Assembly (NCBI RefSeq): GCF_000331535.1
Contig: NZ_AMZN01000002.1
Span: 62,001-126,000 of the forward strand
Reading direction: 5' to 3'
Origin: Fulvivirga imtechensis AK7
Lineage (GTDB): Bacteria; Bacteroidota; Bacteroidia; Cytophagales; Cyclobacteriaceae
DNA length: 64,000 nucleotides
The position numbers and the translations under genes were made by a program. Under the pieces are notes generated by a model. It saw only the letters and a list, made by a program, of their open reading frames with translations, did not search any database and had not been told where the DNA came from. Positions 1-64,000 of this stretch are shown one piece after another (position 1 is the stretch's first letter; each line of letters opens with the position of its first letter).

Positions 1-2
1 AC

Positions 3-278
3 CTGGACCAAACTTTGGCGGAAAACCTTGATCTGAAGTATGAATTGGCTGATTTCGAAGTGAGTATTACCGCTTTTGACAGTGACGGAGGACAGGTAGG
101 GGATACCGTTACCAAAGATGCTGTCAATGAGGGAGATGGTATTCACTACACACGTATTCTGCCGCAGTTCACATTCAATGCTGATAACATTGTATCCATT
201 AAATACAGGTTCATCAGCAAGGATAACAATGAAGTGCAATCAGATGAGTTTTCATACGAATTTCTGGACCTAAAATAG
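3..278 (+). CDS. C-terminal part of an unidentified protein (gene cut by window start)
   Basis: An open frame runs from base 3 to a TAG at 276-278, so the visible 91 codons are the end of a longer gene that begins outside the window. The only in-window start-like codon is a TTG at 15, which I do not believe is the true start. The residues alternate hydrophobic and polar in a way that fits a beta-sandwich domain, and there is no recognisable catalytic motif. It ends 6 bp before the SusE/F-like lipoprotein gene on the same strand, so it is probably the preceding gene of the same starch-utilisation operon. I cannot name the family; SusD C-termini do not look like this. Confidence 0.6.
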   Translation: MDQTLAENLDLKYELADFEVSITAFDSDGGQVGDTVTKDAVNEGDGIHYTRILPQFTFNADNIVSIKYRFISKDNNEVQSDEFSYEFLDLK

Positions 279-284
279 AAGATC

Positions 285-2006
285 ATGATCAAAAATATTA
301 AACAAATAGCGCTCTTTTTGATGGCAGCTCTGGCAGTGATGAGTTGTGAACGGGAAGACCCGATTGAGGATAATATAGGCCTGGGGGAACATATTTCCGA
401 GTTTAAGCTGGAAACACCTGCCAATTTCTCCTCGCTGATGCTCAACGAAGGTCTGGCGGACAAAGAAGTGGTTGTAGAGTGGGAGGCGGCCAAGACAGGA
501 TTGGGAAGTAATCCTACATACACTTTTTTGTTAGACAAAAAGAGCGGAGACTTTTCATCACCTTTACTATCTCTTGCCTCCGATGAAGAGGGTATCAATA
601 ATCAGGTGACAATAACATACGGTCAACTGATCGAGGTGGTAGAACAGGCGGGTGCAAGTGAGTTCATTTGGACTGTTGAAGCAAAAACGGTGAACAACAA
701 AGGAACAAATAAAGTACGTGCAACCAATAGCTTTGAATTAGGCCTGACTGTCTCTGATGAAGGGGTCACTGATTTTGCTTATTTGTCTCCTGAGAAGAAT
801 GAGAAAGTGAATATTGACCCGTCAAGTGCTGATTTAATTCAGTTCACTTGGGAAGATGCTATCTCAGTGAGCGGGGCTCCGGTAGTTTTTACGGTACAAT
901 TTGATACTTTAGGTGGAGATTTTTCACAACCGGTTTATGAAATATTATCGGATAATGATGGTGGAGACGCATCGCTTTCATTTACCCATCTTGAGCTACA
1001 AGGTGTATTAAAAGCTATCAAATATACAGATGGTTTGAATTGGAGGGTGGTAGGATCTGTGGATAACTTTGAGTATTCTCCAGGTGTACAATATGTGAGG
1101 TTTAAGATTTTAAGCGAGTGCGGCAACTTTTGCACCATTGGATTAATAGGAAGCGCGACTTCCGGAGGTTGGAATGATGATACCGATATGCGAAAAGCAG
1201 ATCCGGCTGACTTATCACTATGGACGGCAACACTTTATTTAAATACGGGTGCCGTTAAATTCAGAGCATCGGATTCATGGGATATCAATTGGGGCGGTTC
1301 TGACTTCCCGTCTGGTACAGGAACTCAAGGAGGACCCGATATTGCTATTTCCACAGCAGGTTATTATCAAGTAACCTTCAATGACAGGACCGGTGAGTAC
1401 AGCTTCACGCAATTAACTGCTGACACTCACGCTACTGTTGGGATAATCGGTAGCGCGACTTCAGGAGGCTGGGACAGTGATACAGACCTTACTCAAGACA
1501 ATATCGACCCACATTTATGGACTGGTACAATTACGTTAACCGATGGAGAAGCCAAGTTTAGAGCAAATGATGCCTGGGATGTTAATTGGGGAGATGCTAC
1601 ATTCCCATCAGGATTCAGTATACAGAATGGTCCTAATATACAGATTCAGGCTGGTACCTACTTCATACGTTTCCATGATGTAACCGGGGAATATTCTTTT
1701 ATGAATACTGCTAATTCGGCACCATATGGCACAATTGGAGTTATAGGCGATGCAACAGCAGAAGGCTGGGGCGCTGATACGGATCTTATTCAAAATCCTG
1801 CTAACCCATATCTGTGGTCAGGTAAGATCGTACTCACAGACGGAGAAGCAAAATTCAGGGCTGATGATGATTGGGGAGTGAATTGGGGAGCATCAGATTT
1901 CCCATCGGGAGTTAGCACTCAGAACGGACCAAATATACCTGTTGAAGCCGGCACGTATATCGTGTTCTTTAATAGTGGAACCGGAGAATATCGGTTTCTG
2001 AAGTAA
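285..2006 (+). CDS. SusE/SusF-like outer-membrane starch-binding lipoprotein
   Basis: A 573-residue lipoprotein with a signal peptide ending in a lipobox (A-V-M-S-Cys21), predicted to sit on the cell surface. Residues ~35-270 resemble the N-terminal SusE domain (two Ig-like beta-sandwiches). Residues ~284-376, ~384-472 and ~480-573 are three repeats of one carbohydrate-binding module, each starting near G-(L/I/V)-I-G-(S/D)-A-T and carrying a K-F-R-A-(S/N/D)-D-x-W-x-(I/V)-N-W-G motif, the hallmark of SusE/SusF starch-binding modules. In Bacteroides, SusE and SusF hold starch at the surface next to the SusCD importer. Here one protein has a SusE head and three binding modules, one more than SusE. 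The neighbouring amylase genes support a role in alpha-glucan capture. The SusC/D genes are not in view. Confidence 0.9.
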   Translation: MIKNIKQIALFLMAALAVMSCEREDPIEDNIGLGEHISEFKLETPANFSSLMLNEGLADKEVVVEWEAAKTGLGSNPTYTFLLDKKSGDFSSPLLSLASDEEGINNQVTITYGQLIEVVEQAGASEFIWTVEAKTVNNKGTNKVRATNSFELGLTVSDEGVTDFAYLSPEKNEKVNIDPSSADLIQFTWEDAISVSGAPVVFTVQFDTLGGDFSQPVYEILSDNDGGDASLSFTHLELQGVLKAIKYTDGLNWRVVGSVDNFEYSPGVQYVRFKILSECGNFCTIGLIGSATSGGWNDDTDMRKADPADLSLWTATLYLNTGAVKFRASDSWDINWGGSDFPSGTGTQGGPDIAISTAGYYQVTFNDRTGEYSFTQLTADTHATVGIIGSATSGGWDSDTDLTQDNIDPHLWTGTITLTDGEAKFRANDAWDVNWGDATFPSGFSIQNGPNIQIQAGTYFIRFHDVTGEYSFMNTANSAPYGTIGVIGDATAEGWGADTDLIQNPANPYLWSGKIVLTDGEAKFRADDDWGVNWGASDFPSGVSTQNGPNIPVEAGTYIVFFNSGTGEYRFLK

Positions 2007-2013
2007 TCATAAT

Positions 2014-2053
2014 GAGTCATTTCGGTCAGGGTACGTCCTGATCGAAATGACTC
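2014..2053 (+). terminator. Strong intergenic hairpin between the SusE/F-like gene and the amylase
   Basis: A 17-bp stem (2014-2030 with 2037-2053, one G-T pair) closes a 6-nt loop. The descending arm reads CCTGATCGAAATGACTC and is followed by GCTTTTC rather than a long T run, so it may be an attenuator or mRNA-stability hairpin rather than a full terminator. It contains the ATG at 2047, which argues that this ATG is not the amylase start. Confidence 0.7.
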
Positions 2054-2076
2054 GCTTTTCACAAACCACACCACTT

Positions 2077-4926
2077 ATGCAAAAGCTTTACAGCACACTT
2101 TTTATTCTTGGCTTTTTCTTTACCAATGCATGGTCACAGGTCACCACCGACCCTGCTTTTCCAAAAGCAGACGAGTCCATCACATTTACCATTGATGCAT
2201 CCGGCACCGGACTGGACGGCTATACTGACGATGTCTGGGTTTGGACCTGGATCAGCCAGGGCTGTACCGGCAGTTGCGATGCGCCTACCAATGTCAACCC
2301 TGCTACCAGCGCTCAAAGCGCTGCACTGGCCACAAGGTCTGGCGGTGATCCGAATGTGTATACTATTACTTTTACACCTACTGATTTCTTTGGCAAACCA
2401 GCTTCCGAATTCGAGCAAATCGGCCTGCTGCTCAAAGGACAGGATTGGAGTGATGGACAAACGTCTGATTACTTTGTAAACATTTCAAGCGGTGCTTTTG
2501 AAGTAGACTTTACAACTCCGACTTCATTCCCATTGTTTGTAAATGTGGGAGAAAACGTGGAAATAGCGGCTTCAGCCTCTGAAAATGCAGATTTCAGCCT
2601 CACTATTAATGGTGTGGAGGTAGCCACAGCCACAGGTACAACGACCATCGCTCACACAGAAGTAGCCGGTGCGTCCGGAAGCTATGCTGTAGAGGTAATA
2701 GCGGATAACGGCACCACGACAGCCACAGATGAGTTTACTTTCATCGTCAGAAGTACTACTGAAGTGGCAGACAAGCCTGCCGGAGTGATTAAAGGTATCA
2801 ATTACGATCCCGATGACCCTACCAAAGCAACGCTGGCACTGCTGGCGCCCATGAAGTCTTCCGTTTATGTGGTGGGCGATTTTACTAACTGGGAAATAGA
2901 CCCTGCCTATCAGATGAAGAAAGATAGTGAATTGTTCTGGTTGGAGATCAGCGGACTAACAGCAGGAGAGGAGTACGCTTTTCAATACCTTGTGGATGAA
3001 GAGCTCTATGTTGCGGATCCCTATGCCGACAAAATACTTGATCCCGATGATCAGTACATTCCCGCCAACACCTACCCTGACCTAAAAGCTTATCCCGAAG
3101 CCGCTAAAAGAGATAAGTGGTACTACAACCGGCTTGCAGTATTGCAAACCGGACAGACAGCATACCAGTGGCAAACCACTTCTTACACCATGCCTGCCGA
3201 AGAAGATCTGATTATTTACGAACTACTTATCCGCGACTTCTTTGCCAATGGTGAAGAGAACTACCAAAACCTGATCGACACCCTGTCTTACCTGGAGGAC
3301 CTTGGAGTAAATGCCATTGAGTTGATGCCTATAATGGAGTTCAACGGCAATGAGAGCTGGGGGTACAATCCTACTTTTATGTTTGCGCCCGACAAATTTT
3401 ATGGGACCAAAAACAAGTTCAAAGAGTTCGTGGACAAGGCGCACGAAAAAGGGATTGCTGTGATCCTTGACATAGCGATGAACCACAACGACATCCCTGC
3501 ACCATATGCTTTGATGTACTTCGACTTTAACAATTCCAAGCCAACGGCAGATAACCCCTGGTTCAACACCGATGCCAAACATCCGTACAATGTATTTTTT
3601 GATTATAACCATGAAAGCGCCTATACCCAGGACCTGTTAGACAGTATTAACCACTACTGGCTTAATGAATATAAGGTAGATGGCTTCCGTTTTGACCTTT
3701 CCAAAGGGTTTACCCAGAAGAATTCCGGTGGCGATGTAGGCGCATGGAGCAGCTATGATGCCTCCCGTATCGCTTTGCTTAAACGTATGGCTGATGATAT
3801 CTGGTCGCATAGCCCCGATGCATATGTTATCCTGGAACATTTTGCTGATAACACCGAGGAAAAAGAGCTCGCTGATTACGGAATGATGTTATGGGGCAAT
3901 CTCAACCACGCCTATAACCAAAATACTATGGGATATGCTGATGATTCCAGCATTTCCTGGGGGTATTACGGTAACAGAGGCTGGTCATCTCCACACCTGA
4001 TCACCTATATGGAAAGCCACGATGAAGAGCGCCTGATGTATAAAAACCTGCAATACGGCAATGTATCCGGAACATATTCGGTGAAGGAGTTGAACACAGC
4101 GCTCGACCGAATAAAAGCAGCTTCAGCACTGTTCTACACTATTCCAGGGCCAAAAATGCTATGGCAGTTTGGTGAAGTTGGGTATGACAAATCCATCAAT
4201 ACCTGCCCGGATGGTGCTATCAATGATGATTGCCGCGTTTCGCCCAAGCCAGTGCCATGGAATGATGCGGAAGGGCTGGATTACAATCACAATGACGAGC
4301 GTATGCTCCTGCAGGCTACGGTAGCTGAGATCATCAAGCTGAAAAATACCTATAGAATTTTTCAAACAACTGACGTCACCCTGGGGCAGGATGGCCTGGT
4401 GAAGGAGTTAGTATTGAAAAATGATCCGTATACTACCACACCGGCCAGTTCTGATCAAATGAACGTTTATATAGTGGCTAATTTCGATGTTGCCACAAAA
4501 ACCGTTAACGCAGCGTTCCCGCATAATGGAAAATGGTACCATTATTTTGCCGGAGGGCACGCGCTGAATGTATCCGCAACTACCCAATCGCTGGAGCTGG
4601 AGCCTGGAGAGTTCATCATTTATACCGATGTGCAATTACCGCCACCTCCTGATGAGCTTTTGAAGATTATCACCGCCATAGATGAAGATGTGCAATCGAC
4701 AGGGATGCTGTTTTATCCTAATCCTGCTTCAGGTTTACTCAGAATCCGGACAGCGAGCCCGGATACGCAAATTACAATAAGCAACATGTCGGGCCAGCAC
4801 ATGATGTCGGAAAAAATAAAAGATCAGGAAGTGCGAATTGATATAAGACACTTGCCTACAGGTGTTTATATCGTTACCTTGCGCAACAATTTTAAAACAG
4901 TGACCAGTAAATTGATCAAGAATTAA
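2077..4926 (+). CDS. T9SS-secreted GH13 alpha-amylase with CBM48-like domain
   Basis: A multidomain alpha-glucan hydrolase. I start it at ATG 2077, which opens directly onto a signal peptide (M-Q-K-L-Y-S to W-S-Q); the in-frame ATG at 2047 lies inside a strong hairpin. Counted from 2047: an N-terminal beta domain (~31-150) of a kind seen in Bacteroidota amylases, an Ig-like domain (~155-235), a CBM48/E-set-like domain with a G-D-F-T-N-W motif (~245-335), and the GH13 barrel (~385-780). Catalytic residues are the nucleophile Asp550 (G-F-R-F-D), acid/base Glu597 (I-L-E-H) and Asp659 (S-H-D-E-E). The last ~75 residues form a type A T9SS sorting domain (F-Y-P-N-P-A start, G-V-Y-I-V near the end). 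It is therefore exported through T9SS and released or anchored at the surface to degrade starch. Confidence 0.92.
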   Translation: MQKLYSTLFILGFFFTNAWSQVTTDPAFPKADESITFTIDASGTGLDGYTDDVWVWTWISQGCTGSCDAPTNVNPATSAQSAALATRSGGDPNVYTITFTPTDFFGKPASEFEQIGLLLKGQDWSDGQTSDYFVNISSGAFEVDFTTPTSFPLFVNVGENVEIAASASENADFSLTINGVEVATATGTTTIAHTEVAGASGSYAVEVIADNGTTTATDEFTFIVRSTTEVADKPAGVIKGINYDPDDPTKATLALLAPMKSSVYVVGDFTNWEIDPAYQMKKDSELFWLEISGLTAGEEYAFQYLVDEELYVADPYADKILDPDDQYIPANTYPDLKAYPEAAKRDKWYYNRLAVLQTGQTAYQWQTTSYTMPAEEDLIIYELLIRDFFANGEENYQNLIDTLSYLEDLGVNAIELMPIMEFNGNESWGYNPTFMFAPDKFYGTKNKFKEFVDKAHEKGIAVILDIAMNHNDIPAPYALMYFDFNNSKPTADNPWFNTDAKHPYNVFFDYNHESAYTQDLLDSINHYWLNEYKVDGFRFDLSKGFTQKNSGGDVGAWSSYDASRIALLKRMADDIWSHSPDAYVILEHFADNTEEKELADYGMMLWGNLNHAYNQNTMGYADDSSISWGYYGNRGWSSPHLITYMESHDEERLMYKNLQYGNVSGTYSVKELNTALDRIKAASALFYTIPGPKMLWQFGEVGYDKSINTCPDGAINDDCRVSPKPVPWNDAEGLDYNHNDERMLLQATVAEIIKLKNTYRIFQTTDVTLGQDGLVKELVLKNDPYTTTPASSDQMNVYIVANFDVATKTVNAAFPHNGKWYHYFAGGHALNVSATTQSLELEPGEFIIYTDVQLPPPPDELLKIITAIDEDVQSTGMLFYPNPASGLLRIRTASPDTQITISNMSGQHMMSEKIKDQEVRIDIRHLPTGVYIVTLRNNFKTVTSKLIKN

Positions 4927-4936
4927 AATATGAACA

Positions 4937-5292
4937 TAGTTCAAGTCTTGAGCGTAGCGGTGACTTGGACCTAACTAACTCTAAGTCTTCAGACTTAGAC
5001 ATAGAAAACAACGTAAGTCTGAAGACTTACAAATAGGCGAGGCACAAGTGACGCTAATCGCTTAACACTTGCGCCAGTGTCGAAATAAAATAAAATATGG
5101 TTCAAGTCTTGAGCGCAGCGGTGACTTGGACCTGATTTACCCTAAGTCTTCAGACTTAGATAAAAAACAACGTAAGTCTGAAGACTTACAGATAATCAGG
5201 CACAAGTGACGCTATCGCTGAACACTTGCGCCAGGTGCAGAAACAAAACGAAAACCATGGTTCAAGTCTTAAGCGCAGCGGTGACTTGGACC
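4937..5292. repeat. Tandem ~160-bp repeat carrying several hairpins each (2.2 copies)
   Basis: The gap between the two amylase genes holds a unit repeated at about 4937, 5099 and 5259 (last copy only its first 34 bp). Each full unit contains four inverted repeats: GGTTCAAGTC pairing with GACTTGGACC (5099-5132); CTAAGTCTTCAGACTTAG (4981-4998, 5142-5159); GTAAGTCTGAAGACTTAC (5013-5030, 5172-5189), which is also nearly the reverse complement of the previous one; and GGCACAAGTG pairing with CACTTGCGCC (5041-5075, 5199-5232). No open frame or tRNA fold explains it. It resembles REP/BIME-type intercistronic elements that can affect mRNA decay or DNA topology. Confidence 0.85.
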
Positions 5293-5309
5293 CAATTAAC
5301 ATAAAAAAT

Positions 5310-6959
5310 ATGACTAAACCCTCCGCTACCTCCGTTTCTCCTCTGCTCCCTCTGCGGTTGATCATCTCCGTTTTTGCATTGCTGATCATCTCCTGTCAAT
5401 CGGAAGAAACCACCCAATCCGTCACCGAGCAGCAACAAATCTCCGCCTGGCCGGAGCACGGTATCACCTACGAGATCTTCGTCCAGTCGTTCTATGACTC
5501 CGATGGAGACAGCATTGGTGACATTAAAGGCATGACCAGCAAGCTGGACTACCTGCAGGATCTGGGGGTAGAAGCAGTATGGCTGATGCCCATAATGCCC
5601 TCACCATCATACCACAAATACGATGTTACTGACTATAAAGACATTCATCCCGATTATGGCACGATGGAAGATTTTAAGACTTTTGTAAAAGAGGCTCACA
5701 AGCATGATATTAAAGTTGTGATCGACCTGATCATCAACCATACTTCCTCAGAGCACCCATGGTTTAAAAGCGCTGCTTCTGATCGGGATAGTGAATATAG
5801 AGATTATTTTGTATGGGCTGATAAAGATTCTATTGCTGAACAACTGGCTAAAAAAGAAATATCCTTTGATTCCGATAACATCAGACAGTGGCATGCCGTA
5901 GATGGTGATACCCTGGCCGAGCATTACTACGGCTTCTTTTACGGAGGTATGCCTGATCTGAATTTCGATAATCTCGAACTGCGGGCAGAGATCTATGACA
6001 TTGGCCGGTATTGGCTGGAAGAGGTAGGAGTGGACGGCTTCAGACTAGATGCCGCCAAACACATATATCCTGACGACAGGGCGGCAGACAACCATGCGTT
6101 TTGGATAGAATTTAGAGATAAAATGAAGGAGGTAAAACCCGATGTATATTTAGTAGGAGAGGTGTGGTCCGATACCGACACCCAGGCCCCTTATGCAGAG
6201 GGTTTTTCGGCCTTATTCAACTTTGACCTGGCATTTAGCATCCTGGAAACTCTTCATAAGGGGGAAGACGTCACGGCTGTTATTGCCGGTCATGGTTGGA
6301 AGTTACAAGAAGACAAGTCATTAGTAGATGGCTACATCAATAGCAAAAGGGAGTTTGTCAAATACAATCCCGACTTTGCCATTGCCACCTTCCTGAGCAA
6401 CCATGACCAGAATCGGGTGATGAGCGTGCTGGACAACGATCCGGAAAAAGCCAAAATGGCTGCCTCCATACTGCTGACCTTACCCGGAGCGCCTTATTTA
6501 TACTATGGCGAAGAAATAGGCATGCGAGGCATGAAGCCTGACGAGCACATCCGTGAGCCGTTCGTATGGGCACCTGCTACACAGGACACCGGCCGCTCGA
6601 AATGGATCACTCCAAAATTCACTACAGATGCATCTGTAACCCCACTCAGCGAGCAAATGGAGGATCCCACCTCGATTTACAACCATTACAAAACCATGAT
6701 CGCCCTTCGAAAAGGCAGCGAAATACTTACCTATGGCGACATTGAGGTGGTTGAAAACCCGAACAAAGGACTGGTGATCTTTGAGAGACACTATGAAGGT
6801 AAGAAATTGCTCGTTATTCACAATGTTTCAGGCGAGGCTCAGACTGTAGAAGAGGAGATGCTGAATGGCTTTTCTGAGGTTTATTTCAGTTCTTTTGATT
6901 TGGAGAGTGTTGATAGAAGGGTGGAAATGCCGGGGTATGGAACGGTGGTTTTGAGGTAA
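5310..6959 (+). CDS. GH13 alpha-amylase-family lipoprotein (SusG-like role)
   Basis: A 549-residue glycoside hydrolase. I place the start at ATG 5310 because it gives a clean lipoprotein signal peptide with lipobox I-I-S-Cys29; an in-frame ATG at 5226 lies within the upstream repeat array. The TIM barrel begins at ~residue 45 with I-T-Y-E-I-F-V-Q-S-F and shows H-K-Y-D-V-T-D-Y and I-I-N-H-T. Catalytic residues are Asp247 (G-F-R-L-D), Glu284 (V-G-E-V-W) and Asp366 (S-N-H-D-Q). A C-terminal all-beta domain follows. The motifs resemble the oligo-1,6-glucosidase/neopullulanase/SusG side of GH13, so alpha-1,4 and possibly alpha-1,6 bonds of maltodextrins are likely substrates. As a lipoprotein it should act at the outer membrane or in the periplasm. 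Confidence 0.9.
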   Translation: MTKPSATSVSPLLPLRLIISVFALLIISCQSEETTQSVTEQQQISAWPEHGITYEIFVQSFYDSDGDSIGDIKGMTSKLDYLQDLGVEAVWLMPIMPSPSYHKYDVTDYKDIHPDYGTMEDFKTFVKEAHKHDIKVVIDLIINHTSSEHPWFKSAASDRDSEYRDYFVWADKDSIAEQLAKKEISFDSDNIRQWHAVDGDTLAEHYYGFFYGGMPDLNFDNLELRAEIYDIGRYWLEEVGVDGFRLDAAKHIYPDDRAADNHAFWIEFRDKMKEVKPDVYLVGEVWSDTDTQAPYAEGFSALFNFDLAFSILETLHKGEDVTAVIAGHGWKLQEDKSLVDGYINSKREFVKYNPDFAIATFLSNHDQNRVMSVLDNDPEKAKMAASILLTLPGAPYLYYGEEIGMRGMKPDEHIREPFVWAPATQDTGRSKWITPKFTTDASVTPLSEQMEDPTSIYNHYKTMIALRKGSEILTYGDIEVVENPNKGLVIFERHYEGKKLLVIHNVSGEAQTVEEEMLNGFSEVYFSSFDLESVDRRVEMPGYGTVVLR

Positions 6960-7187
6960 GCCATTTATTGAAGAATCAACATTAAGTAAGTACATCAGCT
7001 CCAGGTTTCCTAGTGCTTTTGGCAAAAAAAAGAAGAAATTCTTAAGAAGTAGATCTAAACACTAATCGCAATTATAATTCTATTTATAGCCCTTAAGGTG
7101 TGGTTAGACCATTTTCTTTTTCCGGAAATTCAGTTGTATAGATTTTTTGGTCAAGCGTAACGACTATTCCTTCAGCCAAGGGTGTTT

Positions 7188-8858
7188 TTACTGCAGGCGT
7201 TGCTTATCTTTAATCAGTTGCTCTTTTAGTACTTCATAGTCTACATCTTGCAGTGGTACGTTACTATTTATAGCCACAATGGCCGCAGTGGCTGCAGACT
7301 GCCCCAATACCATAAACACAGGCTCCATGCGAATAGATCCGAACGCTATGTGAGAGGCGCTCAGACAGACTGGTACTACAAGGTTTTTACATTCCGATCT
7401 TTTTGGAATGATCGAGCGATAGCTTATCGGAAAAGGGCTGGCAACAGGAGCCTCCACGTTACCTTCATTTTTCACATACCCTTCTTTGGTAATGTACCGT
7501 TGCGTGTTGTGTGAATCCATGCCATAGGCAGCCAGCCCAACCGGGTCGTCTACTACTTTGAGCCTTTCGCAATGCTTTTGAGTGATCACAAGTTCGCTGA
7601 TCATTCTTCTGGCTTCCCTGATGTAGAGTTGCAGTTGCCAGCCATCTTCCCGTTGAAATTCATCCTTGCACGTTCCCCATCGCGACACCTCATCACGGAT
7701 ATCTGCAGGTATCCTCGGATGATAGGCCAGTGACCACATAAGCCCCTGCTGATATTTTCTATGAGCCACTTTGATCTTTTCACGTTCTTCATAAGAGGCT
7801 TCAGGGTAACTGTAGTTCTGTCCCACAAAATCCATTGAAAACCCGTCTTTGTTGTTGGTATCTGTTTTTCGGTTAGGCATACTGCTATTGATCCAGGGGA
7901 TATCATTAAACCCTGCCTCATAATTCCTGAACAATAACTCGTAATTAAGTTCATTATAGTTGTCAGGCTTCGAAAATGGGATCCTGTTTTCCGGATGGTC
8001 TGTTAGGCATAGCCTGAAGCAATAGGCTTGCACCCGGCGGTCACCTTCACCCGGAGTTCCCGGGCCAGAAGTATCGATGAAGGGCAGAACACCACTCGCA
8101 GAGTCGCCTTTTACAACATAAGGATCTACACCATCCACAAAATTATGATGCTCTCCATTAATGGAAAGTATTCCGGTAAGCGTTCGGCTGGTGTCGTTGG
8201 GTTGCACGCCATTCAGGTTTTCTCCATATGTATCATTAGATTCCCTGCCGACAGTGTAGCTGACCCCGGCTGCGGCCATCAGGTCGCCTTCATAGGTGGC
8301 ATCGATGAACATTTTACCTAAATACTCTTCACCGGATTCCATCTTGATGGATATGATGTTGCCATTTTCTTTTTTCACCCCGGTCTGCCTATCAAGCCTT
8401 TGGTCATACCGGATGTCAATGTTATGCTCCTCCAGCATTTGTTGATAGACCTTCAGGGCTGCCGAGGGCTCAAAGGTCCACATGGCGTCTTCGTTTTCAG
8501 CGGTACGTGTCTGACCCCCGTCCTTATAATCAGATTTTTCCTGCCATTTCCAGTTTTCCGGTTTGTGGTAGTACGTTCTGATATTTTGGTAGAATTCCCT
8601 TGAGATACCACCAATGGCCTGCTTGTTGCCAATATCGGTTTGTCCCAAACCACCGGTAGTAAGGCCACCGATCCGGCTATCAGGTGATATTAGTATGACA
8701 GATTTGTTCATACGATCCGCCTGTATGGCAGCGGCAATACCTGATGATGTGCTTCCATAGACCACCAGATCAAATGGTACGCTCTTATCCGCCTGATGGC
8801 AGCTCATACAAAAAGCCAGTACAACAACGAAGAAAAGGTGGGTGAGTAGTGATCGCAT
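7188..8858 (-). CDS. FAD-dependent oxidoreductase lipoprotein (FAD_oxidored family)
   Basis: A 556-residue protein with signal peptide and lipobox (F-C-M-S-Cys20). A Rossmann dinucleotide-binding motif lies at residues ~31-46 ([13 protein letters not shown]), followed by [11 protein letters not shown], typical of the PF12831 FAD-dependent oxidoreductases common in polysaccharide-utilisation regions of Bacteroidota. Substrates of this family are mostly unknown. The conserved end contains R-S-I-I-P-K and a [11 protein letters not shown]-contact segment. It is transcribed opposite to the starch genes and no partner is adjacent, so its substrate cannot be inferred. The family call is firm; the function is not. 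Confidence 0.85.
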
Positions 8859-9258
8859 AATGAGGGTTGTTTGATAGTAAATTTGAGACTTACTAAAATT
8901 ACTGCCATCCGGCTAAATTTCAAAATGTTAAGCAGTGCCCAGTTACTATCCACAAGCCGGCAAATGTAAGTCGCTCATTGGTTAATGGAGTGTTAAGTCT
9001 CCAGTGCCTAAACCTTCACCGGATGAAATTTACTTTGCGAATTGCCACACTGAGACCAATTCACCATTCTCCAACGTGCCTATGCCCGATTGGGCCTTGA
9101 AAGGGTTTGCCTGCAGCTTAAAGCACACAGCTTGCAGCTACCATTGCTTCGGACTTCGGTCTTCCAACCTCCGGCTCCTAAAGCTTCACCGGAGGAGACT
9201 TGCTTTGCGAAGATACTCATCCGATGTAAAGCATGACACTGAGACCGATTCTGTCTTG
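8859..9258. repeat. Gene-free stretch with degenerate direct repeats
   Basis: This 400-bp gap has no convincing gene. Two decayed copies of one segment are visible: the stretch at 9007-9041 (containing CTTCACCGGATGAAATTTAC) recurs at 9177-9211 (CTTCACCGGAGGAGACTTGC), and the stretch at 9046-9062 (CACTGAGACCAATTC) recurs at 9237-9252. Between them lie short purine/pyrimidine-rich iterations (9150-9180). A frame open on the plus strand across this area merely reads through the repeats into the antisense of the OmpA gene. Confidence 0.6.
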
Positions 9259-10626
9259 CTAATCTACCGCTTTCAAGAAAATCTCAACCCTTCTATTCTT
9301 GGCACGCCCCTCCGGGGTATCATTGGGGGAAACAGGAGCTTGTTCTCCTTTGGCTACGACTTCAACATCGGAGAATTTGTAACCTAAGGATACTAAATAC
9401 TCAATCACCTGCTCTGCTCTCTTTCGGGAAAGTGTTTTGTTGTAGGGTTCGGGTCCTTTATTATCGGCATGTCCGGTAAGGGTGACTTTTATATTTAGTG
9501 CCGCAGACTCTTTGAGTGTTGCTACAATGCCATTGAGCGTATTCTTGCTTTCCGTATTCAATTGGTATTCATCGAAGCCAAAGTAGACGGTGTCTGTGTG
9601 TTCAAGCAGGTCGCCAAATGCTCTGCCTTCCACTTTTTTATTTGGTTCTTTGGCGATGGTCTCGGTTTCTCTTTTTGTGCCCCCATCATCTTCTTCCTGT
9701 GCTATATCTTCTTCATTTTCTTCGGCTATCTCAGGGGCTTCTTCGGGCTTTTCTGCTTCTTCAAATGTGATCATATAAATATCACTATTGCCTGCTCTGC
9801 TACTACTGAAAAATGCTTTTTCACCACTTTGGAAATAGTACGCGTCAAAAGATTCTGAGTTTACCTGATCACCCAGGTTTACCGGAGCGGACCATTGCTG
9901 CCAGTTATCACTCAGTCGTCTGGAAACGAATATATCCGCATCGCCCAATCCTCCGTGACCATTACTGGCAAAAAAGAGGCTGTCTTTGCCCTCCGACAGG
10001 AAAGGGGATATTTCATAGCCTGAGGTGTTAATAACATCTCCCAGATGTATTGGCTTTGTCCACTGTTCATCCTTTTTTAAACTTACATAAAGGTCTTCCT
10101 CGCCTTTAGAGCCCTTGCTGTTCATCGAAATAAGTAGTATTTCTTCACTGGGGTGCATATAAAAGCCATAGAAATCGCCTTTCAATTCCAGTGAAAGATC
10201 AATTTCTTTGGGAATACTCCAAACTCCTTTATCTTTTTTAGCATATACCACACCCCTGTTCCTTCGCATAGGAGGGGAGTAGGAGTTGATCAGGTATATC
10301 TGATCGCCGGTAGCGCTAATGCCAACAACCGCATTGTTATCTGCGCTATTAAGATTCTCCAGTGTATTCTGTGCTACTGACCAGCTCCCGTTTCGCAGTA
10401 CACTAAACCAAATGTCATGGCCGGAGTACCTTCCTCCTGTGTTTTCTTCGTACCCGGTTCTGATAAAGTATAAAGTATCGCCTTTCGGTGTTAGCATCGG
10501 CTGACTCTCGTGGCCTTCGGTATTTACTCCACTGCCAAGCCGTTGAATTTCAGATATCTTAAGTTCTTGACTAAAAGCCGGTCGGATAGCTATAGAAATT
10601 AAAAGTAATATGATGATTTTTCTCAT
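9259..10626 (-). CDS. PD40-repeat OmpA-family outer-membrane protein
   Basis: A 455-residue protein with an N-terminal signal peptide (ending A-F-S-Q). Residues ~25-290 carry WD40-like PD40 beta-propeller repeats (for example S-G-H-D-I-W-F-S and D-I-F-V-S-R-R). An acidic linker (~295-335, rich in E/D) leads to a C-terminal OmpA domain (~345-453). The peptidoglycan-binding residues expected in OmpA are present as Asp388 (G-H-A-D-N-K-G) and Arg403. It should anchor to peptidoglycan from the periplasmic side. It follows the PorP/SprF gene by 18 bp and the giant adhesin further upstream, the usual Bacteroidota arrangement in which such proteins serve secretion or display of a gliding/adhesion-type T9SS substrate. 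Confidence 0.9.
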   Translation of the reverse strand: MRKIIILLLISIAIRPAFSQELKISEIQRLGSGVNTEGHESQPMLTPKGDTLYFIRTGYEENTGGRYSGHDIWFSVLRNGSWSVAQNTLENLNSADNNAVVGISATGDQIYLINSYSPPMRRNRGVVYAKKDKGVWSIPKEIDLSLELKGDFYGFYMHPSEEILLISMNSKGSKGEEDLYVSLKKDEQWTKPIHLGDVINTSGYEISPFLSEGKDSLFFASNGHGGLGDADIFVSRRLSDNWQQWSAPVNLGDQVNSESFDAYYFQSGEKAFFSSSRAGNSDIYMITFEEAEKPEEAPEIAEENEEDIAQEEDDGGTKRETETIAKEPNKKVEGRAFGDLLEHTDTVYFGFDEYQLNTESKNTLNGIVATLKESAALNIKVTLTGHADNKGPEPYNKTLSRKRAEQVIEYLVSLGYKFSDVEVVAKGEQAPVSPNDTPEGRAKNRRVEIFLKAVD

Positions 10627-10644
10627 GTCCTTCGTTTTTACGGA

Positions 10645-11631
10645 TTACCACATGGAGGTATATCTGTTGTAATTAAAAAGTTGTACTCCGAGTACTATTT
10701 CATGTGTGCCATTGTTGTAGGTGTTGAAATCACCCATTCCATATTCATAAGAATAGCTGATCTTCCACAGGTCGTTAACAACCAGTCCCAACATGCCAAT
10801 AAGTGTCTCGCTGTTCCTGTATGATATACCTACCCAATATTTTTGCTGGTATCTGGCCCTGAGGCCAGCGTCAAATAATGGATCCATTGTATTGTCGATC
10901 CTGAGGAAAGCATTGGGAAGTAGTTCCACATCCTGGCTGATGGTCAGCCTTCCTCCAAGAAGTATCTGATGCCTTACAGATTCATCTTCAATACTTGTGC
11001 CTTCGTTGCCACCTGCAAAAGTATTTATAAGAGGCGCTAGGCTATAAGAAATATAATACCGGTCTGAATTTAACGCCAGGCCACCTGAAAGGTTGAAATA
11101 GGTATTGGAGGTGCCATCCTGCAGGTACGATTGATAAGTATTGTCAATCGGATTTTTTACAGAAACATCTGATATGTCCACTTTATCATTTGCCAAACCC
11201 GCTGAAACGCCAAACGAAAGGAAGGTACGGTGGAAAACCGGCACATGAACGGCATAATTTAATTTGACATCCAACTGTTTAAAAGGCCCCACCTGGTCTG
11301 ACAGGATATACCCACCCACACCATGCCTTAGTTGCATCTTTATATCATTTGATTGAGGGGCTCCCAATCTTAATGAGCGGTATCTGTATTGATCGGCAGT
11401 GTTTCCTTTAAGAATGCCATAGCCGCTCAGGTAGTAGGTTTGCGGTCCGCCATCAAAGCCCGCCCATTGCTGTCTCATAGACAATCGCAGGTCGAGAAAA
11501 TCATTGGCACCGGTAAGCGCTGGGGCAAAAGCCGGCAGGTTTTGGAAATACTGCCCTATTAATGGCCTGGACTGGCTAAAAGAAGCCATAGATGTTGTCA
11601 TTATCAGTATTGTAAGGTATATCTTTTTCAT
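10645..11631 (-). CDS. PorP/SprF-family T9SS-associated outer-membrane beta-barrel
   Basis: A 328-residue protein with a signal peptide (ending S-F-S-Q) and family-typical opening Q-Y-F-Q-N-L-P-A-F-A-P-A-L-T-G, followed by M-R-Q-Q-W-A-G-F-D-G-G-P-Q-T, the signature of PorP/SprF (PF11751). Alternating amphipathic strands fit a small outer-membrane barrel. In Flavobacterium, SprF is needed for secretion of the adhesin SprB, a type B T9SS substrate; PorP/SprF paralogues typically sit immediately downstream of their own substrate gene. Here it follows the 2145-residue type B substrate by 20 bp, so the substrate-partner pairing is a strong inference. Confidence 0.92.
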   Translation of the reverse strand: MKKIYLTILIMTTSMASFSQSRPLIGQYFQNLPAFAPALTGANDFLDLRLSMRQQWAGFDGGPQTYYLSGYGILKGNTADQYRYRSLRLGAPQSNDIKMQLRHGVGGYILSDQVGPFKQLDVKLNYAVHVPVFHRTFLSFGVSAGLANDKVDISDVSVKNPIDNTYQSYLQDGTSNTYFNLSGGLALNSDRYYISYSLAPLINTFAGGNEGTSIEDESVRHQILLGGRLTISQDVELLPNAFLRIDNTMDPLFDAGLRARYQQKYWVGISYRNSETLIGMLGLVVNDLWKISYSYEYGMGDFNTYNNGTHEIVLGVQLFNYNRYTSMW

Positions 11632-11651
11632 TTCTTTATCTTCCTTTCTGC

Positions 11652-14600
11652 CTATTTTAAGATCATTACGGTTCCCTTGAAAGTGCGCCCTGCACTGTCA
11701 TTTAATTTGATGACATAAAAGTATGTGTCTACAGGTAGTCCCCTGCCATTAAAAGTACCATCCCAGGGTTTTTCATATCCAATAGATTTGAATATTTCCT
11801 GTCCGTTGCGGTTGTAAATGCGTACTTCAATATTGGGGTGGCCCGAGATATTATCAATTTCCCAGGTATCATTCGCACCATCACCATCAGGAGTGAACCC
11901 GGTGTAGATAATGGGTTCAAGTTCAGTATCCGGTAGCAGGGTGAGTGTAAATGATTTTTCCACGAAAGCTTCGCGGTTATCGGTCGACCTTACCCGAATA
12001 GAAAATTGCTGTTGAACATCAACATTGAATTTAGCTGCTGCTACTAATTTATTCTCTTCAATATCAAAGCTACTGTTGTCATCATCGCCAGTGCCCTCCA
12101 CTAAAGTGTAGGTGAAGGTGTCGCCCACATCCACATCAGTGGTTGAGAAGGTGCCGACTACCTCTCCTAAGCCCAGTGTCTCTATTAGAGATGTATTGCT
12201 AAGGGCAATATCCGTAGGGGCAGTATTTACCACTACTACTGATACATTGAAGCTGGTAGTGGCTTGTTTATCCCCATCAGTAACGGTGATAGTTATAAGA
12301 GCGGTGCCCGTAGCATCGGCAGCCGGTTGAACCTGGATAGTCCGGTTGCCATCGCTGCCAGCCAGGGTAATACCGGAAACGGGAATGAGAGATGTATTAT
12401 CTGATGTTGCCGATACCTCAAGGTCACCTGTGGCATTGTCAATATCGCTTATTGTAAAGCTGAGCACATCACTTGTGGTATTAACCTCAATCTCAATATC
12501 AGCAAGTTCAGTGATAGCAGGTGCATCATTAACAGCATTGATCGTAATGGTCACCGTGGCCACAGCCGATGTGTTAGAGCCATCATTGGCGCGATAGGTA
12601 AAGCTGTCGCTGCCATTAAAGTCTGCTTCAGGGGTATAGGTAAAAGAACCGTCCGCATTCAATGCTAAAGTGCCATTAGATGGTCCTGACTCCAGAATAG
12701 CGGTGAGTGATGTAGCCTCTGTATCTGTATCATTGGACAAAACACCCGGTGCGGATATGTTGAGAGGTACATCCTCATCAGTTGAATAGGAATCATCAGC
12801 GGCTATAGGCGCATCGTCATCCACCGGGTTAATGGTAATACTGAAGGTCTGTCCGGTCAGGTTATTTCCGCTACCATCCTGCACATCGAAATCGAAGCTG
12901 TCAGAAGTGGTGTTGCTATGGTCGTGGGTGTAAATAACCTGATTGGCATTAAGCTGAGCCTGAGTAAAGCTGGTAATAGCTACTCCCGGACCTGAAGTCA
13001 ACTCCAGTTGACCATTAACCGGAGAGGTTGTAACAACATAAGTCAAATCATCATTGTTTGTATCTTCATCATCAGCCTGTAGTTCACCACTGCCGATGGT
13101 CTCTGTAGCCCCTTCATCAAGTGTAATACCGGTATTGGTGGTGATAGTCGGAGCAGTGTCATCTACAGGTGTAATGGTGATGTTAAAATTCTGCCCTGTC
13201 AGATCGTTGCCACTTCCATCCTGCACATCGAAGGTAAAACTGTCTGATATGCTATTGCTGCCATCATGAATGTAAACCACCAGGTTAGCATTTAATTGTG
13301 CCTGGGTAAAACTGTTGATAGCGACTCCTGATCCTGAAGTTAGTTCTATCTGCCCGTTTGCCGGGGCAGCAGTGATAACATAGGTCAGGGCATCATTGTT
13401 TGTATCCGTATCGTTGGCTTGTAGTTCGCCACTATCAATGATTTCGCTGGCTCCTTCAATTAGTGTTATTCCAGTGTTTATAGTCACTGTAGGTACATCA
13501 TCATCCACAGGATTGATCGTAATGTTAAATGTTTGCCCTGTGAGGTCGTTGCCACTGCCATCCTGCACATCAAAGGTAAAGCTGTCTGAAGTGGTATTGG
13601 AGTCATCGTGGACATAAACCACCTGATTGGCATTCAACTGTGCCTGTGTGAAATTGGTGATAGCTACTCCCGGACCGGTGGTCAGCTCCAATTGTCCGTT
13701 AGCAGGGGTTGTTGTAATGTCATAAACCAGTATGTTGTCGTCAGTATCCGGGTCGCTGGCCTGTAGTTCACCGCTGTCAATGGTTTCCGTAGCCCCTTCA
13801 TCGAGTGTGATGCCGGTGTTGGCGGTGATCACAGGCGCGTCATCATCGATAGGGTTGATGGTGATACTAAATGTTTGCCCTGTGAGGTTATTTCCGCTAC
13901 CGTCCTGCACATCGAAGGTGAAGCTGTCGGAGATACTGTTGCCGCCATCATGAACGTAAACTACGAGATTGGCATTGAGCTGCGCCTGAGTAAAGCTGTT
14001 AATTGCCACTCCAGGTCCTGATGTTAGTTCTATCTGCCCGTTAGCCGGGGCTGCTGTGATGGCAAAGATCAGGGCATCATTGTTCGTATCCGTATCGTTG
14101 GCCTGTAATTCTCCACTGTCGATGGTTTCTGTAGCCCCTTCACTTAATGTTATTCCATTGTTGATAGTCACTGTAGGCACATCATCATCCACAGGATTGA
14201 TCGTAATGTTAAATGTTTGACCTGTGAGGTTGTTGCCACTGCCGTCCTGCACATCAAAGGTAAAGCTGTCTGAAGTGGTATTGGAGTCATCGTGGACATA
14301 AACCACCTGATTGGCATTCAACTGTGCCTGCGTGAAATTGGTGATGGCTACTCCCGGACCGGTGGTCAGCTCCAGTTGCCCGTTAGCCGGAATTGTTGTA
14401 ATGTCATAAACCAGTGTGTTGTCATCGGTATCCGGGTCGCTGGCCTGCAGCTCACCACTGTCAATGGTTTCCGTAGCTCCTTCATCGAGTGTGATGCCGG
14501 TGTTGGCGGTGATCACAGGCGCGTCATCATCGATAGGGTTGATGGTGATGCTGAAGGTTTGCCCTGTCAGGTTATTTCCGCTACCGTCCTGCACATCGAA

Positions 14601-17600
14601 GGTGAAGCTGTCGGAGGTACTGTTGCCGCCATCATGGATGTAGATCACCTGATTAGCATTCAACTGTGCCTGCGTAAAATTGGTGATAGCAACTCCCGGA
14701 CCAGTGGTCAACTCCAGTTGTCCGTTGGCAGGTGCCGCGGTGACTGCATAAACAAGGGTGTTGTTATCAGTATCAGGGTCATTAGCCTGTAGCTTGCCAC
14801 TGTCAATAGTTTCTGTGGCTCCTTCGTTGAGGGTGATGCCGGTGTTGACTGTTATAACCGGAGCATCATCATCGACAGGATTGATGGTGATGCTGAATGT
14901 CTGACCCGTCAGATTGTTGCCACTACCATCCTGTACATCAAAAGTAAAGCTATCTGAAGTAGTGTTGGAATCATCATGAATGTAGACCACCTGATTTGCA
15001 TTCAACTGTGCCTGTGTGAAATTGGTGATCGCTACTCCTGGACCGGTAGTCAGCTCCAGTTGCCCGTTAGCCGGAATTGTTGTAATGTCATAGACCAGTG
15101 TGTTGTCATCGGTATCCGGGTCGCTGGCCTGCAGTTCACCGCTGTCAATGGTTTCCGTAGCTCCTTCGTTGAGTGTGATGCCGGTGTTGGCGGTGATCAC
15201 AGGCGCGTCATCATCGATAGGGTTGATGGTAATACTGAAGGTTTGCCCTGTGAGGTTGTTGCCGCTACCGTCTTGCACATCGAAGGTGAAGCTGTCGGAG
15301 GTGCTGTTGCCGTCATCATGGATGTAGATCACCTGATTTGCATTCAACTGTGCCTGTGTGAAATTGGTGATAGCAACTCCCGGGCCAGTGGTTAACTCCA
15401 GTTGTCCGTTGGCAGGTGCTGCTGTGACGGCATAAACCAATGTGTTGTTATCCGTGTCCGGGTCGTTGGCCTGCAACTCACCACTGTCAATGGTTTCTGT
15501 AGCGCCTTCGTCAAGCGTGATGCCGGTGTTAACGGTGATCACTGGCGTGTCATCGTCAATAGGGTTGATAGTAATGCTGAAGGTCTGTCCTGTCAGGTTA
15601 TTGCCACTGCCGTCCTGTACATCGAAAGTGAAACTGTCTGAAGTGGTATTGGAGTCATCGTGGACATAAACCACCTGGTTATTTACTACCTGTGTCTGTG
15701 TGAAGCTGCTGACGGGTACCCCCGGGTTAGTGGTCAGCTCTATCTGTCCGTTGGCAGGCCCTGCGGTGATCGCAAAAACCAATGTGTTATTGTCAGTATC
15801 AGTATCATTGGCTCGTAACTCACCGCTATCGATGATTTCCGTATCACCCTCATTGAGGGTTATACCCGTATTGTTGATGAGGGTAGGAGTGTCGTCATCC
15901 ACAGGGATGATGGTGATGCTAAAGGTCTGCCCGGTGAGGTTATTGCCACTACCGTCCTGCACATCGAAGGTGAAGCTGTCGGAGGTGGTATTTGAGCCAT
16001 TGTGTATATAAATGACCTGGTTGGCGTTGAGTTGTGCTTGTGTAAAGCTGGTAATAACGCCAGGGCCTGTAGTCAATTCCAGTTGTCCGTTCGAAGGGCT
16101 GGATGTGACGGAGTAAACAAGATTATCGTTGTTGGTGTCAGGATCATCTGCCTGCAATTCACTGCTGTTGATGGTTTCCGTGTCGCCTTCGTTGAGCGTG
16201 ATGCCTGTGTTGGTAATGATTGATGGTGCAGTATCGTCAATAGGGTTGATGGTAATGCTAAAAATTTGGCCTACAAGATTATTACCACTGCCATCCTGCA
16301 CATCGAAAGTAAAGCTATCGGAAGTGCTGTTTCCATCATCATGGACATACACCACCTGATTGGCATTAAGTTGTGCCTGTGTAAAGCTGGTGACAGGCAC
16401 TCCGGGTCCGGTGGTCAGTTCCAACTGTCCGTTTGATGGCCCTGCCGTGATAGCGTACACTAAATTGTCGTTGTTGGTGTCTGTATCGTTAGCCTGCAGT
16501 TCGGTGTTGTTGATGGTTTCCGTGGCGCCTTCATTTAGTGTAATGCCTGTATTTGTAACGATAGTAGGAGCTACATCATCAACATCATTGATATTGATGG
16601 TTACATTTTCAGCGCTGCTGGTATTGGTGCCGTCACTTACCGTTACCTGTATGATCAGGCTGGTATTCGCCTCGTAGTTCAGGTCTCCGGGGTCATTAAC
16701 CGTGATCTGCCCGGTACTGCTATTGATGGAGAAGGCATTATTCCCATCTCCATCCGGGTTGGCGTTGGTCGTGATAGTCCAGTTTTGGAAAGTAGTGCCG
16801 GCATCTGAATCCGTAGCTGCTACGGTGCCTACCACGGTGCTGGCAGCACTGTTTTCATTTACAGAGAAAGACTGGCCCGGGGTCACTACTGGTGTTTCGT
16901 CATCGTCATTTATAGTGTAGGTAACTTGTTGGAAACCACCTGATTCTGTGCCGTTGGTTACAGAGGTAATGTCGACTATTATAGTTTCATCAGATTCGTC
17001 CAGGTTGTCGTCTATTATATTGATAGGAATATTGTCGCTGATATCCCCTGCAGCTATTATAAGCGAAGAGGAAGCCGTATAGTCCACTCCCTGTGTAGCT
17101 GTACCTGAGAAACTGAAATTGATCGTTGTTGCCAAACCCGATACGGCAGACAACTCACAGACGATATCGATGGTGCCATCTCCCTCACTTGCTGACGTTA
17201 CGGAGGGGTTGAATGTCACGGTAGGAGCGGGGTCATCATTATTAATGGTACACTGGCCTTGGCTGTCCGCAATATTGGCGTTGACCGGATTGGTGAGGTT
17301 AACATAAAACACCTCATTATTCTCATAAAGTGCATCCTCAAGGATGGGCACATCAATAGTTTTGGACGTTTCTCCTGCAAGGAAGGTGAGGGTGCCACTG
17401 GTTGCCGTGTAGTCGCTGCCACTGGTGGCCGTGCCATTAGCGGTGGCATAGTCAACAGTGACCGTACTGCTGCTGGAGGCAGATAATGATACTGTAAAGC
17501 TGGCGGTGGTGTTGTTTTCGGTTAAAGCTATGTCGTTGATGCTGAGGTCGGGGGTGGAAGCGGGGATTTGGCCGGAGAAGTTATCCATAAGTACAGCTTC

Positions 17601-18089
17601 GAAAGAGCCGGTTGTAATTTCAATAAGGTCGATTTCTATATCGGAAAAGTTGAGTGTACCAGTACTTCCTGCCGCCATCACTTGAGATCCAACAGTACTA
17701 CCTCCTAATTTACCTGTGACAGTGACATTATGCTCAGGAGCAAATCCTCCTCTGTTGTCAATTTCAATGCTTGATAAAATGAAGTTTTGATTGTCCGATC
17801 GGTTGACAGTAACAGTTTCAATGATAGCATCGTCTTGAGGGAAAAAGGTAAGAATGTTTATATTGCCATCAGTTGAATTATACTGAAAATCGCCCGGTTC
17901 TCCACTTGCATACTCAAAGTCAAATTGGACACCATTTATAGTTCTGCTAAAAGATGTACAATTGCTTCCTCCACATGGGAGAGGGGCTGTATCGAAAGTC
18001 TCTGTGAAAGATTGTCCAAATACCTCGAAAGAAAATAGGACTATTAAGAGCAAAGTAAGTTTCAGGTTCTTCATATAAAAGTTTTTCAT
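11652..18089 (-). CDS. Giant repeat adhesin with type B T9SS sorting domain
   Basis: A 2145-residue surface protein with a signal peptide (an alternative start M6 at 18074 is equally possible). Order: an N-terminal domain (~25-175); two Calx-beta domains (~178-290 and ~292-398, with D-Y-T-A-T-S-G-T-L-T-F); one cadherin domain (~400-500); eleven tandem ~114-residue cadherin-3/CSPG-type repeats (~503-1756), each with N-x-G-I-T-L-x-E-G, D-T-D-T-(N/D)-N and S-D-S-F-T-F-D-V-Q-D-G-S-G-N; a cadherin-like tandem-repeat domain (~1757-1850); two further Ig/cadherin-like domains (~1851-2050); and a gliding-associated C-terminal domain (~2055-2145, with F-T-P-D-G-D-G-A-N-D-T-W and W-D-G-T-F-N-G-R-G). The many Asp residues suggest Ca2+-stiffened filaments. 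It probably mediates adhesion or gliding. Confidence 0.93.
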   Translation of the reverse strand: MKNFYMKNLKLTLLLIVLFSFEVFGQSFTETFDTAPLPCGGSNCTSFSRTINGVQFDFEYASGEPGDFQYNSTDGNINILTFFPQDDAIIETVTVNRSDNQNFILSSIEIDNRGGFAPEHNVTVTGKLGGSTVGSQVMAAGSTGTLNFSDIEIDLIEITTGSFEAVLMDNFSGQIPASTPDLSINDIALTENNTTASFTVSLSASSSSTVTVDYATANGTATSGSDYTATSGTLTFLAGETSKTIDVPILEDALYENNEVFYVNLTNPVNANIADSQGQCTINNDDPAPTVTFNPSVTSASEGDGTIDIVCELSAVSGLATTINFSFSGTATQGVDYTASSSLIIAAGDISDNIPINIIDDNLDESDETIIVDITSVTNGTESGGFQQVTYTINDDDETPVVTPGQSFSVNENSAASTVVGTVAATDSDAGTTFQNWTITTNANPDGDGNNAFSINSSTGQITVNDPGDLNYEANTSLIIQVTVSDGTNTSSAENVTININDVDDVAPTIVTNTGITLNEGATETINNTELQANDTDTNNDNLVYAITAGPSNGQLELTTGPGVPVTSFTQAQLNANQVVYVHDDGNSTSDSFTFDVQDGSGNNLVGQIFSITINPIDDTAPSIITNTGITLNEGDTETINSSELQADDPDTNNDNLVYSVTSSPSNGQLELTTGPGVITSFTQAQLNANQVIYIHNGSNTTSDSFTFDVQDGSGNNLTGQTFSITIIPVDDDTPTLINNTGITLNEGDTEIIDSGELRANDTDTDNNTLVFAITAGPANGQIELTTNPGVPVSSFTQTQVVNNQVVYVHDDSNTTSDSFTFDVQDGSGNNLTGQTFSITINPIDDDTPVITVNTGITLDEGATETIDSGELQANDPDTDNNTLVYAVTAAPANGQLELTTGPGVAITNFTQAQLNANQVIYIHDDGNSTSDSFTFDVQDGSGNNLTGQTFSITINPIDDDAPVITANTGITLNEGATETIDSGELQASDPDTDDNTLVYDITTIPANGQLELTTGPGVAITNFTQAQLNANQVVYIHDDSNTTSDSFTFDVQDGSGNNLTGQTFSITINPVDDDAPVITVNTGITLNEGATETIDSGKLQANDPDTDNNTLVYAVTAAPANGQLELTTGPGVAITNFTQAQLNANQVIYIHDGGNSTSDSFTFDVQDGSGNNLTGQTFSITINPIDDDAPVITANTGITLDEGATETIDSGELQASDPDTDDNTLVYDITTIPANGQLELTTGPGVAITNFTQAQLNANQVVYVHDDSNTTSDSFTFDVQDGSGNNLTGQTFNITINPVDDDVPTVTINNGITLSEGATETIDSGELQANDTDTNNDALIFAITAAPANGQIELTSGPGVAINSFTQAQLNANLVVYVHDGGNSISDSFTFDVQDGSGNNLTGQTFSITINPIDDDAPVITANTGITLDEGATETIDSGELQASDPDTDDNILVYDITTTPANGQLELTTGPGVAITNFTQAQLNANQVVYVHDDSNTTSDSFTFDVQDGSGNDLTGQTFNITINPVDDDVPTVTINTGITLIEGASEIIDSGELQANDTDTNNDALTYVITAAPANGQIELTSGSGVAINSFTQAQLNANLVVYIHDGSNSISDSFTFDVQDGSGNDLTGQNFNITITPVDDTAPTITTNTGITLDEGATETIGSGELQADDEDTNNDDLTYVVTTSPVNGQLELTSGPGVAITSFTQAQLNANQVIYTHDHSNTTSDSFDFDVQDGSGNNLTGQTFSITINPVDDDAPIAADDSYSTDEDVPLNISAPGVLSNDTDTEATSLTAILESGPSNGTLALNADGSFTYTPEADFNGSDSFTYRANDGSNTSAVATVTITINAVNDAPAITELADIEIEVNTTSDVLSFTISDIDNATGDLEVSATSDNTSLIPVSGITLAGSDGNRTIQVQPAADATGTALITITVTDGDKQATTSFNVSVVVVNTAPTDIALSNTSLIETLGLGEVVGTFSTTDVDVGDTFTYTLVEGTGDDDNSSFDIEENKLVAAAKFNVDVQQQFSIRVRSTDNREAFVEKSFTLTLLPDTELEPIIYTGFTPDGDGANDTWEIDNISGHPNIEVRIYNRNGQEIFKSIGYEKPWDGTFNGRGLPVDTYFYVIKLNDSAGRTFKGTVMILK
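12823..16582. repeat. Intragenic tandem array of eleven ~342-bp repeats with a dimeric super-period
   Basis: The adhesin gene contains eleven successive copies of a 342-bp (114-codon) unit. Copies are very similar at DNA level. From the fourth to the tenth copy two variants alternate, giving a 684-bp period visible in equivalent positions near 13732, 14416 and 15100. This indicates amplification by two-unit duplication and makes copy number prone to recombination and assembly error. Confidence 0.9.
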
Positions 18090-18105
18090 AAAGCCAATTG
18101 CCTAA

Positions 18106-19248
18106 CTAAATACACAAATAAGGGTTTTGCCACCCGGAAATACCGTTTTCAGCTACCAGCGCCATTTGGGCGTCTTCCCTGTTGACACTTTGCAACGTTG
18201 AGATCACTTTGTTCACCGGGCTTTTTTCTTCCGTATATGGCTTCCGGAAGTAAACCCCGACCTCATCACTGGCCGAAGTATTTCCCAATACAACCATTCC
18301 TCTCGGACCCCTGATCCTGGTGTCAGTAAGTGTCTTTTCCAGGGCAATGCTTTCGGCTTCCGCTGTGCTCAATGCATGAATTATAGCCAGACCTGATTCG
18401 TAACCCAGCACGCTAAAGACAGATGGTTTTCTGATGTAAGATTTTTCATAAACATCTATGAAAGCTTCGTTTTCCATGCTTTTCAGTGTGTATGACCATG
18501 AAATGCTGTTGGGAATATTGTTTACCAAATCTTCAATATCCGAGGTTAGCCCGTCCTCTACCAGGAAAGGACAAGCCGTTAACGGGATCTTACCCAGAAA
18601 ACCGGCTTCCTTATATCTTTTGATGAAATCCTTACCATCTACACCACATAAAACAGCATGTACATGTGCCGGTTTTTGCTGTTCAATAAGCTGAATTAGC
18701 GCACTGGTATCCACCTGGTTTGGCACGAGCGGTAGCATATTGATCTGCGCGGTGGATGCTCCCCCTGCTAAAGTTCCGATACGAAAGGCTTCGTGCAGGT
18801 GGTAACCGCCATCATAAATAGAGAAGCAGATAGCAGGCGTACCTCCGTATTGTTCCTGCGCCCACTTGCCCATAGCCCATTGGCTCCTCCAGAGGTGCAG
18901 GCTGTTATGGAATAAGTAAGGGGAATCAATTCTTTTTGAAGGAACGTATTCGCCTACGTTATTAAATATAAAAGGGATACGTTTAGCATTAATGGTATCC
19001 AGCAGCTCCCTGATGGCAAGTGAGGAAACGATACCTGTTAGAATATCAACATCATGATAGCTACACAGTTTATTGATGGCATCGCTCACGTTTTGTATCT
19101 GCCCCTGGTTGATAAGTTCGGGAATGATCTCGATTTCCAGGCCGGAGTCATTCGCCAGCCCCAACTCCACGCCATTCTTAAAATCTTTGGACATGGAAGG
19201 CATTACACCGGAAACCGGTAATAAACATCCAATCTTTACTTGTCGCAT
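18106..19248 (-). CDS. Type 1 periplasmic-binding-protein fold, no signal peptide (Peripla_BP_6-like)
   Basis: A 380-residue protein (start ATG 19248, opening M-R-Q-V-K-I-G-C-L-L-P-V-S-G; an in-frame ATG at 19290 would only add a short, non-signal extension). The fold is that of branched-chain amino-acid/amide binding proteins: ligand-loop start P-V-S-G, L-T-G-I-V-S-S-L-A near residue 85, then F-N-N-V-G-E-Y and a second lobe with G-Y-E-S-G-L-A. Unlike ABC transporter receptors it has neither signal peptide nor lipobox, so it may act in the cytoplasm like the amide sensor AmiC. No permease or ATPase gene is nearby. The next gene upstream, same strand, is a tail-collar protein. Ligand unknown. 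Confidence 0.75.
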   Translation of the reverse strand: MRQVKIGCLLPVSGVMPSMSKDFKNGVELGLANDSGLEIEIIPELINQGQIQNVSDAINKLCSYHDVDILTGIVSSLAIRELLDTINAKRIPFIFNNVGEYVPSKRIDSPYLFHNSLHLWRSQWAMGKWAQEQYGGTPAICFSIYDGGYHLHEAFRIGTLAGGASTAQINMLPLVPNQVDTSALIQLIEQQKPAHVHAVLCGVDGKDFIKRYKEAGFLGKIPLTACPFLVEDGLTSDIEDLVNNIPNSISWSYTLKSMENEAFIDVYEKSYIRKPSVFSVLGYESGLAIIHALSTAEAESIALEKTLTDTRIRGPRGMVVLGNTSASDEVGVYFRKPYTEEKSPVNKVISTLQSVNREDAQMALVAENGISGWQNPYLCI

Positions 19249-19338
19249 TCTTATAGTTTTAAAAATAAAGCAGGCCGGAAACCCGGCCAAGCTTTGTTTG
19301 ATGAAAGTGTAGAAAAAATATGATCTTGCTCCTCCCGA

Positions 19339-19923
19339 TCAATTCCGTGGAGGGAAAACTCCAGCAATACAAATTATAAAGTTGATGGCCAGGTAAGGCT
19401 GCACGAGACCAATAGGCTGACCGCTGCCTGTTGGGTTAATAGTAACATTGCCAGAAACTTGTCCACCCGTATTCAAGGTAACATTGGGCGCGGCACTATT
19501 GTAAGCTTGTGCAGGTCTGCCATTAGCCAAGGGAGCTGCTAACGTAGTAGCACCATTTGTACCAGGCACAGATTCCGTAGCAGCCTGATCTGAAGCTTGT
19601 ATCGTAGCAGAAAGACCACTGGTTGCAGCCTCGTGTGTATGAGGTGCGAGCTGTGCTACTGTCAGCGTAACTGTTTCTGAGCCACCCATTTGCCCCAGCC
19701 GGTAATCGCTGGTTCCTGGTCCCTGCCCTGCACCAACAGGTACGCGCCCTCTTAGGTCAGGCAGGTTAAAAGTAGTCTGCCCGTTTCCTCCATAGGTAGT
19801 GCCTATCAGGGAAAAGAGAGCGGTGTTTGATGAGATCGAGAGGGTTTGTCCGGCACAAAATGCCCAGTTTCTCGGGGCAAAATTAGGAGCCCAGCCCATA
19901 ATGGTAGCCATGTATTCTTCCAT
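19339..19923 (-). CDS. Phage tail collar domain protein (microcystin-dependent-protein family)
   Basis: A 194-residue protein with the complete tail-collar (PF07484) signature: G-W-A-P-N-F-A-P-R-N-W-A-F-C-A-G-Q, F-S-L-I-G-T-T-Y-G-G-N-G, F-N-L-P-D-L-R-G-R-V-P-V-G-A-G-Q-G-P-G and A-P-H-T-H-E, ending P-Y-L-A-I-N-F-I-I-C-I-A-G-V-F-P. Such proteins are frequent in Bacteroidota chromosomes outside prophages, and their role there is not established. No other phage gene is nearby, so I do not read this as a prophage. A shorter start at M5 (19911) is possible. It lies 90 bp upstream of the signal-less binding-protein gene on the same strand. Confidence 0.85.
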   Translation of the reverse strand: MEEYMATIMGWAPNFAPRNWAFCAGQTLSISSNTALFSLIGTTYGGNGQTTFNLPDLRGRVPVGAGQGPGTSDYRLGQMGGSETVTLTVAQLAPHTHEAATSGLSATIQASDQAATESVPGTNGATTLAAPLANGRPAQAYNSAAPNVTLNTGGQVSGNVTINPTGSGQPIGLVQPYLAINFIICIAGVFPPRN

Positions 19924-20064
19924 GTAGTTGGTAAGTTTTTAGTTTTAGTAATAATATTTGCCTGAAAACTACTAATCTTTTTGACAGATAAAAGACAAAT
20001 ATCTGATAAAATGGTACATGCGTACACAAGCGGTAGCTATAATATATTTTGAACTGGATAAGCG

Positions 20065-20658
20065 CTATTTTAATGCCCGGTCTATCTCCAGGATGACCTT
20101 CCTTTTTAATTGATCCAGGGCTGTCACCTTCTCTCTGTGACGGAGTTTTATGTCTTCAATTCTTACTTGTATCTCATTTATGTCTTCAATATCTTTCGCA
20201 GGTCCCTGTTCTAAAAGGATAGCTAATGATTTATCCTCATCACCCTTTAGAATATCCAGTTGATGGATGGTGTCTTCTAGCGCGTTGAGTTGATCCTCCA
20301 ACGCCTCGTAACCGTATATCGAATCCGGATCTGTTTTCTTTAGCGCTGCCAGGGCTTGTCTTATAATATTTCTCGACTGTGTGTGAGCGCAGGTTATGTT
20401 GCTATGGCGAAGTTCTGCATTGCAAAAGCCCAATCTTTCATAAGAAGTTACATCCGGGTGGCCAAGCTTTACGGGCCGGCCTTCATTGTTGAGCCTGACT
20501 TCTTCGTGTTTGAGGTCGCATGGGATGGCCTGCATTATTGATAGTTGCTGTCGGTAAGAGGCCAACTGACTAAGAAAGTTGTCATTTACAATCATCATGG
20601 GAGTTCGATTGGACAGGGGAAAATTACCCTTTTTCCGGTTTACCAGCACCATTTTCAT
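20065..20658 (-). CDS. Hypothetical coiled-coil protein
   Basis: A 197-residue protein with no signal peptide or membrane segment. Residues ~105-195 are strongly helical with heptad-like spacing (E-D-Q-L-N-A-L-E-D-T-I-H-Q-L-D, then I-R-H/R-E-K-V-T-A-L-D-Q-L-K-R-K), predicting a coiled coil. The N-terminal ~90 residues contain several conserved-looking polar motifs and two Cys residues but match no family I recognise. It lies upstream of the tail-collar gene on the same strand, separated by ~140 bp, so co-expression is possible but unproven. Confidence 0.65.
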   Translation of the reverse strand: MKMVLVNRKKGNFPLSNRTPMMIVNDNFLSQLASYRQQLSIMQAIPCDLKHEEVRLNNEGRPVKLGHPDVTSYERLGFCNAELRHSNITCAHTQSRNIIRQALAALKKTDPDSIYGYEALEDQLNALEDTIHQLDILKGDEDKSLAILLEQGPAKDIEDINEIQVRIEDIKLRHREKVTALDQLKRKVILEIDRALK

Positions 20659-20719
20659 GTTATTATCACTAATTTTAACAGCAATAATTAATTATTTAGC
20701 TAAAACCTAACCAAAAGCA

Positions 20720-21373
20720 ATGAAAACTAAAATGAATGGCCTGTATGGCTTGTTTTTTTTGTTAGTCGCAGTTCTTCTTTCTGCCGGTTGCGACAGAACT
20801 GCCCAAAAAGATGAAGAAAGACAGGATAATGAACAGCCTGAAACCTCTGAAGATGAAAGAGGTCGGAAACGACCTGAAGAAACAATAACCCTGGAACGTG
20901 CCCATGAAATGTATAAGGCGTATCGTGAACGTGCGGAGGCACTTGCCAATTTGAAGGATGGCGAAGAAGATGCCAGCTATGGATGGCATTCTATAGGTTT
21001 TTATAAAAATTACATTGCCTATCTGGAGCGCGAGGCGAGAAAGGTGCGTATTCCTATTTCGGGCCTTCGTATGTATTATGTGGCTTACCCTGAGGGTGAG
21101 GATGGTAAATATAGCGGTTATCAGACGTATATGTATGTGCCTACATATTATGATAAGGAAGCCAAGCGGCATATTGCATTTGATCCGCTGCATATTGGCG
21201 ATGATGGCAAACCGCTTCCGATACACGAGATCATCGTTGGAGGCATGGATGCCAAAAGGATTAATGGTAAAGAAGTAAAGCAGGGAGCTATGCTTATGCG
21301 AGTGGCTGAAGCCACCATCAGTTCTATAGCTAATATGGGCGAGATGTGTGAACCCAACTGCGAAAATTATTAA
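20720..21373 (+). CDS. Hypothetical lipoprotein, first gene of a two-component cluster
   Basis: A 217-residue lipoprotein with lipobox L-S-A-G-Cys24 and a low-complexity acidic linker (~28-55, rich in E/D/R/Q). The rest is a single domain of unknown family, with I-A-Y-L-E-R-E-A-R-K-V-R and V-P-T-Y-Y-D motifs and three Cys in the mature part near the C-terminus (M-C-E-P-N-C). It is followed after 17 bp by a polytopic membrane protein and then a histidine kinase and response regulator on the same strand. A sensory or signal-presenting role in that system is inference only. Confidence 0.75.
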   Translation: MKTKMNGLYGLFFLLVAVLLSAGCDRTAQKDEERQDNEQPETSEDERGRKRPEETITLERAHEMYKAYRERAEALANLKDGEEDASYGWHSIGFYKNYIAYLEREARKVRIPISGLRMYYVAYPEGEDGKYSGYQTYMYVPTYYDKEAKRHIAFDPLHIGDDGKPLPIHEIIVGGMDAKRINGKEVKQGAMLMRVAEATISSIANMGEMCEPNCENY

Positions 21374-21390
21374 AAAGGAAAATCAAATAA

Positions 21391-22041
21391 ATGAGTCTAT
21401 TAGGGCTGATTAAGTTTCTTGAACTTATTACCGCGATCTTAGGATCCGTTTTTTACAAAAAGTACTCTCATTCGTTTTTGAGGTACTTTTTGTTTCTCTT
21501 ATGGTTTGTAGTTGGCGTGGAGTTCACCATGTGGGCATTGAAGCATTATAACGACATCAGGTTTCAGAATAATTTTATTTATAATGTATTGACTTCAATA
21601 TTGTACATATATTTTTTTCTGCTTTACTACAAGATCATTAATACTGCGCGTTACAAACGCCTGGTGTTTTTTTTTCTGATCGCATTCATTCTGTCCGTAA
21701 CCGTCAATTTTTTATGGATACAGGGGTTGATGCTTACCACGCCATTTCATTCATACCCATTCACTATCGGAGCAATATTGCTCATTCTTACAATAGGTTT
21801 GTTTTTTGTGGAAATTTTAAACACAGAAAAGGTACTGTACTTTAAGAGGTATCTGATGTTCTGGATAAGCGTGGGACTGTTTTTATACTATACGGCCATC
21901 ATTCCATATATTATCAGTCTTAATTTTCTTCCGGCTTTTCGCAGTTCTTCCATCTGGTCCTTTATTATCTTTACACTAAATCTGATGATGTACGGTTGCT
22001 TTAGCATTGGCTTTATTGTTAGTAAAAAGTTGTCAGACTAA
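21391..22041 (+). CDS. Polytopic inner-membrane protein (about 7 TM helices)
   Basis: A 216-residue, extremely hydrophobic protein with about seven predicted transmembrane helices and short charged loops, and no recognised catalytic motif. The helix count and lack of soluble domains recall 7TM sensory membrane proteins. It lies between the lipoprotein gene and a histidine kinase whose only extracytoplasmic part is one TM helix, so it could be the membrane sensor that feeds the kinase (inference). Downstream gap to the kinase start is 49 bp. Confidence 0.75.
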   Translation: MSLLGLIKFLELITAILGSVFYKKYSHSFLRYFLFLLWFVVGVEFTMWALKHYNDIRFQNNFIYNVLTSILYIYFFLLYYKIINTARYKRLVFFFLIAFILSVTVNFLWIQGLMLTTPFHSYPFTIGAILLILTIGLFFVEILNTEKVLYFKRYLMFWISVGLFLYYTAIIPYIISLNFLPAFRSSSIWSFIIFTLNLMMYGCFSIGFIVSKKLSD

Positions 22042-22090
22042 ATGAGTGAATAGCAAGCGCTGCCGGGCTATGAACTATGAATAATGTAAT

Positions 22091-22846
22091 ATGGAGCATG
22101 AGGTTATTTTAGCGGCTACTATTACATTACTGATCCTGGTAATGATCATTATTTTTTTGTTTGGAATTTTTCAGACCAGAAAAAACCAGTATATACAAGC
22201 AGAGAAACATTTTGAAGAAGAGATTGCAAAATCTCAAATGGAGATACAGGAGCAAGCCCTTAAGAATATCGGATGGGAACTGCATGACAACATCGGCCAG
22301 TTACTGTCCATAGTACGGATGCAACTGAATATATTACACGCCAAGCTTCAGGACGATCATAAAAGTGAAGCTGCTGACATCAGCGAATTGGTGGGCGATT
22401 GTTTAAAAGAAATAAGGCTGCTATCAAAGACGCTCAACTCTGAGGTAATACGTGAAATAGGCCTGGTGCGCTCCATAGAGCTTGAGCTGGAACGATTCAA
22501 TAAGCTTAATTTCCTTAAGGCCACGCTCAATATTCATGGAAATGAACGTCCTGTTAAGGATAAAGATGAGATCATTATCTTTAGGATATTACAAGAGTTT
22601 TTTGCTAATGTTATTAAACATTCAAAAGCTCGTTCATTAGTAGTGGACCTTGAATATCAATCTCAAACGCTGGTAATTTCTGCAGAAGATGATGGTATCG
22701 GGTTTAACCATTCGGATGTGACAAAAGGCTCTGGTTTGATGAACATGGAAAGCCGTGCTGAACTTATCGGAGCGGACTATGCCATTCATAGTGCTCCTGA
22801 GAAAGGGGTTAAGCTTTTGCTAAAATATAATCTAAAGGAAACTTAA
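22091..22846 (+). CDS. NarX/DesK-type sensor histidine kinase
   Basis: A 251-residue minimal kinase. One N-terminal TM helix (~6-28) is followed by a short coiled coil and a HisKA_3 dimerisation domain with phospho-acceptor His65 (W-E-L-H-D-N-I-G-Q). The HATPase_c domain shows the N box (F-F-A-N-V-I-K-H-S), the G1 box (D-D-G-I-G-F) and the G2 box (G-S-G-L-M-N-M). There is no extracellular sensor domain, implying that the signal comes from a partner, plausibly the preceding membrane protein or lipoprotein. Its stop codon is one base from the response-regulator start, a strong sign of a cognate pair. Confidence 0.92.
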   Translation: MEHEVILAATITLLILVMIIIFLFGIFQTRKNQYIQAEKHFEEEIAKSQMEIQEQALKNIGWELHDNIGQLLSIVRMQLNILHAKLQDDHKSEAADISELVGDCLKEIRLLSKTLNSEVIREIGLVRSIELELERFNKLNFLKATLNIHGNERPVKDKDEIIIFRILQEFFANVIKHSKARSLVVDLEYQSQTLVISAEDDGIGFNHSDVTKGSGLMNMESRAELIGADYAIHSAPEKGVKLLLKYNLKET

Positions 22847-22847
22847 T

Positions 22848-23489
22848 ATGGATGACTATTCAGTGGTAATTGTTGATGATCATGTGCTTTTTGCGCAAGC
22901 CCTTGAAAACCTTGTAAATACATTTGATCATTTCAAAGTATTGTATCACGTAAAAAACGGGCATGAGCTTCTGGAAAAATTGGAAGATACGGAGAGTATA
23001 CCGGATATAGCGCTCATGGACATAAATATGCCGGTGATGAACGGTATTGAAACCATGCAGCGGATTAACAACAGTCACCCTGACATCCGCGTGCTGGCGC
23101 TATCTATGGATGATGATGAAGGGACAATCATCAAAATGCTGAGGGCCGGGGCAAAGGGATACTTGCTTAAAGATATACACCCGGATACCTTTCGCACGGC
23201 TCTGAATGACGTAACTCAAAAGGGTTTTTATTATTCTGACAGGATAACAAATACTGTTTTGAGTTCCCTCCATAAAAGTGAACCACCTGAAATACACCTT
23301 AAGGAGAGGGAGATAGAATTCCTGAAGCTCGTTTGTACGGAAAAGACTTACAAGGAAATAGCCGGTGATATGTTTTTAAGCCCTAAGACTATAGATGGCT
23401 ATAGGGAATCTCTCTTTGAAAAGTTGCAGGTAAAAAGCAGAATTGGCCTGGTGATCTATGCTATAAAAAATGATCTGTATAAGGTGTAG
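22848..23489 (+). CDS. NarL/FixJ-family response regulator
   Basis: A 213-residue transcription factor. The receiver domain (1-~122) has the acidic pocket Asp10-Asp11, phospho-acceptor Asp58 (A-L-M-D-I-N-M-P), the switch Ser86 and invariant Lys108 (L-L-K-D-I). The C-terminal LuxR-type helix-turn-helix (~150-210) shows L-K-E-R-E-I-E-F-L and T-Y-K-E-I-A-G-D-M-F-L-S-P-K-T-I-D. It should be phosphorylated by the kinase encoded one base upstream and then bind DNA. Its targets are unknown; the nearest downstream genes are a secreted subtilase and the RiPP precursor. Confidence 0.95.
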   Translation: MDDYSVVIVDDHVLFAQALENLVNTFDHFKVLYHVKNGHELLEKLEDTESIPDIALMDINMPVMNGIETMQRINNSHPDIRVLALSMDDDEGTIIKMLRAGAKGYLLKDIHPDTFRTALNDVTQKGFYYSDRITNTVLSSLHKSEPPEIHLKEREIEFLKLVCTEKTYKEIAGDMFLSPKTIDGYRESLFEKLQVKSRIGLVIYAIKNDLYKV

Positions 23490-23905
23490 ATTATGTTTCG
23501 ATTGACAGTCGGAACATTTATCTTTTAGCAGATATCGGTGTCTACATGGCATCATCCCGGACGTAACGCAGTGAAGATCCGGGATCTACCCACTATTGAC
23601 AGTGTCGGGAACTTTAGCTTCAGGCCGATCGGGAGATTCCAGGATGACGTGGTGGTTTAATTCCGCTCAATATTGAGACTGGCGGGATGACGTTCTTACT
23701 GAGCATCACACTCCCTGTAGTTTGTAGTCGCGATCAACAAAAAACTAAAGGGGATTATTCCCTTTTATTTCGGGTCGTTTTCCTCTGTTACCCGCCTATG
23801 GCAACAACTAATTTTGAATTACTAAAACCAACTGAAAGCGAATTTCAGTACAGCGGATTCTGAAAAGCTGCAACAGAGTAAGAGTAATTCAAAAACCAAC
23901 AAACC
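23490..23905. other. Long gene-free leader of the subtilase with a REP-like hairpin
   Basis: This 416-bp gap holds no credible gene. At 23554-23585 an 8-bp palindrome (ATCCCGGA pairing with TCCGGGAT) lies in a sequence resembling intergenic repeats common in Bacteroidota (GACGTAACGCAGTGAAGATC), followed by decayed related text to ~23700. At 23747-23770 AAAGGG pairs with CCCTTT and is followed by TATTT, a weak candidate terminator for the two-component operon. Confidence 0.5.
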
Positions 23906-26905
23906 ATGATACCTAAATTTTACACACTACGACACTCCCGGTATTGGGACGTAGACTGGGTGCTGAAGCTTCTGCTTCTGGCGTGTATCCTGCTTACTTC
24001 TACATCAATCATTTACGCGCAGGATTATTTCTATTACTATAAAGGGGAGAAACAAAGGCTTGAGCTGAACACCGGATACGTTTATGTGGTGACTTCAACA
24101 AGTATATCGGATTCCTTGGAGTTGAAAACGATGATAAACAGGAACATTCAGATTAGCAAGTTTGGTACGGACAACTCCGCTCAAACGCTGAAGTCTGTCT
24201 CCAAAACGGCCAATTCAGGTATTACCAATTGGGCAGAACTTAGGCTTTCTGAAAAACTTAGTTCTGAAGAATATTTGCTGTATTTAGAGCAGTTGGAAAG
24301 AGACGAAAGTATTAAGAATGCTTCTCCGTATTTCAAAAATGAAAACAAGGACAAATTAGGCTTGTCCGACTACTTTTATGTGAAGCTAAAGCACGAACGA
24401 GACTTCAGCCGACTGGAAAAAATGGCAGCGGAGCTCGGATCCGAGATTGTCGGGCAAAATAAGTTCATGCCATTGTGGTATACTATGAAAACTGTACCGG
24501 ATGCAAAATTAAATGCGCTGGAGCAGGCCAATCGTTTCTATGAATCGGGATTATTCGAACATGCAGAACCCGATTTCATGGAGGACGACCTGGTTCATGT
24601 ACCCAACGATCCGTTCTACGTTGATCAATGGGGACTGACGAATACCGGTCATTATGGAGGTATTGCTGGTATGGATATCCGTGCTTTGGGCGCCTGGGAT
24701 ATTACTAAAGGCAGCAGAGATGTGGTGGTGGCTGTTTTAGACCATGGATTTGAAATGAATCATCCCGACTTACAGGGAAATACCTTTGGAACCGGTTTTG
24801 ATACGGAATCAGGCACTAGTCCTGCCCTTTTGTTGGGCAGCCATGGCACCGCTTGTGCCGGTATTATAGCTGCAACGGGTGATAATAATACAGGTGTTAC
24901 CGGTGTGGCGCCTAACGCACGGCTAATGTCGGTGAGCAACTCTCTTGTGGGTACACCCAATTCAAGACAAAGGAGGGCTGACGGTATTAACTGGGCCTGG
25001 CAAAATGGTGCCGATGTAATCAGCAATTCCTGGGGTTCGGGTGTTCAATATGCTATTATTGATAACGCCATCACTAATGCGCTAACGAATGGGCGTGGAG
25101 GTTTGGGTACTATTATTGTTTTCTCAGCCGGCAATGGCAATGGTAATGTTGGTTACCCTGCCAACAGCAACCCCGACATTATTGCAGTAGGAGCAATGAG
25201 CCCCTGCGGAGAGAGAAAAAGTCCTTTGTCATGCGATGGTGAGGGTTGGGGAAGTGACTTTGGAGCCCAGTTGGATGTAGTGGCTCCGGGTGTGTTGATA
25301 TCTACCACAGACAGACAAGGGGCTACAGGATACAATACAGGCACTGCCATACATCCGCTCAATGGAGGCACCATTTTAGCTGCTGATTACGGTGATCAAA
25401 ACTATACGGTCTGGTTTAACGGTACTTCATCTGCCTGCCCCATGGTGGCCGGTGTAGCGGCATTGATTTTATCTGTAAACCCATGTCTGACACATGATGA
25501 GGTAGAAGATATTATTGAGCAGACAGCCAGAAAGGTTGGCGGTTATGCCTATGCCAACACTATGGGCAGGCCTAATGGTACATGGCATAATGAAATGGGC
25601 TATGGGCTTGTAGATGCAGAAGCTGCCGTGGAGCTGGCTCAGCAGTTATTACCTGCCGGAAGTGAGTTTGATCTTTACTCAAAGGATCGCCCCTTTGATA
25701 CCGGTGCAGAACCTAATCCGGATGGTGGCCCTATGTGGATCAGTGAAGACATTTGGGTACGTCAGAACTTAGATGGGGGCCTGGCTCATGAAAACCCTGA
25801 GTATAAGATGTTTTCTCCTAATGGTGTGTACGTCAGGGTGCGAAATAACAGCTCTGTTACCAGCGAATGCGCAAATCTTTCGCTGTATTTTTCGAAAGCA
25901 TCTACAGGCCTGGTATGGCCCAATCATTGGACCAACTACACACTCTCCGGGGTGCTGAATGGCGATAAGGTAAACACTGTGTCTGTTCCTCCGATTCCGC
26001 CGGGCGGCACCACGATAATAGAAATACCCTGGTATCCACCCAATCCCGGTGATTTTGTTAACGATATACACCACTTCTGTCTGCTCGCACGTATCGAATC
26101 TCCGGCAGACCCCATGTTTAATGAGCAAAATGGAGTGGGGGTGAGTATTAATGTGAAAAACAATAACAACATTGTATGGAAGAATGTGCAGGTGTATAAT
26201 AATGATAGCGATAGTTACTTTACCAGTCTTTACATAAGAGGAGTCCAACGCGGATGGAGTAAGATCAATCTCCGGTTTTACGATCGCGGTTTTAATGACA
26301 GAATAGAGAAGCCATTCTTTGATCGCGGAGGGGAGATATATGTAAAAGTAGAGCCTGAATTTTTTGAACGCATCAAGAAAGCAGAACTTCAGGACATTAA
26401 GATCATTGATGAAAATATGCTGTTCATCGCCTCTCCAAAAGCCACTATTTATGGCATCGAGATCAATGATCAGGAAACCTTCTCCATGCATTTTGCTTTC
26501 AGGGTTGACGTGGGAGATAGGGAAGAGGTATTGCTTGATGTGTTGCAACAGAATACTGAAAAGAGAACACTGGAAGGGGGTGAACGGTTTGTCATTACAA
26601 AATCTTCAAAAGCCCCGTTTTCTGATGAAAGACTGTCTGTTAATAAATCTAACCTGGTTTATCCTAACCCGGCAAAAGACGAGATATACATTAAGTATAG
26701 TGTAGATTCAGACAACAGTTTGGTAGAAGTATCAGTATACGATGCGCTTGATCCAAACAATGAAGTGCAGTTGTACACAGGAGAACATAATAGGGGTGAA
26801 TATTTTGAGTGGTATAATATTCAAAACCTTAAAAAGGGTGTGTATGTGTTGAAACTCAAAATAGGGGATGAAGTAAAAACAGAAAGGATAGTAGTAAGTA
26901 AGTAG
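23906..26905 (+). CDS. T9SS-secreted subtilisin-like (S8) serine protease
   Basis: A 999-residue secreted protease. A signal peptide with a long N-region (to ~39, ending I-I-Y-A-Q) precedes an N-terminal propeptide-like region (~40-225). The S8 domain (~235-590) has the full triad: Asp279 (V-L-D-H-G-F), His313 (G-S-H-G-T-A-C-A-G) and Ser508 (F-N-G-T-S-S-A-C-P), plus the oxyanion Asn in S-A-G-N-G-N-G. Beta-rich domains follow (~600-910). The last ~80 residues form a type A T9SS sorting domain (V-Y-P-N-P-A-K-D start, K-K-G-V-Y-V-L-K near the end). It is probably an extracellular protein-degrading enzyme. It lies 273 bp upstream of the RiPP precursor; a role in leader removal is conceivable but unsupported. 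Confidence 0.93.
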   Translation: MIPKFYTLRHSRYWDVDWVLKLLLLACILLTSTSIIYAQDYFYYYKGEKQRLELNTGYVYVVTSTSISDSLELKTMINRNIQISKFGTDNSAQTLKSVSKTANSGITNWAELRLSEKLSSEEYLLYLEQLERDESIKNASPYFKNENKDKLGLSDYFYVKLKHERDFSRLEKMAAELGSEIVGQNKFMPLWYTMKTVPDAKLNALEQANRFYESGLFEHAEPDFMEDDLVHVPNDPFYVDQWGLTNTGHYGGIAGMDIRALGAWDITKGSRDVVVAVLDHGFEMNHPDLQGNTFGTGFDTESGTSPALLLGSHGTACAGIIAATGDNNTGVTGVAPNARLMSVSNSLVGTPNSRQRRADGINWAWQNGADVISNSWGSGVQYAIIDNAITNALTNGRGGLGTIIVFSAGNGNGNVGYPANSNPDIIAVGAMSPCGERKSPLSCDGEGWGSDFGAQLDVVAPGVLISTTDRQGATGYNTGTAIHPLNGGTILAADYGDQNYTVWFNGTSSACPMVAGVAALILSVNPCLTHDEVEDIIEQTARKVGGYAYANTMGRPNGTWHNEMGYGLVDAEAAVELAQQLLPAGSEFDLYSKDRPFDTGAEPNPDGGPMWISEDIWVRQNLDGGLAHENPEYKMFSPNGVYVRVRNNSSVTSECANLSLYFSKASTGLVWPNHWTNYTLSGVLNGDKVNTVSVPPIPPGGTTIIEIPWYPPNPGDFVNDIHHFCLLARIESPADPMFNEQNGVGVSINVKNNNNIVWKNVQVYNNDSDSYFTSLYIRGVQRGWSKINLRFYDRGFNDRIEKPFFDRGGEIYVKVEPEFFERIKKAELQDIKIIDENMLFIASPKATIYGIEINDQETFSMHFAFRVDVGDREEVLLDVLQQNTEKRTLEGGERFVITKSSKAPFSDERLSVNKSNLVYPNPAKDEIYIKYSVDSDNSLVEVSVYDALDPNNEVQLYTGEHNRGEYFEWYNIQNLKKGVYVLKLKIGDEVKTERIVVSK

Positions 26906-26930
26906 TAATAGTTTCTTCATATTTCACAGT

Positions 26931-26965
26931 AAGCTGCCCATGGTAATTATTTGCCGGGGCAGCTT
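26931..26965 (+). terminator. Candidate terminator of the subtilase gene
   Basis: A perfect 9-bp stem, AAGCTGCCC (26931-26939) with GGGCAGCTT (26957-26965), is followed by CATTTTAT, starting 26 bp after the protease stop codon. The T run is short, so efficiency is uncertain. Confidence 0.55.
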
Positions 26966-27027
26966 CATTTTATGCACTTTGTGTCAGACCGTAATTGGCT
27001 CCCAAATTCATTGACCTGTGCCCATAT

Positions 27028-27058
27028 GTCGTTCACGCTATTTCTCAGGTCGTTCACG
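27028..27058. promoter_or_regulatory. Direct repeat upstream of the RiPP precursor, possible regulator site
   Basis: GTCGTTCACG occurs at 27028-27037 and again at 27049-27058, a 21-bp repeat distance (two helical turns), ~120 bp before the precursor start. A 9-10-bp direct repeat at this spacing is the geometry of LytTR-type regulator sites, although the bases match the LytTR consensus only at the central GTT. Binding is inferred only. Confidence 0.3.
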
Positions 27059-27178
27059 TGTTTCGTATTGTTTCGGATGCGAGAATTGTCTTACTTGAAT
27101 CATACTTAAACTCAAAAAAGGAACAGCAAAATAATGTTGCTTTTAGAGGAAATTTAAATCTAATAAAACTGTAATTCT

Positions 27179-27394
27179 ATGAAAAAGAACAAGTTAACCC
27201 TAAATGACCTTTCAGTAAAGAGCTTTGTAACTTCCTTCGAACCTGGAAGCAATGATACTATTAAAGGAGGAGCCCGGTCGTTGAATTTGTGTACTGCCTC
27301 TGGAGTTTGTGTTTGCAGAACAGAAGATTGTGAAACTCAAGTGGCCTGTGATCTAACAAACACTTGTCCTCCGATCAAAACACAACCTTTATAA
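27179..27394 (+). CDS. RiPP precursor peptide, lanthipeptide-like with double-Gly leader
   Basis: A 71-residue peptide. The leader M-K-K-N-K-L-T-L-N-D-L-S-V-K-S-F-V-T-S-F has the L-x-L-(x)2-L-x-V-x-S-F-V-T pattern of Bacteroidota class I lanthipeptide (pinensin-type) precursors and ends in a double glycine (Gly30-Gly31). The predicted core (32-71, 40 residues) has six Cys (38, 44, 46, 51, 57, 63), with many Thr and two Ser available for dehydration and thioether rings. No LanB, LanC, radical-SAM, peptidase-transporter or immunity gene is in the window, so this is an orphan precursor or is modified by distant enzymes. Disulfide-bonded use of the six Cys is the alternative. The gene is isolated between the subtilase and convergent GH16 genes. 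Confidence 0.75.
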   Translation: MKKNKLTLNDLSVKSFVTSFEPGSNDTIKGGARSLNLCTASGVCVCRTEDCETQVACDLTNTCPPIKTQPL

Positions 27395-27422
27395 TAAATA
27401 GCTGGTTTTTGATTGCGTAATA

Positions 27423-27553
27423 GAAGAGGCTGTCAAAAGTCACTCGTCATTCCAAACTTGATTTGGAATCCCCTGGAAATGAGCAGAAACTAATCAGGGG
27501 ATACTGAATCAAGTTCAGGATGACGTCAGAAGATGACTTTTAACAGCCTCTTC
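27423..27553. repeat. 131-bp snap-back repeat between convergent genes
   Basis: Outer arms GAAGAGGCTGTCAAAAGTCA (27423-27442) and its complement at 27534-27553 (one mismatch) enclose inner arms 27445-27475 and 27499-27529 that also pair almost fully, each containing its own small hairpin (TTCCAAA with TTTGGAA; CTGAA with TTCAG). The inner part resembles the CGTCATCCTGAACTTGATTCAGG-type intergenic repeat widespread in Bacteroidota. Lying between convergent genes, it may serve as a bidirectional terminator. Confidence 0.8.
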
Positions 27554-27565
27554 ATTTCAAAGAGG

Positions 27566-29008
27566 TTACTCCTTTATGATCCTCTGAGAAAAGACCTGTT
27601 CCACAGTATTGATCTCTATGATGTACATCCCCCTATTTAAAGAGGAGATATCCACTATGTCACCAGGCTTAATATTGTTAATCTTTAACACTTCCCTTCC
27701 AGAGGTGTCTACAATACGTCCGCTTGCTTCGGTAGATCCGAAATGTATCCTTAATACATCATGTGCCGGGTTCGGGTAGAGCTTAAATTCAACAATCCCT
27801 TCTTCTATCGCTTTTTCACCCATGGTACCGTTGGCGATGCGAGCTGAGGAGGAATTCTGCTGAGTAATTCGCCACCAGTTGATGTTCCAACCACCTGACT
27901 GTGCATATATTCCAAAGTTGTAGGTTCCGGCATTGATATACACCGAATGTGAAATGGTCGTCCAGTTTTGCCAACCTCCCGTTGCTGGAACACTCCGGCT
28001 ACCCAGTACAACGGAGCCTCCGTTCAGGTCAAGGGAGAGCTGCCCTCCATTGATACTGGCTACACGATATTCTACGGTGTAATAGCCGGAGGAGGGAATA
28101 TTAATACTATTGTAGGCCATCCAATCTCCGGTATCTATCCAGCCGACATTTAAGCCGCCACCGGTATCAGAGGTGCTTTCGGTTTGTACACCACTCATGG
28201 CGCTGTACTGCTCAGCTTCTTTAAAAACAGAGAAATTGCTGCTGCCACCTCCCTGATATACACGCACATAGTCCACATACATGCTGGCAGGGAGAGCATT
28301 ATTGTCAATATTGAATCCCGGCCAGTTGCCACCTACGGCCATGTTGAGCAGTAAAAAGAATTCATTATGAAATTCTCCGGTACCATTCACACCATTGCTG
28401 ATGTCTACTACATGGTATTGCTGTCCATCCAGGAACCATTTTATAGTGCTTTCATTCCATTCAATGGAATATACATGATATCCGGTCACATTTGTGGCCG
28501 TGTGACCACCGTACGATGCATAATTGCCGTTGTGGTCCTGCCAGTGGATGGTGCCATGGATGTCGGGAGAGGTATTTACATGTTCCATAATGTCTATTTC
28601 ACCACAAGCCGGCCAGCCAACAGATGTAATATTGCTGCCTAGCATCCAGAAGGCGGGCCATAGACCCATGCTGGAAGGAAGCGCTATTCTGGCTTCGATC
28701 TTTCCGTACCGGAAGTTCTTTCTACCCTGCGTTTTCATTCTGGCAGAGGTGTAGTTATAACCCCGGTAGTTTTCCCTCTTGGCGGTGATCACGAGATTTC
28801 CATTTTGAACTGTGGCATTTTCCCTTCGATAGTACTGGAGTTCATTATTGCCCCATCCTGATGAACCGTTGCCTGTTTCAAAAACCCAGTCGGAACTGAT
28901 ACCATTGGTAAATTCATCCTGCCAAACGAGTTGCCAGGTTTGTGCAAGGCAGATATGGCTTAAGGCCAGGCCTGCCAGGAGTAAGAGTGTTTGTTTAATT
29001 GTTTTCAT
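27566..29008 (-). CDS. Secreted GH16 beta-glucanase (laminarinase-like) with CBM6 and T9SS sorting domain
   Basis: A 480-residue enzyme. The signal peptide (to L-A-Q) is followed by a GH16 catalytic domain (~25-250) with active-site motif E137-I-D139-I-M-E142 (nucleophile, helper Asp, acid/base); the extra Met is typical of the laminarinase-type subgroup. A CBM6 (~262-385) has A-E-Q-Y-S-A-M-S-G and G-G-W-Q-N-W-T-T. The last ~75 residues are a type A T9SS sorting domain (L-Y-P-N-P-A-H-D). It should cut beta-1,3 (or mixed 1,3/1,4) glucans outside the cell. Two more beta-1,3-glucanase genes on the same strand (GH64, GH81) lie upstream, making a laminarin-degrading cluster. Confidence 0.93.
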   Translation of the reverse strand: MKTIKQTLLLLAGLALSHICLAQTWQLVWQDEFTNGISSDWVFETGNGSSGWGNNELQYYRRENATVQNGNLVITAKRENYRGYNYTSARMKTQGRKNFRYGKIEARIALPSSMGLWPAFWMLGSNITSVGWPACGEIDIMEHVNTSPDIHGTIHWQDHNGNYASYGGHTATNVTGYHVYSIEWNESTIKWFLDGQQYHVVDISNGVNGTGEFHNEFFLLLNMAVGGNWPGFNIDNNALPASMYVDYVRVYQGGGSSNFSVFKEAEQYSAMSGVQTESTSDTGGGLNVGWIDTGDWMAYNSINIPSSGYYTVEYRVASINGGQLSLDLNGGSVVLGSRSVPATGGWQNWTTISHSVYINAGTYNFGIYAQSGGWNINWWRITQQNSSSARIANGTMGEKAIEEGIVEFKLYPNPAHDVLRIHFGSTEASGRIVDTSGREVLKINNIKPGDIVDISSLNRGMYIIEINTVEQVFSQRIIKE

Positions 29009-29392
29009 TGGTTTTTGGATTTAGGTTTGAAATATTTATAAACTATTTTTACTAAAAGACTGAAAAGAGCAGAAGACTGAAGATAATGAGCACTAGCCCC
29101 CGGACCCGTTCCGGGGCCCCGTGGAAAAGATGATAACTATATTAGTTCTGAAAACTCACCATGAAATGAGCATAAACTTTAAGCATCCGAAATTATACCA
29201 ACCGAGGACGAATAAAGTTTGTAGCGAATTCCATGTTACCATTGCAAATAAATTATATACACATGAAACTCTGTTCAGCTTTTCTGCTCCATTTCATTGG
29301 CTTAGGTAGTAGCGTCACCTCTTACATATGTTATTTGTTTGGGGCCCCGGAACAGGTCCGGGGGCTATGCTATTTTAGTAGTTGCTCATAAT
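29009..29392. other. Intergenic stretch containing a 274-bp inverted-repeat-bounded element
   Basis: The gap upstream of the GH16 gene is dominated by the element described separately (29094-29367). Outside it I see no gene. A 62-codon open frame on the plus strand (29121-29309) lies wholly inside the element, has no recognisable features and is not called. Confidence 0.6.
29094..29367. repeat. MITE-like element: 27-bp GC-rich inverted repeats around AT-rich DNA
   Basis: Left arm 29094-29120 starts TAGCCCCCGGACCCG; right arm 29341-29367 ends GGTCCGGGGGCTA. They are complementary over 27 bp with one mismatch. Each arm also folds on itself (CCCCGGA with TCCGGGG). The 220 bp between are AT-rich and contrast sharply with the arms. 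No target-site duplication is obvious. The structure fits a non-autonomous mobile element or a large recombination/termination structure. Confidence 0.7.
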
Positions 29393-32287
29393 TTACTTCT
29401 TTATAAAAGACTTAGTCACCACCTCATTTTTTGTCTGAATTTTCACAAAATGAAGACCGTTCACCAACTGGCTAATGTTTAAAGATACTTCCTGCTGATT
29501 TTCATACTTGAGTATCATCTGATTTCTTCCAGTGGTATCATAGATCCTTATCTCGGTTATATCTTCTGGCAATCCTGCTATGGTTACTCTGTCGTTAGCC
29601 GGGTTTGGGAACAAAACAGTTTGAGCGAAGGCTGGTTTGCCTTTATTCTCAACTTCCTCCTCCATGGTGCCTGTTCTTGCACTACTACCACTGCCACACT
29701 GGCCTACAACAAAGCTCTTTTTGTTATTTAGCGTATTATTTTCTCCTCCTTCCGGCAGGCTGTAAGTGTAATAGTAATAAATAGTTTGCCCTGAAGAGGC
29801 GGTGATCTGATACGGAGTATTGGGAGAAACAGTATAGCCAGGGTAGGTGCCGTCAGGAGAGGTGCTATAGTATAAAATACTTATTGATGACCCCACGCCT
29901 GATCTTTCCGGTATAAATGTTAATGACGGATTGCTGCTTTTGTTGCTAATTTCAACGGAGAAATCTGCGTTGACGTTTGTATTGCAGCCGGTGCTGGTTG
30001 TTTCAGTGCTGAATTCAATCCAGTTGATGTTCCAGCCACCCGAATTTGCCGTAAGCCTGATGGTCTGGTCTCCGGCTGATAGATTAACAGTAGTACTGAT
30101 GGTAGTCCAGTTTTGCCATCCTCCTGTGGCATTGAAAGAGGTTGTCTGCAAGCTGTTTCCATTTTCAGCGATAGTTATGTTGCCCCCGGCGCTCTCGCTG
30201 GACACCCTGTAGCTCACAGCATAGGTACCGGTGACGGGTACGCTAATTTCATATTCCAGCCAGTCTGCCGCATCTATCGATCCCACGTTTTGTCCTCCTC
30301 CGGTGTCGGTAGTGCTTTCTAGCTGGATGCCACTCATGGCAGTATAGTCTTCTGCCTGTATGGTAGCAGGAATAGCAACATGACTTCCTGTGTTTCCATC
30401 ATCGCCACATTCACCGGCTACAAAGCTTTGCTTGTTGTTAAGGGTGTTGTTTTCTCCGCCCTCCGGCAGGCTGTAGGTGTAATAGTAGTAAATGGTTTGT
30501 CCTGCAGTGGTATTGATCTGATAGGGCACATCGGGTGAAACCAGGTAACCCGGATAAGTGCCATCTGGTGATGTGCTGTAATATAAGATACAAGTTGGTG
30601 CGCCTACTCCGGATCTTTCAGGTACAAACGTAAGGGATGTGGCGCCCTCATCGTTGCCGATATTGACGGAGAAGTCATCATTTACCACAGTGTTACAATC
30701 ACCTCCAACACCATTCACCGTTACGGAAAATGTTTGAGTACTTTCGCAGCCTTCGGTGTTGTTATATCTGGCTGTGTAGTCGCCTGCTTCAGTAGCCTGG
30801 ATATTACTAATGACTACTTCCCTGGTGGTAGCGCTGAAATTGTTGGGACCACTCCAGTTCCAAGAGCCACTACTTGCGGGTTGAGGGGAGAGTGTCACCG
30901 ATCCACCTGCGTCAAGTGAAGCGGAAGACGTCTGCTCCATAGCAGCTCCATTTATACTCAAATAAGGGATAATGGTAGTGGGGGTACACTGGGTGTCATC
31001 ATATGGCCCCAGGTTAATGATCACTTTTGTTGGTTCCGGTGTGTGAACTGACGATGAGTACGACCATACATCGTCATAAGCAAAGCCATAGGAAAGCTGG
31101 TTGAGGCTGATGCCCTGTTGATGCCAGAACTTGGCATAATGGTTGCAAGGCGACTGTTGATAGTAGGTAGAGGCATCGGACCAGTCTTGCAACCCTACAT
31201 TGGGTGTAGAGACATCGATAACGTGGCGGTTGAGTGCGGCACAGATCTGCGCCTGAACCAGCAGATCGGTAGTAGCATCCTGCACTACGTTATCCAAAAC
31301 CCCTTTGCCTTCAAAAGCTTCCTGGGTGGTTGGGCGTCTGGTAATGATAGCCTTTCGCCCCATAAAAGCAGGGGATATGCTCTCCATAACCAGTTGCTCT
31401 CCCTGCACACGCCCCTGCCATACTCCGGCATCTCCCGAGTCAAATATAAGGTCTTCGGTGGCATATTTTGCCCAAATAGCGTCAATATATGGCTTCATGT
31501 AATTAACATAAGGTCCGGGATCAGGCATGGTGCCTACGGAACCATCGGCAAATTCCGGTGTTTTTGATGGTGCCGTGATTTTCCCCGTTTCAGGGTCAAG
31601 ACATCCCTGGAATTCCACAGGGACACTGGCTTGAAAAGCTGCAACAATTTCTTCGTGAGCGGCCACTTCACCCACCCTTTTAAAATAGCCGTCAGCGCCA
31701 TATAGCTCCATCCCGATAGGATACTGATAGGCATCCACCCGTGTGGTATTGGCGAACATACCATACTGGTTATTAGTCAATTCGATGATCTCATAGGCAA
31801 TTCCCTGGTTGGGGTCCGTGGGGTCAGTATGGTTTGGGGCAGTATAGCCTTTTGGAGCACCTGAAGCGCCAAAAAAATAAAAATACAGTTGTTCTCCTCT
31901 TGAGATATAGATCCTGCAACCCTGAATGGGAGGGACCAGCACCGTTTTATCCGGTATTTCACTGAGCCTTTTGAAGCAGTCAGCATACATGCCATTCAGC
32001 CCCGGACCCTGATTGCCCCCGTAAACCGGCCCCTGAACCGTGTTATATGAAGATGACATAGGCAATTGAGAACCAGTGACCGGATCTATCCAGATATGGT
32101 TGCTCGGCGAAGCAAGGTCTTCACCTACTATGGCTACAAAATATTCTTCGTCCGCCACCTCAGAATTGTTTTCTATGGTAAATGGCACGGAAACCTGTGC
32201 CCTGGCTGTACCAGATATTAAAGCCAGCAGTAACACGGCTAAAGTCAATCTACAGAAGTGCGTTATATAAATAGGAAAATGTTTCAT
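29393..32287 (-). CDS. Secreted GH64-type beta-1,3-glucanase, multimodular, T9SS sorting domain
   Basis: A 964-residue enzyme. The signal peptide (to A-R-A-Q) precedes a catalytic region (~32-430) resembling GH64 laminaripentaose-producing beta-1,3-glucanases: beta-sandwich opening with a N-N-S-E-V-x-D-E-E-Y pattern, and G-F-A-Y-D-D-V-W-S-Y-S-S-S near its end. An Ig/PKD-like domain (~440-525), an uncharacterised beta domain (~531-629), a CBM6 (~640-760), a second copy of the uncharacterised domain (~766-864) and a type A T9SS sorting domain (~890-964, L-F-P-N-P-A-N-D) follow. It should release oligosaccharides from laminarin or curdlan. The family call rests on remembered pattern; catalytic Glu/Asp were not pinned down. 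It lies between GH16 and GH81 genes. Confidence 0.82.
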   Translation of the reverse strand: MKHFPIYITHFCRLTLAVLLLALISGTARAQVSVPFTIENNSEVADEEYFVAIVGEDLASPSNHIWIDPVTGSQLPMSSSYNTVQGPVYGGNQGPGLNGMYADCFKRLSEIPDKTVLVPPIQGCRIYISRGEQLYFYFFGASGAPKGYTAPNHTDPTDPNQGIAYEIIELTNNQYGMFANTTRVDAYQYPIGMELYGADGYFKRVGEVAAHEEIVAAFQASVPVEFQGCLDPETGKITAPSKTPEFADGSVGTMPDPGPYVNYMKPYIDAIWAKYATEDLIFDSGDAGVWQGRVQGEQLVMESISPAFMGRKAIITRRPTTQEAFEGKGVLDNVVQDATTDLLVQAQICAALNRHVIDVSTPNVGLQDWSDASTYYQQSPCNHYAKFWHQQGISLNQLSYGFAYDDVWSYSSSVHTPEPTKVIINLGPYDDTQCTPTTIIPYLSINGAAMEQTSSASLDAGGSVTLSPQPASSGSWNWSGPNNFSATTREVVISNIQATEAGDYTARYNNTEGCESTQTFSVTVNGVGGDCNTVVNDDFSVNIGNDEGATSLTFVPERSGVGAPTCILYYSTSPDGTYPGYLVSPDVPYQINTTAGQTIYYYYTYSLPEGGENNTLNNKQSFVAGECGDDGNTGSHVAIPATIQAEDYTAMSGIQLESTTDTGGGQNVGSIDAADWLEYEISVPVTGTYAVSYRVSSESAGGNITIAENGNSLQTTSFNATGGWQNWTTISTTVNLSAGDQTIRLTANSGGWNINWIEFSTETTSTGCNTNVNADFSVEISNKSSNPSLTFIPERSGVGSSISILYYSTSPDGTYPGYTVSPNTPYQITASSGQTIYYYYTYSLPEGGENNTLNNKKSFVVGQCGSGSSARTGTMEEEVENKGKPAFAQTVLFPNPANDRVTIAGLPEDITEIRIYDTTGRNQMILKYENQQEVSLNISQLVNGLHFVKIQTKNEVVTKSFIKK

Positions 32288-32554
32288 AGGAGTTTGTTTT
32301 TAGTTGGTGAAAAGCCGGGGAGGAGGGGTGGCTTCCCGGCATTGGTTTTAGATGTATTTTTTTTAATAAGAATCTGATTGTCAGCTATAAAGCAATAAAA
32401 TGATAGTCTCCTGACCTGTTACAGAGTACCGTAATGTTCTTAAGCTAAGAAAGGAAATCTTCTAAGAAGTACAGTCATCTCGCCTGTCACGAGCTTTAAC
32501 TTAAGAGCATTGAAGAGTCCCCGGCTCAAGGCCAGGGACTGTGCTTCTCAATAT
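32288..32554. other. Intergenic region between GH81 and GH64 genes
   Basis: No gene. It must contain the GH64 promoter and the GH81 terminator. Apart from the hairpin listed at 32516-32540, no repeat or operator was seen. Confidence 0.5.
32516..32540 (-). terminator. Candidate hairpin terminator of the GH81 gene
   Basis: AGTCCC (32516-32521) pairs with GGGACT (32535-32540), with additional CGGC/GGCC pairing inside, 15 bp past the GH81 stop codon. On the minus strand it is followed by CTCTTC rather than a long T run, so the call is tentative. Confidence 0.4.
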
Positions 32555-35500
32555 TTACCTCTTAATAAAAGACCGCGTCACAATATCAGTTTTAGTTTGT
32601 ATTCTGATAAAGTGAAGCCCTTCTGTAAGGTGCCTGATATCGAGAGATACCTCTTTCACGCTGGCAGGTCGGGAGATCAACTGATCTCTGCCTGTAGCGT
32701 CATACACAGCTATTTCGGTTACGTCTTCCGGAAGGCCGGCTATGGTCAACCTGTCATTGGCAGGATTAGGGAAGAGAACAAGATGTTCAAACTGCGGACC
32801 GCCTTTTCTAAGCGCTTCGGTTTCTAAAGTGCCGGTTCTGGCCCCGCTTCCTCCGCTGCAATTGCCCACAACGAAGCTCTTTTTATTGTTGAGCGTATTG
32901 TTCTCACCACCCTCCGGTAAACTATAAGTATAATAGTAGTATATAGTTTGTCCTGCGCTGGCATTGATCTGGTAAGGTGCATTAGCAGAAACAAGATATC
33001 CCGGATAAGAACCTGTAGGAGATGTACCATAGTACAAAATGCATGTTGGTGCGCCTACTCCTGATCTTACAGGTATAAAAGTCAAAGAAGGGTTGCTGGC
33101 ATCATTACTTACCACCACTGAAAAATCTGCGTTAACGGTCACATTGCAGCCATTGCCATTGGAAGTAGTGTCGGATGCATCAGTAGTGAACTCAAACCAA
33201 TTGAAGTTCCACCCGCCAGCGGTGGCCGTAAGCCGGATAGTCTGATCACCGGCAGAAAGCGCTACTGTCGTATTCACGGTTGTCCATTCCTGCCAGCCTC
33301 CTGTGGCGCTGAAGCTGGTCGTTTCAAGTGCAGTTCCGTTTTGAGCAATAGTTATGGCACCACCGGCTGTTTCGCTGGCTACCCTGTAGTTGACATAATA
33401 GGTGCCACTAGCAGGTACACTGATCTCATATTCCATCCAGTCGCCAGTGTCTATCCATCCCACATTTTGTCCACCATCTGTATCTGAGGTCTCTTCTACC
33501 TGAATTCCGCTCATTTCAGTATAATCCTCTGCCTGGATCAAGGCAGGGATGGGCACTCCAGTATTGGTATCACCGTTGCCGCATTCTCCTACTACAAAAT
33601 TCTGCTTGTTGTTGAAGGTATTGTTTTCACCACCTTCAGGCACATTGTAGGTGTAGTAGTAATAAATGGTCTGTCCCGCGCTGGCATTGATCTGGTACGG
33701 GGTATTGGCCGATACCAGGTAGCCAGGGTAAGCGCCGTCCGGTGAAGTGCTGTAGTAAAGAATACAAGTAGTAGAAGCCACACCGGAACGTTCCGGTACG
33801 AAGGTCATTGACGGATTAGTTGCATCTCCTGTGATATCGACTGAGAAGTCGGCATTTACCGTGGCGCTACAATTATCACCATTATCATCATCATCGTCAT
33901 CATCATCCGATGACTGGTTTGTAGTGCCTGCTACTGACGCCTGAGGTGAAGTAGCATTTTGGCTGTCAACAGCTTCTACCTGCATATCATAGGATGTGTT
34001 TGGTGATAATCCTGTAAAAGTGTAGGAAGTGCCGGTGGTATTATCTGCAAGCGTATTGTTGAGGTACACATTATATCCGCTCAGGTTATTTTCCGCATCC
34101 GTTGAAGCATTCCAGGAGATGCTCAGGCTGCTGGTGGTTGTGTTGGTTACCTGTAGTCCTGTCGGAGTAGTGGGAGGGGTGTTGCCGCCGCCATTATAAT
34201 CGCCTGTTCTGGTGAATGTAATTCTTCCCAGGTTGTAAACTCCAGAATTAAAAGTGATGCGGAGAATGTGACTGCCTGAAGGGACATTGACATCAGAGAT
34301 TGTTACAGCCTCGTAGTTATCCCAACTGCCTGTGAGCGGTGTGGAATTAACCAAGCCTACGGTATTACAATCCAGATCAAGGCTTACAGAGCCACTTGTG
34401 CCTCCTTGTGCTTGATTGGAAGCTATGTTCAACGCTATATCATACTTTCCTGAAGTGGCATTAAGGCTATACTCGACCCATTCTCCGGCTGCTATCCATC
34501 CGATTGAGGTCCCCTGAGAAGTGGATGTAGCGGCATCTACCTCATCTTCAGGCCGGAAATTAGCTTCATAAACATTTGGATCCACATCATAATATGATAT
34601 ACCATTTCCTCCCTTATCATACCAACCAGATTCAAAAGTGCCAGGCACTACATGTGCTGATGAATAGGGCTCCTGGCTACCCAATCCCACGATCACGCGG
34701 TAGATGTTTGAAATTTCAAAACCAGAGCCTACATAAGCTTTTGCAATGTAAGTGTAAACACCGTCTGCGGAAAACGACTGCGGAAGCTCATATGGTGCGG
34801 AATTGTCTGTGGCTATTGAGACTCCGTTACGGAAAAATTCTACATAGGAGACGCCCGATCCTGTGACGTTGGCTTCCAGCGTAAAATTATTATTAACGCC
34901 TGAAGTACAAGGCTCTGCAATCACCCCGGGGGCGCTGATAGAAATGGAAGCTCCTGTGTCTTTGCTTGTGGCCATTTCTCCGGCAGGAACGTATAAAGAT
35001 GCGCCATCCGAGAAATGTACAGTGATTGCAGAATTACCATAGTTATGCGCTACATAAGTTTTTTCACCGTTCTTATCAAAAACCGCTGCGATAGGATAAT
35101 CAGCAGTTATTTCATTAGCTACATGGCCCAGTGCGTTCATGGTATGTAGCCAGTGGTAGGTTTGTGCATCGGAAATTCCGACTTTTACTTCCCGGTTGGG
35201 ATAGCTGTCGTACAGGCTTATGGCTTGTTCGGGATCAACAAAAGCCAGGAAGCTCCAGTAGGTGTCATACCAAAGGTTAGGATTGGCCACATTGTTCAGT
35301 ACTTGCGTTTTTGAGGTCATGCCATTCCATACCTCCTGCACGTAATCCAGGTCATATCCCATATACAGCGCACCACCATGAATAGGGTATAGTTGTATAC
35401 CATACGAAGCAGCAATGTCTGATGTCCACCACGTGCCATTGTCGTAGCCGGCATTCCAGATGCGGGCGATCATCTCATGGGCATATTCCGGCTGGAAGGT

Positions 35501-37312
35501 TCTGTCATGGATATCGAACCAGTATTCCTGGATGGCGGTAATCTCGGTTGTATAAAGATAGATGCCGAGGTCCCTGATCCCGGTATTGTTGGTGATCGTA
35601 CCCCAATGGATCAGAGAAGCATTGAATTGCATTGATTCTGAGGTGGACTCCTGGTCGTTGCCGAAAGGTTCGGTAGCAAAGCCGTTGGCCCATGCATGGC
35701 CTGAGTATGGACTGAAGTTCCTTAGGAAAGGGAACATACTGTCAGTTTTGCTTGGGTTTCCGGCATCTCTTACCAGCATATTGATCATTTCCCCCCAATT
35801 GTTGGCCCATCCAGGTCTAAACTGCTCCAGAGCTGAGGCTGCATGGATGAAATAGCCCCAGTGGAAATGGTGATCGTTCAAATTGACATCCTGTCTGTGC
35901 CCGGCGGGGTATCCCAGCAGTGCATTCCAGGTATCGTTATAATAAAACAAGAAAGCTACTTCACCACCTTCGGCTGTCAGCCAGTCCTCGAGCCGCTCCT
36001 GCACAGTGTCAAGCAGTTTGTCTCTGGCTTCAATATGTCCGATTTGGTCAGCAATGCGAGCGGCCTGGATCAGCCGGTTCATATTCTGTCCCTCGTTGTA
36101 AGAGTCTGTCCAGCCGGGAAGGCCTTCGCCCTTGATGCCATCTACTTTGTTGTAAAGACTGGTGATGTCGAAACCATTGCTGTATTTGGCCAGGTCCGGC
36201 AGGGTAGGGAGTACCCCACTGAACTTATTTTCCACGGTGAAGGAGTTACCGCCCAGCATCTTCAATTCACCTCTTACGCTCGGATAGGTGGCCAGGCTGG
36301 GCTGTGGAGACCCAGCTCCCAGATGCGCCCATTGATGGGGGAGAAGACCCAACAAGGCCTCATTGTAGCTTCCTTCTTTTACATCAGGGGTAACGGTAAA
36401 GGTTGTGGTGACCGTTGAGGTATTTTCATTGTAGCTCCAGTCGACAGACGTTTCTGCCGGAAATACATAGGCATACTTCTCATAATTAGCAATGAACGCA
36501 TTAATATCCATTCCTGGTGGCACCAGGGCCATTGACCAGTAATTTTTTCCGGCTAGTGAAGAAGTGAATGCGCCACCACTACCGGACCAGGTAGAGCCGG
36601 CCGGTCCAAATACCACGTAATTTGAATTATTCATGTTGTTCTGTATCAACAGCTTGTTGCCGGAAACGGATACTCCCGGTGCATTGAAGTTCACTTCTAC
36701 CCGGGCTGTATTGCCCGATCCTTTGGTGAAGTATACAAATGGCATACCCATGCCCATGGTGGCCGAGAAGTTATTGCTACCGGAAGCCCAGTTGGCTGTA
36801 ACAGTCCAGTCGGAGAAATCTGAAATAGTAGATTGTGAAGCGCTGAGGCCGGATACACCGACTTTAATGGCGTCCACTGCACTCATCGGTTCGCGATACT
36901 CGTTTGCCGATGAAGACAAAGGAATGGTGTAGTTGACAACCAAACCTTCGGTTTCTGACCTAAATGACAGCGGGTAGTTAAACGCCTGTCCACCATGGTC
37001 ATTCTTTACCAGATTAGACCACCAGTCATTGGTAGGCACCGGTTTTGTTGCGGCTACTCCGGATACCTTTGGAGTACCGGAGGGAAATTCATTTCTTCCT
37101 GCCTCATCAGTGCCCGGAAATGCAGTGGTGTAGCTGCCACTACCCACCGGAACGATCTGGGCACTGAGTTGAAATGATAAAACTGTTATAAACAGCGAGG
37201 TTAAATAGGTTTTAAGTGGGGTTGTTTTTGCAAACGTTTGCCGAAGCAGGCCGGCTAAAGTTCTGACCAGATTCCCAAAGGAATTCCAGCCAATTGTAAT
37301 AATTGGTTTCAT
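32555..37312 (-). CDS. Secreted GH81 endo-beta-1,3-glucanase, very large and multimodular, T9SS sorting domain
   Basis: A 1585-residue enzyme. The signal sequence is unusually long (hydrophobic core ~35-50, ending L-S-A-Q), and no nearer in-frame ATG exists. The GH81 domain (~60-760) shows P-T-N-D-W-W-S-N near the start, the catalytic Asp480 (N-D-H-H-F-H-W-G-Y) and the D-Q-E555-S-T-S-E559 active-site motif. Then come an Ig-like domain (~790-880), a CBM6-like domain (~895-1050), FN3 (~1055-1135), a poly-Asp linker, an uncharacterised beta domain (~1147-1245), CBM6 (~1253-1375), a second uncharacterised domain (~1387-1484) and a type A T9SS sorting domain (~1510-1585). It hydrolyses long beta-1,3-glucans outside the cell. 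The C-terminal module is nearly the same as in the GH64 protein. Confidence 0.93.
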   Translation of the reverse strand: MKPIITIGWNSFGNLVRTLAGLLRQTFAKTTPLKTYLTSLFITVLSFQLSAQIVPVGSGSYTTAFPGTDEAGRNEFPSGTPKVSGVAATKPVPTNDWWSNLVKNDHGGQAFNYPLSFRSETEGLVVNYTIPLSSSANEYREPMSAVDAIKVGVSGLSASQSTISDFSDWTVTANWASGSNNFSATMGMGMPFVYFTKGSGNTARVEVNFNAPGVSVSGNKLLIQNNMNNSNYVVFGPAGSTWSGSGGAFTSSLAGKNYWSMALVPPGMDINAFIANYEKYAYVFPAETSVDWSYNENTSTVTTTFTVTPDVKEGSYNEALLGLLPHQWAHLGAGSPQPSLATYPSVRGELKMLGGNSFTVENKFSGVLPTLPDLAKYSNGFDITSLYNKVDGIKGEGLPGWTDSYNEGQNMNRLIQAARIADQIGHIEARDKLLDTVQERLEDWLTAEGGEVAFLFYYNDTWNALLGYPAGHRQDVNLNDHHFHWGYFIHAASALEQFRPGWANNWGEMINMLVRDAGNPSKTDSMFPFLRNFSPYSGHAWANGFATEPFGNDQESTSESMQFNASLIHWGTITNNTGIRDLGIYLYTTEITAIQEYWFDIHDRTFQPEYAHEMIARIWNAGYDNGTWWTSDIAASYGIQLYPIHGGALYMGYDLDYVQEVWNGMTSKTQVLNNVANPNLWYDTYWSFLAFVDPEQAISLYDSYPNREVKVGISDAQTYHWLHTMNALGHVANEITADYPIAAVFDKNGEKTYVAHNYGNSAITVHFSDGASLYVPAGEMATSKDTGASISISAPGVIAEPCTSGVNNNFTLEANVTGSGVSYVEFFRNGVSIATDNSAPYELPQSFSADGVYTYIAKAYVGSGFEISNIYRVIVGLGSQEPYSSAHVVPGTFESGWYDKGGNGISYYDVDPNVYEANFRPEDEVDAATSTSQGTSIGWIAAGEWVEYSLNATSGKYDIALNIASNQAQGGTSGSVSLDLDCNTVGLVNSTPLTGSWDNYEAVTISDVNVPSGSHILRITFNSGVYNLGRITFTRTGDYNGGGNTPPTTPTGLQVTNTTTSSLSISWNASTDAENNLSGYNVYLNNTLADNTTGTSYTFTGLSPNTSYDMQVEAVDSQNATSPQASVAGTTNQSSDDDDDDDDNGDNCSATVNADFSVDITGDATNPSMTFVPERSGVASTTCILYYSTSPDGAYPGYLVSANTPYQINASAGQTIYYYYTYNVPEGGENNTFNNKQNFVVGECGNGDTNTGVPIPALIQAEDYTEMSGIQVEETSDTDGGQNVGWIDTGDWMEYEISVPASGTYYVNYRVASETAGGAITIAQNGTALETTSFSATGGWQEWTTVNTTVALSAGDQTIRLTATAGGWNFNWFEFTTDASDTTSNGNGCNVTVNADFSVVVSNDASNPSLTFIPVRSGVGAPTCILYYGTSPTGSYPGYLVSANAPYQINASAGQTIYYYYTYSLPEGGENNTLNNKKSFVVGNCSGGSGARTGTLETEALRKGGPQFEHLVLFPNPANDRLTIAGLPEDVTEIAVYDATGRDQLISRPASVKEVSLDIRHLTEGLHFIRIQTKTDIVTRSFIKR
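33872..33912. repeat. GAT/GAC trinucleotide tract encoding a poly-Asp linker
   Basis: A run of ATC/GTC triplets on the plus strand encodes S-S-D-D-D-D-D-D-D-D-N-G-D between the FN3 domain and the following beta domain of the GH81 protein. It is a simple sequence repeat that could change length by slippage without shifting frame. Confidence 0.7.
37230..37241. promoter_or_regulatory. LacI-type operator palindrome GCAAACGTTTGC in the 5' end of the GH81 gene
   Basis: This perfect 12-bp palindrome with central CG is the classic LacI/GalR-family half-site arrangement. It lies 71 bp inside the open frame after ATG 37312, just before the hydrophobic core of the signal peptide. An identical palindrome occurs upstream of the amylase gene at 47919-47930. 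Either it works as an operator within the coding region or the true start lies further downstream at a non-standard codon. Confidence 0.5.
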
Positions 37313-37563
37313 AGGTGTATGGGTTGGGTTGAAAAATAAATTCTAAACCCAATTTTCCAATAAAACCCATCAAATGAAAATCAACGGCTACTACAAAGAC
37401 TCACCGTATTGTGTTTTGTACTACATCAAAAATACATCATTTAAGTTCAAAAACAGTTCCGGGAGGCTCATGAGTAGGTTTTATTATTGCTTTGAGTTTT
37501 CTTTTTTTAACATAAAGGGGTGGTAAGCCACACCAGGCAGTCAGCTTTGAAATGCAGCTCTCC
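37313..37563. other. Intergenic region upstream of the GH81 gene
   Basis: 251 bp without a gene, between the SDR stop and the GH81 start. It must contain the GH81 promoter. I see no palindrome here, in contrast to the operator-like site inside the gene. Confidence 0.4.
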
Positions 37564-38358
37564 CTATATTTGATAGTTCTTTTTTAACATATTTTCAAAC
37601 AAAAATGAAGGAAGTATTCTTTTGATGACCACCGCAAATTTTTCCTTCGTTTTACCTACCCGGTAAGTTCTTTTTAACCTCTTGGCATGAATAAGCTTTT
37701 CTACCAGAATCGCAATATCACGCGGATCCAATCCTTTGCTTACACTGTCGTTGATCACCTTGGTAGCTCTTGTGAAGCTTTCCTGATAAGGAGAATCCGA
37801 AGGCATAGCTGCTTTAAGGCGGTTTTTCTCAATGTCGGTCGCCACTCCTCCCGGTTGAATGCTACATAACCGGATGCCAAAACTTCCCAGTTCTATTCTC
37901 AAAGCTTCGGTAAGCCGGTCAACTGCAGCCTTGCTGGCGCTGTATGGGGCCCGGTAGGGCAGCCCCATCTCCGAACCTATTGAACTGATGTTAATGATCT
38001 TGCCATCACCTTTTTTTCTCATAAAAGGAATAACAGCCTGACATACATTCACCATACCTACAACATTAGTGTTAAACAGCTTCTTTATATCATCTGCAGG
38101 AATATATTCCAGGGCTCCCAATATACCTATGCCTGCATTATTGATAACCGCGTCAATATGTCCATGCTGCTGTATTATTAATTCAACGCCGGTTCTTACG
38201 CTTGAAATATCGGTCACGTCCATCGTGATAGTATTAAAACCGTATTCACCGGTTTGAATGCTTCTTGATGTGCCGTAGACCACATGTCCTTTACTACTGA
38301 GGTGATCAGCGATTACCTGACCAATACCGGAAGATGCTCCTGTAACAAGTACAACCAT
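37564..38358 (-). CDS. Short-chain dehydrogenase/reductase (classical SDR)
   Basis: A 264-residue NAD(P)-dependent oxidoreductase. It shows the cofactor motif T-G-A-S-S-G-I-G (6-13), structural N-N-A-G (73-76), and the catalytic Ser (~126) with Tyr139-x-x-x-Lys143. The loop P-G-G-V-A-T-D-I follows at the usual place. Length and motifs are those of the classical subfamily. The substrate cannot be told. It stands alone between the GH81 gene and a palindromic repeat. Confidence 0.92.
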   Translation of the reverse strand: MVVLVTGASSGIGQVIADHLSSKGHVVYGTSRSIQTGEYGFNTITMDVTDISSVRTGVELIIQQHGHIDAVINNAGIGILGALEYIPADDIKKLFNTNVVGMVNVCQAVIPFMRKKGDGKIINISSIGSEMGLPYRAPYSASKAAVDRLTEALRIELGSFGIRLCSIQPGGVATDIEKNRLKAAMPSDSPYQESFTRATKVINDSVSKGLDPRDIAILVEKLIHAKRLKRTYRVGKTKEKFAVVIKRILPSFLFENMLKKNYQI

Positions 38359-38420
38359 TTTTATGCCTTAAGTTTTTGGGTCTGTAAAGGCATAAAAATA
38401 CGAGAAGTTGACACAATAAA

Positions 38421-38576
38421 TAATTAGTGACTTTAAGAAAACGCCAATGTCTGCGTTACGCTCGCCCCAAAAATGCTCACGTACCTCAGTACGCTCCGCT
38501 TTTTGGCACTTCGTCCCGCCCTTTGGCGGGAACGTTTTCTTAAAGCCACTTAGAGTTTTCTTAGAGGCACTAATTA
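38421..38576. repeat. Dispersed palindromic element, copy A
   Basis: A 156-bp inverted-repeat element. Outer arms are TAATTAGTG (38421-38429) and CACTAATTA (38568-38576). Inside lie arms of the form GACTTTAAGAAAACG/CGTTTTCTTAAAGCC, a middle pair CCAAAAA/TTTTTGG and an inner hairpin CGTAC-CTCA-GTACG. The core CAATGTCTGCGTTACGCTCG is shared with copies B (43334-43520) and C (56206-56357). It abuts the stop codon of the adjacent lipoprotein gene. Confidence 0.85.
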
Positions 38577-38939
38577 ATCGGGGCAACTTGAATCATCAAA
38601 CTTCTGTCCGTATAATATAAGCTCAATAGTTTCATCCCCGTCAGCAGTGATAGGGCCTCTTTCGGCTTCGCTGGCTTCACGGGCTGAAAAATAGAACTCG
38701 TCACCTTCTTTTCTAAAATCTACCGGTATATTTAACAGTTCTACCACGTTAGCATGCCCTTGCCAGGTGACAGAAAGTGGTATCGGGTCTTCCAGGCTCA
38801 CGGCCAGGCCACCTCCGGAAGACCTGATCTTACCAATAGTTTCTCCCTTGAGGCAATCGTACCTCGCCAGGTCTCCGTCATCATCGTCAGAAGAGCAGGA
38901 CATTAAAGCCAACAGCACTATTACAAATATCTTTTTCAT
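38574..38939 (-). CDS. Small hypothetical lipoprotein
   Basis: A 121-residue lipoprotein with lipobox L-M-S-Cys15, followed by an acidic S-S-D-D-D-D-G-D stretch usual after lipidation sites of surface-exposed Bacteroidota lipoproteins. The remaining ~95 residues have two further Cys (in R-Y-D-C-L-K and near the end, S-S-C-P-D) that could form a disulfide. The family is not recognised. The TAA stop coincides with the terminal repeat of palindromic element copy A, so the C-terminus may have been cut or altered by insertion of that element. Confidence 0.7.
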   Translation of the reverse strand: MKKIFVIVLLALMSCSSDDDDGDLARYDCLKGETIGKIRSSGGGLAVSLEDPIPLSVTWQGHANVVELLNIPVDFRKEGDEFYFSAREASEAERGPITADGDETIELILYGQKFDDSSCPD

Positions 38940-39011
38940 TTTGAATGTCTCCTTTTATCTAAGACACCTGATTAAGGCTATTTGTTCTGGACCGGGGCTG
39001 ATTTTGCAGAC

Positions 39012-39527
39012 TTAGTTGGCTTCCTGCCCCATGGCTTCAAACTGTTTGCTGATCATTATTCCCTGTTTTTTGATATTTTCAGTATTATATGTGAAACCTA
39101 AAGACGAGCCTTTTGTAATAAAACCAATACCTGCGCCAAAGGGTACGCCACCTTCCTCGGTGACTATCAGTGTGTGTTTCCCCTTGAGTTGCGCAGAGAT
39201 CTTTTGAAGGATAGCCGGTGTGCAGAATTTTTCTCCGACCACTAATATATGAAGGTCTGTGAGGTCCAGTTGACCTTCTTTTATGATATTAATCGCTAAG
39301 ATGTTCTGTTTGCCGACAGTTCTTCCCATGGTTTCCTCTGATATTAGCTTATACAGATCGAAAGAACCATACACGCCAATATTAAAAAAACCAGATCTTG
39401 TTTGTTCCGGCCAGTTCATGTACCTGGTAAAGGCATTAATGAATTTTGCTTTGTATTGATCCTGAGCCGTTGCGGTCAGACTGACGGACAGGAATAATAC
39501 TGTTGTCAAAGCCAGTTTTGTTCTCAT
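39012..39527 (-). CDS. YfiR/DUF4154-like periplasmic protein
   Basis: A 171-residue protein with a cleavable signal peptide (ending T-A-Q). The mature start K-A-K-F-I-N-A-F-T-R-Y-M-N-W-P, then F-N-I-G-V-Y-G, matches the YfiR family (PF13689, formerly DUF4154), as does the ending with G-I-G-F-I-T-K and N-x-E-N-I-K-K-Q-G. In Pseudomonas, YfiR is a periplasmic inhibitor of a diguanylate cyclase; in Bacteroidota the family is often associated with histidine kinases and the role is not established. No cyclase gene is adjacent. Confidence 0.75.
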   Translation of the reverse strand: MRTKLALTTVLFLSVSLTATAQDQYKAKFINAFTRYMNWPEQTRSGFFNIGVYGSFDLYKLISEETMGRTVGKQNILAINIIKEGQLDLTDLHILVVGEKFCTPAILQKISAQLKGKHTLIVTEEGGVPFGAGIGFITKGSSLGFTYNTENIKKQGIMISKQFEAMGQEAN

Positions 39528-39639
39528 GGGTTGAATATTTTACCTGTTGATTTTTGCTGCAATTTAGGTAGCCTATGTTAGCTCAGGGTTACCTGTGATT
39601 AAAGAGTCGGTTAAGCGTTTCCTGTGTAGAGTTACCTTC

Positions 39640-40698
39640 CTAATTTTCGTTTTTCGGATCTTCTTTGGTGCAGTGGTATATGAAGCTGCTTTCAGCCTTT
39701 TGATATCCCAGCGCCAGCGATTGTTTGAAGTCATGGCAAGCTGAAGCGCTATCAGAGAGAGTGATGTGGTTCATGCCTCGATAAAACCAGGCCAGGGAAT
39801 TATCTTTGTTTATAGTGATGACCTCCGAATAGCAATTGATGGCTTGTTCAAACTGACCCTGGTTCTGCAGACACCAGCCCTTCCCGAACCAGGCCGTTTC
39901 CAGCTTAATGTTTTGCCGGATCAGGTAATCAAAGTTTTGTTCCCCTTCCTCATAATTATCAAGACTGAAGCCATTTAACAGGCCTAGTTGTAACTGAATA
40001 CTGTCTTCGCTGTAGTGGAGCGAATCAGCTTTGTGAAAAAATAATTTAGAGTCATTATAATTCTGTAACCCTTTAAAAGACAGGGCTTTCAGGTAGTACA
40101 GGCTGGCCACCTTGTGGGGATTTTCGGCATATTCAAGGCCCCTGTTGGCAAAATAAAGGGCTTGCTTGTGATTATTAAGCTCATAATATGAGATCTCAGC
40201 TCCTTTGATCGAAGCTTCCTCTGATCGCCCGCCAAACATCATGATTGCCCTGTTGAAATAAGACAGCGCCTCATAAGCATCTCCATTTTCATAGGCTTCC
40301 ATTCCTTCGTCATAAGCCCTTACCGATGATTGGTACAGCAAAGTCAATGGGATCAGGATCACGGCCATGATAAACAGGATAATGAAAATTTTACCATACA
40401 TCCATGCTGTAGGGGTATATCTTCTTCTTTCTGTGCTATAGTATGACTTGCGGGCTGTATATCTGGGAGCAGTTGAAATTTGAGGGGACAATAGTTGATA
40501 ATCGAATTGTTGTTTCTTTACAGGGTCCGAAAGCACCTGGTAGGCTTTGTTGATACGCTTAAATTGCTCTTCCAGATCAGGGTTGCCGGGCTTTTTATCA
40601 GGATGATACTGCTTGGCCAGTGTGCGGTAGGCTTTTTTAATCTCTTCTTTAGAGGCGAAGTTGTCCAGCCCCAATATATGATAATAGTTGTCCTTCAT
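39640..40698 (-). CDS. Membrane-anchored J-domain protein with TPR repeats
   Basis: A 352-residue protein. The N-terminal J domain (3-~68) has the essential His32-Pro33-Asp34 loop and so should stimulate a DnaK ATPase. One TM helix (~104-124) follows, then TPR repeats (~130-345; for example [22 protein letters not shown]). There is no Gly/Phe or zinc domain, so this is a type III (DnaJC-like) co-chaperone rather than DnaJ itself. It starts immediately after the dprA stop codon and is probably translated with it. Client proteins are unknown. Confidence 0.88.
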
Positions 40699-41817
40699 CT
40701 ATCTGGCCAGCTTATAACTCTTACCGGGCAAAGCGCTAACCAAGCCCTTGAATTCCAGGTTGAGCAGTATAGAAGCCAGCTTGCTTACCGGAAGCTGTGT
40801 TTGCCAGCTCAGGTTATCAATTAAGATAGGTTGTTGATATTCCTGCAACTGTAAAAAGACTAACTTTTCATCGTCATTGAGCAGGGAAATGTCGTGAGCG
40901 CTATGTTGTTCCTGCTTTTCGGCATCCTCTTTCTCCCAGTTCATAATATATTCCACGTCATCCACAGCAGTCAATAGATGGGCTTTGTTCATTTTTATCA
41001 GGTTGTTGCAACCTTCCGAGTAGGGCTGGCCCACTTCACCAGGCAGAGCAAATACATCACGGCTGTAGCTGTTGGCTATTTCTGCAGTGATTAGCGCACC
41101 TCCCTTTCTTGCCGCCTCCACCACGATTATGGCATCTGCCATGCCTGCAATTATTCTGTTCCTTGCGGGAAATTTTGGAGGTTCAGGTTTTGTGCCGAAG
41201 CTATGTTCCGTAAGCAAACCTCCCTGACTGGTCATCTCTCTGGCCGTATTTTTATGCAATGCGGGATATATGAAGTCCATTCCGCTGGCCATTACTCCAA
41301 CAGTTGACAACTGATGTTTCAAGGCACTTTTGTGGGCCTGTATATCGATACCGTAGGCCAGGCCGCTTACCACCAATACATCATGTTTTTCAAGACCCTC
41401 GATGAGCTTTTCTGTGAATTCCCTGCCATATCTCGTGGCATTTCTTGTGCCAACCACTGCCACTACCTTTTTCGCATTGAGGTCAGCATTACCCTGGTAG
41501 TAGAGCAGGGAGGGGGCATCGTTGATGTGTTTTAGCCTGTTCGGAAAATCTTTATCAGAGTAAAGCAATAGTCTGGTATTGTGCTTTTCTGACAACTGAA
41601 GCTCTTCTTCGGCTCTTTCAAACGGCCTGTGGTTAAGTATGGCTTCCGCAGTAGCCGGACCAACACCTGGTATTTTCAGCAACTTCGCTTTCGTTGACTT
41701 AAATACATTCTCGGCTGAGCCGGAATAGCTGATAAGCTGCTTTACAGTGTAATTACCTATGCCGGGGATAAAATGTAATGCCAGTTGCGCCAGCCTTTTC
41801 TGATCCATAACTGCCAC
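40699..41817 (-). CDS. dprA: DNA-processing protein DprA
   Basis: A 372-residue protein (M4 at 41808 is an alternative start). An N-terminal helix-hairpin-helix region (I-P-G-V-G-P-A-T-A-E-A-I-L) precedes the Rossmann-like DprA core with V-V-G-T-R-N-A-T-x-Y-G, V-S-G-L-A-Y-G-I-D-I-Q-A-H and F-P-A-R-N-R-I-I-A-G, all diagnostic. A short C-terminal winged-helix domain follows. DprA loads RecA onto incoming single-stranded DNA in natural transformation and is widely conserved. It lies 3 bp downstream of the merR-like gene and directly upstream of the J-domain gene. Confidence 0.95.
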   Translation of the reverse strand: MAVMDQKRLAQLALHFIPGIGNYTVKQLISYSGSAENVFKSTKAKLLKIPGVGPATAEAILNHRPFERAEEELQLSEKHNTRLLLYSDKDFPNRLKHINDAPSLLYYQGNADLNAKKVVAVVGTRNATRYGREFTEKLIEGLEKHDVLVVSGLAYGIDIQAHKSALKHQLSTVGVMASGMDFIYPALHKNTAREMTSQGGLLTEHSFGTKPEPPKFPARNRIIAGMADAIIVVEAARKGGALITAEIANSYSRDVFALPGEVGQPYSEGCNNLIKMNKAHLLTAVDDVEYIMNWEKEDAEKQEQHSAHDISLLNDDEKLVFLQLQEYQQPILIDNLSWQTQLPVSKLASILLNLEFKGLVSALPGKSYKLAR

Positions 41818-41820
41818 ATG

Positions 41821-42159
41821 TTATTGGATCTGCTGCCGTAGTTCCTGGAGAAACTCTCTGACCCTGCTGAGGGAATCTATCATATCCATCTTATCCTTGA
41901 CAGCGGAAGAGTCATTCTTGAGCATTTCTTTGGCTCCTTGCAGTGTGAATCCGCGCTCCTTTACCAGGTGGTAGATCAATTTTACATTTTCGATATCATC
42001 TATGGTAAACTGGCGATTACCTTTCCGGTTTTTCTTTGGTTTGATTATATCGAATTCTGTTTCCCAGAAACGAATGAGCGAAGTAGCCACGTTGAACATA
42101 GCTGCCACCTCTCCGATGGCATAGTACTTCTTCTCTATGGTCTTCTCTTTGTACGGCAT
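41821..42159 (-). CDS. MerR-family transcriptional regulator
   Basis: A 112-residue protein with an N-terminal MerR winged helix (~12-80: Y-Y-A-I-G-E-V-A-A-M-F-N-V, then R-F-W-E-T-E-F, and G-N-R-Q-F-T-I-D-D-I) and a short C-terminal coiled coil for dimerisation. No metal-binding Cys cluster or drug-binding domain follows, so the effector is unknown. The family pattern with L-I-R-F-W-E-T-E-F and K-K-N-R-K-G-N-R is common in Bacteroidota next to dprA-type genes. It lies between the capA-like and dprA genes, with gaps of 7 and 3 bp. Confidence 0.9.
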   Translation of the reverse strand: MPYKEKTIEKKYYAIGEVAAMFNVATSLIRFWETEFDIIKPKKNRKGNRQFTIDDIENVKLIYHLVKERGFTLQGAKEMLKNDSSAVKDKMDMIDSLSRVREFLQELRQQIQ

Positions 42160-42166
42160 GAATTAT

Positions 42167-43534
42167 TCAGTCTTGAATATAAGTAATTATCCCACTATCG
42201 TCAATCTTTATTTTTACTTCAGGGAAATCTTTTTCTGTGAGTTGCTGTAAACGCCTGATAACCTGCTTCTCAGGGTCGATACTCGGTCCACCGGGAGCAT
42301 GTTGAATAATGGGGGTTACTTCTGCATACAGGAATTTGCCCTCACTGTTTGTAAATACTTTTATGATTGGCGCCAGGCCATTGTCGCCTCGTAAGTTAAA
42401 TCTGGCATACGTAGCAAAATTTCCCAGACTATAGCTAATAAATCGTTCTTTGTATACTTCTACTGCTCGTGTAACGTGCGGCCCATGACCAAAAACCACA
42501 TCAGCGCCAGCATCAATTACATGATGTGCAAATTCATAGACATTTCCCCGGTTTTCTCCATAGAAGTATTCATTTTCACGGGTTACATGCTGATATTTAC
42601 TTCCTTCGGCACCTCCATGAAAACTCACGATCACAATATCACTGATGGAATCCAGATGCGCTATTATTTTCCCTGCATTGGATAGATCATTGATGCTAAC
42701 GGTACCTGTATTGGGTGCAAAGGCGGCAAAACCATATTTCATGCCTTCCATTTCAAAGGTTGTGAAGGGCCTGGTAAGCAGACCGGCATGTTCTATCCCG
42801 AGGGAGTCCAATGTCCTCATGGTGTTTAACCTGCCGGGGTCACCAAAGTCACCAGCATGGTTGTTGGCCGTGCTCATCACATCAAAACCCGCTTCTTTAA
42901 GCCGCTGAGCCATATACTCCGGAGACCTGAAGATATAACATATTTTTGGGTCTTTGCAGTATTTAGGATCACCACCTTCGTTTAAGATCACACCTTCAAG
43001 ATTGCCAAAGGTGATGTCTGCATTTTGCAATATTGGAGTCACCTCCGCTAAAAGCCCTCTTCCCTCATCAGGAGGCAGGTACCAGGATTCGGGAAAATTA
43101 GTGCCTAGCATAATGTCGCCCACTCCGATAATGGAAACGGTATCTTTAAATATCCTATGTACATTTAGCTCAACCGTATCGGGTATGTACCGGGCTGCCG
43201 TGGTATCGACCGGTATTGTAACCGTATCAGTTTTTGCAACTTCAGGTTGGTCACCGGCAGCGCCCGGTCTTTGTGCTACTTTACATGCACTAAAAATAAG
43301 CGAAAGCACAATAACAAGACCGGTATATTTAAATAGTGGCTTTAAGAAAACGTCAATGTCTGCGTTATGCTCGTCCCAAAAATGCTTTTCCCGACAACTG
43401 TACGGGACTCCGCTTTTTTGGGCTTCACAGGCCCTAGCTCCCCCAAAGCGGCTTCGCGAAGGTGAACTTGACCTTAACGTTTTCTTAAAGCCACCTTGAG
43501 TTTTCGTACAAGTACTGATTAAGGGATATTTCAT
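42167..43534 (-). CDS. CapA-like lipoprotein with a repeat-encoded insertion in its signal peptide
   Basis: A 455-residue protein whose main domain (~140-395) matches the CapA/PgsA metallophosphatase-like family: V-G-D-I-M-L-G-T-N, G-N-L-E-G-V, A-N-N-H-A-G-D-F-G, S-F-H-G-G-A-E and G-H-G-P-H-V. Such proteins are tied to poly-gamma-glutamate or capsule synthesis in firmicutes; the role here is uncertain. Its lipobox (F-S-A-Cys84) lies ~60 residues later than normal, because residues ~6-67 are encoded by palindromic element copy B. Residues 1-5 (M-K-Y-P-L) and 68-84 joined together would make an ordinary lipoprotein signal. No other plausible start codon exists between the repeat and the hydrophobic core. 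First gene of the operon with merR, dprA and dnaJ-TPR. Confidence 0.85.
   Translation of the reverse strand: MKYPLISTCTKTQGGFKKTLRSSSPSRSRFGGARACEAQKSGVPYSCREKHFWDEHNADIDVFLKPLFKYTGLVIVLSLIFSACKVAQRPGAAGDQPEVAKTDTVTIPVDTTAARYIPDTVELNVHRIFKDTVSIIGVGDIMLGTNFPESWYLPPDEGRGLLAEVTPILQNADITFGNLEGVILNEGGDPKYCKDPKICYIFRSPEYMAQRLKEAGFDVMSTANNHAGDFGDPGRLNTMRTLDSLGIEHAGLLTRPFTTFEMEGMKYGFAAFAPNTGTVSINDLSNAGKIIAHLDSISDIVIVSFHGGAEGSKYQHVTRENEYFYGENRGNVYEFAHHVIDAGADVVFGHGPHVTRAVEVYKERFISYSLGNFATYARFNLRGDNGLAPIIKVFTNSEGKFLYAEVTPIIQHAPGGPSIDPEKQVIRRLQQLTEKDFPEVKIKIDDSGIITYIQD
43334..43520. repeat. Dispersed palindromic element, copy B (inside the capA-like gene)
   Basis: A ~187-bp copy with arms AGTGGCTTTAAGAAAACGT (43335-43353) and ACGTTTTCTTAAAGCCAC (43478-43495), the shared core CAATGTCTGCGTTATGCTCG, a CCAAAAA/TTTTTGG middle pair and an inner hairpin CCCG-ACAACTGTA-CGGG. 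It is about 30 bp longer than copies A and C owing to extra sequence at ~43430-43470. It is open in the reading frame of the host gene. Confidence 0.85.
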
Positions 43535-43642
43535 GGATTAAAAGGGCGGCAAAAATAGCCAAGATAATTGATTATCTATGAATGAAAAATGAAAAATCTG
43601 AAATAGAAACTCATAAAAATTTATTGTAAGGCGTTAATGTCA

Positions 43643-45289
43643 CTACTCGTTTTCGAGTTTCTTTTTAATTTCAGAAATCACTTGATCCAGCTCTTGTCCG
43701 GCTTCCTTCAGCATATTTTTATAACTCTTGTAGCCATCGTTGGGCAATTCCTTATCCATCAGATATACCAGTCCAAGGATCCTTGCCAGGGGCCCTCTTA
43801 CATTGTGAGCGTTAAGAAAAGCATATTCCATAAGTCGCTTGTTTTGCTGTTGTATTTTTTGTGTTCTCTCCAACACCAGGTCTTCAAGTGTTGCATTAAC
43901 CGTTTTTATTTTCTCATTATAGGTCTGTAACTCTTCCGCCTGGGCCTTCAATTCTTCTGATTGCTGCAGGATCTCATCCTGCTGTTCTTTCAGTGTATAA
44001 TTAAGGCGGCTCTTTGCTTTCATATTTCTGAATAAGAAAAATGATAGAACGGATAATAATATAAGGGCCATGATAATGATCAGGTTAAAACGTCTTTGGT
44101 TATGGATCACAATAGCGCTGGCTTTAGCTTGCTCCTCAAGCAATTGCTTCTCCAGTTCCTGGTTTTCGGTTTCCAGTGTAATCTGCTGATTGGCTAGTTC
44201 AATGTATGATTCGGGAGCATATATTGTATTATGCAGGTCACTATAGATCTTGTGATAGTGATAAGCATTGGCGTTGTCACCCTTAGAGGCATATGCTTCA
44301 GCAACTATTCTGGCTACACGTTCAATACCTTCGGTGGTAACCCCTTCAATACTAGCCATTTCTATAGCTTTAATGCCATTTGCGATACATTCATCCATAT
44401 ATCCTAAGTGGTAATGAGCTTCTGAAATGGTACTCAGTGTCATAATGATCCCCCTGGTAAAATTGAGGATATTATACACCTCAAGACCTTTTCCCGCTTC
44501 TTCCAGGGCCTTGTTAAAATTGTTATTTAATAAATGGACCTGGGCTTTACGGTTTTGAATGTAAGCGAAGGTACTGGAGATCTTCAGGTTTTTACTGATC
44601 AGATACGTGAGAACAGAATCGTATTTATTTAACGCCAGGTCATAACGGCCCTTGTCTTTATAAACCGTACCCGTATTTATAAATGGAGAAGTATAGATTA
44701 CCGGTGCCTTTTGTGCATAGTCGCTAGCCTTTGCGTAGGCCTCCAAGGCCCGGTCATAGTTCCGGGTTATCCGGTATATTTCACCCATTAAATTCCAGCC
44801 TCTTGCTCGTAAATAGAGGTCTGGCTCACTATTTTGGTCAATAGCCATGGATTGCCTGGCATATCGCAGTGCCATGGTATAGTTTGCCTTAATATCCAGA
44901 TAGGTATAAGCCGTACTTATCAATGTCTGAGCTTTATAGTGCGAATTGCCTGCTTTTTCAAAGGCCTCCAATGCTGTGGTAGCATAATAATTAATATCAT
45001 CAGCATCCCGTACAAAATCTAGCAGAGCATAACAGCTCAATCCTATTCCAAATGTATAATCTATCTGGCGTGATATCGCCAGGGCCTCTCTTGCGCGTTG
45101 TTGCCCTTCGTCTCTGGAGATGGTCAGTGATTTGGATAGCGCTACCAATGTCTGCACCCGCACCGTATCATGCTGGGCGTTGTTAAGAGCTGCATATAAG
45201 CTGTCATTTTGGCTATATAAATTTGAAAAAAAAGAGACGCCTGAAACCGCAAGAATCAATAGTTTGAAAAGTTGTAACCAGGTCCTCAT
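43643..45289 (-). CDS. TPR sensor protein ending in a lone HisKA-like (DHp) domain
   Basis: A 548-residue membrane protein: signal peptide (ending L-Y-S-Q), tetratricopeptide repeats (~30-350), a TM helix (~393-415), a long coiled coil (~417-475) and a HisKA-like segment with His495 (L-N-A-H-N-V-R-G-P-L-A-R-I-L-G-L). Only 53 residues follow the His, ending in charged helix; no N, G1 or G2 box is present, so it cannot be an autonomous kinase. The same architecture is seen in other Bacteroidota, suggesting a real class rather than a recent truncation. It might be phosphorylated by another kinase or act as a dimerising scaffold. The downstream 107 bp contain no remnant of an ATPase domain. Confidence 0.85.
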   Translation of the reverse strand: MRTWLQLFKLLILAVSGVSFFSNLYSQNDSLYAALNNAQHDTVRVQTLVALSKSLTISRDEGQQRAREALAISRQIDYTFGIGLSCYALLDFVRDADDINYYATTALEAFEKAGNSHYKAQTLISTAYTYLDIKANYTMALRYARQSMAIDQNSEPDLYLRARGWNLMGEIYRITRNYDRALEAYAKASDYAQKAPVIYTSPFINTGTVYKDKGRYDLALNKYDSVLTYLISKNLKISSTFAYIQNRKAQVHLLNNNFNKALEEAGKGLEVYNILNFTRGIIMTLSTISEAHYHLGYMDECIANGIKAIEMASIEGVTTEGIERVARIVAEAYASKGDNANAYHYHKIYSDLHNTIYAPESYIELANQQITLETENQELEKQLLEEQAKASAIVIHNQRRFNLIIIMALILLSVLSFFLFRNMKAKSRLNYTLKEQQDEILQQSEELKAQAEELQTYNEKIKTVNATLEDLVLERTQKIQQQNKRLMEYAFLNAHNVRGPLARILGLVYLMDKELPNDGYKSYKNMLKEAGQELDQVISEIKKKLENE

Positions 45290-45374
45290 TTTTACAGATC
45301 AATTTAATATTAATTTACTTCTTTTACTAGTAAAAAGTAAGCCCTGAGAGCGTGGATGTAGTATCAATTAGTTC

Positions 45375-46346
45375 CTATGGCACCTGCTCTTCCGCCACCT
45401 TGAATGTCAGATCGTTTGCAAAAAGGTTCCTTTCGTTATTCGCAGGTAATATTTTGATAGCTTCCTTTAAAAGGAGAAATCGAACGGGGGTTTTATCAAC
45501 TACATAGGTGAAGGAGCCTATATATCGTTCGCTTTTTTTGAGGTGTACAGGACCGGTGGTTTGACCAGGGATCAGTAGCTGGTGGTCAAGGCGCAATACA
45601 AATCCCTCCGGGTATATGCGTATTTCATGGTCGCTGTGGTTGACCAGCCTTACGGCAAGGTGAAGGGTGTCTTTTATATGATAGCTCCGAAAGCGAGTAT
45701 TAATACCTGCTGTGGCAATTTCCGTACCCCCCGAATGTATGAACGTATTCATGCCGTTGAGGACCTGATATGATTTTTGGGCATTCTCATCTAATTCCGG
45801 CATAAAGACTATTACTTTTTCTTCAATTCCATAACTACCGGAGTAATTGTTGAATACTTCTTCGGATAGCCGCCAGTCGAGTGTAATTGGATGTCCTCGA
45901 AAATTTACCTTTAGCTGATATTCCTGGTTCATATCACCCGCTAAACCTGTGGTAGAATAGAACAACCGGCTGTTGATGATGGAAAACTTTAATTTTAAGT
46001 GGACGATGTTTTCAGGAGTGATTGCCGTAGTGGTGTCGAGATTAACTGGTTGAACAGTATTGCCCTCTTCAGTGGACAATCGAAAATCATTTGGCGTTAA
46101 TGTTATGGTATCTTTAGTGGTGTTCATCATACTCAGTAACACGATCAGCTCTTGTGTTCCTGGGTTGGCCAATAGTCTTGCCCTTACCGTCTGGCTGGTG
46201 TTTTCAGCCGTTCCGAAATCAACGCTATATGCAGGATTATCAGTCATTACCCCACCAATGTATTGGGCATGCTGCTTATCGATTGATTTTCCACACGAGA
46301 AAACCCAAAGACTAATAGAAATTAAAATGATGTTGCGTAAGATCAT
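45375..46346 (-). CDS. Hypothetical lipoprotein
   Basis: A lipoprotein of 323 residues when started at ATG 46346, which gives a signal peptide with lipobox V-F-S-Cys18. An in-frame ATG at 46403 is unlikely because the extension would run through the amylase terminator hairpin at 46361-46396. The mature protein is beta-rich with motifs such as L-V-N-H-S-D-H-E-I-R-I-Y-P-E-G-F and L-L-S-M-M-N-T-T-K-D-T-I-T-L, suggesting two Ig-like domains of about 130 residues each. Family not recognised. It lies ~85 bp upstream of the TPR sensor gene on the same strand. Confidence 0.75.
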   Translation of the reverse strand: MILRNIILISISLWVFSCGKSIDKQHAQYIGGVMTDNPAYSVDFGTAENTSQTVRARLLANPGTQELIVLLSMMNTTKDTITLTPNDFRLSTEEGNTVQPVNLDTTTAITPENIVHLKLKFSIINSRLFYSTTGLAGDMNQEYQLKVNFRGHPITLDWRLSEEVFNNYSGSYGIEEKVIVFMPELDENAQKSYQVLNGMNTFIHSGGTEIATAGINTRFRSYHIKDTLHLAVRLVNHSDHEIRIYPEGFVLRLDHQLLIPGQTTGPVHLKKSERYIGSFTYVVDKTPVRFLLLKEAIKILPANNERNLFANDLTFKVAEEQVP

Positions 46347-46360
46347 GCTATAAAAATAAC

Positions 46361-46396
46361 CGCTTCGGATCCATTTTGAAAATGAATATCGAAGCG
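46361..46396 (-). terminator. Rho-independent terminator of the amylase gene
   Basis: CGCTTCGGATCCATTTT (46361-46377) pairs with AAAATGAATATCGAAGCG (46379-46396) with two small internal mismatches. Read on the minus strand the stem is followed by GGTTATTTTTATAG, a T-rich tract, 33 bp past the amylase stop codon. Confidence 0.75.
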
Positions 46397-46428
46397 GTAC
46401 CATTCACACACACTTATGAAGAGTTTTT

Positions 46429-47808
46429 TTATTTTGGCGACCAGATGGTGTAACTGTTCGGAGGGCATTGGATCTTCACCCACCTGCCGCTTTGGGTTAC
46501 CGGCTCCCAACTGGAATGACCGGTATAATCTTTAATTCGGGTGTTGCTCCAATTTGTTTCCACCCATCTTTCCACCCAACTGTTGGAATCGTTAAGGTAT
46601 ACCACCAGACCGGGAGAACCATTTCTTCTGGCCACGTATTCGTCATTATCAGTATAAAGTATGGAGGTAGAACCAACGGCCTTGTTCCTATGTATCCAGA
46701 TCAGGTTGTTAAGCTTGCTTTTATTGAGCCACTCTTCGTAATCACGGTAAAATACAGTGGGATACCCCTCGTGAGTCATAATGTAGGCATAGGCGTGCAT
46801 TTTATCCCATATTATATCCGTGTCATGATTAGCTACGAAAGTTACTGCTTTGGTCGGATCACGTTTCCACAGCATGTCGTCATTTAACTTATTGAGGTTG
46901 TTGCCGTCAAAAGCTTCATCCATTCTATAATAGCAGGCAAAATCAAAGGCAGATGACTTTCTGTTGGTAGAGTTAACCCAATTTTGGAGTAGTTGAGCGT
47001 TGCCATCCCAATATTCTCCCACGGCAAAACCACCAACATTATTCATCCAGTCTCTTACTACCCAGCCCCCGAAACCTTTAACATAGTCAAAGCGGAAGCC
47101 GTCAAACTTCATGGTGTTTTTATAGTACTTGCCCACGCCATCGCTTCTCTTCCATAGCCAGTCCTGTACGTAGGGTACAGAGTGGCTCAGATCAGGAAAT
47201 CCACCAAAGATGCCCTCATCACTGGATCGGTATCCATTGGGATGAAAGTCGTTGTAAGATCTGTTGAACTTACCGGAGGCGGGGTTAAAGTCTGTGTATG
47301 TATTACTACCTGTATAGGGGTTATACTCCAGGTCACCCCCGCTGTTGTGGTTGATCACAATATCAGCGTACACATCTATATTGTAGTTGTGGGCTGTGGT
47401 AATGAGGCTCTGGAGTTCGCTTTTTGAGCCAAACCTGGTTTCCGTGGACCCATGCTGATTGTAATTACCGAAGTCGAAATAATCAGCCGGATCATAGCCC
47501 ATGGAGTAGGGGCCGTTTTGTGCTTTGGAAACCGGGGGTAGCCAAATGGCAGAAATACCGGCAGCATCCCATGAGGCAATTTTGCTCTTAACAGTGTTGT
47601 ACCAGGTGCCTCCTGCAGGTACATCCCAATAAAATGCCTGCATCAATACTCCACCACCGGGTCCGGGGTTCCTTCCGTCTTCTCCGTAGTTCTTTTCGGA
47701 TTCGACAGACTGCCGGGTGACGTCTATGGCCTGCTGCGGACGCTCTATTTCCGGTTCGGTGCAGGCCAAAGCAAAAATCATGACACAGTAGTGCCAATTG
47801 GTTTTCAT
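46429..47808 (-). CDS. GH13 alpha-amylase lipoprotein (plant/archaeal-type motif set)
   Basis: A 459-residue amylase when started at ATG 47808, giving lipobox F-A-L-A-Cys16 (upstream in-frame ATGs at 47820 and 47862 are possible). Barrel motifs: L-M-Q-A-F-Y-W-D, S-A-I-W-L-P-P-V-S-K, D-I-V-I-N-H, then catalytic Asp241 (F-D-G-F-R-F-D-Y-V-K), Glu265 (V-G-E-Y-W-D) and Asp329 (V-A-N-H-D-T). This combination is that of the GH13 group around plant, archaeal and some bacterial liquefying amylases. A C-terminal beta domain ends Y-T-I-W-S-P. It is probably an alpha-1,4-glucan endohydrolase at the cell envelope. The upstream LacI-type palindrome suggests maltose or glucose-type control (inference). Confidence 0.93.
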   Translation of the reverse strand: MKTNWHYCVMIFALACTEPEIERPQQAIDVTRQSVESEKNYGEDGRNPGPGGGVLMQAFYWDVPAGGTWYNTVKSKIASWDAAGISAIWLPPVSKAQNGPYSMGYDPADYFDFGNYNQHGSTETRFGSKSELQSLITTAHNYNIDVYADIVINHNSGGDLEYNPYTGSNTYTDFNPASGKFNRSYNDFHPNGYRSSDEGIFGGFPDLSHSVPYVQDWLWKRSDGVGKYYKNTMKFDGFRFDYVKGFGGWVVRDWMNNVGGFAVGEYWDGNAQLLQNWVNSTNRKSSAFDFACYYRMDEAFDGNNLNKLNDDMLWKRDPTKAVTFVANHDTDIIWDKMHAYAYIMTHEGYPTVFYRDYEEWLNKSKLNNLIWIHRNKAVGSTSILYTDNDEYVARRNGSPGLVVYLNDSNSWVERWVETNWSNTRIKDYTGHSSWEPVTQSGRWVKIQCPPNSYTIWSPK

Positions 47809-47875
47809 AAAATTTATCATAGGTTGGGTTTTTGGTTGAAACCTTAAATTGGCAAAAAACACTTAAAAAATGCCG

Positions 47876-47905
47876 AATAGGTAAGATTAACTACTTATAT
47901 ATCAA
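47876..47905 (-). promoter_or_regulatory. Candidate Bacteroidota-type promoter of the amylase gene
   Basis: On the minus strand a TTG (47905-47903) is followed after exactly 19 bp by TACCTATT (47883-47876), two mismatches from the Bacteroidota -7 consensus TAnnTTTG. It lies 68 bp upstream of the start codon and just downstream of the operator-like palindrome. Tentative. Confidence 0.3.
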
Positions 47906-47918
47906 TGAGAAGGATACC

Positions 47919-47930
47919 GCAAACGTTTGC
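47919..47930. promoter_or_regulatory. LacI-type operator palindrome GCAAACGTTTGC upstream of the amylase
   Basis: A perfect 12-bp palindrome with central CG lies ~110 bp before the amylase start and ~15 bp before the candidate -33 element. It is identical to the one in the GH81 gene (37230-37241). LacI/GalR-family regulators bind such sites; no regulator gene of this family lies in the window. Confidence 0.6.
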
Positions 47931-48147
47931 ATAAAATTTTCACCCCTTATCGGTGTAAGTTTTATGATTTTGGGAGAAAATACGGGTGAAACCAGAAGGA
48001 AATACACTTCAATTTAAGCTGCTGAATGGCTGAAAGTCACTTAGAGGTTTCTTACAAATACTAACTTAACACTAGCAATCAAATATAACGAATAACATAA
48101 CTATTTTCTGGCTGTTATGTTATTAATTTTAACCAAATCACATCGAA
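47931..48147. other. Intergenic region with a fragment of the dispersed palindromic element
   Basis: No gene. At 48028-48061 a segment (containing GTCACTTAGAGGTTTCTTAC and followed by AAATACTAA) matches the terminal part of element copy C (56327-56355) at most positions, without the rest of the element: a solo end or decayed copy. Further on, AATAACATAAC (48090-48100) is nearly mirrored by GTTATGTTATT (48114-48124), a possible weak hairpin ahead of the DUF4168 gene. Confidence 0.5.
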
Positions 48148-48627
48148 ATGACAAAAAATAAAAATATACATGCTCTATATTCATTGACTTTTTCATTCCT
48201 GTTTGTTTTTGTGTTTATGGGTAACTCCATGGCTCAGCAGCAGCAGCGTCAGGTCAGGGAGGATTTTAGTGAGGATGAACTGGAATCATTTGTAGATGCA
48301 TACGAGGAGGTATTGGAGATCCAAATGGAAAGCGAGGAGAAAATGAAGGAAGCCATCGAAAAGGAAAATCTGACATTGGAGCGTTTTAATGAAATTCTCA
48401 CTGCTCAGCAGGACCCCACCTCGGAGGTTCAAGGATCTGCCGAAGAAATGGCAGCTTTCAACAATGCTGCACAAACCATTATTAAAGAACGGCAGGAAAC
48501 CGAAACTAAAGTAGTATCAGCCATTGAGGATGAGGGTATCGATATAAACACCTACCAGGAGATCATGCTGGCCTACCAGTACAGTCCCAAAGTAAAAAAG
48601 CAACTAGATGCTCTTTTAGAGGATTAG
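48148..48627 (+). CDS. DUF4168 domain protein
   Basis: A 159-residue exported protein with signal peptide (ending S-M-A-Q) followed by Q/R-rich residues and an all-helical domain of two similar halves (F-S-E-D-E-L-E-S-F-V-D-A-Y-E-E-V and Y-Q-E-I-M-L-A-Y-Q-Y-S-P). This matches DUF4168 (PF13767), small periplasmic or secreted proteins of unknown role in Bacteroidota, Proteobacteria and cyanobacteria. It is monocistronic here, convergent with the M23 peptidase gene. Confidence 0.8.
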   Translation: MTKNKNIHALYSLTFSFLFVFVFMGNSMAQQQQRQVREDFSEDELESFVDAYEEVLEIQMESEEKMKEAIEKENLTLERFNEILTAQQDPTSEVQGSAEEMAAFNNAAQTIIKERQETETKVVSAIEDEGIDINTYQEIMLAYQYSPKVKKQLDALLED

Positions 48628-48690
48628 CTTCTGGTTGCTGGTTTGCTAGTCACTGGTTACTGGTCACTAGCTTGGTGATGAAACTTAAAA

Positions 48691-48758
48691 AAACTGAAAA
48701 CTGAAAACTGAAAACTGAAAACTGAGAACTGTGAACTGAAAACTGAGAACTGTGAACT
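48691..48758. repeat. Short tandem repeat, 7-bp unit CTGAAAA
   Basis: About nine copies of a CTGAAAA/CTGAGAA/CTGTGAA unit run from ~48691 right up to the stop codon of the minus-strand M23 peptidase gene (TAG at 48759-48757). It is preceded by a GCTAGT/ACTAGC hairpin (48643-48670). The array separates two convergent genes. Confidence 0.8.
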
Positions 48759-49731
48759 AATCCAATGGAACGGTCTCTTGTTTCGATATCTCTATCAGCT
48801 TTTCATATTCTTCATTGCTCAGGTCGCGTTGAAAGAAGTTGATAGGGTTGATAGGCTTGTAGTTATACAGCACTTCATAGTGCAGGTGAGGCGCTTCTGA
48901 CCTTCCTGTGCTACCTACATATCCGATCACCTGGCCGCGTTTTACACTTTCACCTCGTGTAACGATATACTTTGTGAGGTGTGCATACCTGGTCTGGTAC
49001 CCGTAGCCATGGTTGACAAATAGTACGTTGCCATATGTGGATGAACGGTATGAATGAGTCACCAAGCCATCACCTGTCGCATATACTGGAGTGCCTGTAG
49101 GAGCCGTGAAATCCAATCCGTCATGCTCCTGCCATTTCTTTAGGATAGGGTGAAAACGCTTTCCAAATGTTGTGTGCAGTCTTGTTAGCTCCTTGTTATT
49201 GATGGGTTGAATAGCAGGGCGGGAGGACCACATTTTTTCTTTTTCGATGATCAGGCCGGAGATCTCATTGTAGGACTTGCTCTGTATATTCAGCTTCTTC
49301 CGCAGCCGGTCCAGTTTTTGAAAGGTTCCCACAATCATGGAAGACTGTTCGAGGTCCTTTTCGAGCAGGTCCTGATACTTGTTATGACCGCCAATACCCC
49401 CTTCTCTTACTGTTGCAGGTATGGGCTCCGTGTCGAGGATCACCCTATAGATCTTATCATCTTTAAATTGTAATTCATTAGCAAGCTGGTAAGCTTCTTT
49501 TAGCTCATCATTGAGGATGTTCCAGTCTATTTTCAGGTCCTCGTTGACAGCTCTCAATTTAGACTCCTTTACTGGTGTAAAGTTAGCCCGGTACAGGTAA
49601 ATAAGACCTAATGCCAATGCCAGAGAAACGGTCAAAAAGGCCAAAATGTTAATTACTATCGCGCTTTTTGTGGCCCTGATCGGTTCGTATTTACATGTTT
49701 CTGTGTTGTAGTAGTATTTTATTTTAGCCAT
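48757..49731 (-). CDS. M23-family metallopeptidase, membrane-anchored (paralogue 1)
   Basis: A 324-residue LytM-type peptidase. A cytoplasmic N-terminus (K-Y-Y-Y-N-T-E-T-C-K-Y-E) precedes a TM helix (~25-47), a coiled coil (~55-165) and the M23 domain (~190-300). Zinc ligands and catalytic His are complete: His203-x-x-x-Asp207 and His282-x-His284 (A-P-H-L-H-Y-E-V). It should cut peptidoglycan cross-links in the periplasm, or be controlled by its coiled coil as in EnvC/NlpD-type factors. A paralogue with the same layout lies 41 bp upstream. Confidence 0.92.
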   Translation of the reverse strand: MAKIKYYYNTETCKYEPIRATKSAIVINILAFLTVSLALALGLIYLYRANFTPVKESKLRAVNEDLKIDWNILNDELKEAYQLANELQFKDDKIYRVILDTEPIPATVREGGIGGHNKYQDLLEKDLEQSSMIVGTFQKLDRLRKKLNIQSKSYNEISGLIIEKEKMWSSRPAIQPINNKELTRLHTTFGKRFHPILKKWQEHDGLDFTAPTGTPVYATGDGLVTHSYRSSTYGNVLFVNHGYGYQTRYAHLTKYIVTRGESVKRGQVIGYVGSTGRSEAPHLHYEVLYNYKPINPINFFQRDLSNEEYEKLIEISKQETVPLD

Positions 49732-49772
49732 TACTATAAAAAAAAGACGTTGGTTTCCAGTTTAAAAAATAG

Positions 49773-50759
49773 TTAGTCAAATGACTGATTTTCGTGGGTA
49801 GCCAGGTTTAAAAGTTGATGATAGTCTGTATCCGATACCCCTTGTATTAAAAAATTAATAGGGTCTATCTTTTTATTGTCTTTAATTACTTCATAGTGTA
49901 CATGTGGAGCCACCGAGCCTCCCGAGCTCCCTACAAGAGCTATGACATCTCCTCTTTTCACCCGGTCTCCTTTTTTTACTTTTATTTCGCCCAAATGGGC
50001 ATATTTAGTAACATAACCAAAGCCATGGTCGATTTCAATATAATTGCCATAGCCAGTCTGCAGATCACTATTGTCCTTTACAAATTTCACCTCACCGTTT
50101 CCCGTGGCATATACTTCTGTGCCTCTGGGAGCCGCGAAATCAATGCCGCTGTGCATCACCCGGCCTTTGTGAAATGGGTTTATTCTCATGCCAAATCCCG
50201 AAGCCAGTTTTGTATGCTCTTTGTTTTTAACCGGCTGTATGGATGGAAGTGATGACAGCATGCCCCCGTTCTCCCTTGCTATTTGCATCAACTGATCAAA
50301 AGATTGGTTTTGGATGCTTGCCTGTCTTTTTAGCTTGTCAATTTTTCTGAAGGTATTTATTACAAGTTTTTTATCATGAAGTCCTTTCTCCATGATCTCC
50401 TTGTATTCCTCTACGCCACCATGGCCCGCCTCTCTGACTGTAGCAGGCAGAGGTTCTGCCTCATAGATCTTTCGATAAATATTGTCATCTCTTTCTTTAA
50501 GGGCAGTGATGACATTATTGACCTCACTCATCTCGTCCTGAAGCTCCAGGTAATAATTCTGAAGCTCTTTGTTTTCCTTTTTCAGGCGAGCTTCTGTAGG
50601 GGAATCAAAATAGGTATTATATATAAAAACAATGGCAATGGACAGGATTAAAGCCACTGACAGCATGCCCAGTAAATTGAGCGTAATGTCCGAAAAAGTG
50701 ACCTTCGCCCTTTCATAGCGGCAGGTCTCGGTGTCATAGTAATATTTTATTCTGGCCAT
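49773..50759 (-). CDS. M23-family metallopeptidase, membrane-anchored (paralogue 2)
   Basis: A 328-residue protein with the same plan as its downstream neighbour: N-terminal K-Y-Y-Y-D-T-E-T-C-R-Y-E, TM helix (~27-48), coiled coil (~55-165), M23 domain with His203-x-x-x-Asp207 and His286-x-His288. The catalytic His/Asp fall at identical residue numbers to paralogue 1, so the coiled-coil length is conserved after duplication. Likely a peptidoglycan endopeptidase. It is divergent from alaS across a 164-bp gap that must hold both promoters (TATTTTTG at 50783-50790 is a possible -7 element on the plus strand). Confidence 0.92.
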   Translation of the reverse strand: MARIKYYYDTETCRYERAKVTFSDITLNLLGMLSVALILSIAIVFIYNTYFDSPTEARLKKENKELQNYYLELQDEMSEVNNVITALKERDDNIYRKIYEAEPLPATVREAGHGGVEEYKEIMEKGLHDKKLVINTFRKIDKLKRQASIQNQSFDQLMQIARENGGMLSSLPSIQPVKNKEHTKLASGFGMRINPFHKGRVMHSGIDFAAPRGTEVYATGNGEVKFVKDNSDLQTGYGNYIEIDHGFGYVTKYAHLGEIKVKKGDRVKRGDVIALVGSSGGSVAPHVHYEVIKDNKKIDPINFLIQGVSDTDYHQLLNLATHENQSFD

Positions 50760-50923
50760 TAATATTCTATGCTAAAAACTTCTATTTTTGTGCTTTCTCA
50801 ATCAAAAGACATTAAAAATATTGAGTTCGAAAGCAAGTTTAAAGCTTTAGTTTAACCGCAATATATTAAATTTCTTGAAAAAAAAGTGTTCGGACGCAAA
50901 ATTATCAAATTTTTTGACATTTC

Positions 50924-53545
50924 ATGAATTCCAGATTAATACGGAAAAAATTCCTAGATTTTTTTAAAGACAAGGGTCACCAGATAGTAGAATCAGCGCC
51001 AATGGTGAACAAGGATGATCCCACGCTGATGTTTACCAATGCTGGTATGAACCAGTTTAAAGATTACTTTCTTGGTAATAAAAAACCAGTTCATAATCGA
51101 GTAGCAGACACGCAAAAATGCCTCAGGGTATCTGGTAAACATAACGATCTCGAAGAAGTGGGTCTGGATACCTACCACCACACTATGTTCGAGATGCTGG
51201 GCAACTGGTCCTTTGGTGATTATTTTAAAAAGGAGGCCATTGCCTGGGCGTGGGAGTTACTAACAGAAGTATATGCGCTTCCCAAAGACCGGTTATATGT
51301 AACTGTTTTTGGTGGAGATAAAGGCGATAACCTTGATGTAGACCAGGAAGCATATGATTTTTGGAAAGTAATAGTTGATGAAGACAGGATCCTGTACGGG
51401 TCAAAGAAAGATAATTTTTGGGAGATGGGGGATACAGGTCCATGTGGACCGTGCTCCGAAATACATATTGATCTCAGGCCGGAGGAAGAGGTGAAGAAAA
51501 TACAGGGCAAAGAGCTGGTCAATAACGACCATCCTCAGGTGGTGGAAATATGGAACCTTGTTTTCATGGAGTTTAACAGACAGGCATCAGGTGAGCTGAA
51601 GTATCTTCCTGCTAAACATGTTGATACGGGAATGGGCTTCGAAAGGCTGTGCATGGCGATACAGAAGAAGTCTTCAAACTACGATACCGATGTATTTACA
51701 CCGCTGATCGAGCACGTAGCTGATAAGGCTAAAGTTACATATGGTCAAAATGAGCAGACAGATATTGCCATTCGCGTGATTTCTGATCATGTGAGAGCTA
51801 TCGCTTTTGCGGTGGCTGACGGGCAGTTACCTTCAAATACGGGGGCCGGATATGTGATCAGAAGAATATTAAGAAGAGCAGTTCGGTATGGCTTTACCTT
51901 CCTTGACTTCAAATCACCATTTATCTATGAATTGGTACCTATTCTGAGCAGTCAGTTTGGCGAAGTGTTCCCCGAGCTTAAGAGCCAACAGGATTTTATA
52001 GCTAAGGTAATAGAGCAGGAGGAGGCATCATTTTTACGCACGCTCGAAAACGGATTGAAAAAGCTGGACGGAGTAAAGGAGCAGATGAAAGGAAGTGGGG
52101 AGAAAGTGATAGAAGGCAAGCTGGCATTTGATCTCTATGACACCTATGGGTTCCCTTTGGACCTGACTTCGTTGATTGCGAGGGAGAATGGATTTACAGT
52201 GGATGTGGAGAGCTTCAATACCGAAATGCAAAAGCAAAAATCAAGATCGAAAGCGGATGCTGCAAAGGAAACGGGTGACTGGCACGTGGTTGGGGATCAG
52301 GACAATATCGAATTTGTAGGTTATGAAAAGCTGATATCCGAAGCTCAGGTGGTAAAATACCGTACCATAAAGCAGAAAGGTAAAGAGGTTTACCAGGTGG
52401 TATTGAATAAAACGCCGTTTTATGCGGAAAGCGGGGGTCAGGTGGGCGACCAGGGCTACCTTGAAGCTAATGGTGAGAAGGTGACTGTGCTGGACACCAA
52501 AAAGGAGAATGATCTTATTGTTCATTTTATAGATAAACTACCAGCTAACCTTGAAGCGCCCTTTAAGGCGGTAGTCAATGAGAAAAAACGTAAGCAGACG
52601 ATGAACAACCACTCTGCAACGCATTTGCTTCATGCAGCGCTGAGAAAGGTGCTGGGCGAACATGTAGAGCAAAAGGGTTCGCTCGTAAATGAAAAAGTGC
52701 TGCGGTTCGACTTCTCACATTTCCAGAAGATGTCAGAAGAAGAAATAGCCCGGGTGGGACAGATCGTCAATGAGAAGATCAGGGAAAACATCACTTTGGA
52801 CGAAAAGCGTAACATTCCTATCGAAGAGGCGAAAAAAATGGGCGCTATGGCATTGTTTGGTGAAAAATACGGTGATTTTGTTCGTGTGATCACTTTTGAT
52901 CCCGGGTACTCCGTGGAGCTTTGCGGGGGTACACACGTTTCTGCTACAGGCGCCATCGGTTTCTTTAAGATCGTTTCGGAAAGCTCAATAGCTGCCGGAG
53001 TGAGAAGGATAGAGGCTATTACAGGAGAGGCCGCAGAAAATTTCATCAACAGTCAGTTGCAGTTGATCGATGAGGTAAGAGAGATGCTGAAAAACCCCAA
53101 AGATCTGAAAACAGCGGTTGCTAGCCTGTTGGACCAGAAAAACAAGCTGGAGAAGGAGATTGAAGGCATACATGCCGGGCAGGCACAGAATTTAAAAAAG
53201 GAGCTGCTGGGCAAGGTAAAAGAGGCAAATGGAGCCCGTGTTATCATTGAAAAGATTAAGTTGCCCGCCGGGGATGCGTTAAAGACCCTTTCTTTTGAGC
53301 TAAGAAATGAAGTGGAAAACCTGTTTCTGGTGTTGGCGGCAGACATTGATGGCAAACCTCAGGTAGCCGTGGCGATAGCAGATGATCTGGTAAGATCAAA
53401 AGACCTGCATGCCGGAAATATTGTACGAGAGCTGGCCAAAGAAATACAGGGTGGTGGGGGAGGACAGCCGTTCTTTGCTACTGCCGGAGGAAAAGATATT
53501 AATGGGCTCGATAATGTTTTGGAGAAAGCCAAAACGATCATTTAA
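50924..53545 (+). CDS. alaS: Alanine-tRNA ligase
   Basis: A 873-residue class II aminoacyl-tRNA synthetase of normal length. Start M-N-S-R-L-I-R-K-K-F-L-D-F-F. The catalytic core (1-~450) has M-F-T-N-A-G-M-N-Q-F-K and G-D-T-G-P-C-G-P-C-S-E-I-H; the editing domain (~560-720) has the metal ligands N-N-H-S-A-T-H-L-L-H and C-G-G-T-H-V; the C-terminal domain ends with the G-G-G-G-G-Q-P-F-F motif that binds the tRNA elbow. Charges tRNA-Ala with alanine and hydrolyses mischarged Ser/Gly. gatB follows after 13 bp. Confidence 0.98.
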   Translation: MNSRLIRKKFLDFFKDKGHQIVESAPMVNKDDPTLMFTNAGMNQFKDYFLGNKKPVHNRVADTQKCLRVSGKHNDLEEVGLDTYHHTMFEMLGNWSFGDYFKKEAIAWAWELLTEVYALPKDRLYVTVFGGDKGDNLDVDQEAYDFWKVIVDEDRILYGSKKDNFWEMGDTGPCGPCSEIHIDLRPEEEVKKIQGKELVNNDHPQVVEIWNLVFMEFNRQASGELKYLPAKHVDTGMGFERLCMAIQKKSSNYDTDVFTPLIEHVADKAKVTYGQNEQTDIAIRVISDHVRAIAFAVADGQLPSNTGAGYVIRRILRRAVRYGFTFLDFKSPFIYELVPILSSQFGEVFPELKSQQDFIAKVIEQEEASFLRTLENGLKKLDGVKEQMKGSGEKVIEGKLAFDLYDTYGFPLDLTSLIARENGFTVDVESFNTEMQKQKSRSKADAAKETGDWHVVGDQDNIEFVGYEKLISEAQVVKYRTIKQKGKEVYQVVLNKTPFYAESGGQVGDQGYLEANGEKVTVLDTKKENDLIVHFIDKLPANLEAPFKAVVNEKKRKQTMNNHSATHLLHAALRKVLGEHVEQKGSLVNEKVLRFDFSHFQKMSEEEIARVGQIVNEKIRENITLDEKRNIPIEEAKKMGAMALFGEKYGDFVRVITFDPGYSVELCGGTHVSATGAIGFFKIVSESSIAAGVRRIEAITGEAAENFINSQLQLIDEVREMLKNPKDLKTAVASLLDQKNKLEKEIEGIHAGQAQNLKKELLGKVKEANGARVIIEKIKLPAGDALKTLSFELRNEVENLFLVLAADIDGKPQVAVAIADDLVRSKDLHAGNIVRELAKEIQGGGGGQPFFATAGGKDINGLDNVLEKAKTII

Positions 53546-53558
53546 TTTGAAGGCTGAA

Positions 53559-55016
53559 ATGGATAAAGCAACAAGGGAAAAGTATACTGCAGTTATCGGT
53601 CTTGAAGTGCATGCTCAGCTCCTGACTAATAGCAAGATCTATAACTCTGACTCTACAGCATACGGCAGCCTGCCCAATACTAATGTTAGTGTTATTACCC
53701 TGGGGCATCCTGGCACGCTACCAAAGCTGAACAAAAAAGTAGTGGAGTATGCCATTAAAATGGGGCTGGCCTGTAACTGTGATATCAGCAGGACGCAGAT
53801 ATTCGACAGGAAAAACTATTTCTATCCCGATCTTCCAAAGGGCTATCAGATCACGCAAGACAGAACGCCCATTTGCCGAAAAGGCTATGTTGCTGTATCT
53901 CCAAAGGACGGTGAGCAGCGGAATATCGGCCTGAATCGTATCCATATTGAGGAGGATGCCGGTAAGTCTATACACCTGCCCGAAGAAGCAGATACACTTG
54001 TTGATTTCAACCGGGCCGGGGTTCCGCTTATAGAGATTGTAACGGAGCCGGAGATCAGGACGTCCGATGAGGCATACGCTTTCCTGACGGAGGTGCGCAG
54101 GCTGGTACGATACCTTGAAATATGCGATGGCAATATGGAAGAAGGTTCGTTGCGCTGTGATGCGAATATTTCTGTAATGCTCAAAGACGCTAAGGAGTTT
54201 GGTAAGAAAGTGGAAGTGAAAAACATGAACTCCATTCGTAACGTACAGCGCGCTATTGACCATGAGATCGAGCGACAGATCATGGAGATCGAAAAGGGCA
54301 ATGTCATTTTTTCCGAGACCAGAACTTTCGATGCCAATACGGGAACTACTTCCGGCATGCGCACCAAAGAGGAGCTTAACGATTACAGGTACTTTCCCGA
54401 TCCTGACCTGAGCCCTTTACACGTGTCTGAGGAATGGTTAAAAGCTATCGAAGAGTCTATGCCCAGCCTGCCGCGAGAGCTTTTTGAAAAATATGTAAGG
54501 GAGTATGACCTGCCCGAATATGATGCGCAGGTGCTTACAGATACCAGGGAGATCGCACTTTATTTCGAAGGGCTTTGTTCTAAAACGACCAATTATAAAG
54601 CCGCATCGAACTGGATAATGGGACCAGTAAAATCTTACCTGAATGAGGCTTCCATGCATATCAATGACTTTCCCATGACCACAAGTATGCTGGCCGAACT
54701 GATAGAATTGGTGGATAGCAATAAAGTAAGCTATACAACTGCCTCGCAGCGCCTTTTTCATGAAATGCTGAGGCAGAGCGGAAACAGATCAGTCTTGAAG
54801 GTGGCAGAAGAGCTCAACCTGGTGCAGGATAGTGACTCTGATGCAATCGGTGCCCTGGCTGATGAGATATTGGCTGAATTTCCGGATAAAGTAGTTGCCT
54901 ATCAAAAAGGACATAAGGGTCTTTTGGGGATGTTTATGGGAGAGCTGATGAAAAGGAGCAATGGCAAAGCTGACCCTAAGGTGGCTAATGAACTATTAAG
55001 AAAAAAGTTAGGTTAA
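53559..55016 (+). CDS. gatB: Asp/Glu-tRNA amidotransferase subunit B
   Basis: A 485-residue GatB. Start ATG 53559 (M-D-K-A-T-R-E-K-Y-T-A-V-I-G-L-E-V-H-A-Q-L); the frame is open further upstream but that part overlaps the alaS end. Motifs include R-K-N-Y-F-Y-P-D-L-P-K-G-Y-Q-I-T-Q, E-D-A-G-K and D-F-N-R-A-G-V-P-L-I-E-I-V-T-E-P, with the helical YqeY-like C-terminal tail domain (~345-485). With GatA and GatC it amidates Glu-tRNA-Gln and/or Asp-tRNA-Asn. GatA and GatC are not in the window. Probably co-transcribed with alaS. Confidence 0.97.
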   Translation: MDKATREKYTAVIGLEVHAQLLTNSKIYNSDSTAYGSLPNTNVSVITLGHPGTLPKLNKKVVEYAIKMGLACNCDISRTQIFDRKNYFYPDLPKGYQITQDRTPICRKGYVAVSPKDGEQRNIGLNRIHIEEDAGKSIHLPEEADTLVDFNRAGVPLIEIVTEPEIRTSDEAYAFLTEVRRLVRYLEICDGNMEEGSLRCDANISVMLKDAKEFGKKVEVKNMNSIRNVQRAIDHEIERQIMEIEKGNVIFSETRTFDANTGTTSGMRTKEELNDYRYFPDPDLSPLHVSEEWLKAIEESMPSLPRELFEKYVREYDLPEYDAQVLTDTREIALYFEGLCSKTTNYKAASNWIMGPVKSYLNEASMHINDFPMTTSMLAELIELVDSNKVSYTTASQRLFHEMLRQSGNRSVLKVAEELNLVQDSDSDAIGALADEILAEFPDKVVAYQKGHKGLLGMFMGELMKRSNGKADPKVANELLRKKLG

Positions 55017-55034
55017 TCGCTAAAAAACATTGAA

Positions 55035-56177
55035 ATGAATTTTATTAAAGTTGTAGTTATATCTGTTCTTGGTTTCTGGGCTTGCTCATCAGACTCTGCA
55101 TCACAGGAGAAAAGTAAAAATACTATCACGCTTTCAGGTACTGTAGGTTACCCGCAAAAGAATGGGCTGATCCTGCTTGAAAGGTTTGAAGGTACCAATC
55201 CTGTACCATTTGATACCATCACACTAAATGAAAATTACACTTTCAGGGAGCAGGTATACATACCAGTTGCAGGGTATTACCGACTTAACTTTTACAATAA
55301 ACAGGCAGTGCCCCTCATTTTGGATAAAGATAATGTAGAGGTAAATGTAGATGGAAACGATCAGCGCGGCTTTTTCCAGGTAAATGGATCCCGTGATCAT
55401 GATTTTATCAATGATGTTCAGGAAATGGCGCAACAGTTTCAGTCTTCAGATGAAGTCAGGGACATTAACAGCAGGTTTATGACTGCCAATGAGGCAGGAG
55501 ATGAAGCCACTATGGATGCACTAAGGGCTGAGTATATGAGTATGGACGCTGAATTTAAAAATGAGATCAAATCCAGAATTGATTCGATCGGTGCATCTCT
55601 GGGCGTAGTAGAAGTGTTAAAAGGTGGCAGGTACCTGGACAAAGACAAAAATTATGAATTCTATCGTAATTATGCCGAATTACTAAAGAAGGAAATGCCT
55701 AACTCCACAGTTGCGCAGGATTTTGTGAAAGAGGTGGAGCAAATGGGTAAGCTTGCAATCGGACAGGTTGCCCCTGATATTGCGCTTCCGAGTCCTGATG
55801 GTGAAATTGTTAAACTATCCTCATTGCGTGGCAACTATGTATTGGTTGACTTCTGGGCTAAGTGGTGCAAACCCTGCCGCATGGAAAATCCTAATGTGGT
55901 AAGGATGTACAACAAGTATAACGACAAAGGGTTCGAAGTATATGGAGTGTCTCTTGACAGAAAGAAAGAAGATTGGCTTCAGGCTATTGAAGAAGATGGC
56001 CTACACTGGACCCAAGTTTCGGACTTGAAGTATTGGAACTCGGAAGCCGCCAGGCTCTACAATATCAATGCCATTCCATTTGCCCTGTTGCTTGATCCGG
56101 AAGGGGTCATCATAGGCAAGAATCTACGAGGCAAAGAACTGGAAAATAAACTGGAAGAGATCTTTGCAAATAAATAG
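55035..56177 (+). CDS. TlpA/ResA-like thioredoxin lipoprotein with DUF4369 domain
   Basis: A 380-residue lipoprotein (lipobox F-W-A-Cys17). An N-terminal DUF4369 beta domain (~28-115) and a helical linker (~120-235) are followed by a thioredoxin-like AhpC/TSA-Redoxin domain (~243-378) with active-site Cys278-Lys-Pro-Cys281 (W-A-K-W-C-K-P-C-R-M-E-N-P) and the cis-Pro loop I-N-A-I-P-F. It should be a periplasm-facing thiol-disulfide reductase. It begins 18 bp after gatB and may share its transcript. Confidence 0.93.
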   Translation: MNFIKVVVISVLGFWACSSDSASQEKSKNTITLSGTVGYPQKNGLILLERFEGTNPVPFDTITLNENYTFREQVYIPVAGYYRLNFYNKQAVPLILDKDNVEVNVDGNDQRGFFQVNGSRDHDFINDVQEMAQQFQSSDEVRDINSRFMTANEAGDEATMDALRAEYMSMDAEFKNEIKSRIDSIGASLGVVEVLKGGRYLDKDKNYEFYRNYAELLKKEMPNSTVAQDFVKEVEQMGKLAIGQVAPDIALPSPDGEIVKLSSLRGNYVLVDFWAKWCKPCRMENPNVVRMYNKYNDKGFEVYGVSLDRKKEDWLQAIEEDGLHWTQVSDLKYWNSEAARLYNINAIPFALLLDPEGVIIGKNLRGKELENKLEEIFANK

Positions 56178-56205
56178 GGGTCTTTTAAAAGCACTAGTTA
56201 GTTAA

Positions 56206-56357
56206 ACAGTGGCTCTGAGAAAACGTCAATGTCTGCGTTATGCTCGTCCCAAAAATGCTCATCCCGACAACGCTACGGGACTCGGCTTTTTGACACTTCA
56301 CAAGCCTTGACCTTAAAGTTTTCTTAAAGCCACTTAGAGTTTTCTTACAAACACTAA
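56206..56357. repeat. Dispersed palindromic element, copy C
   Basis: A 152-bp copy between convergent genes. Its left arm (CAGTGGCTCTGAGAAAACGT, 56207-56226) is partly degenerate relative to the right arm (TTTTCTTAAAGCCACTTAGA, from 56319). The core CAATGTCTGCGTTATGCTCG and the inner hairpin CCCG-ACAACGCTA-CGGG are intact. The rest of the gap (56178-56417) holds no gene. Confidence 0.85.
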
Positions 56358-56417
56358 GTGGTTCATGGCTCCCGGGTTGAAGTTTAAAAACCGGGCACTG
56401 CGAGCCCTTTCCGGTTC

Positions 56418-57734
56418 CTATTTCATTTTTATTCGGGCAATGTTGTCATTGAACCGGCCATTCTTCAGTTGCCAGATCTGGTATTCCCTGTCAGGGACAT
56501 CACCATTTTTATCAAAATCGAGGGAGCTGTTCACTCCATCATAATCTATATCCTTGCCAGCCTTGAGTAGTTTTCTCACTTCAGTCAGATCTTTGGCCTT
56601 AACCTTCTTTCCGGTATGGGATACAGCCCTTATATGTTCTGCTAAAGCCGTGGCATCAGTGGTATTGCCTTGTATCATCGCCAGCGCAAACAAATATACA
56701 ATGTCGTAGACATCTGCTGTTTCTTCGTACTCAGGTCTTTTGCCATACGTCTTCTCAAATTTTTCTTCAAACGAAGTTTCTTTCAGGCTCTTTACAGAAG
56801 TGCCATACATACCATCCAGCGCAGGGAGGCTGGCTTTCTCTAAGACATTATCTCCCCTCATGGCATCAGAACCAATAATGGCCGGCCTGTGATCTTTAAA
56901 TACCTGAGCGCTATCCAATTGATGTGATATGTCGATGATATCTATACTGTTGGAAACAAGGTACAAAACGTTAGGTTTGGATTCCAGAATTTCCGCTACC
57001 TTGGGGGAGACGTCATAATCTCGCAGGTTGACAAGCGGACTGTAGTATGCTTCTCCTACAATTTTACCTCCTGACTGCTCGAAATTCTTCTTAAACTCAT
57101 CAGCCAGTCCTTTGCCATACACATTATTGAGGTAGAAAATGGCAGCGGTTTTATGCCCAAGGTTTTGAGAGGAATAGATGGCAGCCGTTTTTCCTTGCAA
57201 GGCATCAGACGCGGCAGTGCGAAACGCCATATCGTTATCTTCCAGGGTAGTCACCTCAACGGAGGTGGCTGAAGGAGAAATAGCTACAACAGGGTTTTCG
57301 GCAATCACTTCATTCACTACTTTGATAAAACGACTGGAGCTGGTTGGGCCTATTAACCCGGCAACCTTGTACTTACTTGTCAGCTTTTGGGCCTTGTCAG
57401 CAGCAAAGCCTGATTCTGCAGCATCATCGGCAGGTATCAGGTGCAGTTGTTTCCCTAAGATATATCCGGAAGCATTGATCTCATTGACGGCAAGCTGGCC
57501 TCCCTGGATTAACTCGCTGGAAAAATCCTTAAATTTTGATATTGGTAGAATGAGCCCGAGGTTGATCGTCTTTCCAGATAACACCAGGGTGGAGTCGACA
57601 TTTATCGGGAGTGATGACTTTTCGAGGTCAACAGCCACCAGTTCATTAATATCAAGGTTTTGTAGTCCTTCATCCTGGGCGTTCACTCCAGTGGCGATGG
57701 AGTATGCAATTGTTAAGACAATTAGTTTTCTCAT
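56418..57734 (-). CDS. Substrate-binding protein of the branched-chain amino-acid receptor type (paralogue 1)
   Basis: A 438-residue exported protein with signal peptide (ending V-N-A-Q). A short conserved N-terminal segment (N-L-D-I-N-E-L-V-A-V-D-L) precedes a type 1 periplasmic-binding fold (~50-430): I-N-L-G-L-I-L-P-I-S, L-I-G-P-T-S-S-S-R-F, A-I-S-P-S-A-T-S and N-N-V-Y-G-K-G-L-A-D-E-F, as in Peripla_BP_6 proteins. No permease or ATPase gene is nearby, so whether it serves a transporter is open. A paralogue follows the same plan 100 bp upstream. Confidence 0.85.
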   Translation of the reverse strand: MRKLIVLTIAYSIATGVNAQDEGLQNLDINELVAVDLEKSSLPINVDSTLVLSGKTINLGLILPISKFKDFSSELIQGGQLAVNEINASGYILGKQLHLIPADDAAESGFAADKAQKLTSKYKVAGLIGPTSSSRFIKVVNEVIAENPVVAISPSATSVEVTTLEDNDMAFRTAASDALQGKTAAIYSSQNLGHKTAAIFYLNNVYGKGLADEFKKNFEQSGGKIVGEAYYSPLVNLRDYDVSPKVAEILESKPNVLYLVSNSIDIIDISHQLDSAQVFKDHRPAIIGSDAMRGDNVLEKASLPALDGMYGTSVKSLKETSFEEKFEKTYGKRPEYEETADVYDIVYLFALAMIQGNTTDATALAEHIRAVSHTGKKVKAKDLTEVRKLLKAGKDIDYDGVNSSLDFDKNGDVPDREYQIWQLKNGRFNDNIARIKMK

Positions 57735-57834
57735 AATTTTGCCTGGTAAAGTTTTAAAAATGAATAAATATCTTTAATTGAAAGATCTTTAAAACCATCA
57801 AGAGATCCATTAAGGGGGATTTCAACTATTTCGA

Positions 57835-59151
57835 TCATTTTATGTTTACATGGGCAACACCTCTCACAAATTCTCCATTTACGATCTGCCATATCTGGTA
57901 TTCTCTATCCGGAACATCTCCATGCAGATCAAAATTCAACGAACTATTTAACCCTTCATAGTCTATATCATCTCCTTTTTCAATCAGTTGGCGTATTTCA
58001 ACGATATCCTTGGCCGTCAATTTTTTGCCGGTACTTGATATGCTTCTTAGGTGCCGGGATAAAATTTTGGCATCAGTACTTTGAGCTTCCAGCATGGCCA
58101 GTGCAAATAAGTACACGATGTCGTATGCATCAGCCGTTTCCTCAGACTTGGGTTTTACTCCATACCTGGTGTGAAATTTTTGCTCGAAAGAGGTGCCCTG
58201 AATGCTTTTAAAAGACGTACAATACATGCCTTCTAAGGCCATAATATTGGCATTTTTCATTACCTGATCACTACGGACGGCATCTGAACCGATGATCACT
58301 GGCTTATAGCTTTCAAAGAGGTGAGCGCTTTCTATCTGGTGAGAGATATTAATGATGCCTACAAGTGTAGAGATGAGATACAGTACTTCAGGCTTTGATT
58401 CCAAAATTTTCGACAAACGGGGAGTGACGTCATAATCCTCCAGGTTGACCAATGGACTATAACGATCTTCACCTACAATTTTACCTCCGGAGTTTATAAA
58501 ATTACTTTTAAACTCCTGGGCCAAACCCCTTCCGTACACATCGTCTACATAGAAGATAGCAGCGGTTTTACGCCCGAGGTTATTAGCTGAAAAAATAGCA
58601 GCGGTCTTACCCTGAAGAGCATCAGAAGCAGCCGTGCGGAATGCCAGGTCGTTGTCGTTCAGTTCAGTGATCTCAATAGAAGTAGCAGTAGGAGAAATGG
58701 CCAGTACAGGGTTTTCAGGTAGCACATCATTGACTATTTTTATAAAACTACTGGAGGTAGTAGGGCCAATTATACCACTTACATTGTAATGCTTGATCAA
58801 TTGTTTCGCCTTATCAACTGCAATAGCTACTTCCGAAGCCTCATCAGCAGGGATTAAAAATAATTCCTTATCCATTATTTTCCCGGAAGCATTAATCTCA
58901 TCTACCGCTAATTGTGCCGCACGTATCATTTCTTCCGAAAACCCGCCAAGGGTAGACATAGGCAGGAGCATTCCCAGGTTTATAGTGCTGCCGGATAAAG
59001 CCTTCACTGAATCCACATCAATAGGCAGCGAAGATTTGTTCAGGTCAACAGCAACCAGTTCGTCTATATCGAGGTCTTGTACGCCATCATCCTGAGCTGA
59101 TAGGCTGAGCGTAATGCATGTGGTCGCTAAAAAGATAGTTAGTTCTTTCAT
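57835..59151 (-). CDS. Substrate-binding protein of the branched-chain amino-acid receptor type (paralogue 2)
   Basis: A 438-residue protein when started at ATG 59151, which opens a signal peptide (M-K-E-L-T-I-F to L-S-A-Q); an in-frame ATG at 59205 adds a charged, non-signal stretch. It has the same plan and length as paralogue 1: conserved D-L-D-I-D-E-L-V-A-V-D-L segment, ligand-loop L-I/L-G-P-T-x-S-S, D-D-V-Y-G-R-G-L-A, and the same ending with D-V-P-D-R-E-Y-Q-I-W-Q. Tandem duplication is evident. Ligand unknown. Confidence 0.85.
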   Translation of the reverse strand: MKELTIFLATTCITLSLSAQDDGVQDLDIDELVAVDLNKSSLPIDVDSVKALSGSTINLGMLLPMSTLGGFSEEMIRAAQLAVDEINASGKIMDKELFLIPADEASEVAIAVDKAKQLIKHYNVSGIIGPTTSSSFIKIVNDVLPENPVLAISPTATSIEITELNDNDLAFRTAASDALQGKTAAIFSANNLGRKTAAIFYVDDVYGRGLAQEFKSNFINSGGKIVGEDRYSPLVNLEDYDVTPRLSKILESKPEVLYLISTLVGIINISHQIESAHLFESYKPVIIGSDAVRSDQVMKNANIMALEGMYCTSFKSIQGTSFEQKFHTRYGVKPKSEETADAYDIVYLFALAMLEAQSTDAKILSRHLRSISSTGKKLTAKDIVEIRQLIEKGDDIDYEGLNSSLNFDLHGDVPDREYQIWQIVNGEFVRGVAHVNIK

Positions 59152-59443
59152 TATTTCTGATGTTTCTGACTTATTATCCCACTGACTGGATTCTACCGGT
59201 CTCAACTATGCAAAATCTTCTGCACCAGTATCTTGTGAATCATAAGCGGATCAATTATCAGTAAAAAAAATCCTGCACATCGAGGATAAAGAAGTAACTG
59301 ATCCCGGTAAATTTTAATAATATACGAAGTAAAATCGATTTTGTAAAGCAGTATACCTAAATATCAGTATGTTGATAAAATGTTTAGCACATCCAGCAAA
59401 CCGTGTAATGCACAGACTTTTTTCGTGGTAATGTAGTAGCCGC

Positions 59444-60760
59444 CTATTCAGGGCTAAGCATGCCGGAAAGATACTTAAGTTCCACCTCGGCTTGCTTGGC
59501 GGCAAATGCGGCATCCTGATACCTTAGCTCTGCATTAATAAGATTGATTTGCGACTCCCTAAGCTCCAGTGCGTTAGACAATCCTATTTGATATCTTTCC
59601 TGTGCTATTTCATTGTTTTCTTTAGCAACATCCAGGTTTTCCCCCTCCAGGGCTAGCAGGTCCAGGCTGTTCTTATAATTGACAAAGCGGGTCTTAATGG
59701 CTGTATTGTATTCCAAAAGCTTGTCTGCATACTGATATTGAGCAGACTGGTACTGGATCTTTGTATTTTCAATGCGCCTTTGAACGTTGAAGCCATCGAA
59801 TAACGTCCAGCGGGCAGTAAGCCCATAAGTAAGGTCATCAGAGCTGCCACTCAAGACGAATCCTGCCGGAGATTCGAAGTTGGAACGCGAGTAGTTAGCA
59901 AAAAGGCCTACCTCTGGCAATCTGTCTCCTTTTGTTATTTTTTCATTATGAAGGGCAATGATTTGCTCTTTACGCAGCGCCAGCAATTCCGCATTTTCTG
60001 ACTCCATGTTATCCAGCAATACTGCCAGTTGCAAATTCTGATCGTTAGTGATAGTATACTCGATCACAAATGGAAGGGTATCGGCTTCAACTTCAACTGC
60101 CATTAGCCTCATCAGGTCCAGTTTTTTAATAGTGAAAGTTTCCATTTGTCTGATCATGGCCGATTTGTCAGCATTAAGATCTACCTGCGCCTGCAGGTAT
60201 TCCAGTTTGGAAGCTTTTCCCAATTCATATTTGTCTTTGGCTATTCGTAGCCGTTCTTCGGAGAGCTCTACATTGCTTTTGTAAAGGGCAAGTCGTTCTT
60301 TTTCCTGCGCGGCGGTATAAAATGCTGTGGAGATGTTATATACCAGTAGTTCAATCTGCGCCTGGGTAGCCTGTTCACTTTGTTCATTTAACTCGCCAAG
60401 TTGGTCATAGGTAGTAAACATCTTAAACCCATCAAAAATTGTCCAGTTAAGGGCCGCGCCATAGACTTCGCGCTGGTTTTGCGCGCCATCTCTGTTTACC
60501 ACATCGCCTGAAGCCCTTTGCTGCTCAAAAGACTGCACACCGTAGGTTCTGTTGTAGTCAAGGCTTAAGTCAGGCAGAAAGCCCGCATTGCCCCGTGTGT
60601 AGTTATTCTTGGCAATTTGCTGGTTATTACGGGCTATTTTAATAGAATAGTTGTTTTTTAGCGCTCTTTCAATAGCCTGTTGTAGTGTTAATGGCTCCTG
60701 CGCATGTGTACATGGCGCCAGAATAAAAGTGAAGCAGATAAAAGTTAGAAATATTCTCAT
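59444..60760 (-). CDS. TolC-family outer-membrane efflux channel
   Basis: A 438-residue protein with signal peptide (ending T-H-A-Q) and the start P-L-T-L-Q-Q-A-I-E-R-A-L-K-N-N of TolC-like outer-membrane factors. Two OEP repeats are visible, each with a long alpha-hairpin (~130-215 and ~340-430), the second ending N-A-L-E-L-R-E-S-Q-I-N-L-I-N-A-E. It forms the exit duct of a tripartite efflux pump. The start follows the RND pump stop codon without a gap, so the two genes are co-translated. Confidence 0.93.
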   Translation of the reverse strand: MRIFLTFICFTFILAPCTHAQEPLTLQQAIERALKNNYSIKIARNNQQIAKNNYTRGNAGFLPDLSLDYNRTYGVQSFEQQRASGDVVNRDGAQNQREVYGAALNWTIFDGFKMFTTYDQLGELNEQSEQATQAQIELLVYNISTAFYTAAQEKERLALYKSNVELSEERLRIAKDKYELGKASKLEYLQAQVDLNADKSAMIRQMETFTIKKLDLMRLMAVEVEADTLPFVIEYTITNDQNLQLAVLLDNMESENAELLALRKEQIIALHNEKITKGDRLPEVGLFANYSRSNFESPAGFVLSGSSDDLTYGLTARWTLFDGFNVQRRIENTKIQYQSAQYQYADKLLEYNTAIKTRFVNYKNSLDLLALEGENLDVAKENNEIAQERYQIGLSNALELRESQINLINAELRYQDAAFAAKQAEVELKYLSGMLSPE

Positions 60761-63700
60761 CTATACTCGTGCTAGTCGTTTTTCTTTGCTGGTGACATAA
60801 CTATAAACTGCCGGGATAACAAACAAAGTAAGTATGGTAGCGAAAACCATACCTCCGATTACGGCAATACCCATGGAGACCCTGCTCTCTGATCCGGCTC
60901 CTAAAGCAAGCGCTATTGGCAGTATTCCCAATATTGTAGATAAGCTGGTCATTAATATCGGCCGGAAACGTGCCTTTGCCGCGCCAACAATGGATTCACG
61001 GATGTCCAGGTCCTGAGCTTTTCTCTGGTTGGCAAATTCCACAATTAAAATTCCATTTTTTGTAACCAGACCGATCAGCATAATGATACCTATCTGGCTA
61101 AAAATGTTTAATGTCTCACCAAAGAACCAGAGTGAGAGGAGCGTACCAGCCAACGCCAATGGAACCGTGAACATAATGATCAGCGGGTCTCTAAAGCTCT
61201 CGAACTGAGCCGATAGCACCAGGTAAATAAGTATCAGGGCAAATGCAAAAGCAAAGTAGAGGTTATTAGCGCTCTCCTGGTATTCCAGAGAGCTTCCGGC
61301 CAGGGCAGTGCTAAATGAGCCGTCAAGTACTTCATCCGATATCCTGTACATCTCATCAAGCCCGGCACCGAGGGTGTAGCCGGGGGAAAGGCTGGCGGAG
61401 AAGGTAGCTGATGCAAACCGGTTGTAGCGATAAAGCTGAGGCGGTGTACTTTGCTCCTGCAGGGTAACCAGGTTATCCATCTGAATGATATCGTCTTCGC
61501 TATTTTTTACGTAAATAGAACGAAGGTCCAAGGGGTCGTTGCGGTTGTCACGCTCCACCTGACCAATGATGTAATACTGCTTGCCATCTTTTACAAAATA
61601 TCCAAAACGCTGCCCGCTAAGGCTAAGCTGTAGCGTTTGGGCAATATTTCTAACCGATACTTTCAGATTGCGAGCCTTTTCTCTATCGATAGTTACGTTG
61701 AGTTCAGGTTTGTTGAATTTAAGGTCAAGGTCTACAAAGTCAAATACCTTACTTTCCTGTGCTATTTGCTGGAACTCGGGCAGTACTTCTTTCAGCTTTT
61801 CCAGGTTTGGAGCCTGGATAACGAATTGCACAGGCAACCCGCCTCTGCGGTCCCCGATGGTCTGTGGCTGTGTTACAAATGCTCTTGCACGTGTATTTCG
61901 AGCAATTTTGGGCTTAAGGTCATCTACAATTTGCGTCTGACTTCTTTCCCGCTTACTGGCATCGGTAAGCTGAACGATCACGAAGGCGGAGTTTACAGAG
62001 GATGATGCACCAAAGCCGGGAGATGTAATTGAAACAATAGATTCATGTTCAGGCACTTCTTTTTGTACCAGGTCGATCATCTGGTCTACATAGAAGTCCA
62101 TATATTCAAAAGTGGCTCCTTCGGGGCCAGTAGCAATTACCCTGAATGCGCCTCGGTCTTCAAGTGGCGCCAGTTCGTCAGGTATTTGCTTGATCAACAG
62201 GTAAATACCTGCTCCGGAAGCAATAACAATGACGAACGCCAGCCAACGGTATGTCATAAATCTTTCCAGGGCATTGCCATAGATATCGTTGAGTTTCTCA
62301 AAGAAGGGTTCTGTCTTGCGGTACAGCCAGTTATGACGCTCTCTGTGCTTCAATAGCTTGGAAGACAGCATGGGGGCAAGCGTTAACGCTACAAAGCTGG
62401 AGATAATAACTGACCCTGCTACTACCAGACCAAATTCTCTGAACAGGCGACCTGTAATTCCCTGCAAAAAGATGATTGGGAAAAACACTGCAGACAAAGC
62501 TACTGTTGTAGAAATTACAGCAAAGAAGATCTCTTGGGTACCTTTTTTTCCTGCTTCGGCCGGTTTTTCACCTTTTTCTATTTTCGCGTAGATATTTTCC
62601 AGCACCACAATGGCATCGTCCACAACCAGTCCGATAGCCAGCACTATACCCAGCATAGTAAGCACGTTGATGGAGAAATCGAATATGTACATTAAAAAGA
62701 AGGATCCTATCAATGAAATAGGCACCGTGATCACCGGAATGAAGGTAGTACGCCAATCTCTCAGAAAAGCGAAAATAATAAGCACCACAAGGAAAAAGGC
62801 CAGGTAAATAGTCTGTTGTACCTCGTTGATGGAGTCCTGGATGTATTCGGTATTATCGAAAGAGACCATCACTTCGATATCCTTCGGCAGGTTGCGTTTG
62901 ATATCTTCCAGTCGCTTATAGAACTGTGCGGCAATATCCAGGTTGTTGGTTCCGGGCTGCGGCACAATGGCGGTGATCACCATGGGTATGCCATTATTTT
63001 TCAGCATGGTGCGGTCATTTTCAGGGAAGAATTCCGCCCTGCCGATGTCACGGAAGCGTATTACACCCCCGATGTCTTCCCGGATGATCAGGTCATTATA
63101 TTCTTCAGGTGTATTTAGCCTGCCGAGGGTACGCACTGTAAGCTCGGTAGCGCTTCCTTCAATTCTACCGGAGGGGAGTTCGAGATTCTGAGCATTAACA
63201 GCCTCATAAACGTCCAGCGGGGTCACTTTGTAGGCCGCCAGTTTGTCAGGGTCCATCCATAGCCTGATTGAATATCGCTTCTCTCCCCATATCCGCACCT
63301 CGCTAACGCCTTCTATGGTCTGGAAGTTTTCCTTGAATGTGTTGTCAGCAATTTCTGACATTTCCAGCAGATTTCGTTGTTTGCTGAATATCCTCAAGGC
63401 TATGATAGGAGAGGAGTCTGCGTCAGCCTTTGAAACGATCGGAGGGTCGGCATCAGGAGGGAGGTTTCTTATGGCGCGTGAAACTTTATCACGTACATCA
63501 TTGGCAGCAGCTTCCAGGTCTGTATCCAGCCCAAACTCCACTCTGATCGTACTTCTGCCTTCGCGGGATACGGAGCTAAGTGTTTTGATGCCCTCAATAC
63601 CGTTGATAGATTCTTCCAGAGGTTCTGTGATCTGTGTCTCAATAACGTCTGCATTAGCTCCTGCATAGCTGGTAGATACCGTGATGATAGGAGGATCCAC

Positions 63701-63820
63701 ACTGGGATATTCCCTGACACCTAAAAAATTGAACCCCACCAAGCCAAAAATAACGATGGTGATGGACATCACAATGGCCAAAACCGGCCTGTCGATACTA
63801 ATACTGGAAAGACTACTCAT
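60761..63820 (-). CDS. RND-family efflux pump, HAE1 (AcrB/MexB-like) subunit
   Basis: A 1019-residue inner-membrane transporter of normal RND length with about 12 TM helices and two large periplasmic loops. It shows G-V-R-E-Y-P-S-V-D-P-P, the signature V-V-D-D-A-I-V-V-L-E-N-I in TM4 (paired Asp for proton relay), and L-V-T-K-N-G-I-L-I-V-E-F-A-N in TM10/11. It exports hydrophobic or amphiphilic compounds driven by the proton gradient. The upstream adaptor gene overlaps it by 8 bp and the TolC-like gene follows directly, making a complete MFP-RND-OMF operon. Substrates cannot be told from sequence. Confidence 0.95.
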   Translation of the reverse strand: MSSLSSISIDRPVLAIVMSITIVIFGLVGFNFLGVREYPSVDPPIITVSTSYAGANADVIETQITEPLEESINGIEGIKTLSSVSREGRSTIRVEFGLDTDLEAAANDVRDKVSRAIRNLPPDADPPIVSKADADSSPIIALRIFSKQRNLLEMSEIADNTFKENFQTIEGVSEVRIWGEKRYSIRLWMDPDKLAAYKVTPLDVYEAVNAQNLELPSGRIEGSATELTVRTLGRLNTPEEYNDLIIREDIGGVIRFRDIGRAEFFPENDRTMLKNNGIPMVITAIVPQPGTNNLDIAAQFYKRLEDIKRNLPKDIEVMVSFDNTEYIQDSINEVQQTIYLAFFLVVLIIFAFLRDWRTTFIPVITVPISLIGSFFLMYIFDFSINVLTMLGIVLAIGLVVDDAIVVLENIYAKIEKGEKPAEAGKKGTQEIFFAVISTTVALSAVFFPIIFLQGITGRLFREFGLVVAGSVIISSFVALTLAPMLSSKLLKHRERHNWLYRKTEPFFEKLNDIYGNALERFMTYRWLAFVIVIASGAGIYLLIKQIPDELAPLEDRGAFRVIATGPEGATFEYMDFYVDQMIDLVQKEVPEHESIVSITSPGFGASSSVNSAFVIVQLTDASKRERSQTQIVDDLKPKIARNTRARAFVTQPQTIGDRRGGLPVQFVIQAPNLEKLKEVLPEFQQIAQESKVFDFVDLDLKFNKPELNVTIDREKARNLKVSVRNIAQTLQLSLSGQRFGYFVKDGKQYYIIGQVERDNRNDPLDLRSIYVKNSEDDIIQMDNLVTLQEQSTPPQLYRYNRFASATFSASLSPGYTLGAGLDEMYRISDEVLDGSFSTALAGSSLEYQESANNLYFAFAFALILIYLVLSAQFESFRDPLIIMFTVPLALAGTLLSLWFFGETLNIFSQIGIIMLIGLVTKNGILIVEFANQRKAQDLDIRESIVGAAKARFRPILMTSLSTILGILPIALALGAGSESRVSMGIAVIGGMVFATILTLFVIPAVYSYVTSKEKRLARV

Positions 63821-64000
63821 TGTCCTGAATTTCTATTGCTACTGCCGTTCCTTGTCTTAATTGAAGCGTGCCTGAGGTAATCACCGTGTCTCCGGCCGAT
63901 AATCCAGAGGTAACCTGGATACGGTCCGCTGTCCTTATCCCTGTTTCTATTTCCGTGGATTCAGCTACGCCATTTTTATATACAAACACTTTCTTGCTGT
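63813..64000 (-). CDS. RND efflux periplasmic adaptor (MFP), C-terminal part only
   Basis: The minus strand is open from the window edge to a TAG at 63815-63813, overlapping the pump start (ATGAGTAG). The 61 visible residues include K-K-V-F-V-Y-K-N-G-V-A-E, then I-E-T-G-I-R-T-A-D-R-I-Q-V-T-S-G-L and G-D-T-V-I-T-S-G, the C-terminal membrane-proximal pattern of HlyD/AcrA-type adaptors. The rest of the gene lies outside the window. Position and overlap strongly support the assignment. Confidence 0.88.
   Translation of the reverse strand, partial: SKKVFVYKNGVAESTEIETGIRTADRIQVTSGLSAGDTVITSGTLQLRQGTAVAIEIQDNE

Follow-up and report, generated by a model that had tools for sequence, protein, structure and literature searches.

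The best-known examples of protein-coding palindromes inserted in frame come from Rickettsia and Wolbachia, endosymbionts that are usually thought to be under weak selection. For the Rickettsia palindromic elements (RPEs), such insertion is credited to Ogata 2000 and 2002 in the passages of PMC10969869 and PMC2229807 that treat the subject. The corresponding passage of the review PMC10969869 adds that other prokaryotes may have undergone something similar, and Delihas 2007 (PMC2229807) reports MITE frames fused in several bacteria. One of these is Yersinia YPAL/RU-2, which at locus YPO1552 forms part of a predicted signal peptide. Here we describe a comparable arrangement in Fulvivirga imtechensis AK7, found in a stretch of 64,000 nucleotides (the window; contig NZ_AMZN01000002.1, positions 62001 to 126000).

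The gene concerned is an intact open reading frame (ORF) on the minus strand of the window (42167-43534), whose 455 amino acid product is a CapA-like (PGA_cap) lipoprotein (Pfam PF09587, E 1e-47). Inside this ORF lies a 180 bp palindromic repeat, copy B (43336-43515, minus strand); relative to the element model, it is the opposite strand that is in frame with the gene. On the plus strand its target site duplication reads TAAATA on the left (43330-43335) and TGATTA on the right (43516-43521), the latter a decayed TANNTA. Copy B and one duplication together make an insert of 186 nucleotides, i.e., 62 codons without a stop, between the N-terminal residues MKYPL and the host part of the signal peptide (43283-43333, minus strand; FKYTGLVIVLSLIFSAC), and element-encoded residues therefore make up part of the signal-peptide n-region. 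The first-pass annotation had placed the repeat there, with the lipobox Cys at position 84, and both statements are confirmed on the translation of the intact ORF. With its hydrophobic core and lipobox Cys (LVIVLSLIFSAC), the Cys aligning by eye with that of congeners, the protein has the sequence features of a bacterial lipoprotein and its lipidation is predicted. The insertion is not young, since copy B has a mean identity of 78.8% to the other full copies, under the first quartile of 81.1%, and its duplication differs between the two sides at two of six positions.

Matches to CapA are present in all 14 other genomes of the genus, the closest named relatives being those of Fulvivirga kasyanovii and F. 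marina. An alignment with orthologues, which the first-pass annotation had proposed, reveals the empty site in two congeners, G014 (MIYTFLKYSCLLLAIAVVFSAC) and G008 (MIYTSIKYLCLLLAITVVFSAC). Neither N-terminus contains the element, and each is as long as MKYPL plus FKYTGLVIVLSLIFSAC with the element taken away, so that the element must have been inserted in frame in CapA, as had been suspected. The same annotation had counted orthologues with the same N-terminus and no repeat as a refutation; this was worded backwards, since such orthologues represent the empty site and speak for an insertion. The frame upstream of CapA in G014 ends in EIKNRLET and the neighbouring ORF in the window (43643-45289) in EIKKKLENE; from this comparison by eye, the gene neighbourhood looks conserved between the two.

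The repeat is a MITE, having inverted-repeat ends, a target duplication, a high copy number, a short length and no transposase. Full copies have TAGTGTCTCTAAGAAAAC and its complement as ends and TANNTA on either side. In the consensus both ends are TAGTGTYTSTAAGAAAAC-like terminal inverted repeats, and on one side many copies have an additional, inner version of the end. In a first sample of 75 full copies, the length is 123-184 bp in 71, the 6-bp TANNTA duplication is exact in 42, and agreement at the two variable bases is seen in 63 and 60 copies, respectively. Strictly, duplication is certain only for the middle two bases, as target preference could account in part for the outer TA pairs. 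The core pattern occurs 232 times in this genome and its reversed control not at all, and the RNA of the CapA copy folds into a hairpin of -73.8 kcal/mol after the start codon (z = -5.0 against shuffles), which together show that the repeat is not a chance structure. Our sample of the genome (2.57 of 6.7 Mb) contains 198 element places, 121 or 126 of them full copies depending on the cut. The 126 have a mean pairwise identity of 82.5%, which indicates that the expansion is not a very recent event.

The core pattern has no match in any of the 14 other genomes of the genus. Across 390 genomes of the order, including this one, three others have a single match each with three mismatches; the control has one, and such matches are at chance level. 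A wider search of genome contigs, a set from which this genome may be absent, gave no exact match. Two end-like matches were found in congeners, one in an apparent coding stretch of G006 and one, with no partner noted, in G013 (L278, TAATTAGTGTCTGTAAGAAAACA), a genome without the core pattern. As for an autonomous partner, the one candidate in the sample, a pair of ends 300-5000 bp apart with flanks resembling a target duplication, was judged spurious, one end coming from an ordinary copy. Among ORFs of at least 150 codons in the sampled 2.57 of 6.7 Mb there is one two-copy group (85% identity), and the element ends do not flank it. A second MITE family of approximately 157 bp, which shares the ends of the first but has another core (GTCATTGCGAACGAAGTGCGGCAATCCCC), occupies 29 places in the sample (C15:165342, C55:166938, C6:264794 and others), none of them an in-frame case.

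Two further copies of the first family lie in the window, both outside gene bodies. Copy A (38425-38572, plus strand) is full length with TAATTA on both sides and is located at the 3' end of ORF 38574-38939; it is open in the same frame as copy B (FKKT ... NADIGVFLK), as had been noticed from the sequence, within a frame of only 72-74 codons at that end. Copy C (56208-56356, plus strand) is nearly full length (model positions 2-148) and is intergenic, with ORFs 55035-56177 and 56418-57734 as its neighbours. At 48046-48063 an end of the family (TAGTATTTGTAAGAAACC) stands alone, with no recognisable body. The window holds other repeats as well: a palindromic cluster at 4931-5327, with three direct copies and inverted arms around AAGTCTTGAGCGNAGCGGTGACTTGGACC, and eleven direct repeats spaced by approximately 342 nucleotides at 12733-16449, which probably belong to a repeat protein. 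An Rfam scan of the window gave one match, to DUF805b RNA (23850-23884, 36.9 bits against a gathering score of 35.6), and none at the element.

How often is the element read as part of a protein? We called a place in frame when an ORF with a start upstream is open through the element and continues for at least 70 codons after it. Ten of the 198 places inspected qualify, and in nine of these the frame leads into a signal-peptide-like hydrophobic core within approximately 20 residues. The tenth (C10:65840), a fragment of 15 codons, lacks a signal core and is not read as a case; at one additional place the frame is open through the element and has no upstream start. Six of the nine have no ATG between element and core, and all six have element-free N-termini in congeners. 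Besides CapA, these are an HlyD-like protein (C10:29172; MDL, the element, then AIKNSLKYVVATILLFGC, versus MKIKLTYILLIISAPFLLSGC in the congener), a DUF6048 protein (C26:35259; MLKYI, the element, then ANILLLFVATSGFCQ, versus MLRYLISIFLLTIATASFAQ), an Omp85-domain protein (C8:45396), a DUF7948/CHU_C protein (C8:71088) and a protein that we take to be L,D-transpeptidase-like and whose Pfam match is only to the Scaffold domain (C4:80483). The last three account for the pairs MHLVRKV, element, IIGLFVGLCSVGTCASGDP versus MKLFRLLLICSVVALFCVEAHASSGDP; MTTVKVKQL, element, IIYLLILNTPFISCSN versus MTKPAQTILTLIYICFALFSCSN; and ML, element, TRKLENRRTTQ...FLLMSC versus MRDRSQKMANLKLGLTFLYIILLSSC. Leader length equals that of the congener for CapA and DUF6048 only, and differs somewhat in the others. 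The consensus element has one frame per strand open throughout and one further frame nearly open, and all six leaders use the two mostly open frames. A separate peptide search of the genome, in one orientation, scored 150 of 419 candidates, of which ten are stop-free in a frame of at least 200 codons. Four of these, at C3:70443-70541 (796 codons), C9:7822-7962 (687), C39:74684-74827 (216) and C14:38073-38213 (212), lie outside the in-frame cases read here.

We removed the element and one duplication from each of 126 full copies (the remaining 72 of the 198 places fall outside this test, not being full copies by its cut) and looked for an ATG-initiated ORF of at least 120 codons across the junction. 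Such an ORF is present for 21 of the 126 copies, compared to 79.5% of 3000 random TANNTA sites. Of the 21 sites, nine are within 25 codons of the first ATG and ten within 10 codons of the stop; the other two are in ORFs of 125 and 139 codons, and in none of the 126 is the interior of a long ORF interrupted. The nine N-terminal sites comprise the six leader cases and three places that are not open through the element (C1:50356, C43:5349 and C8:67524), where the start of the gene may be 86, 5 and 43 nucleotides beyond it, respectively. By hydropathy rules of our own rather than SignalP, 7 of the 10 in-frame places pass an earlier threshold, compared to 3 of 26 out-of-frame neighbours (Fisher test, p = 0.0013) and to a genome background of 37% (only p = 0.037); at a hydropathy of at least 2.0 the counts are 9 of 10 and 6 of 26. 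Signal-peptide-like genes hold a fraction of 0.33-0.35 of N-terminal TANNTA sites, and six out of six leader cases in such genes would have a chance of 0.0013-0.0019 if N-terminal tolerance were equal in all genes. All these figures are to be taken as guides, and the rules of the last test were set after the cases were known.

These observations suggest the following scenario, to which we assign a probability of a little under 0.8. A MITE expanded in the Fulvivirga lineage at TANNTA sites with a 6-bp duplication. Insertions in gene bodies would have been purged by selection, as the almost total absence of copies there suggests. A small number located after the start codon and before the hydrophobic core persisted in genes for predicted exported proteins, six of these with element-free N-termini in congeners. 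The survivors are multiples of three in length and use, on each strand, the single frame in which the element is mostly open. The 49-62 extra residues, which include Lys and Arg, would do no more than extend the n-region of a Sec or lipoprotein signal; as they would be discarded with the signal peptide, the mature protein would be unchanged and the insertion tolerated. For CapA, translation is predicted to begin with MKYPL (the alternative being a rare non-standard start codon) and to read through the element, with export directed by the original core and lipidation at Cys84 through the original lipobox. It is tempting to go further and regard n-regions throughout the genome as a safe harbour for a MITE that tolerates being coding, with long leaders as a recurrent product of its transposition; we hold this wider idea tentatively, as somewhat less probable than its opposite. 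The same caution applies to its corollary that a Lys/Arg-bearing frame is kept open on each strand, so that either direction of insertion would yield a working long leader.

Are leader insertions tolerated, or are they favoured? The transposase might prefer AT-rich start regions, or a basic n-region or hairpin might tune expression. Six in-frame leader copies are seen where 0.37-0.51 are expected under neutral survival, with attempts estimated from 105 full copies outside ORFs, and this excess suggests that tolerance alone may not be the whole story. The expectation may be too low, however, as it derives from intergenic survivors that were perhaps themselves thinned by selection. The two element frames are open in 39 and 43 of 126 copies, compared to approximately 12 and 6 in Markov shuffles, which would also fit favoured insertion; yet open frames can stem from one master copy, and because the copies descend from common masters the open frames are no independent proof of coding selection. 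Likewise, we give no weight to the 57 of 126 full copies whose length is a multiple of three (CapA is scored as a non-multiple, its last model base being unaligned), since the copies are related. Overall we consider favoured insertion rather unlikely.

A further question is whether the element is translated at all. It could lie in the present 5' untranslated region, with the working start after it and the open frame due to chance. Three of the nine genes (C122:1533, C43:97076 and C8:38039) do have an ATG just after the element, which in these may be a 5' untranslated region, and there are possible later starts in three of the six others: TTG at or before the core in the HlyD-like and DUF6048 genes, and GTG at the core in the Omp85-domain gene. 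Against this, no start is available in the C4:80483 and C8:71088 genes from the element up to where the core ends. In CapA just one start lies between element and Cys, a GTG located eight codons along; its use would reduce the leader to MLSLIFSAC, with no n-region. Copy B itself contains no in-frame ATG, GTG or TTG; an in-frame AUU is a conceivable start, and starts of that type are very rare. The other five elements do contain in-frame starts (ATG in the C4:80483, C8:71088 and DUF6048 genes, GTG in the Omp85-domain and HlyD-like genes), so that CapA alone requires a start upstream of the element. Translation could begin inside the element in those five, and even then most of the leader would be element-encoded. 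On balance, an untranslated element is improbable.

The CapA allele might instead be crippled, the insertion breaking export or expression and the gene being on its way to loss. This is equally improbable: the very stable hairpin behind the start codon may lower expression, and an n-region of 67 residues is far beyond the usual range, but the copy is not young and its frame is still open, the rest of CapA is free of stops and aligns end to end with its orthologues, and the leader pattern recurs in six genes.

Tolerated insertion into the leader, our preferred reading, has some practical consequences. Automatic start calling may shorten element-bearing proteins, and the n-region length that the Sec and lipoprotein pathways tolerate becomes directly testable. 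If n-regions do act as a safe harbour, they would offer selfish DNA a second way, besides that of Rickettsia, to live within protein genes; in a 6.7-Mb genome, full copies that shun gene bodies yet persist in leaders point in this direction.

How does the element compare with described repeats? REP/RAYT systems (a 20-40 bp REP and a Y1 transposase) do not fit its size and target duplication. RUP and ERIC duplicate TA, in contrast to the TANNTA seen here, and are set apart by description rather than by sequence. As described in the relevant parts of PMC2229807 and PMC10969869, ERIC, NEMIS/Correia, RUP and other MITEs share with it inverted repeats, a duplication, the lack of a transposase and hairpin transcripts. 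The extended signal peptides of autotransporters, as summarized in PMC2805444, resemble our leaders in having a basic extension before an ordinary signal peptide; that extension is approximately 25 residues long, whereas ours are 49-62 residues and of transposon origin. RPEs share several features with the element: a palindrome of 100-190 bp in many copies, with an open frame, a long RNA hairpin and in-frame insertion in unrelated genes, the last of these found here in six cases. The first-pass annotation had drawn this comparison, and it holds as an analogy but not as sequence membership. In an NCBIfam scan of the element peptides of six copies, a comparison of peptides and not of DNA, RPE5 appeared twice, at 12.8 and 13.4 bits against a cut-off of 29.45, and no other RPE model was listed. 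The hosts also differ, RPEs belonging to Rickettsia and our element to the Fulvivirga lineage, outside the Rickettsiales. Two further differences emerge from the RPE entries of PMC2229807, where the table gives "?" for a target duplication that is a clear TANNTA here, and where RPEs occur in conserved proteins such as guanylate kinase while our in-frame cases are seen only in signal-peptide n-regions. That no in-frame palindromic element was known in Bacteroidota, as the same annotation supposed, is not contradicted by the parts of the open-licence literature examined, including PMC5771137 and PMC3733652. Outside Bacteroidota, the Yersinia MITE is a partial precedent by the account in PMC2229807: there, too, the leader of a predicted exported protein contains an in-frame MITE fusion, which forms part of the predicted signal peptide, but that protein is a putative new one, whereas in Fulvivirga the n-region is lengthened in conserved genes that keep their own core. 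The principle of the in-frame palindrome is therefore already known from RPEs, and its leader-restricted variant in Bacteroidota is, relative to the portions of the open-licence literature searched, new.
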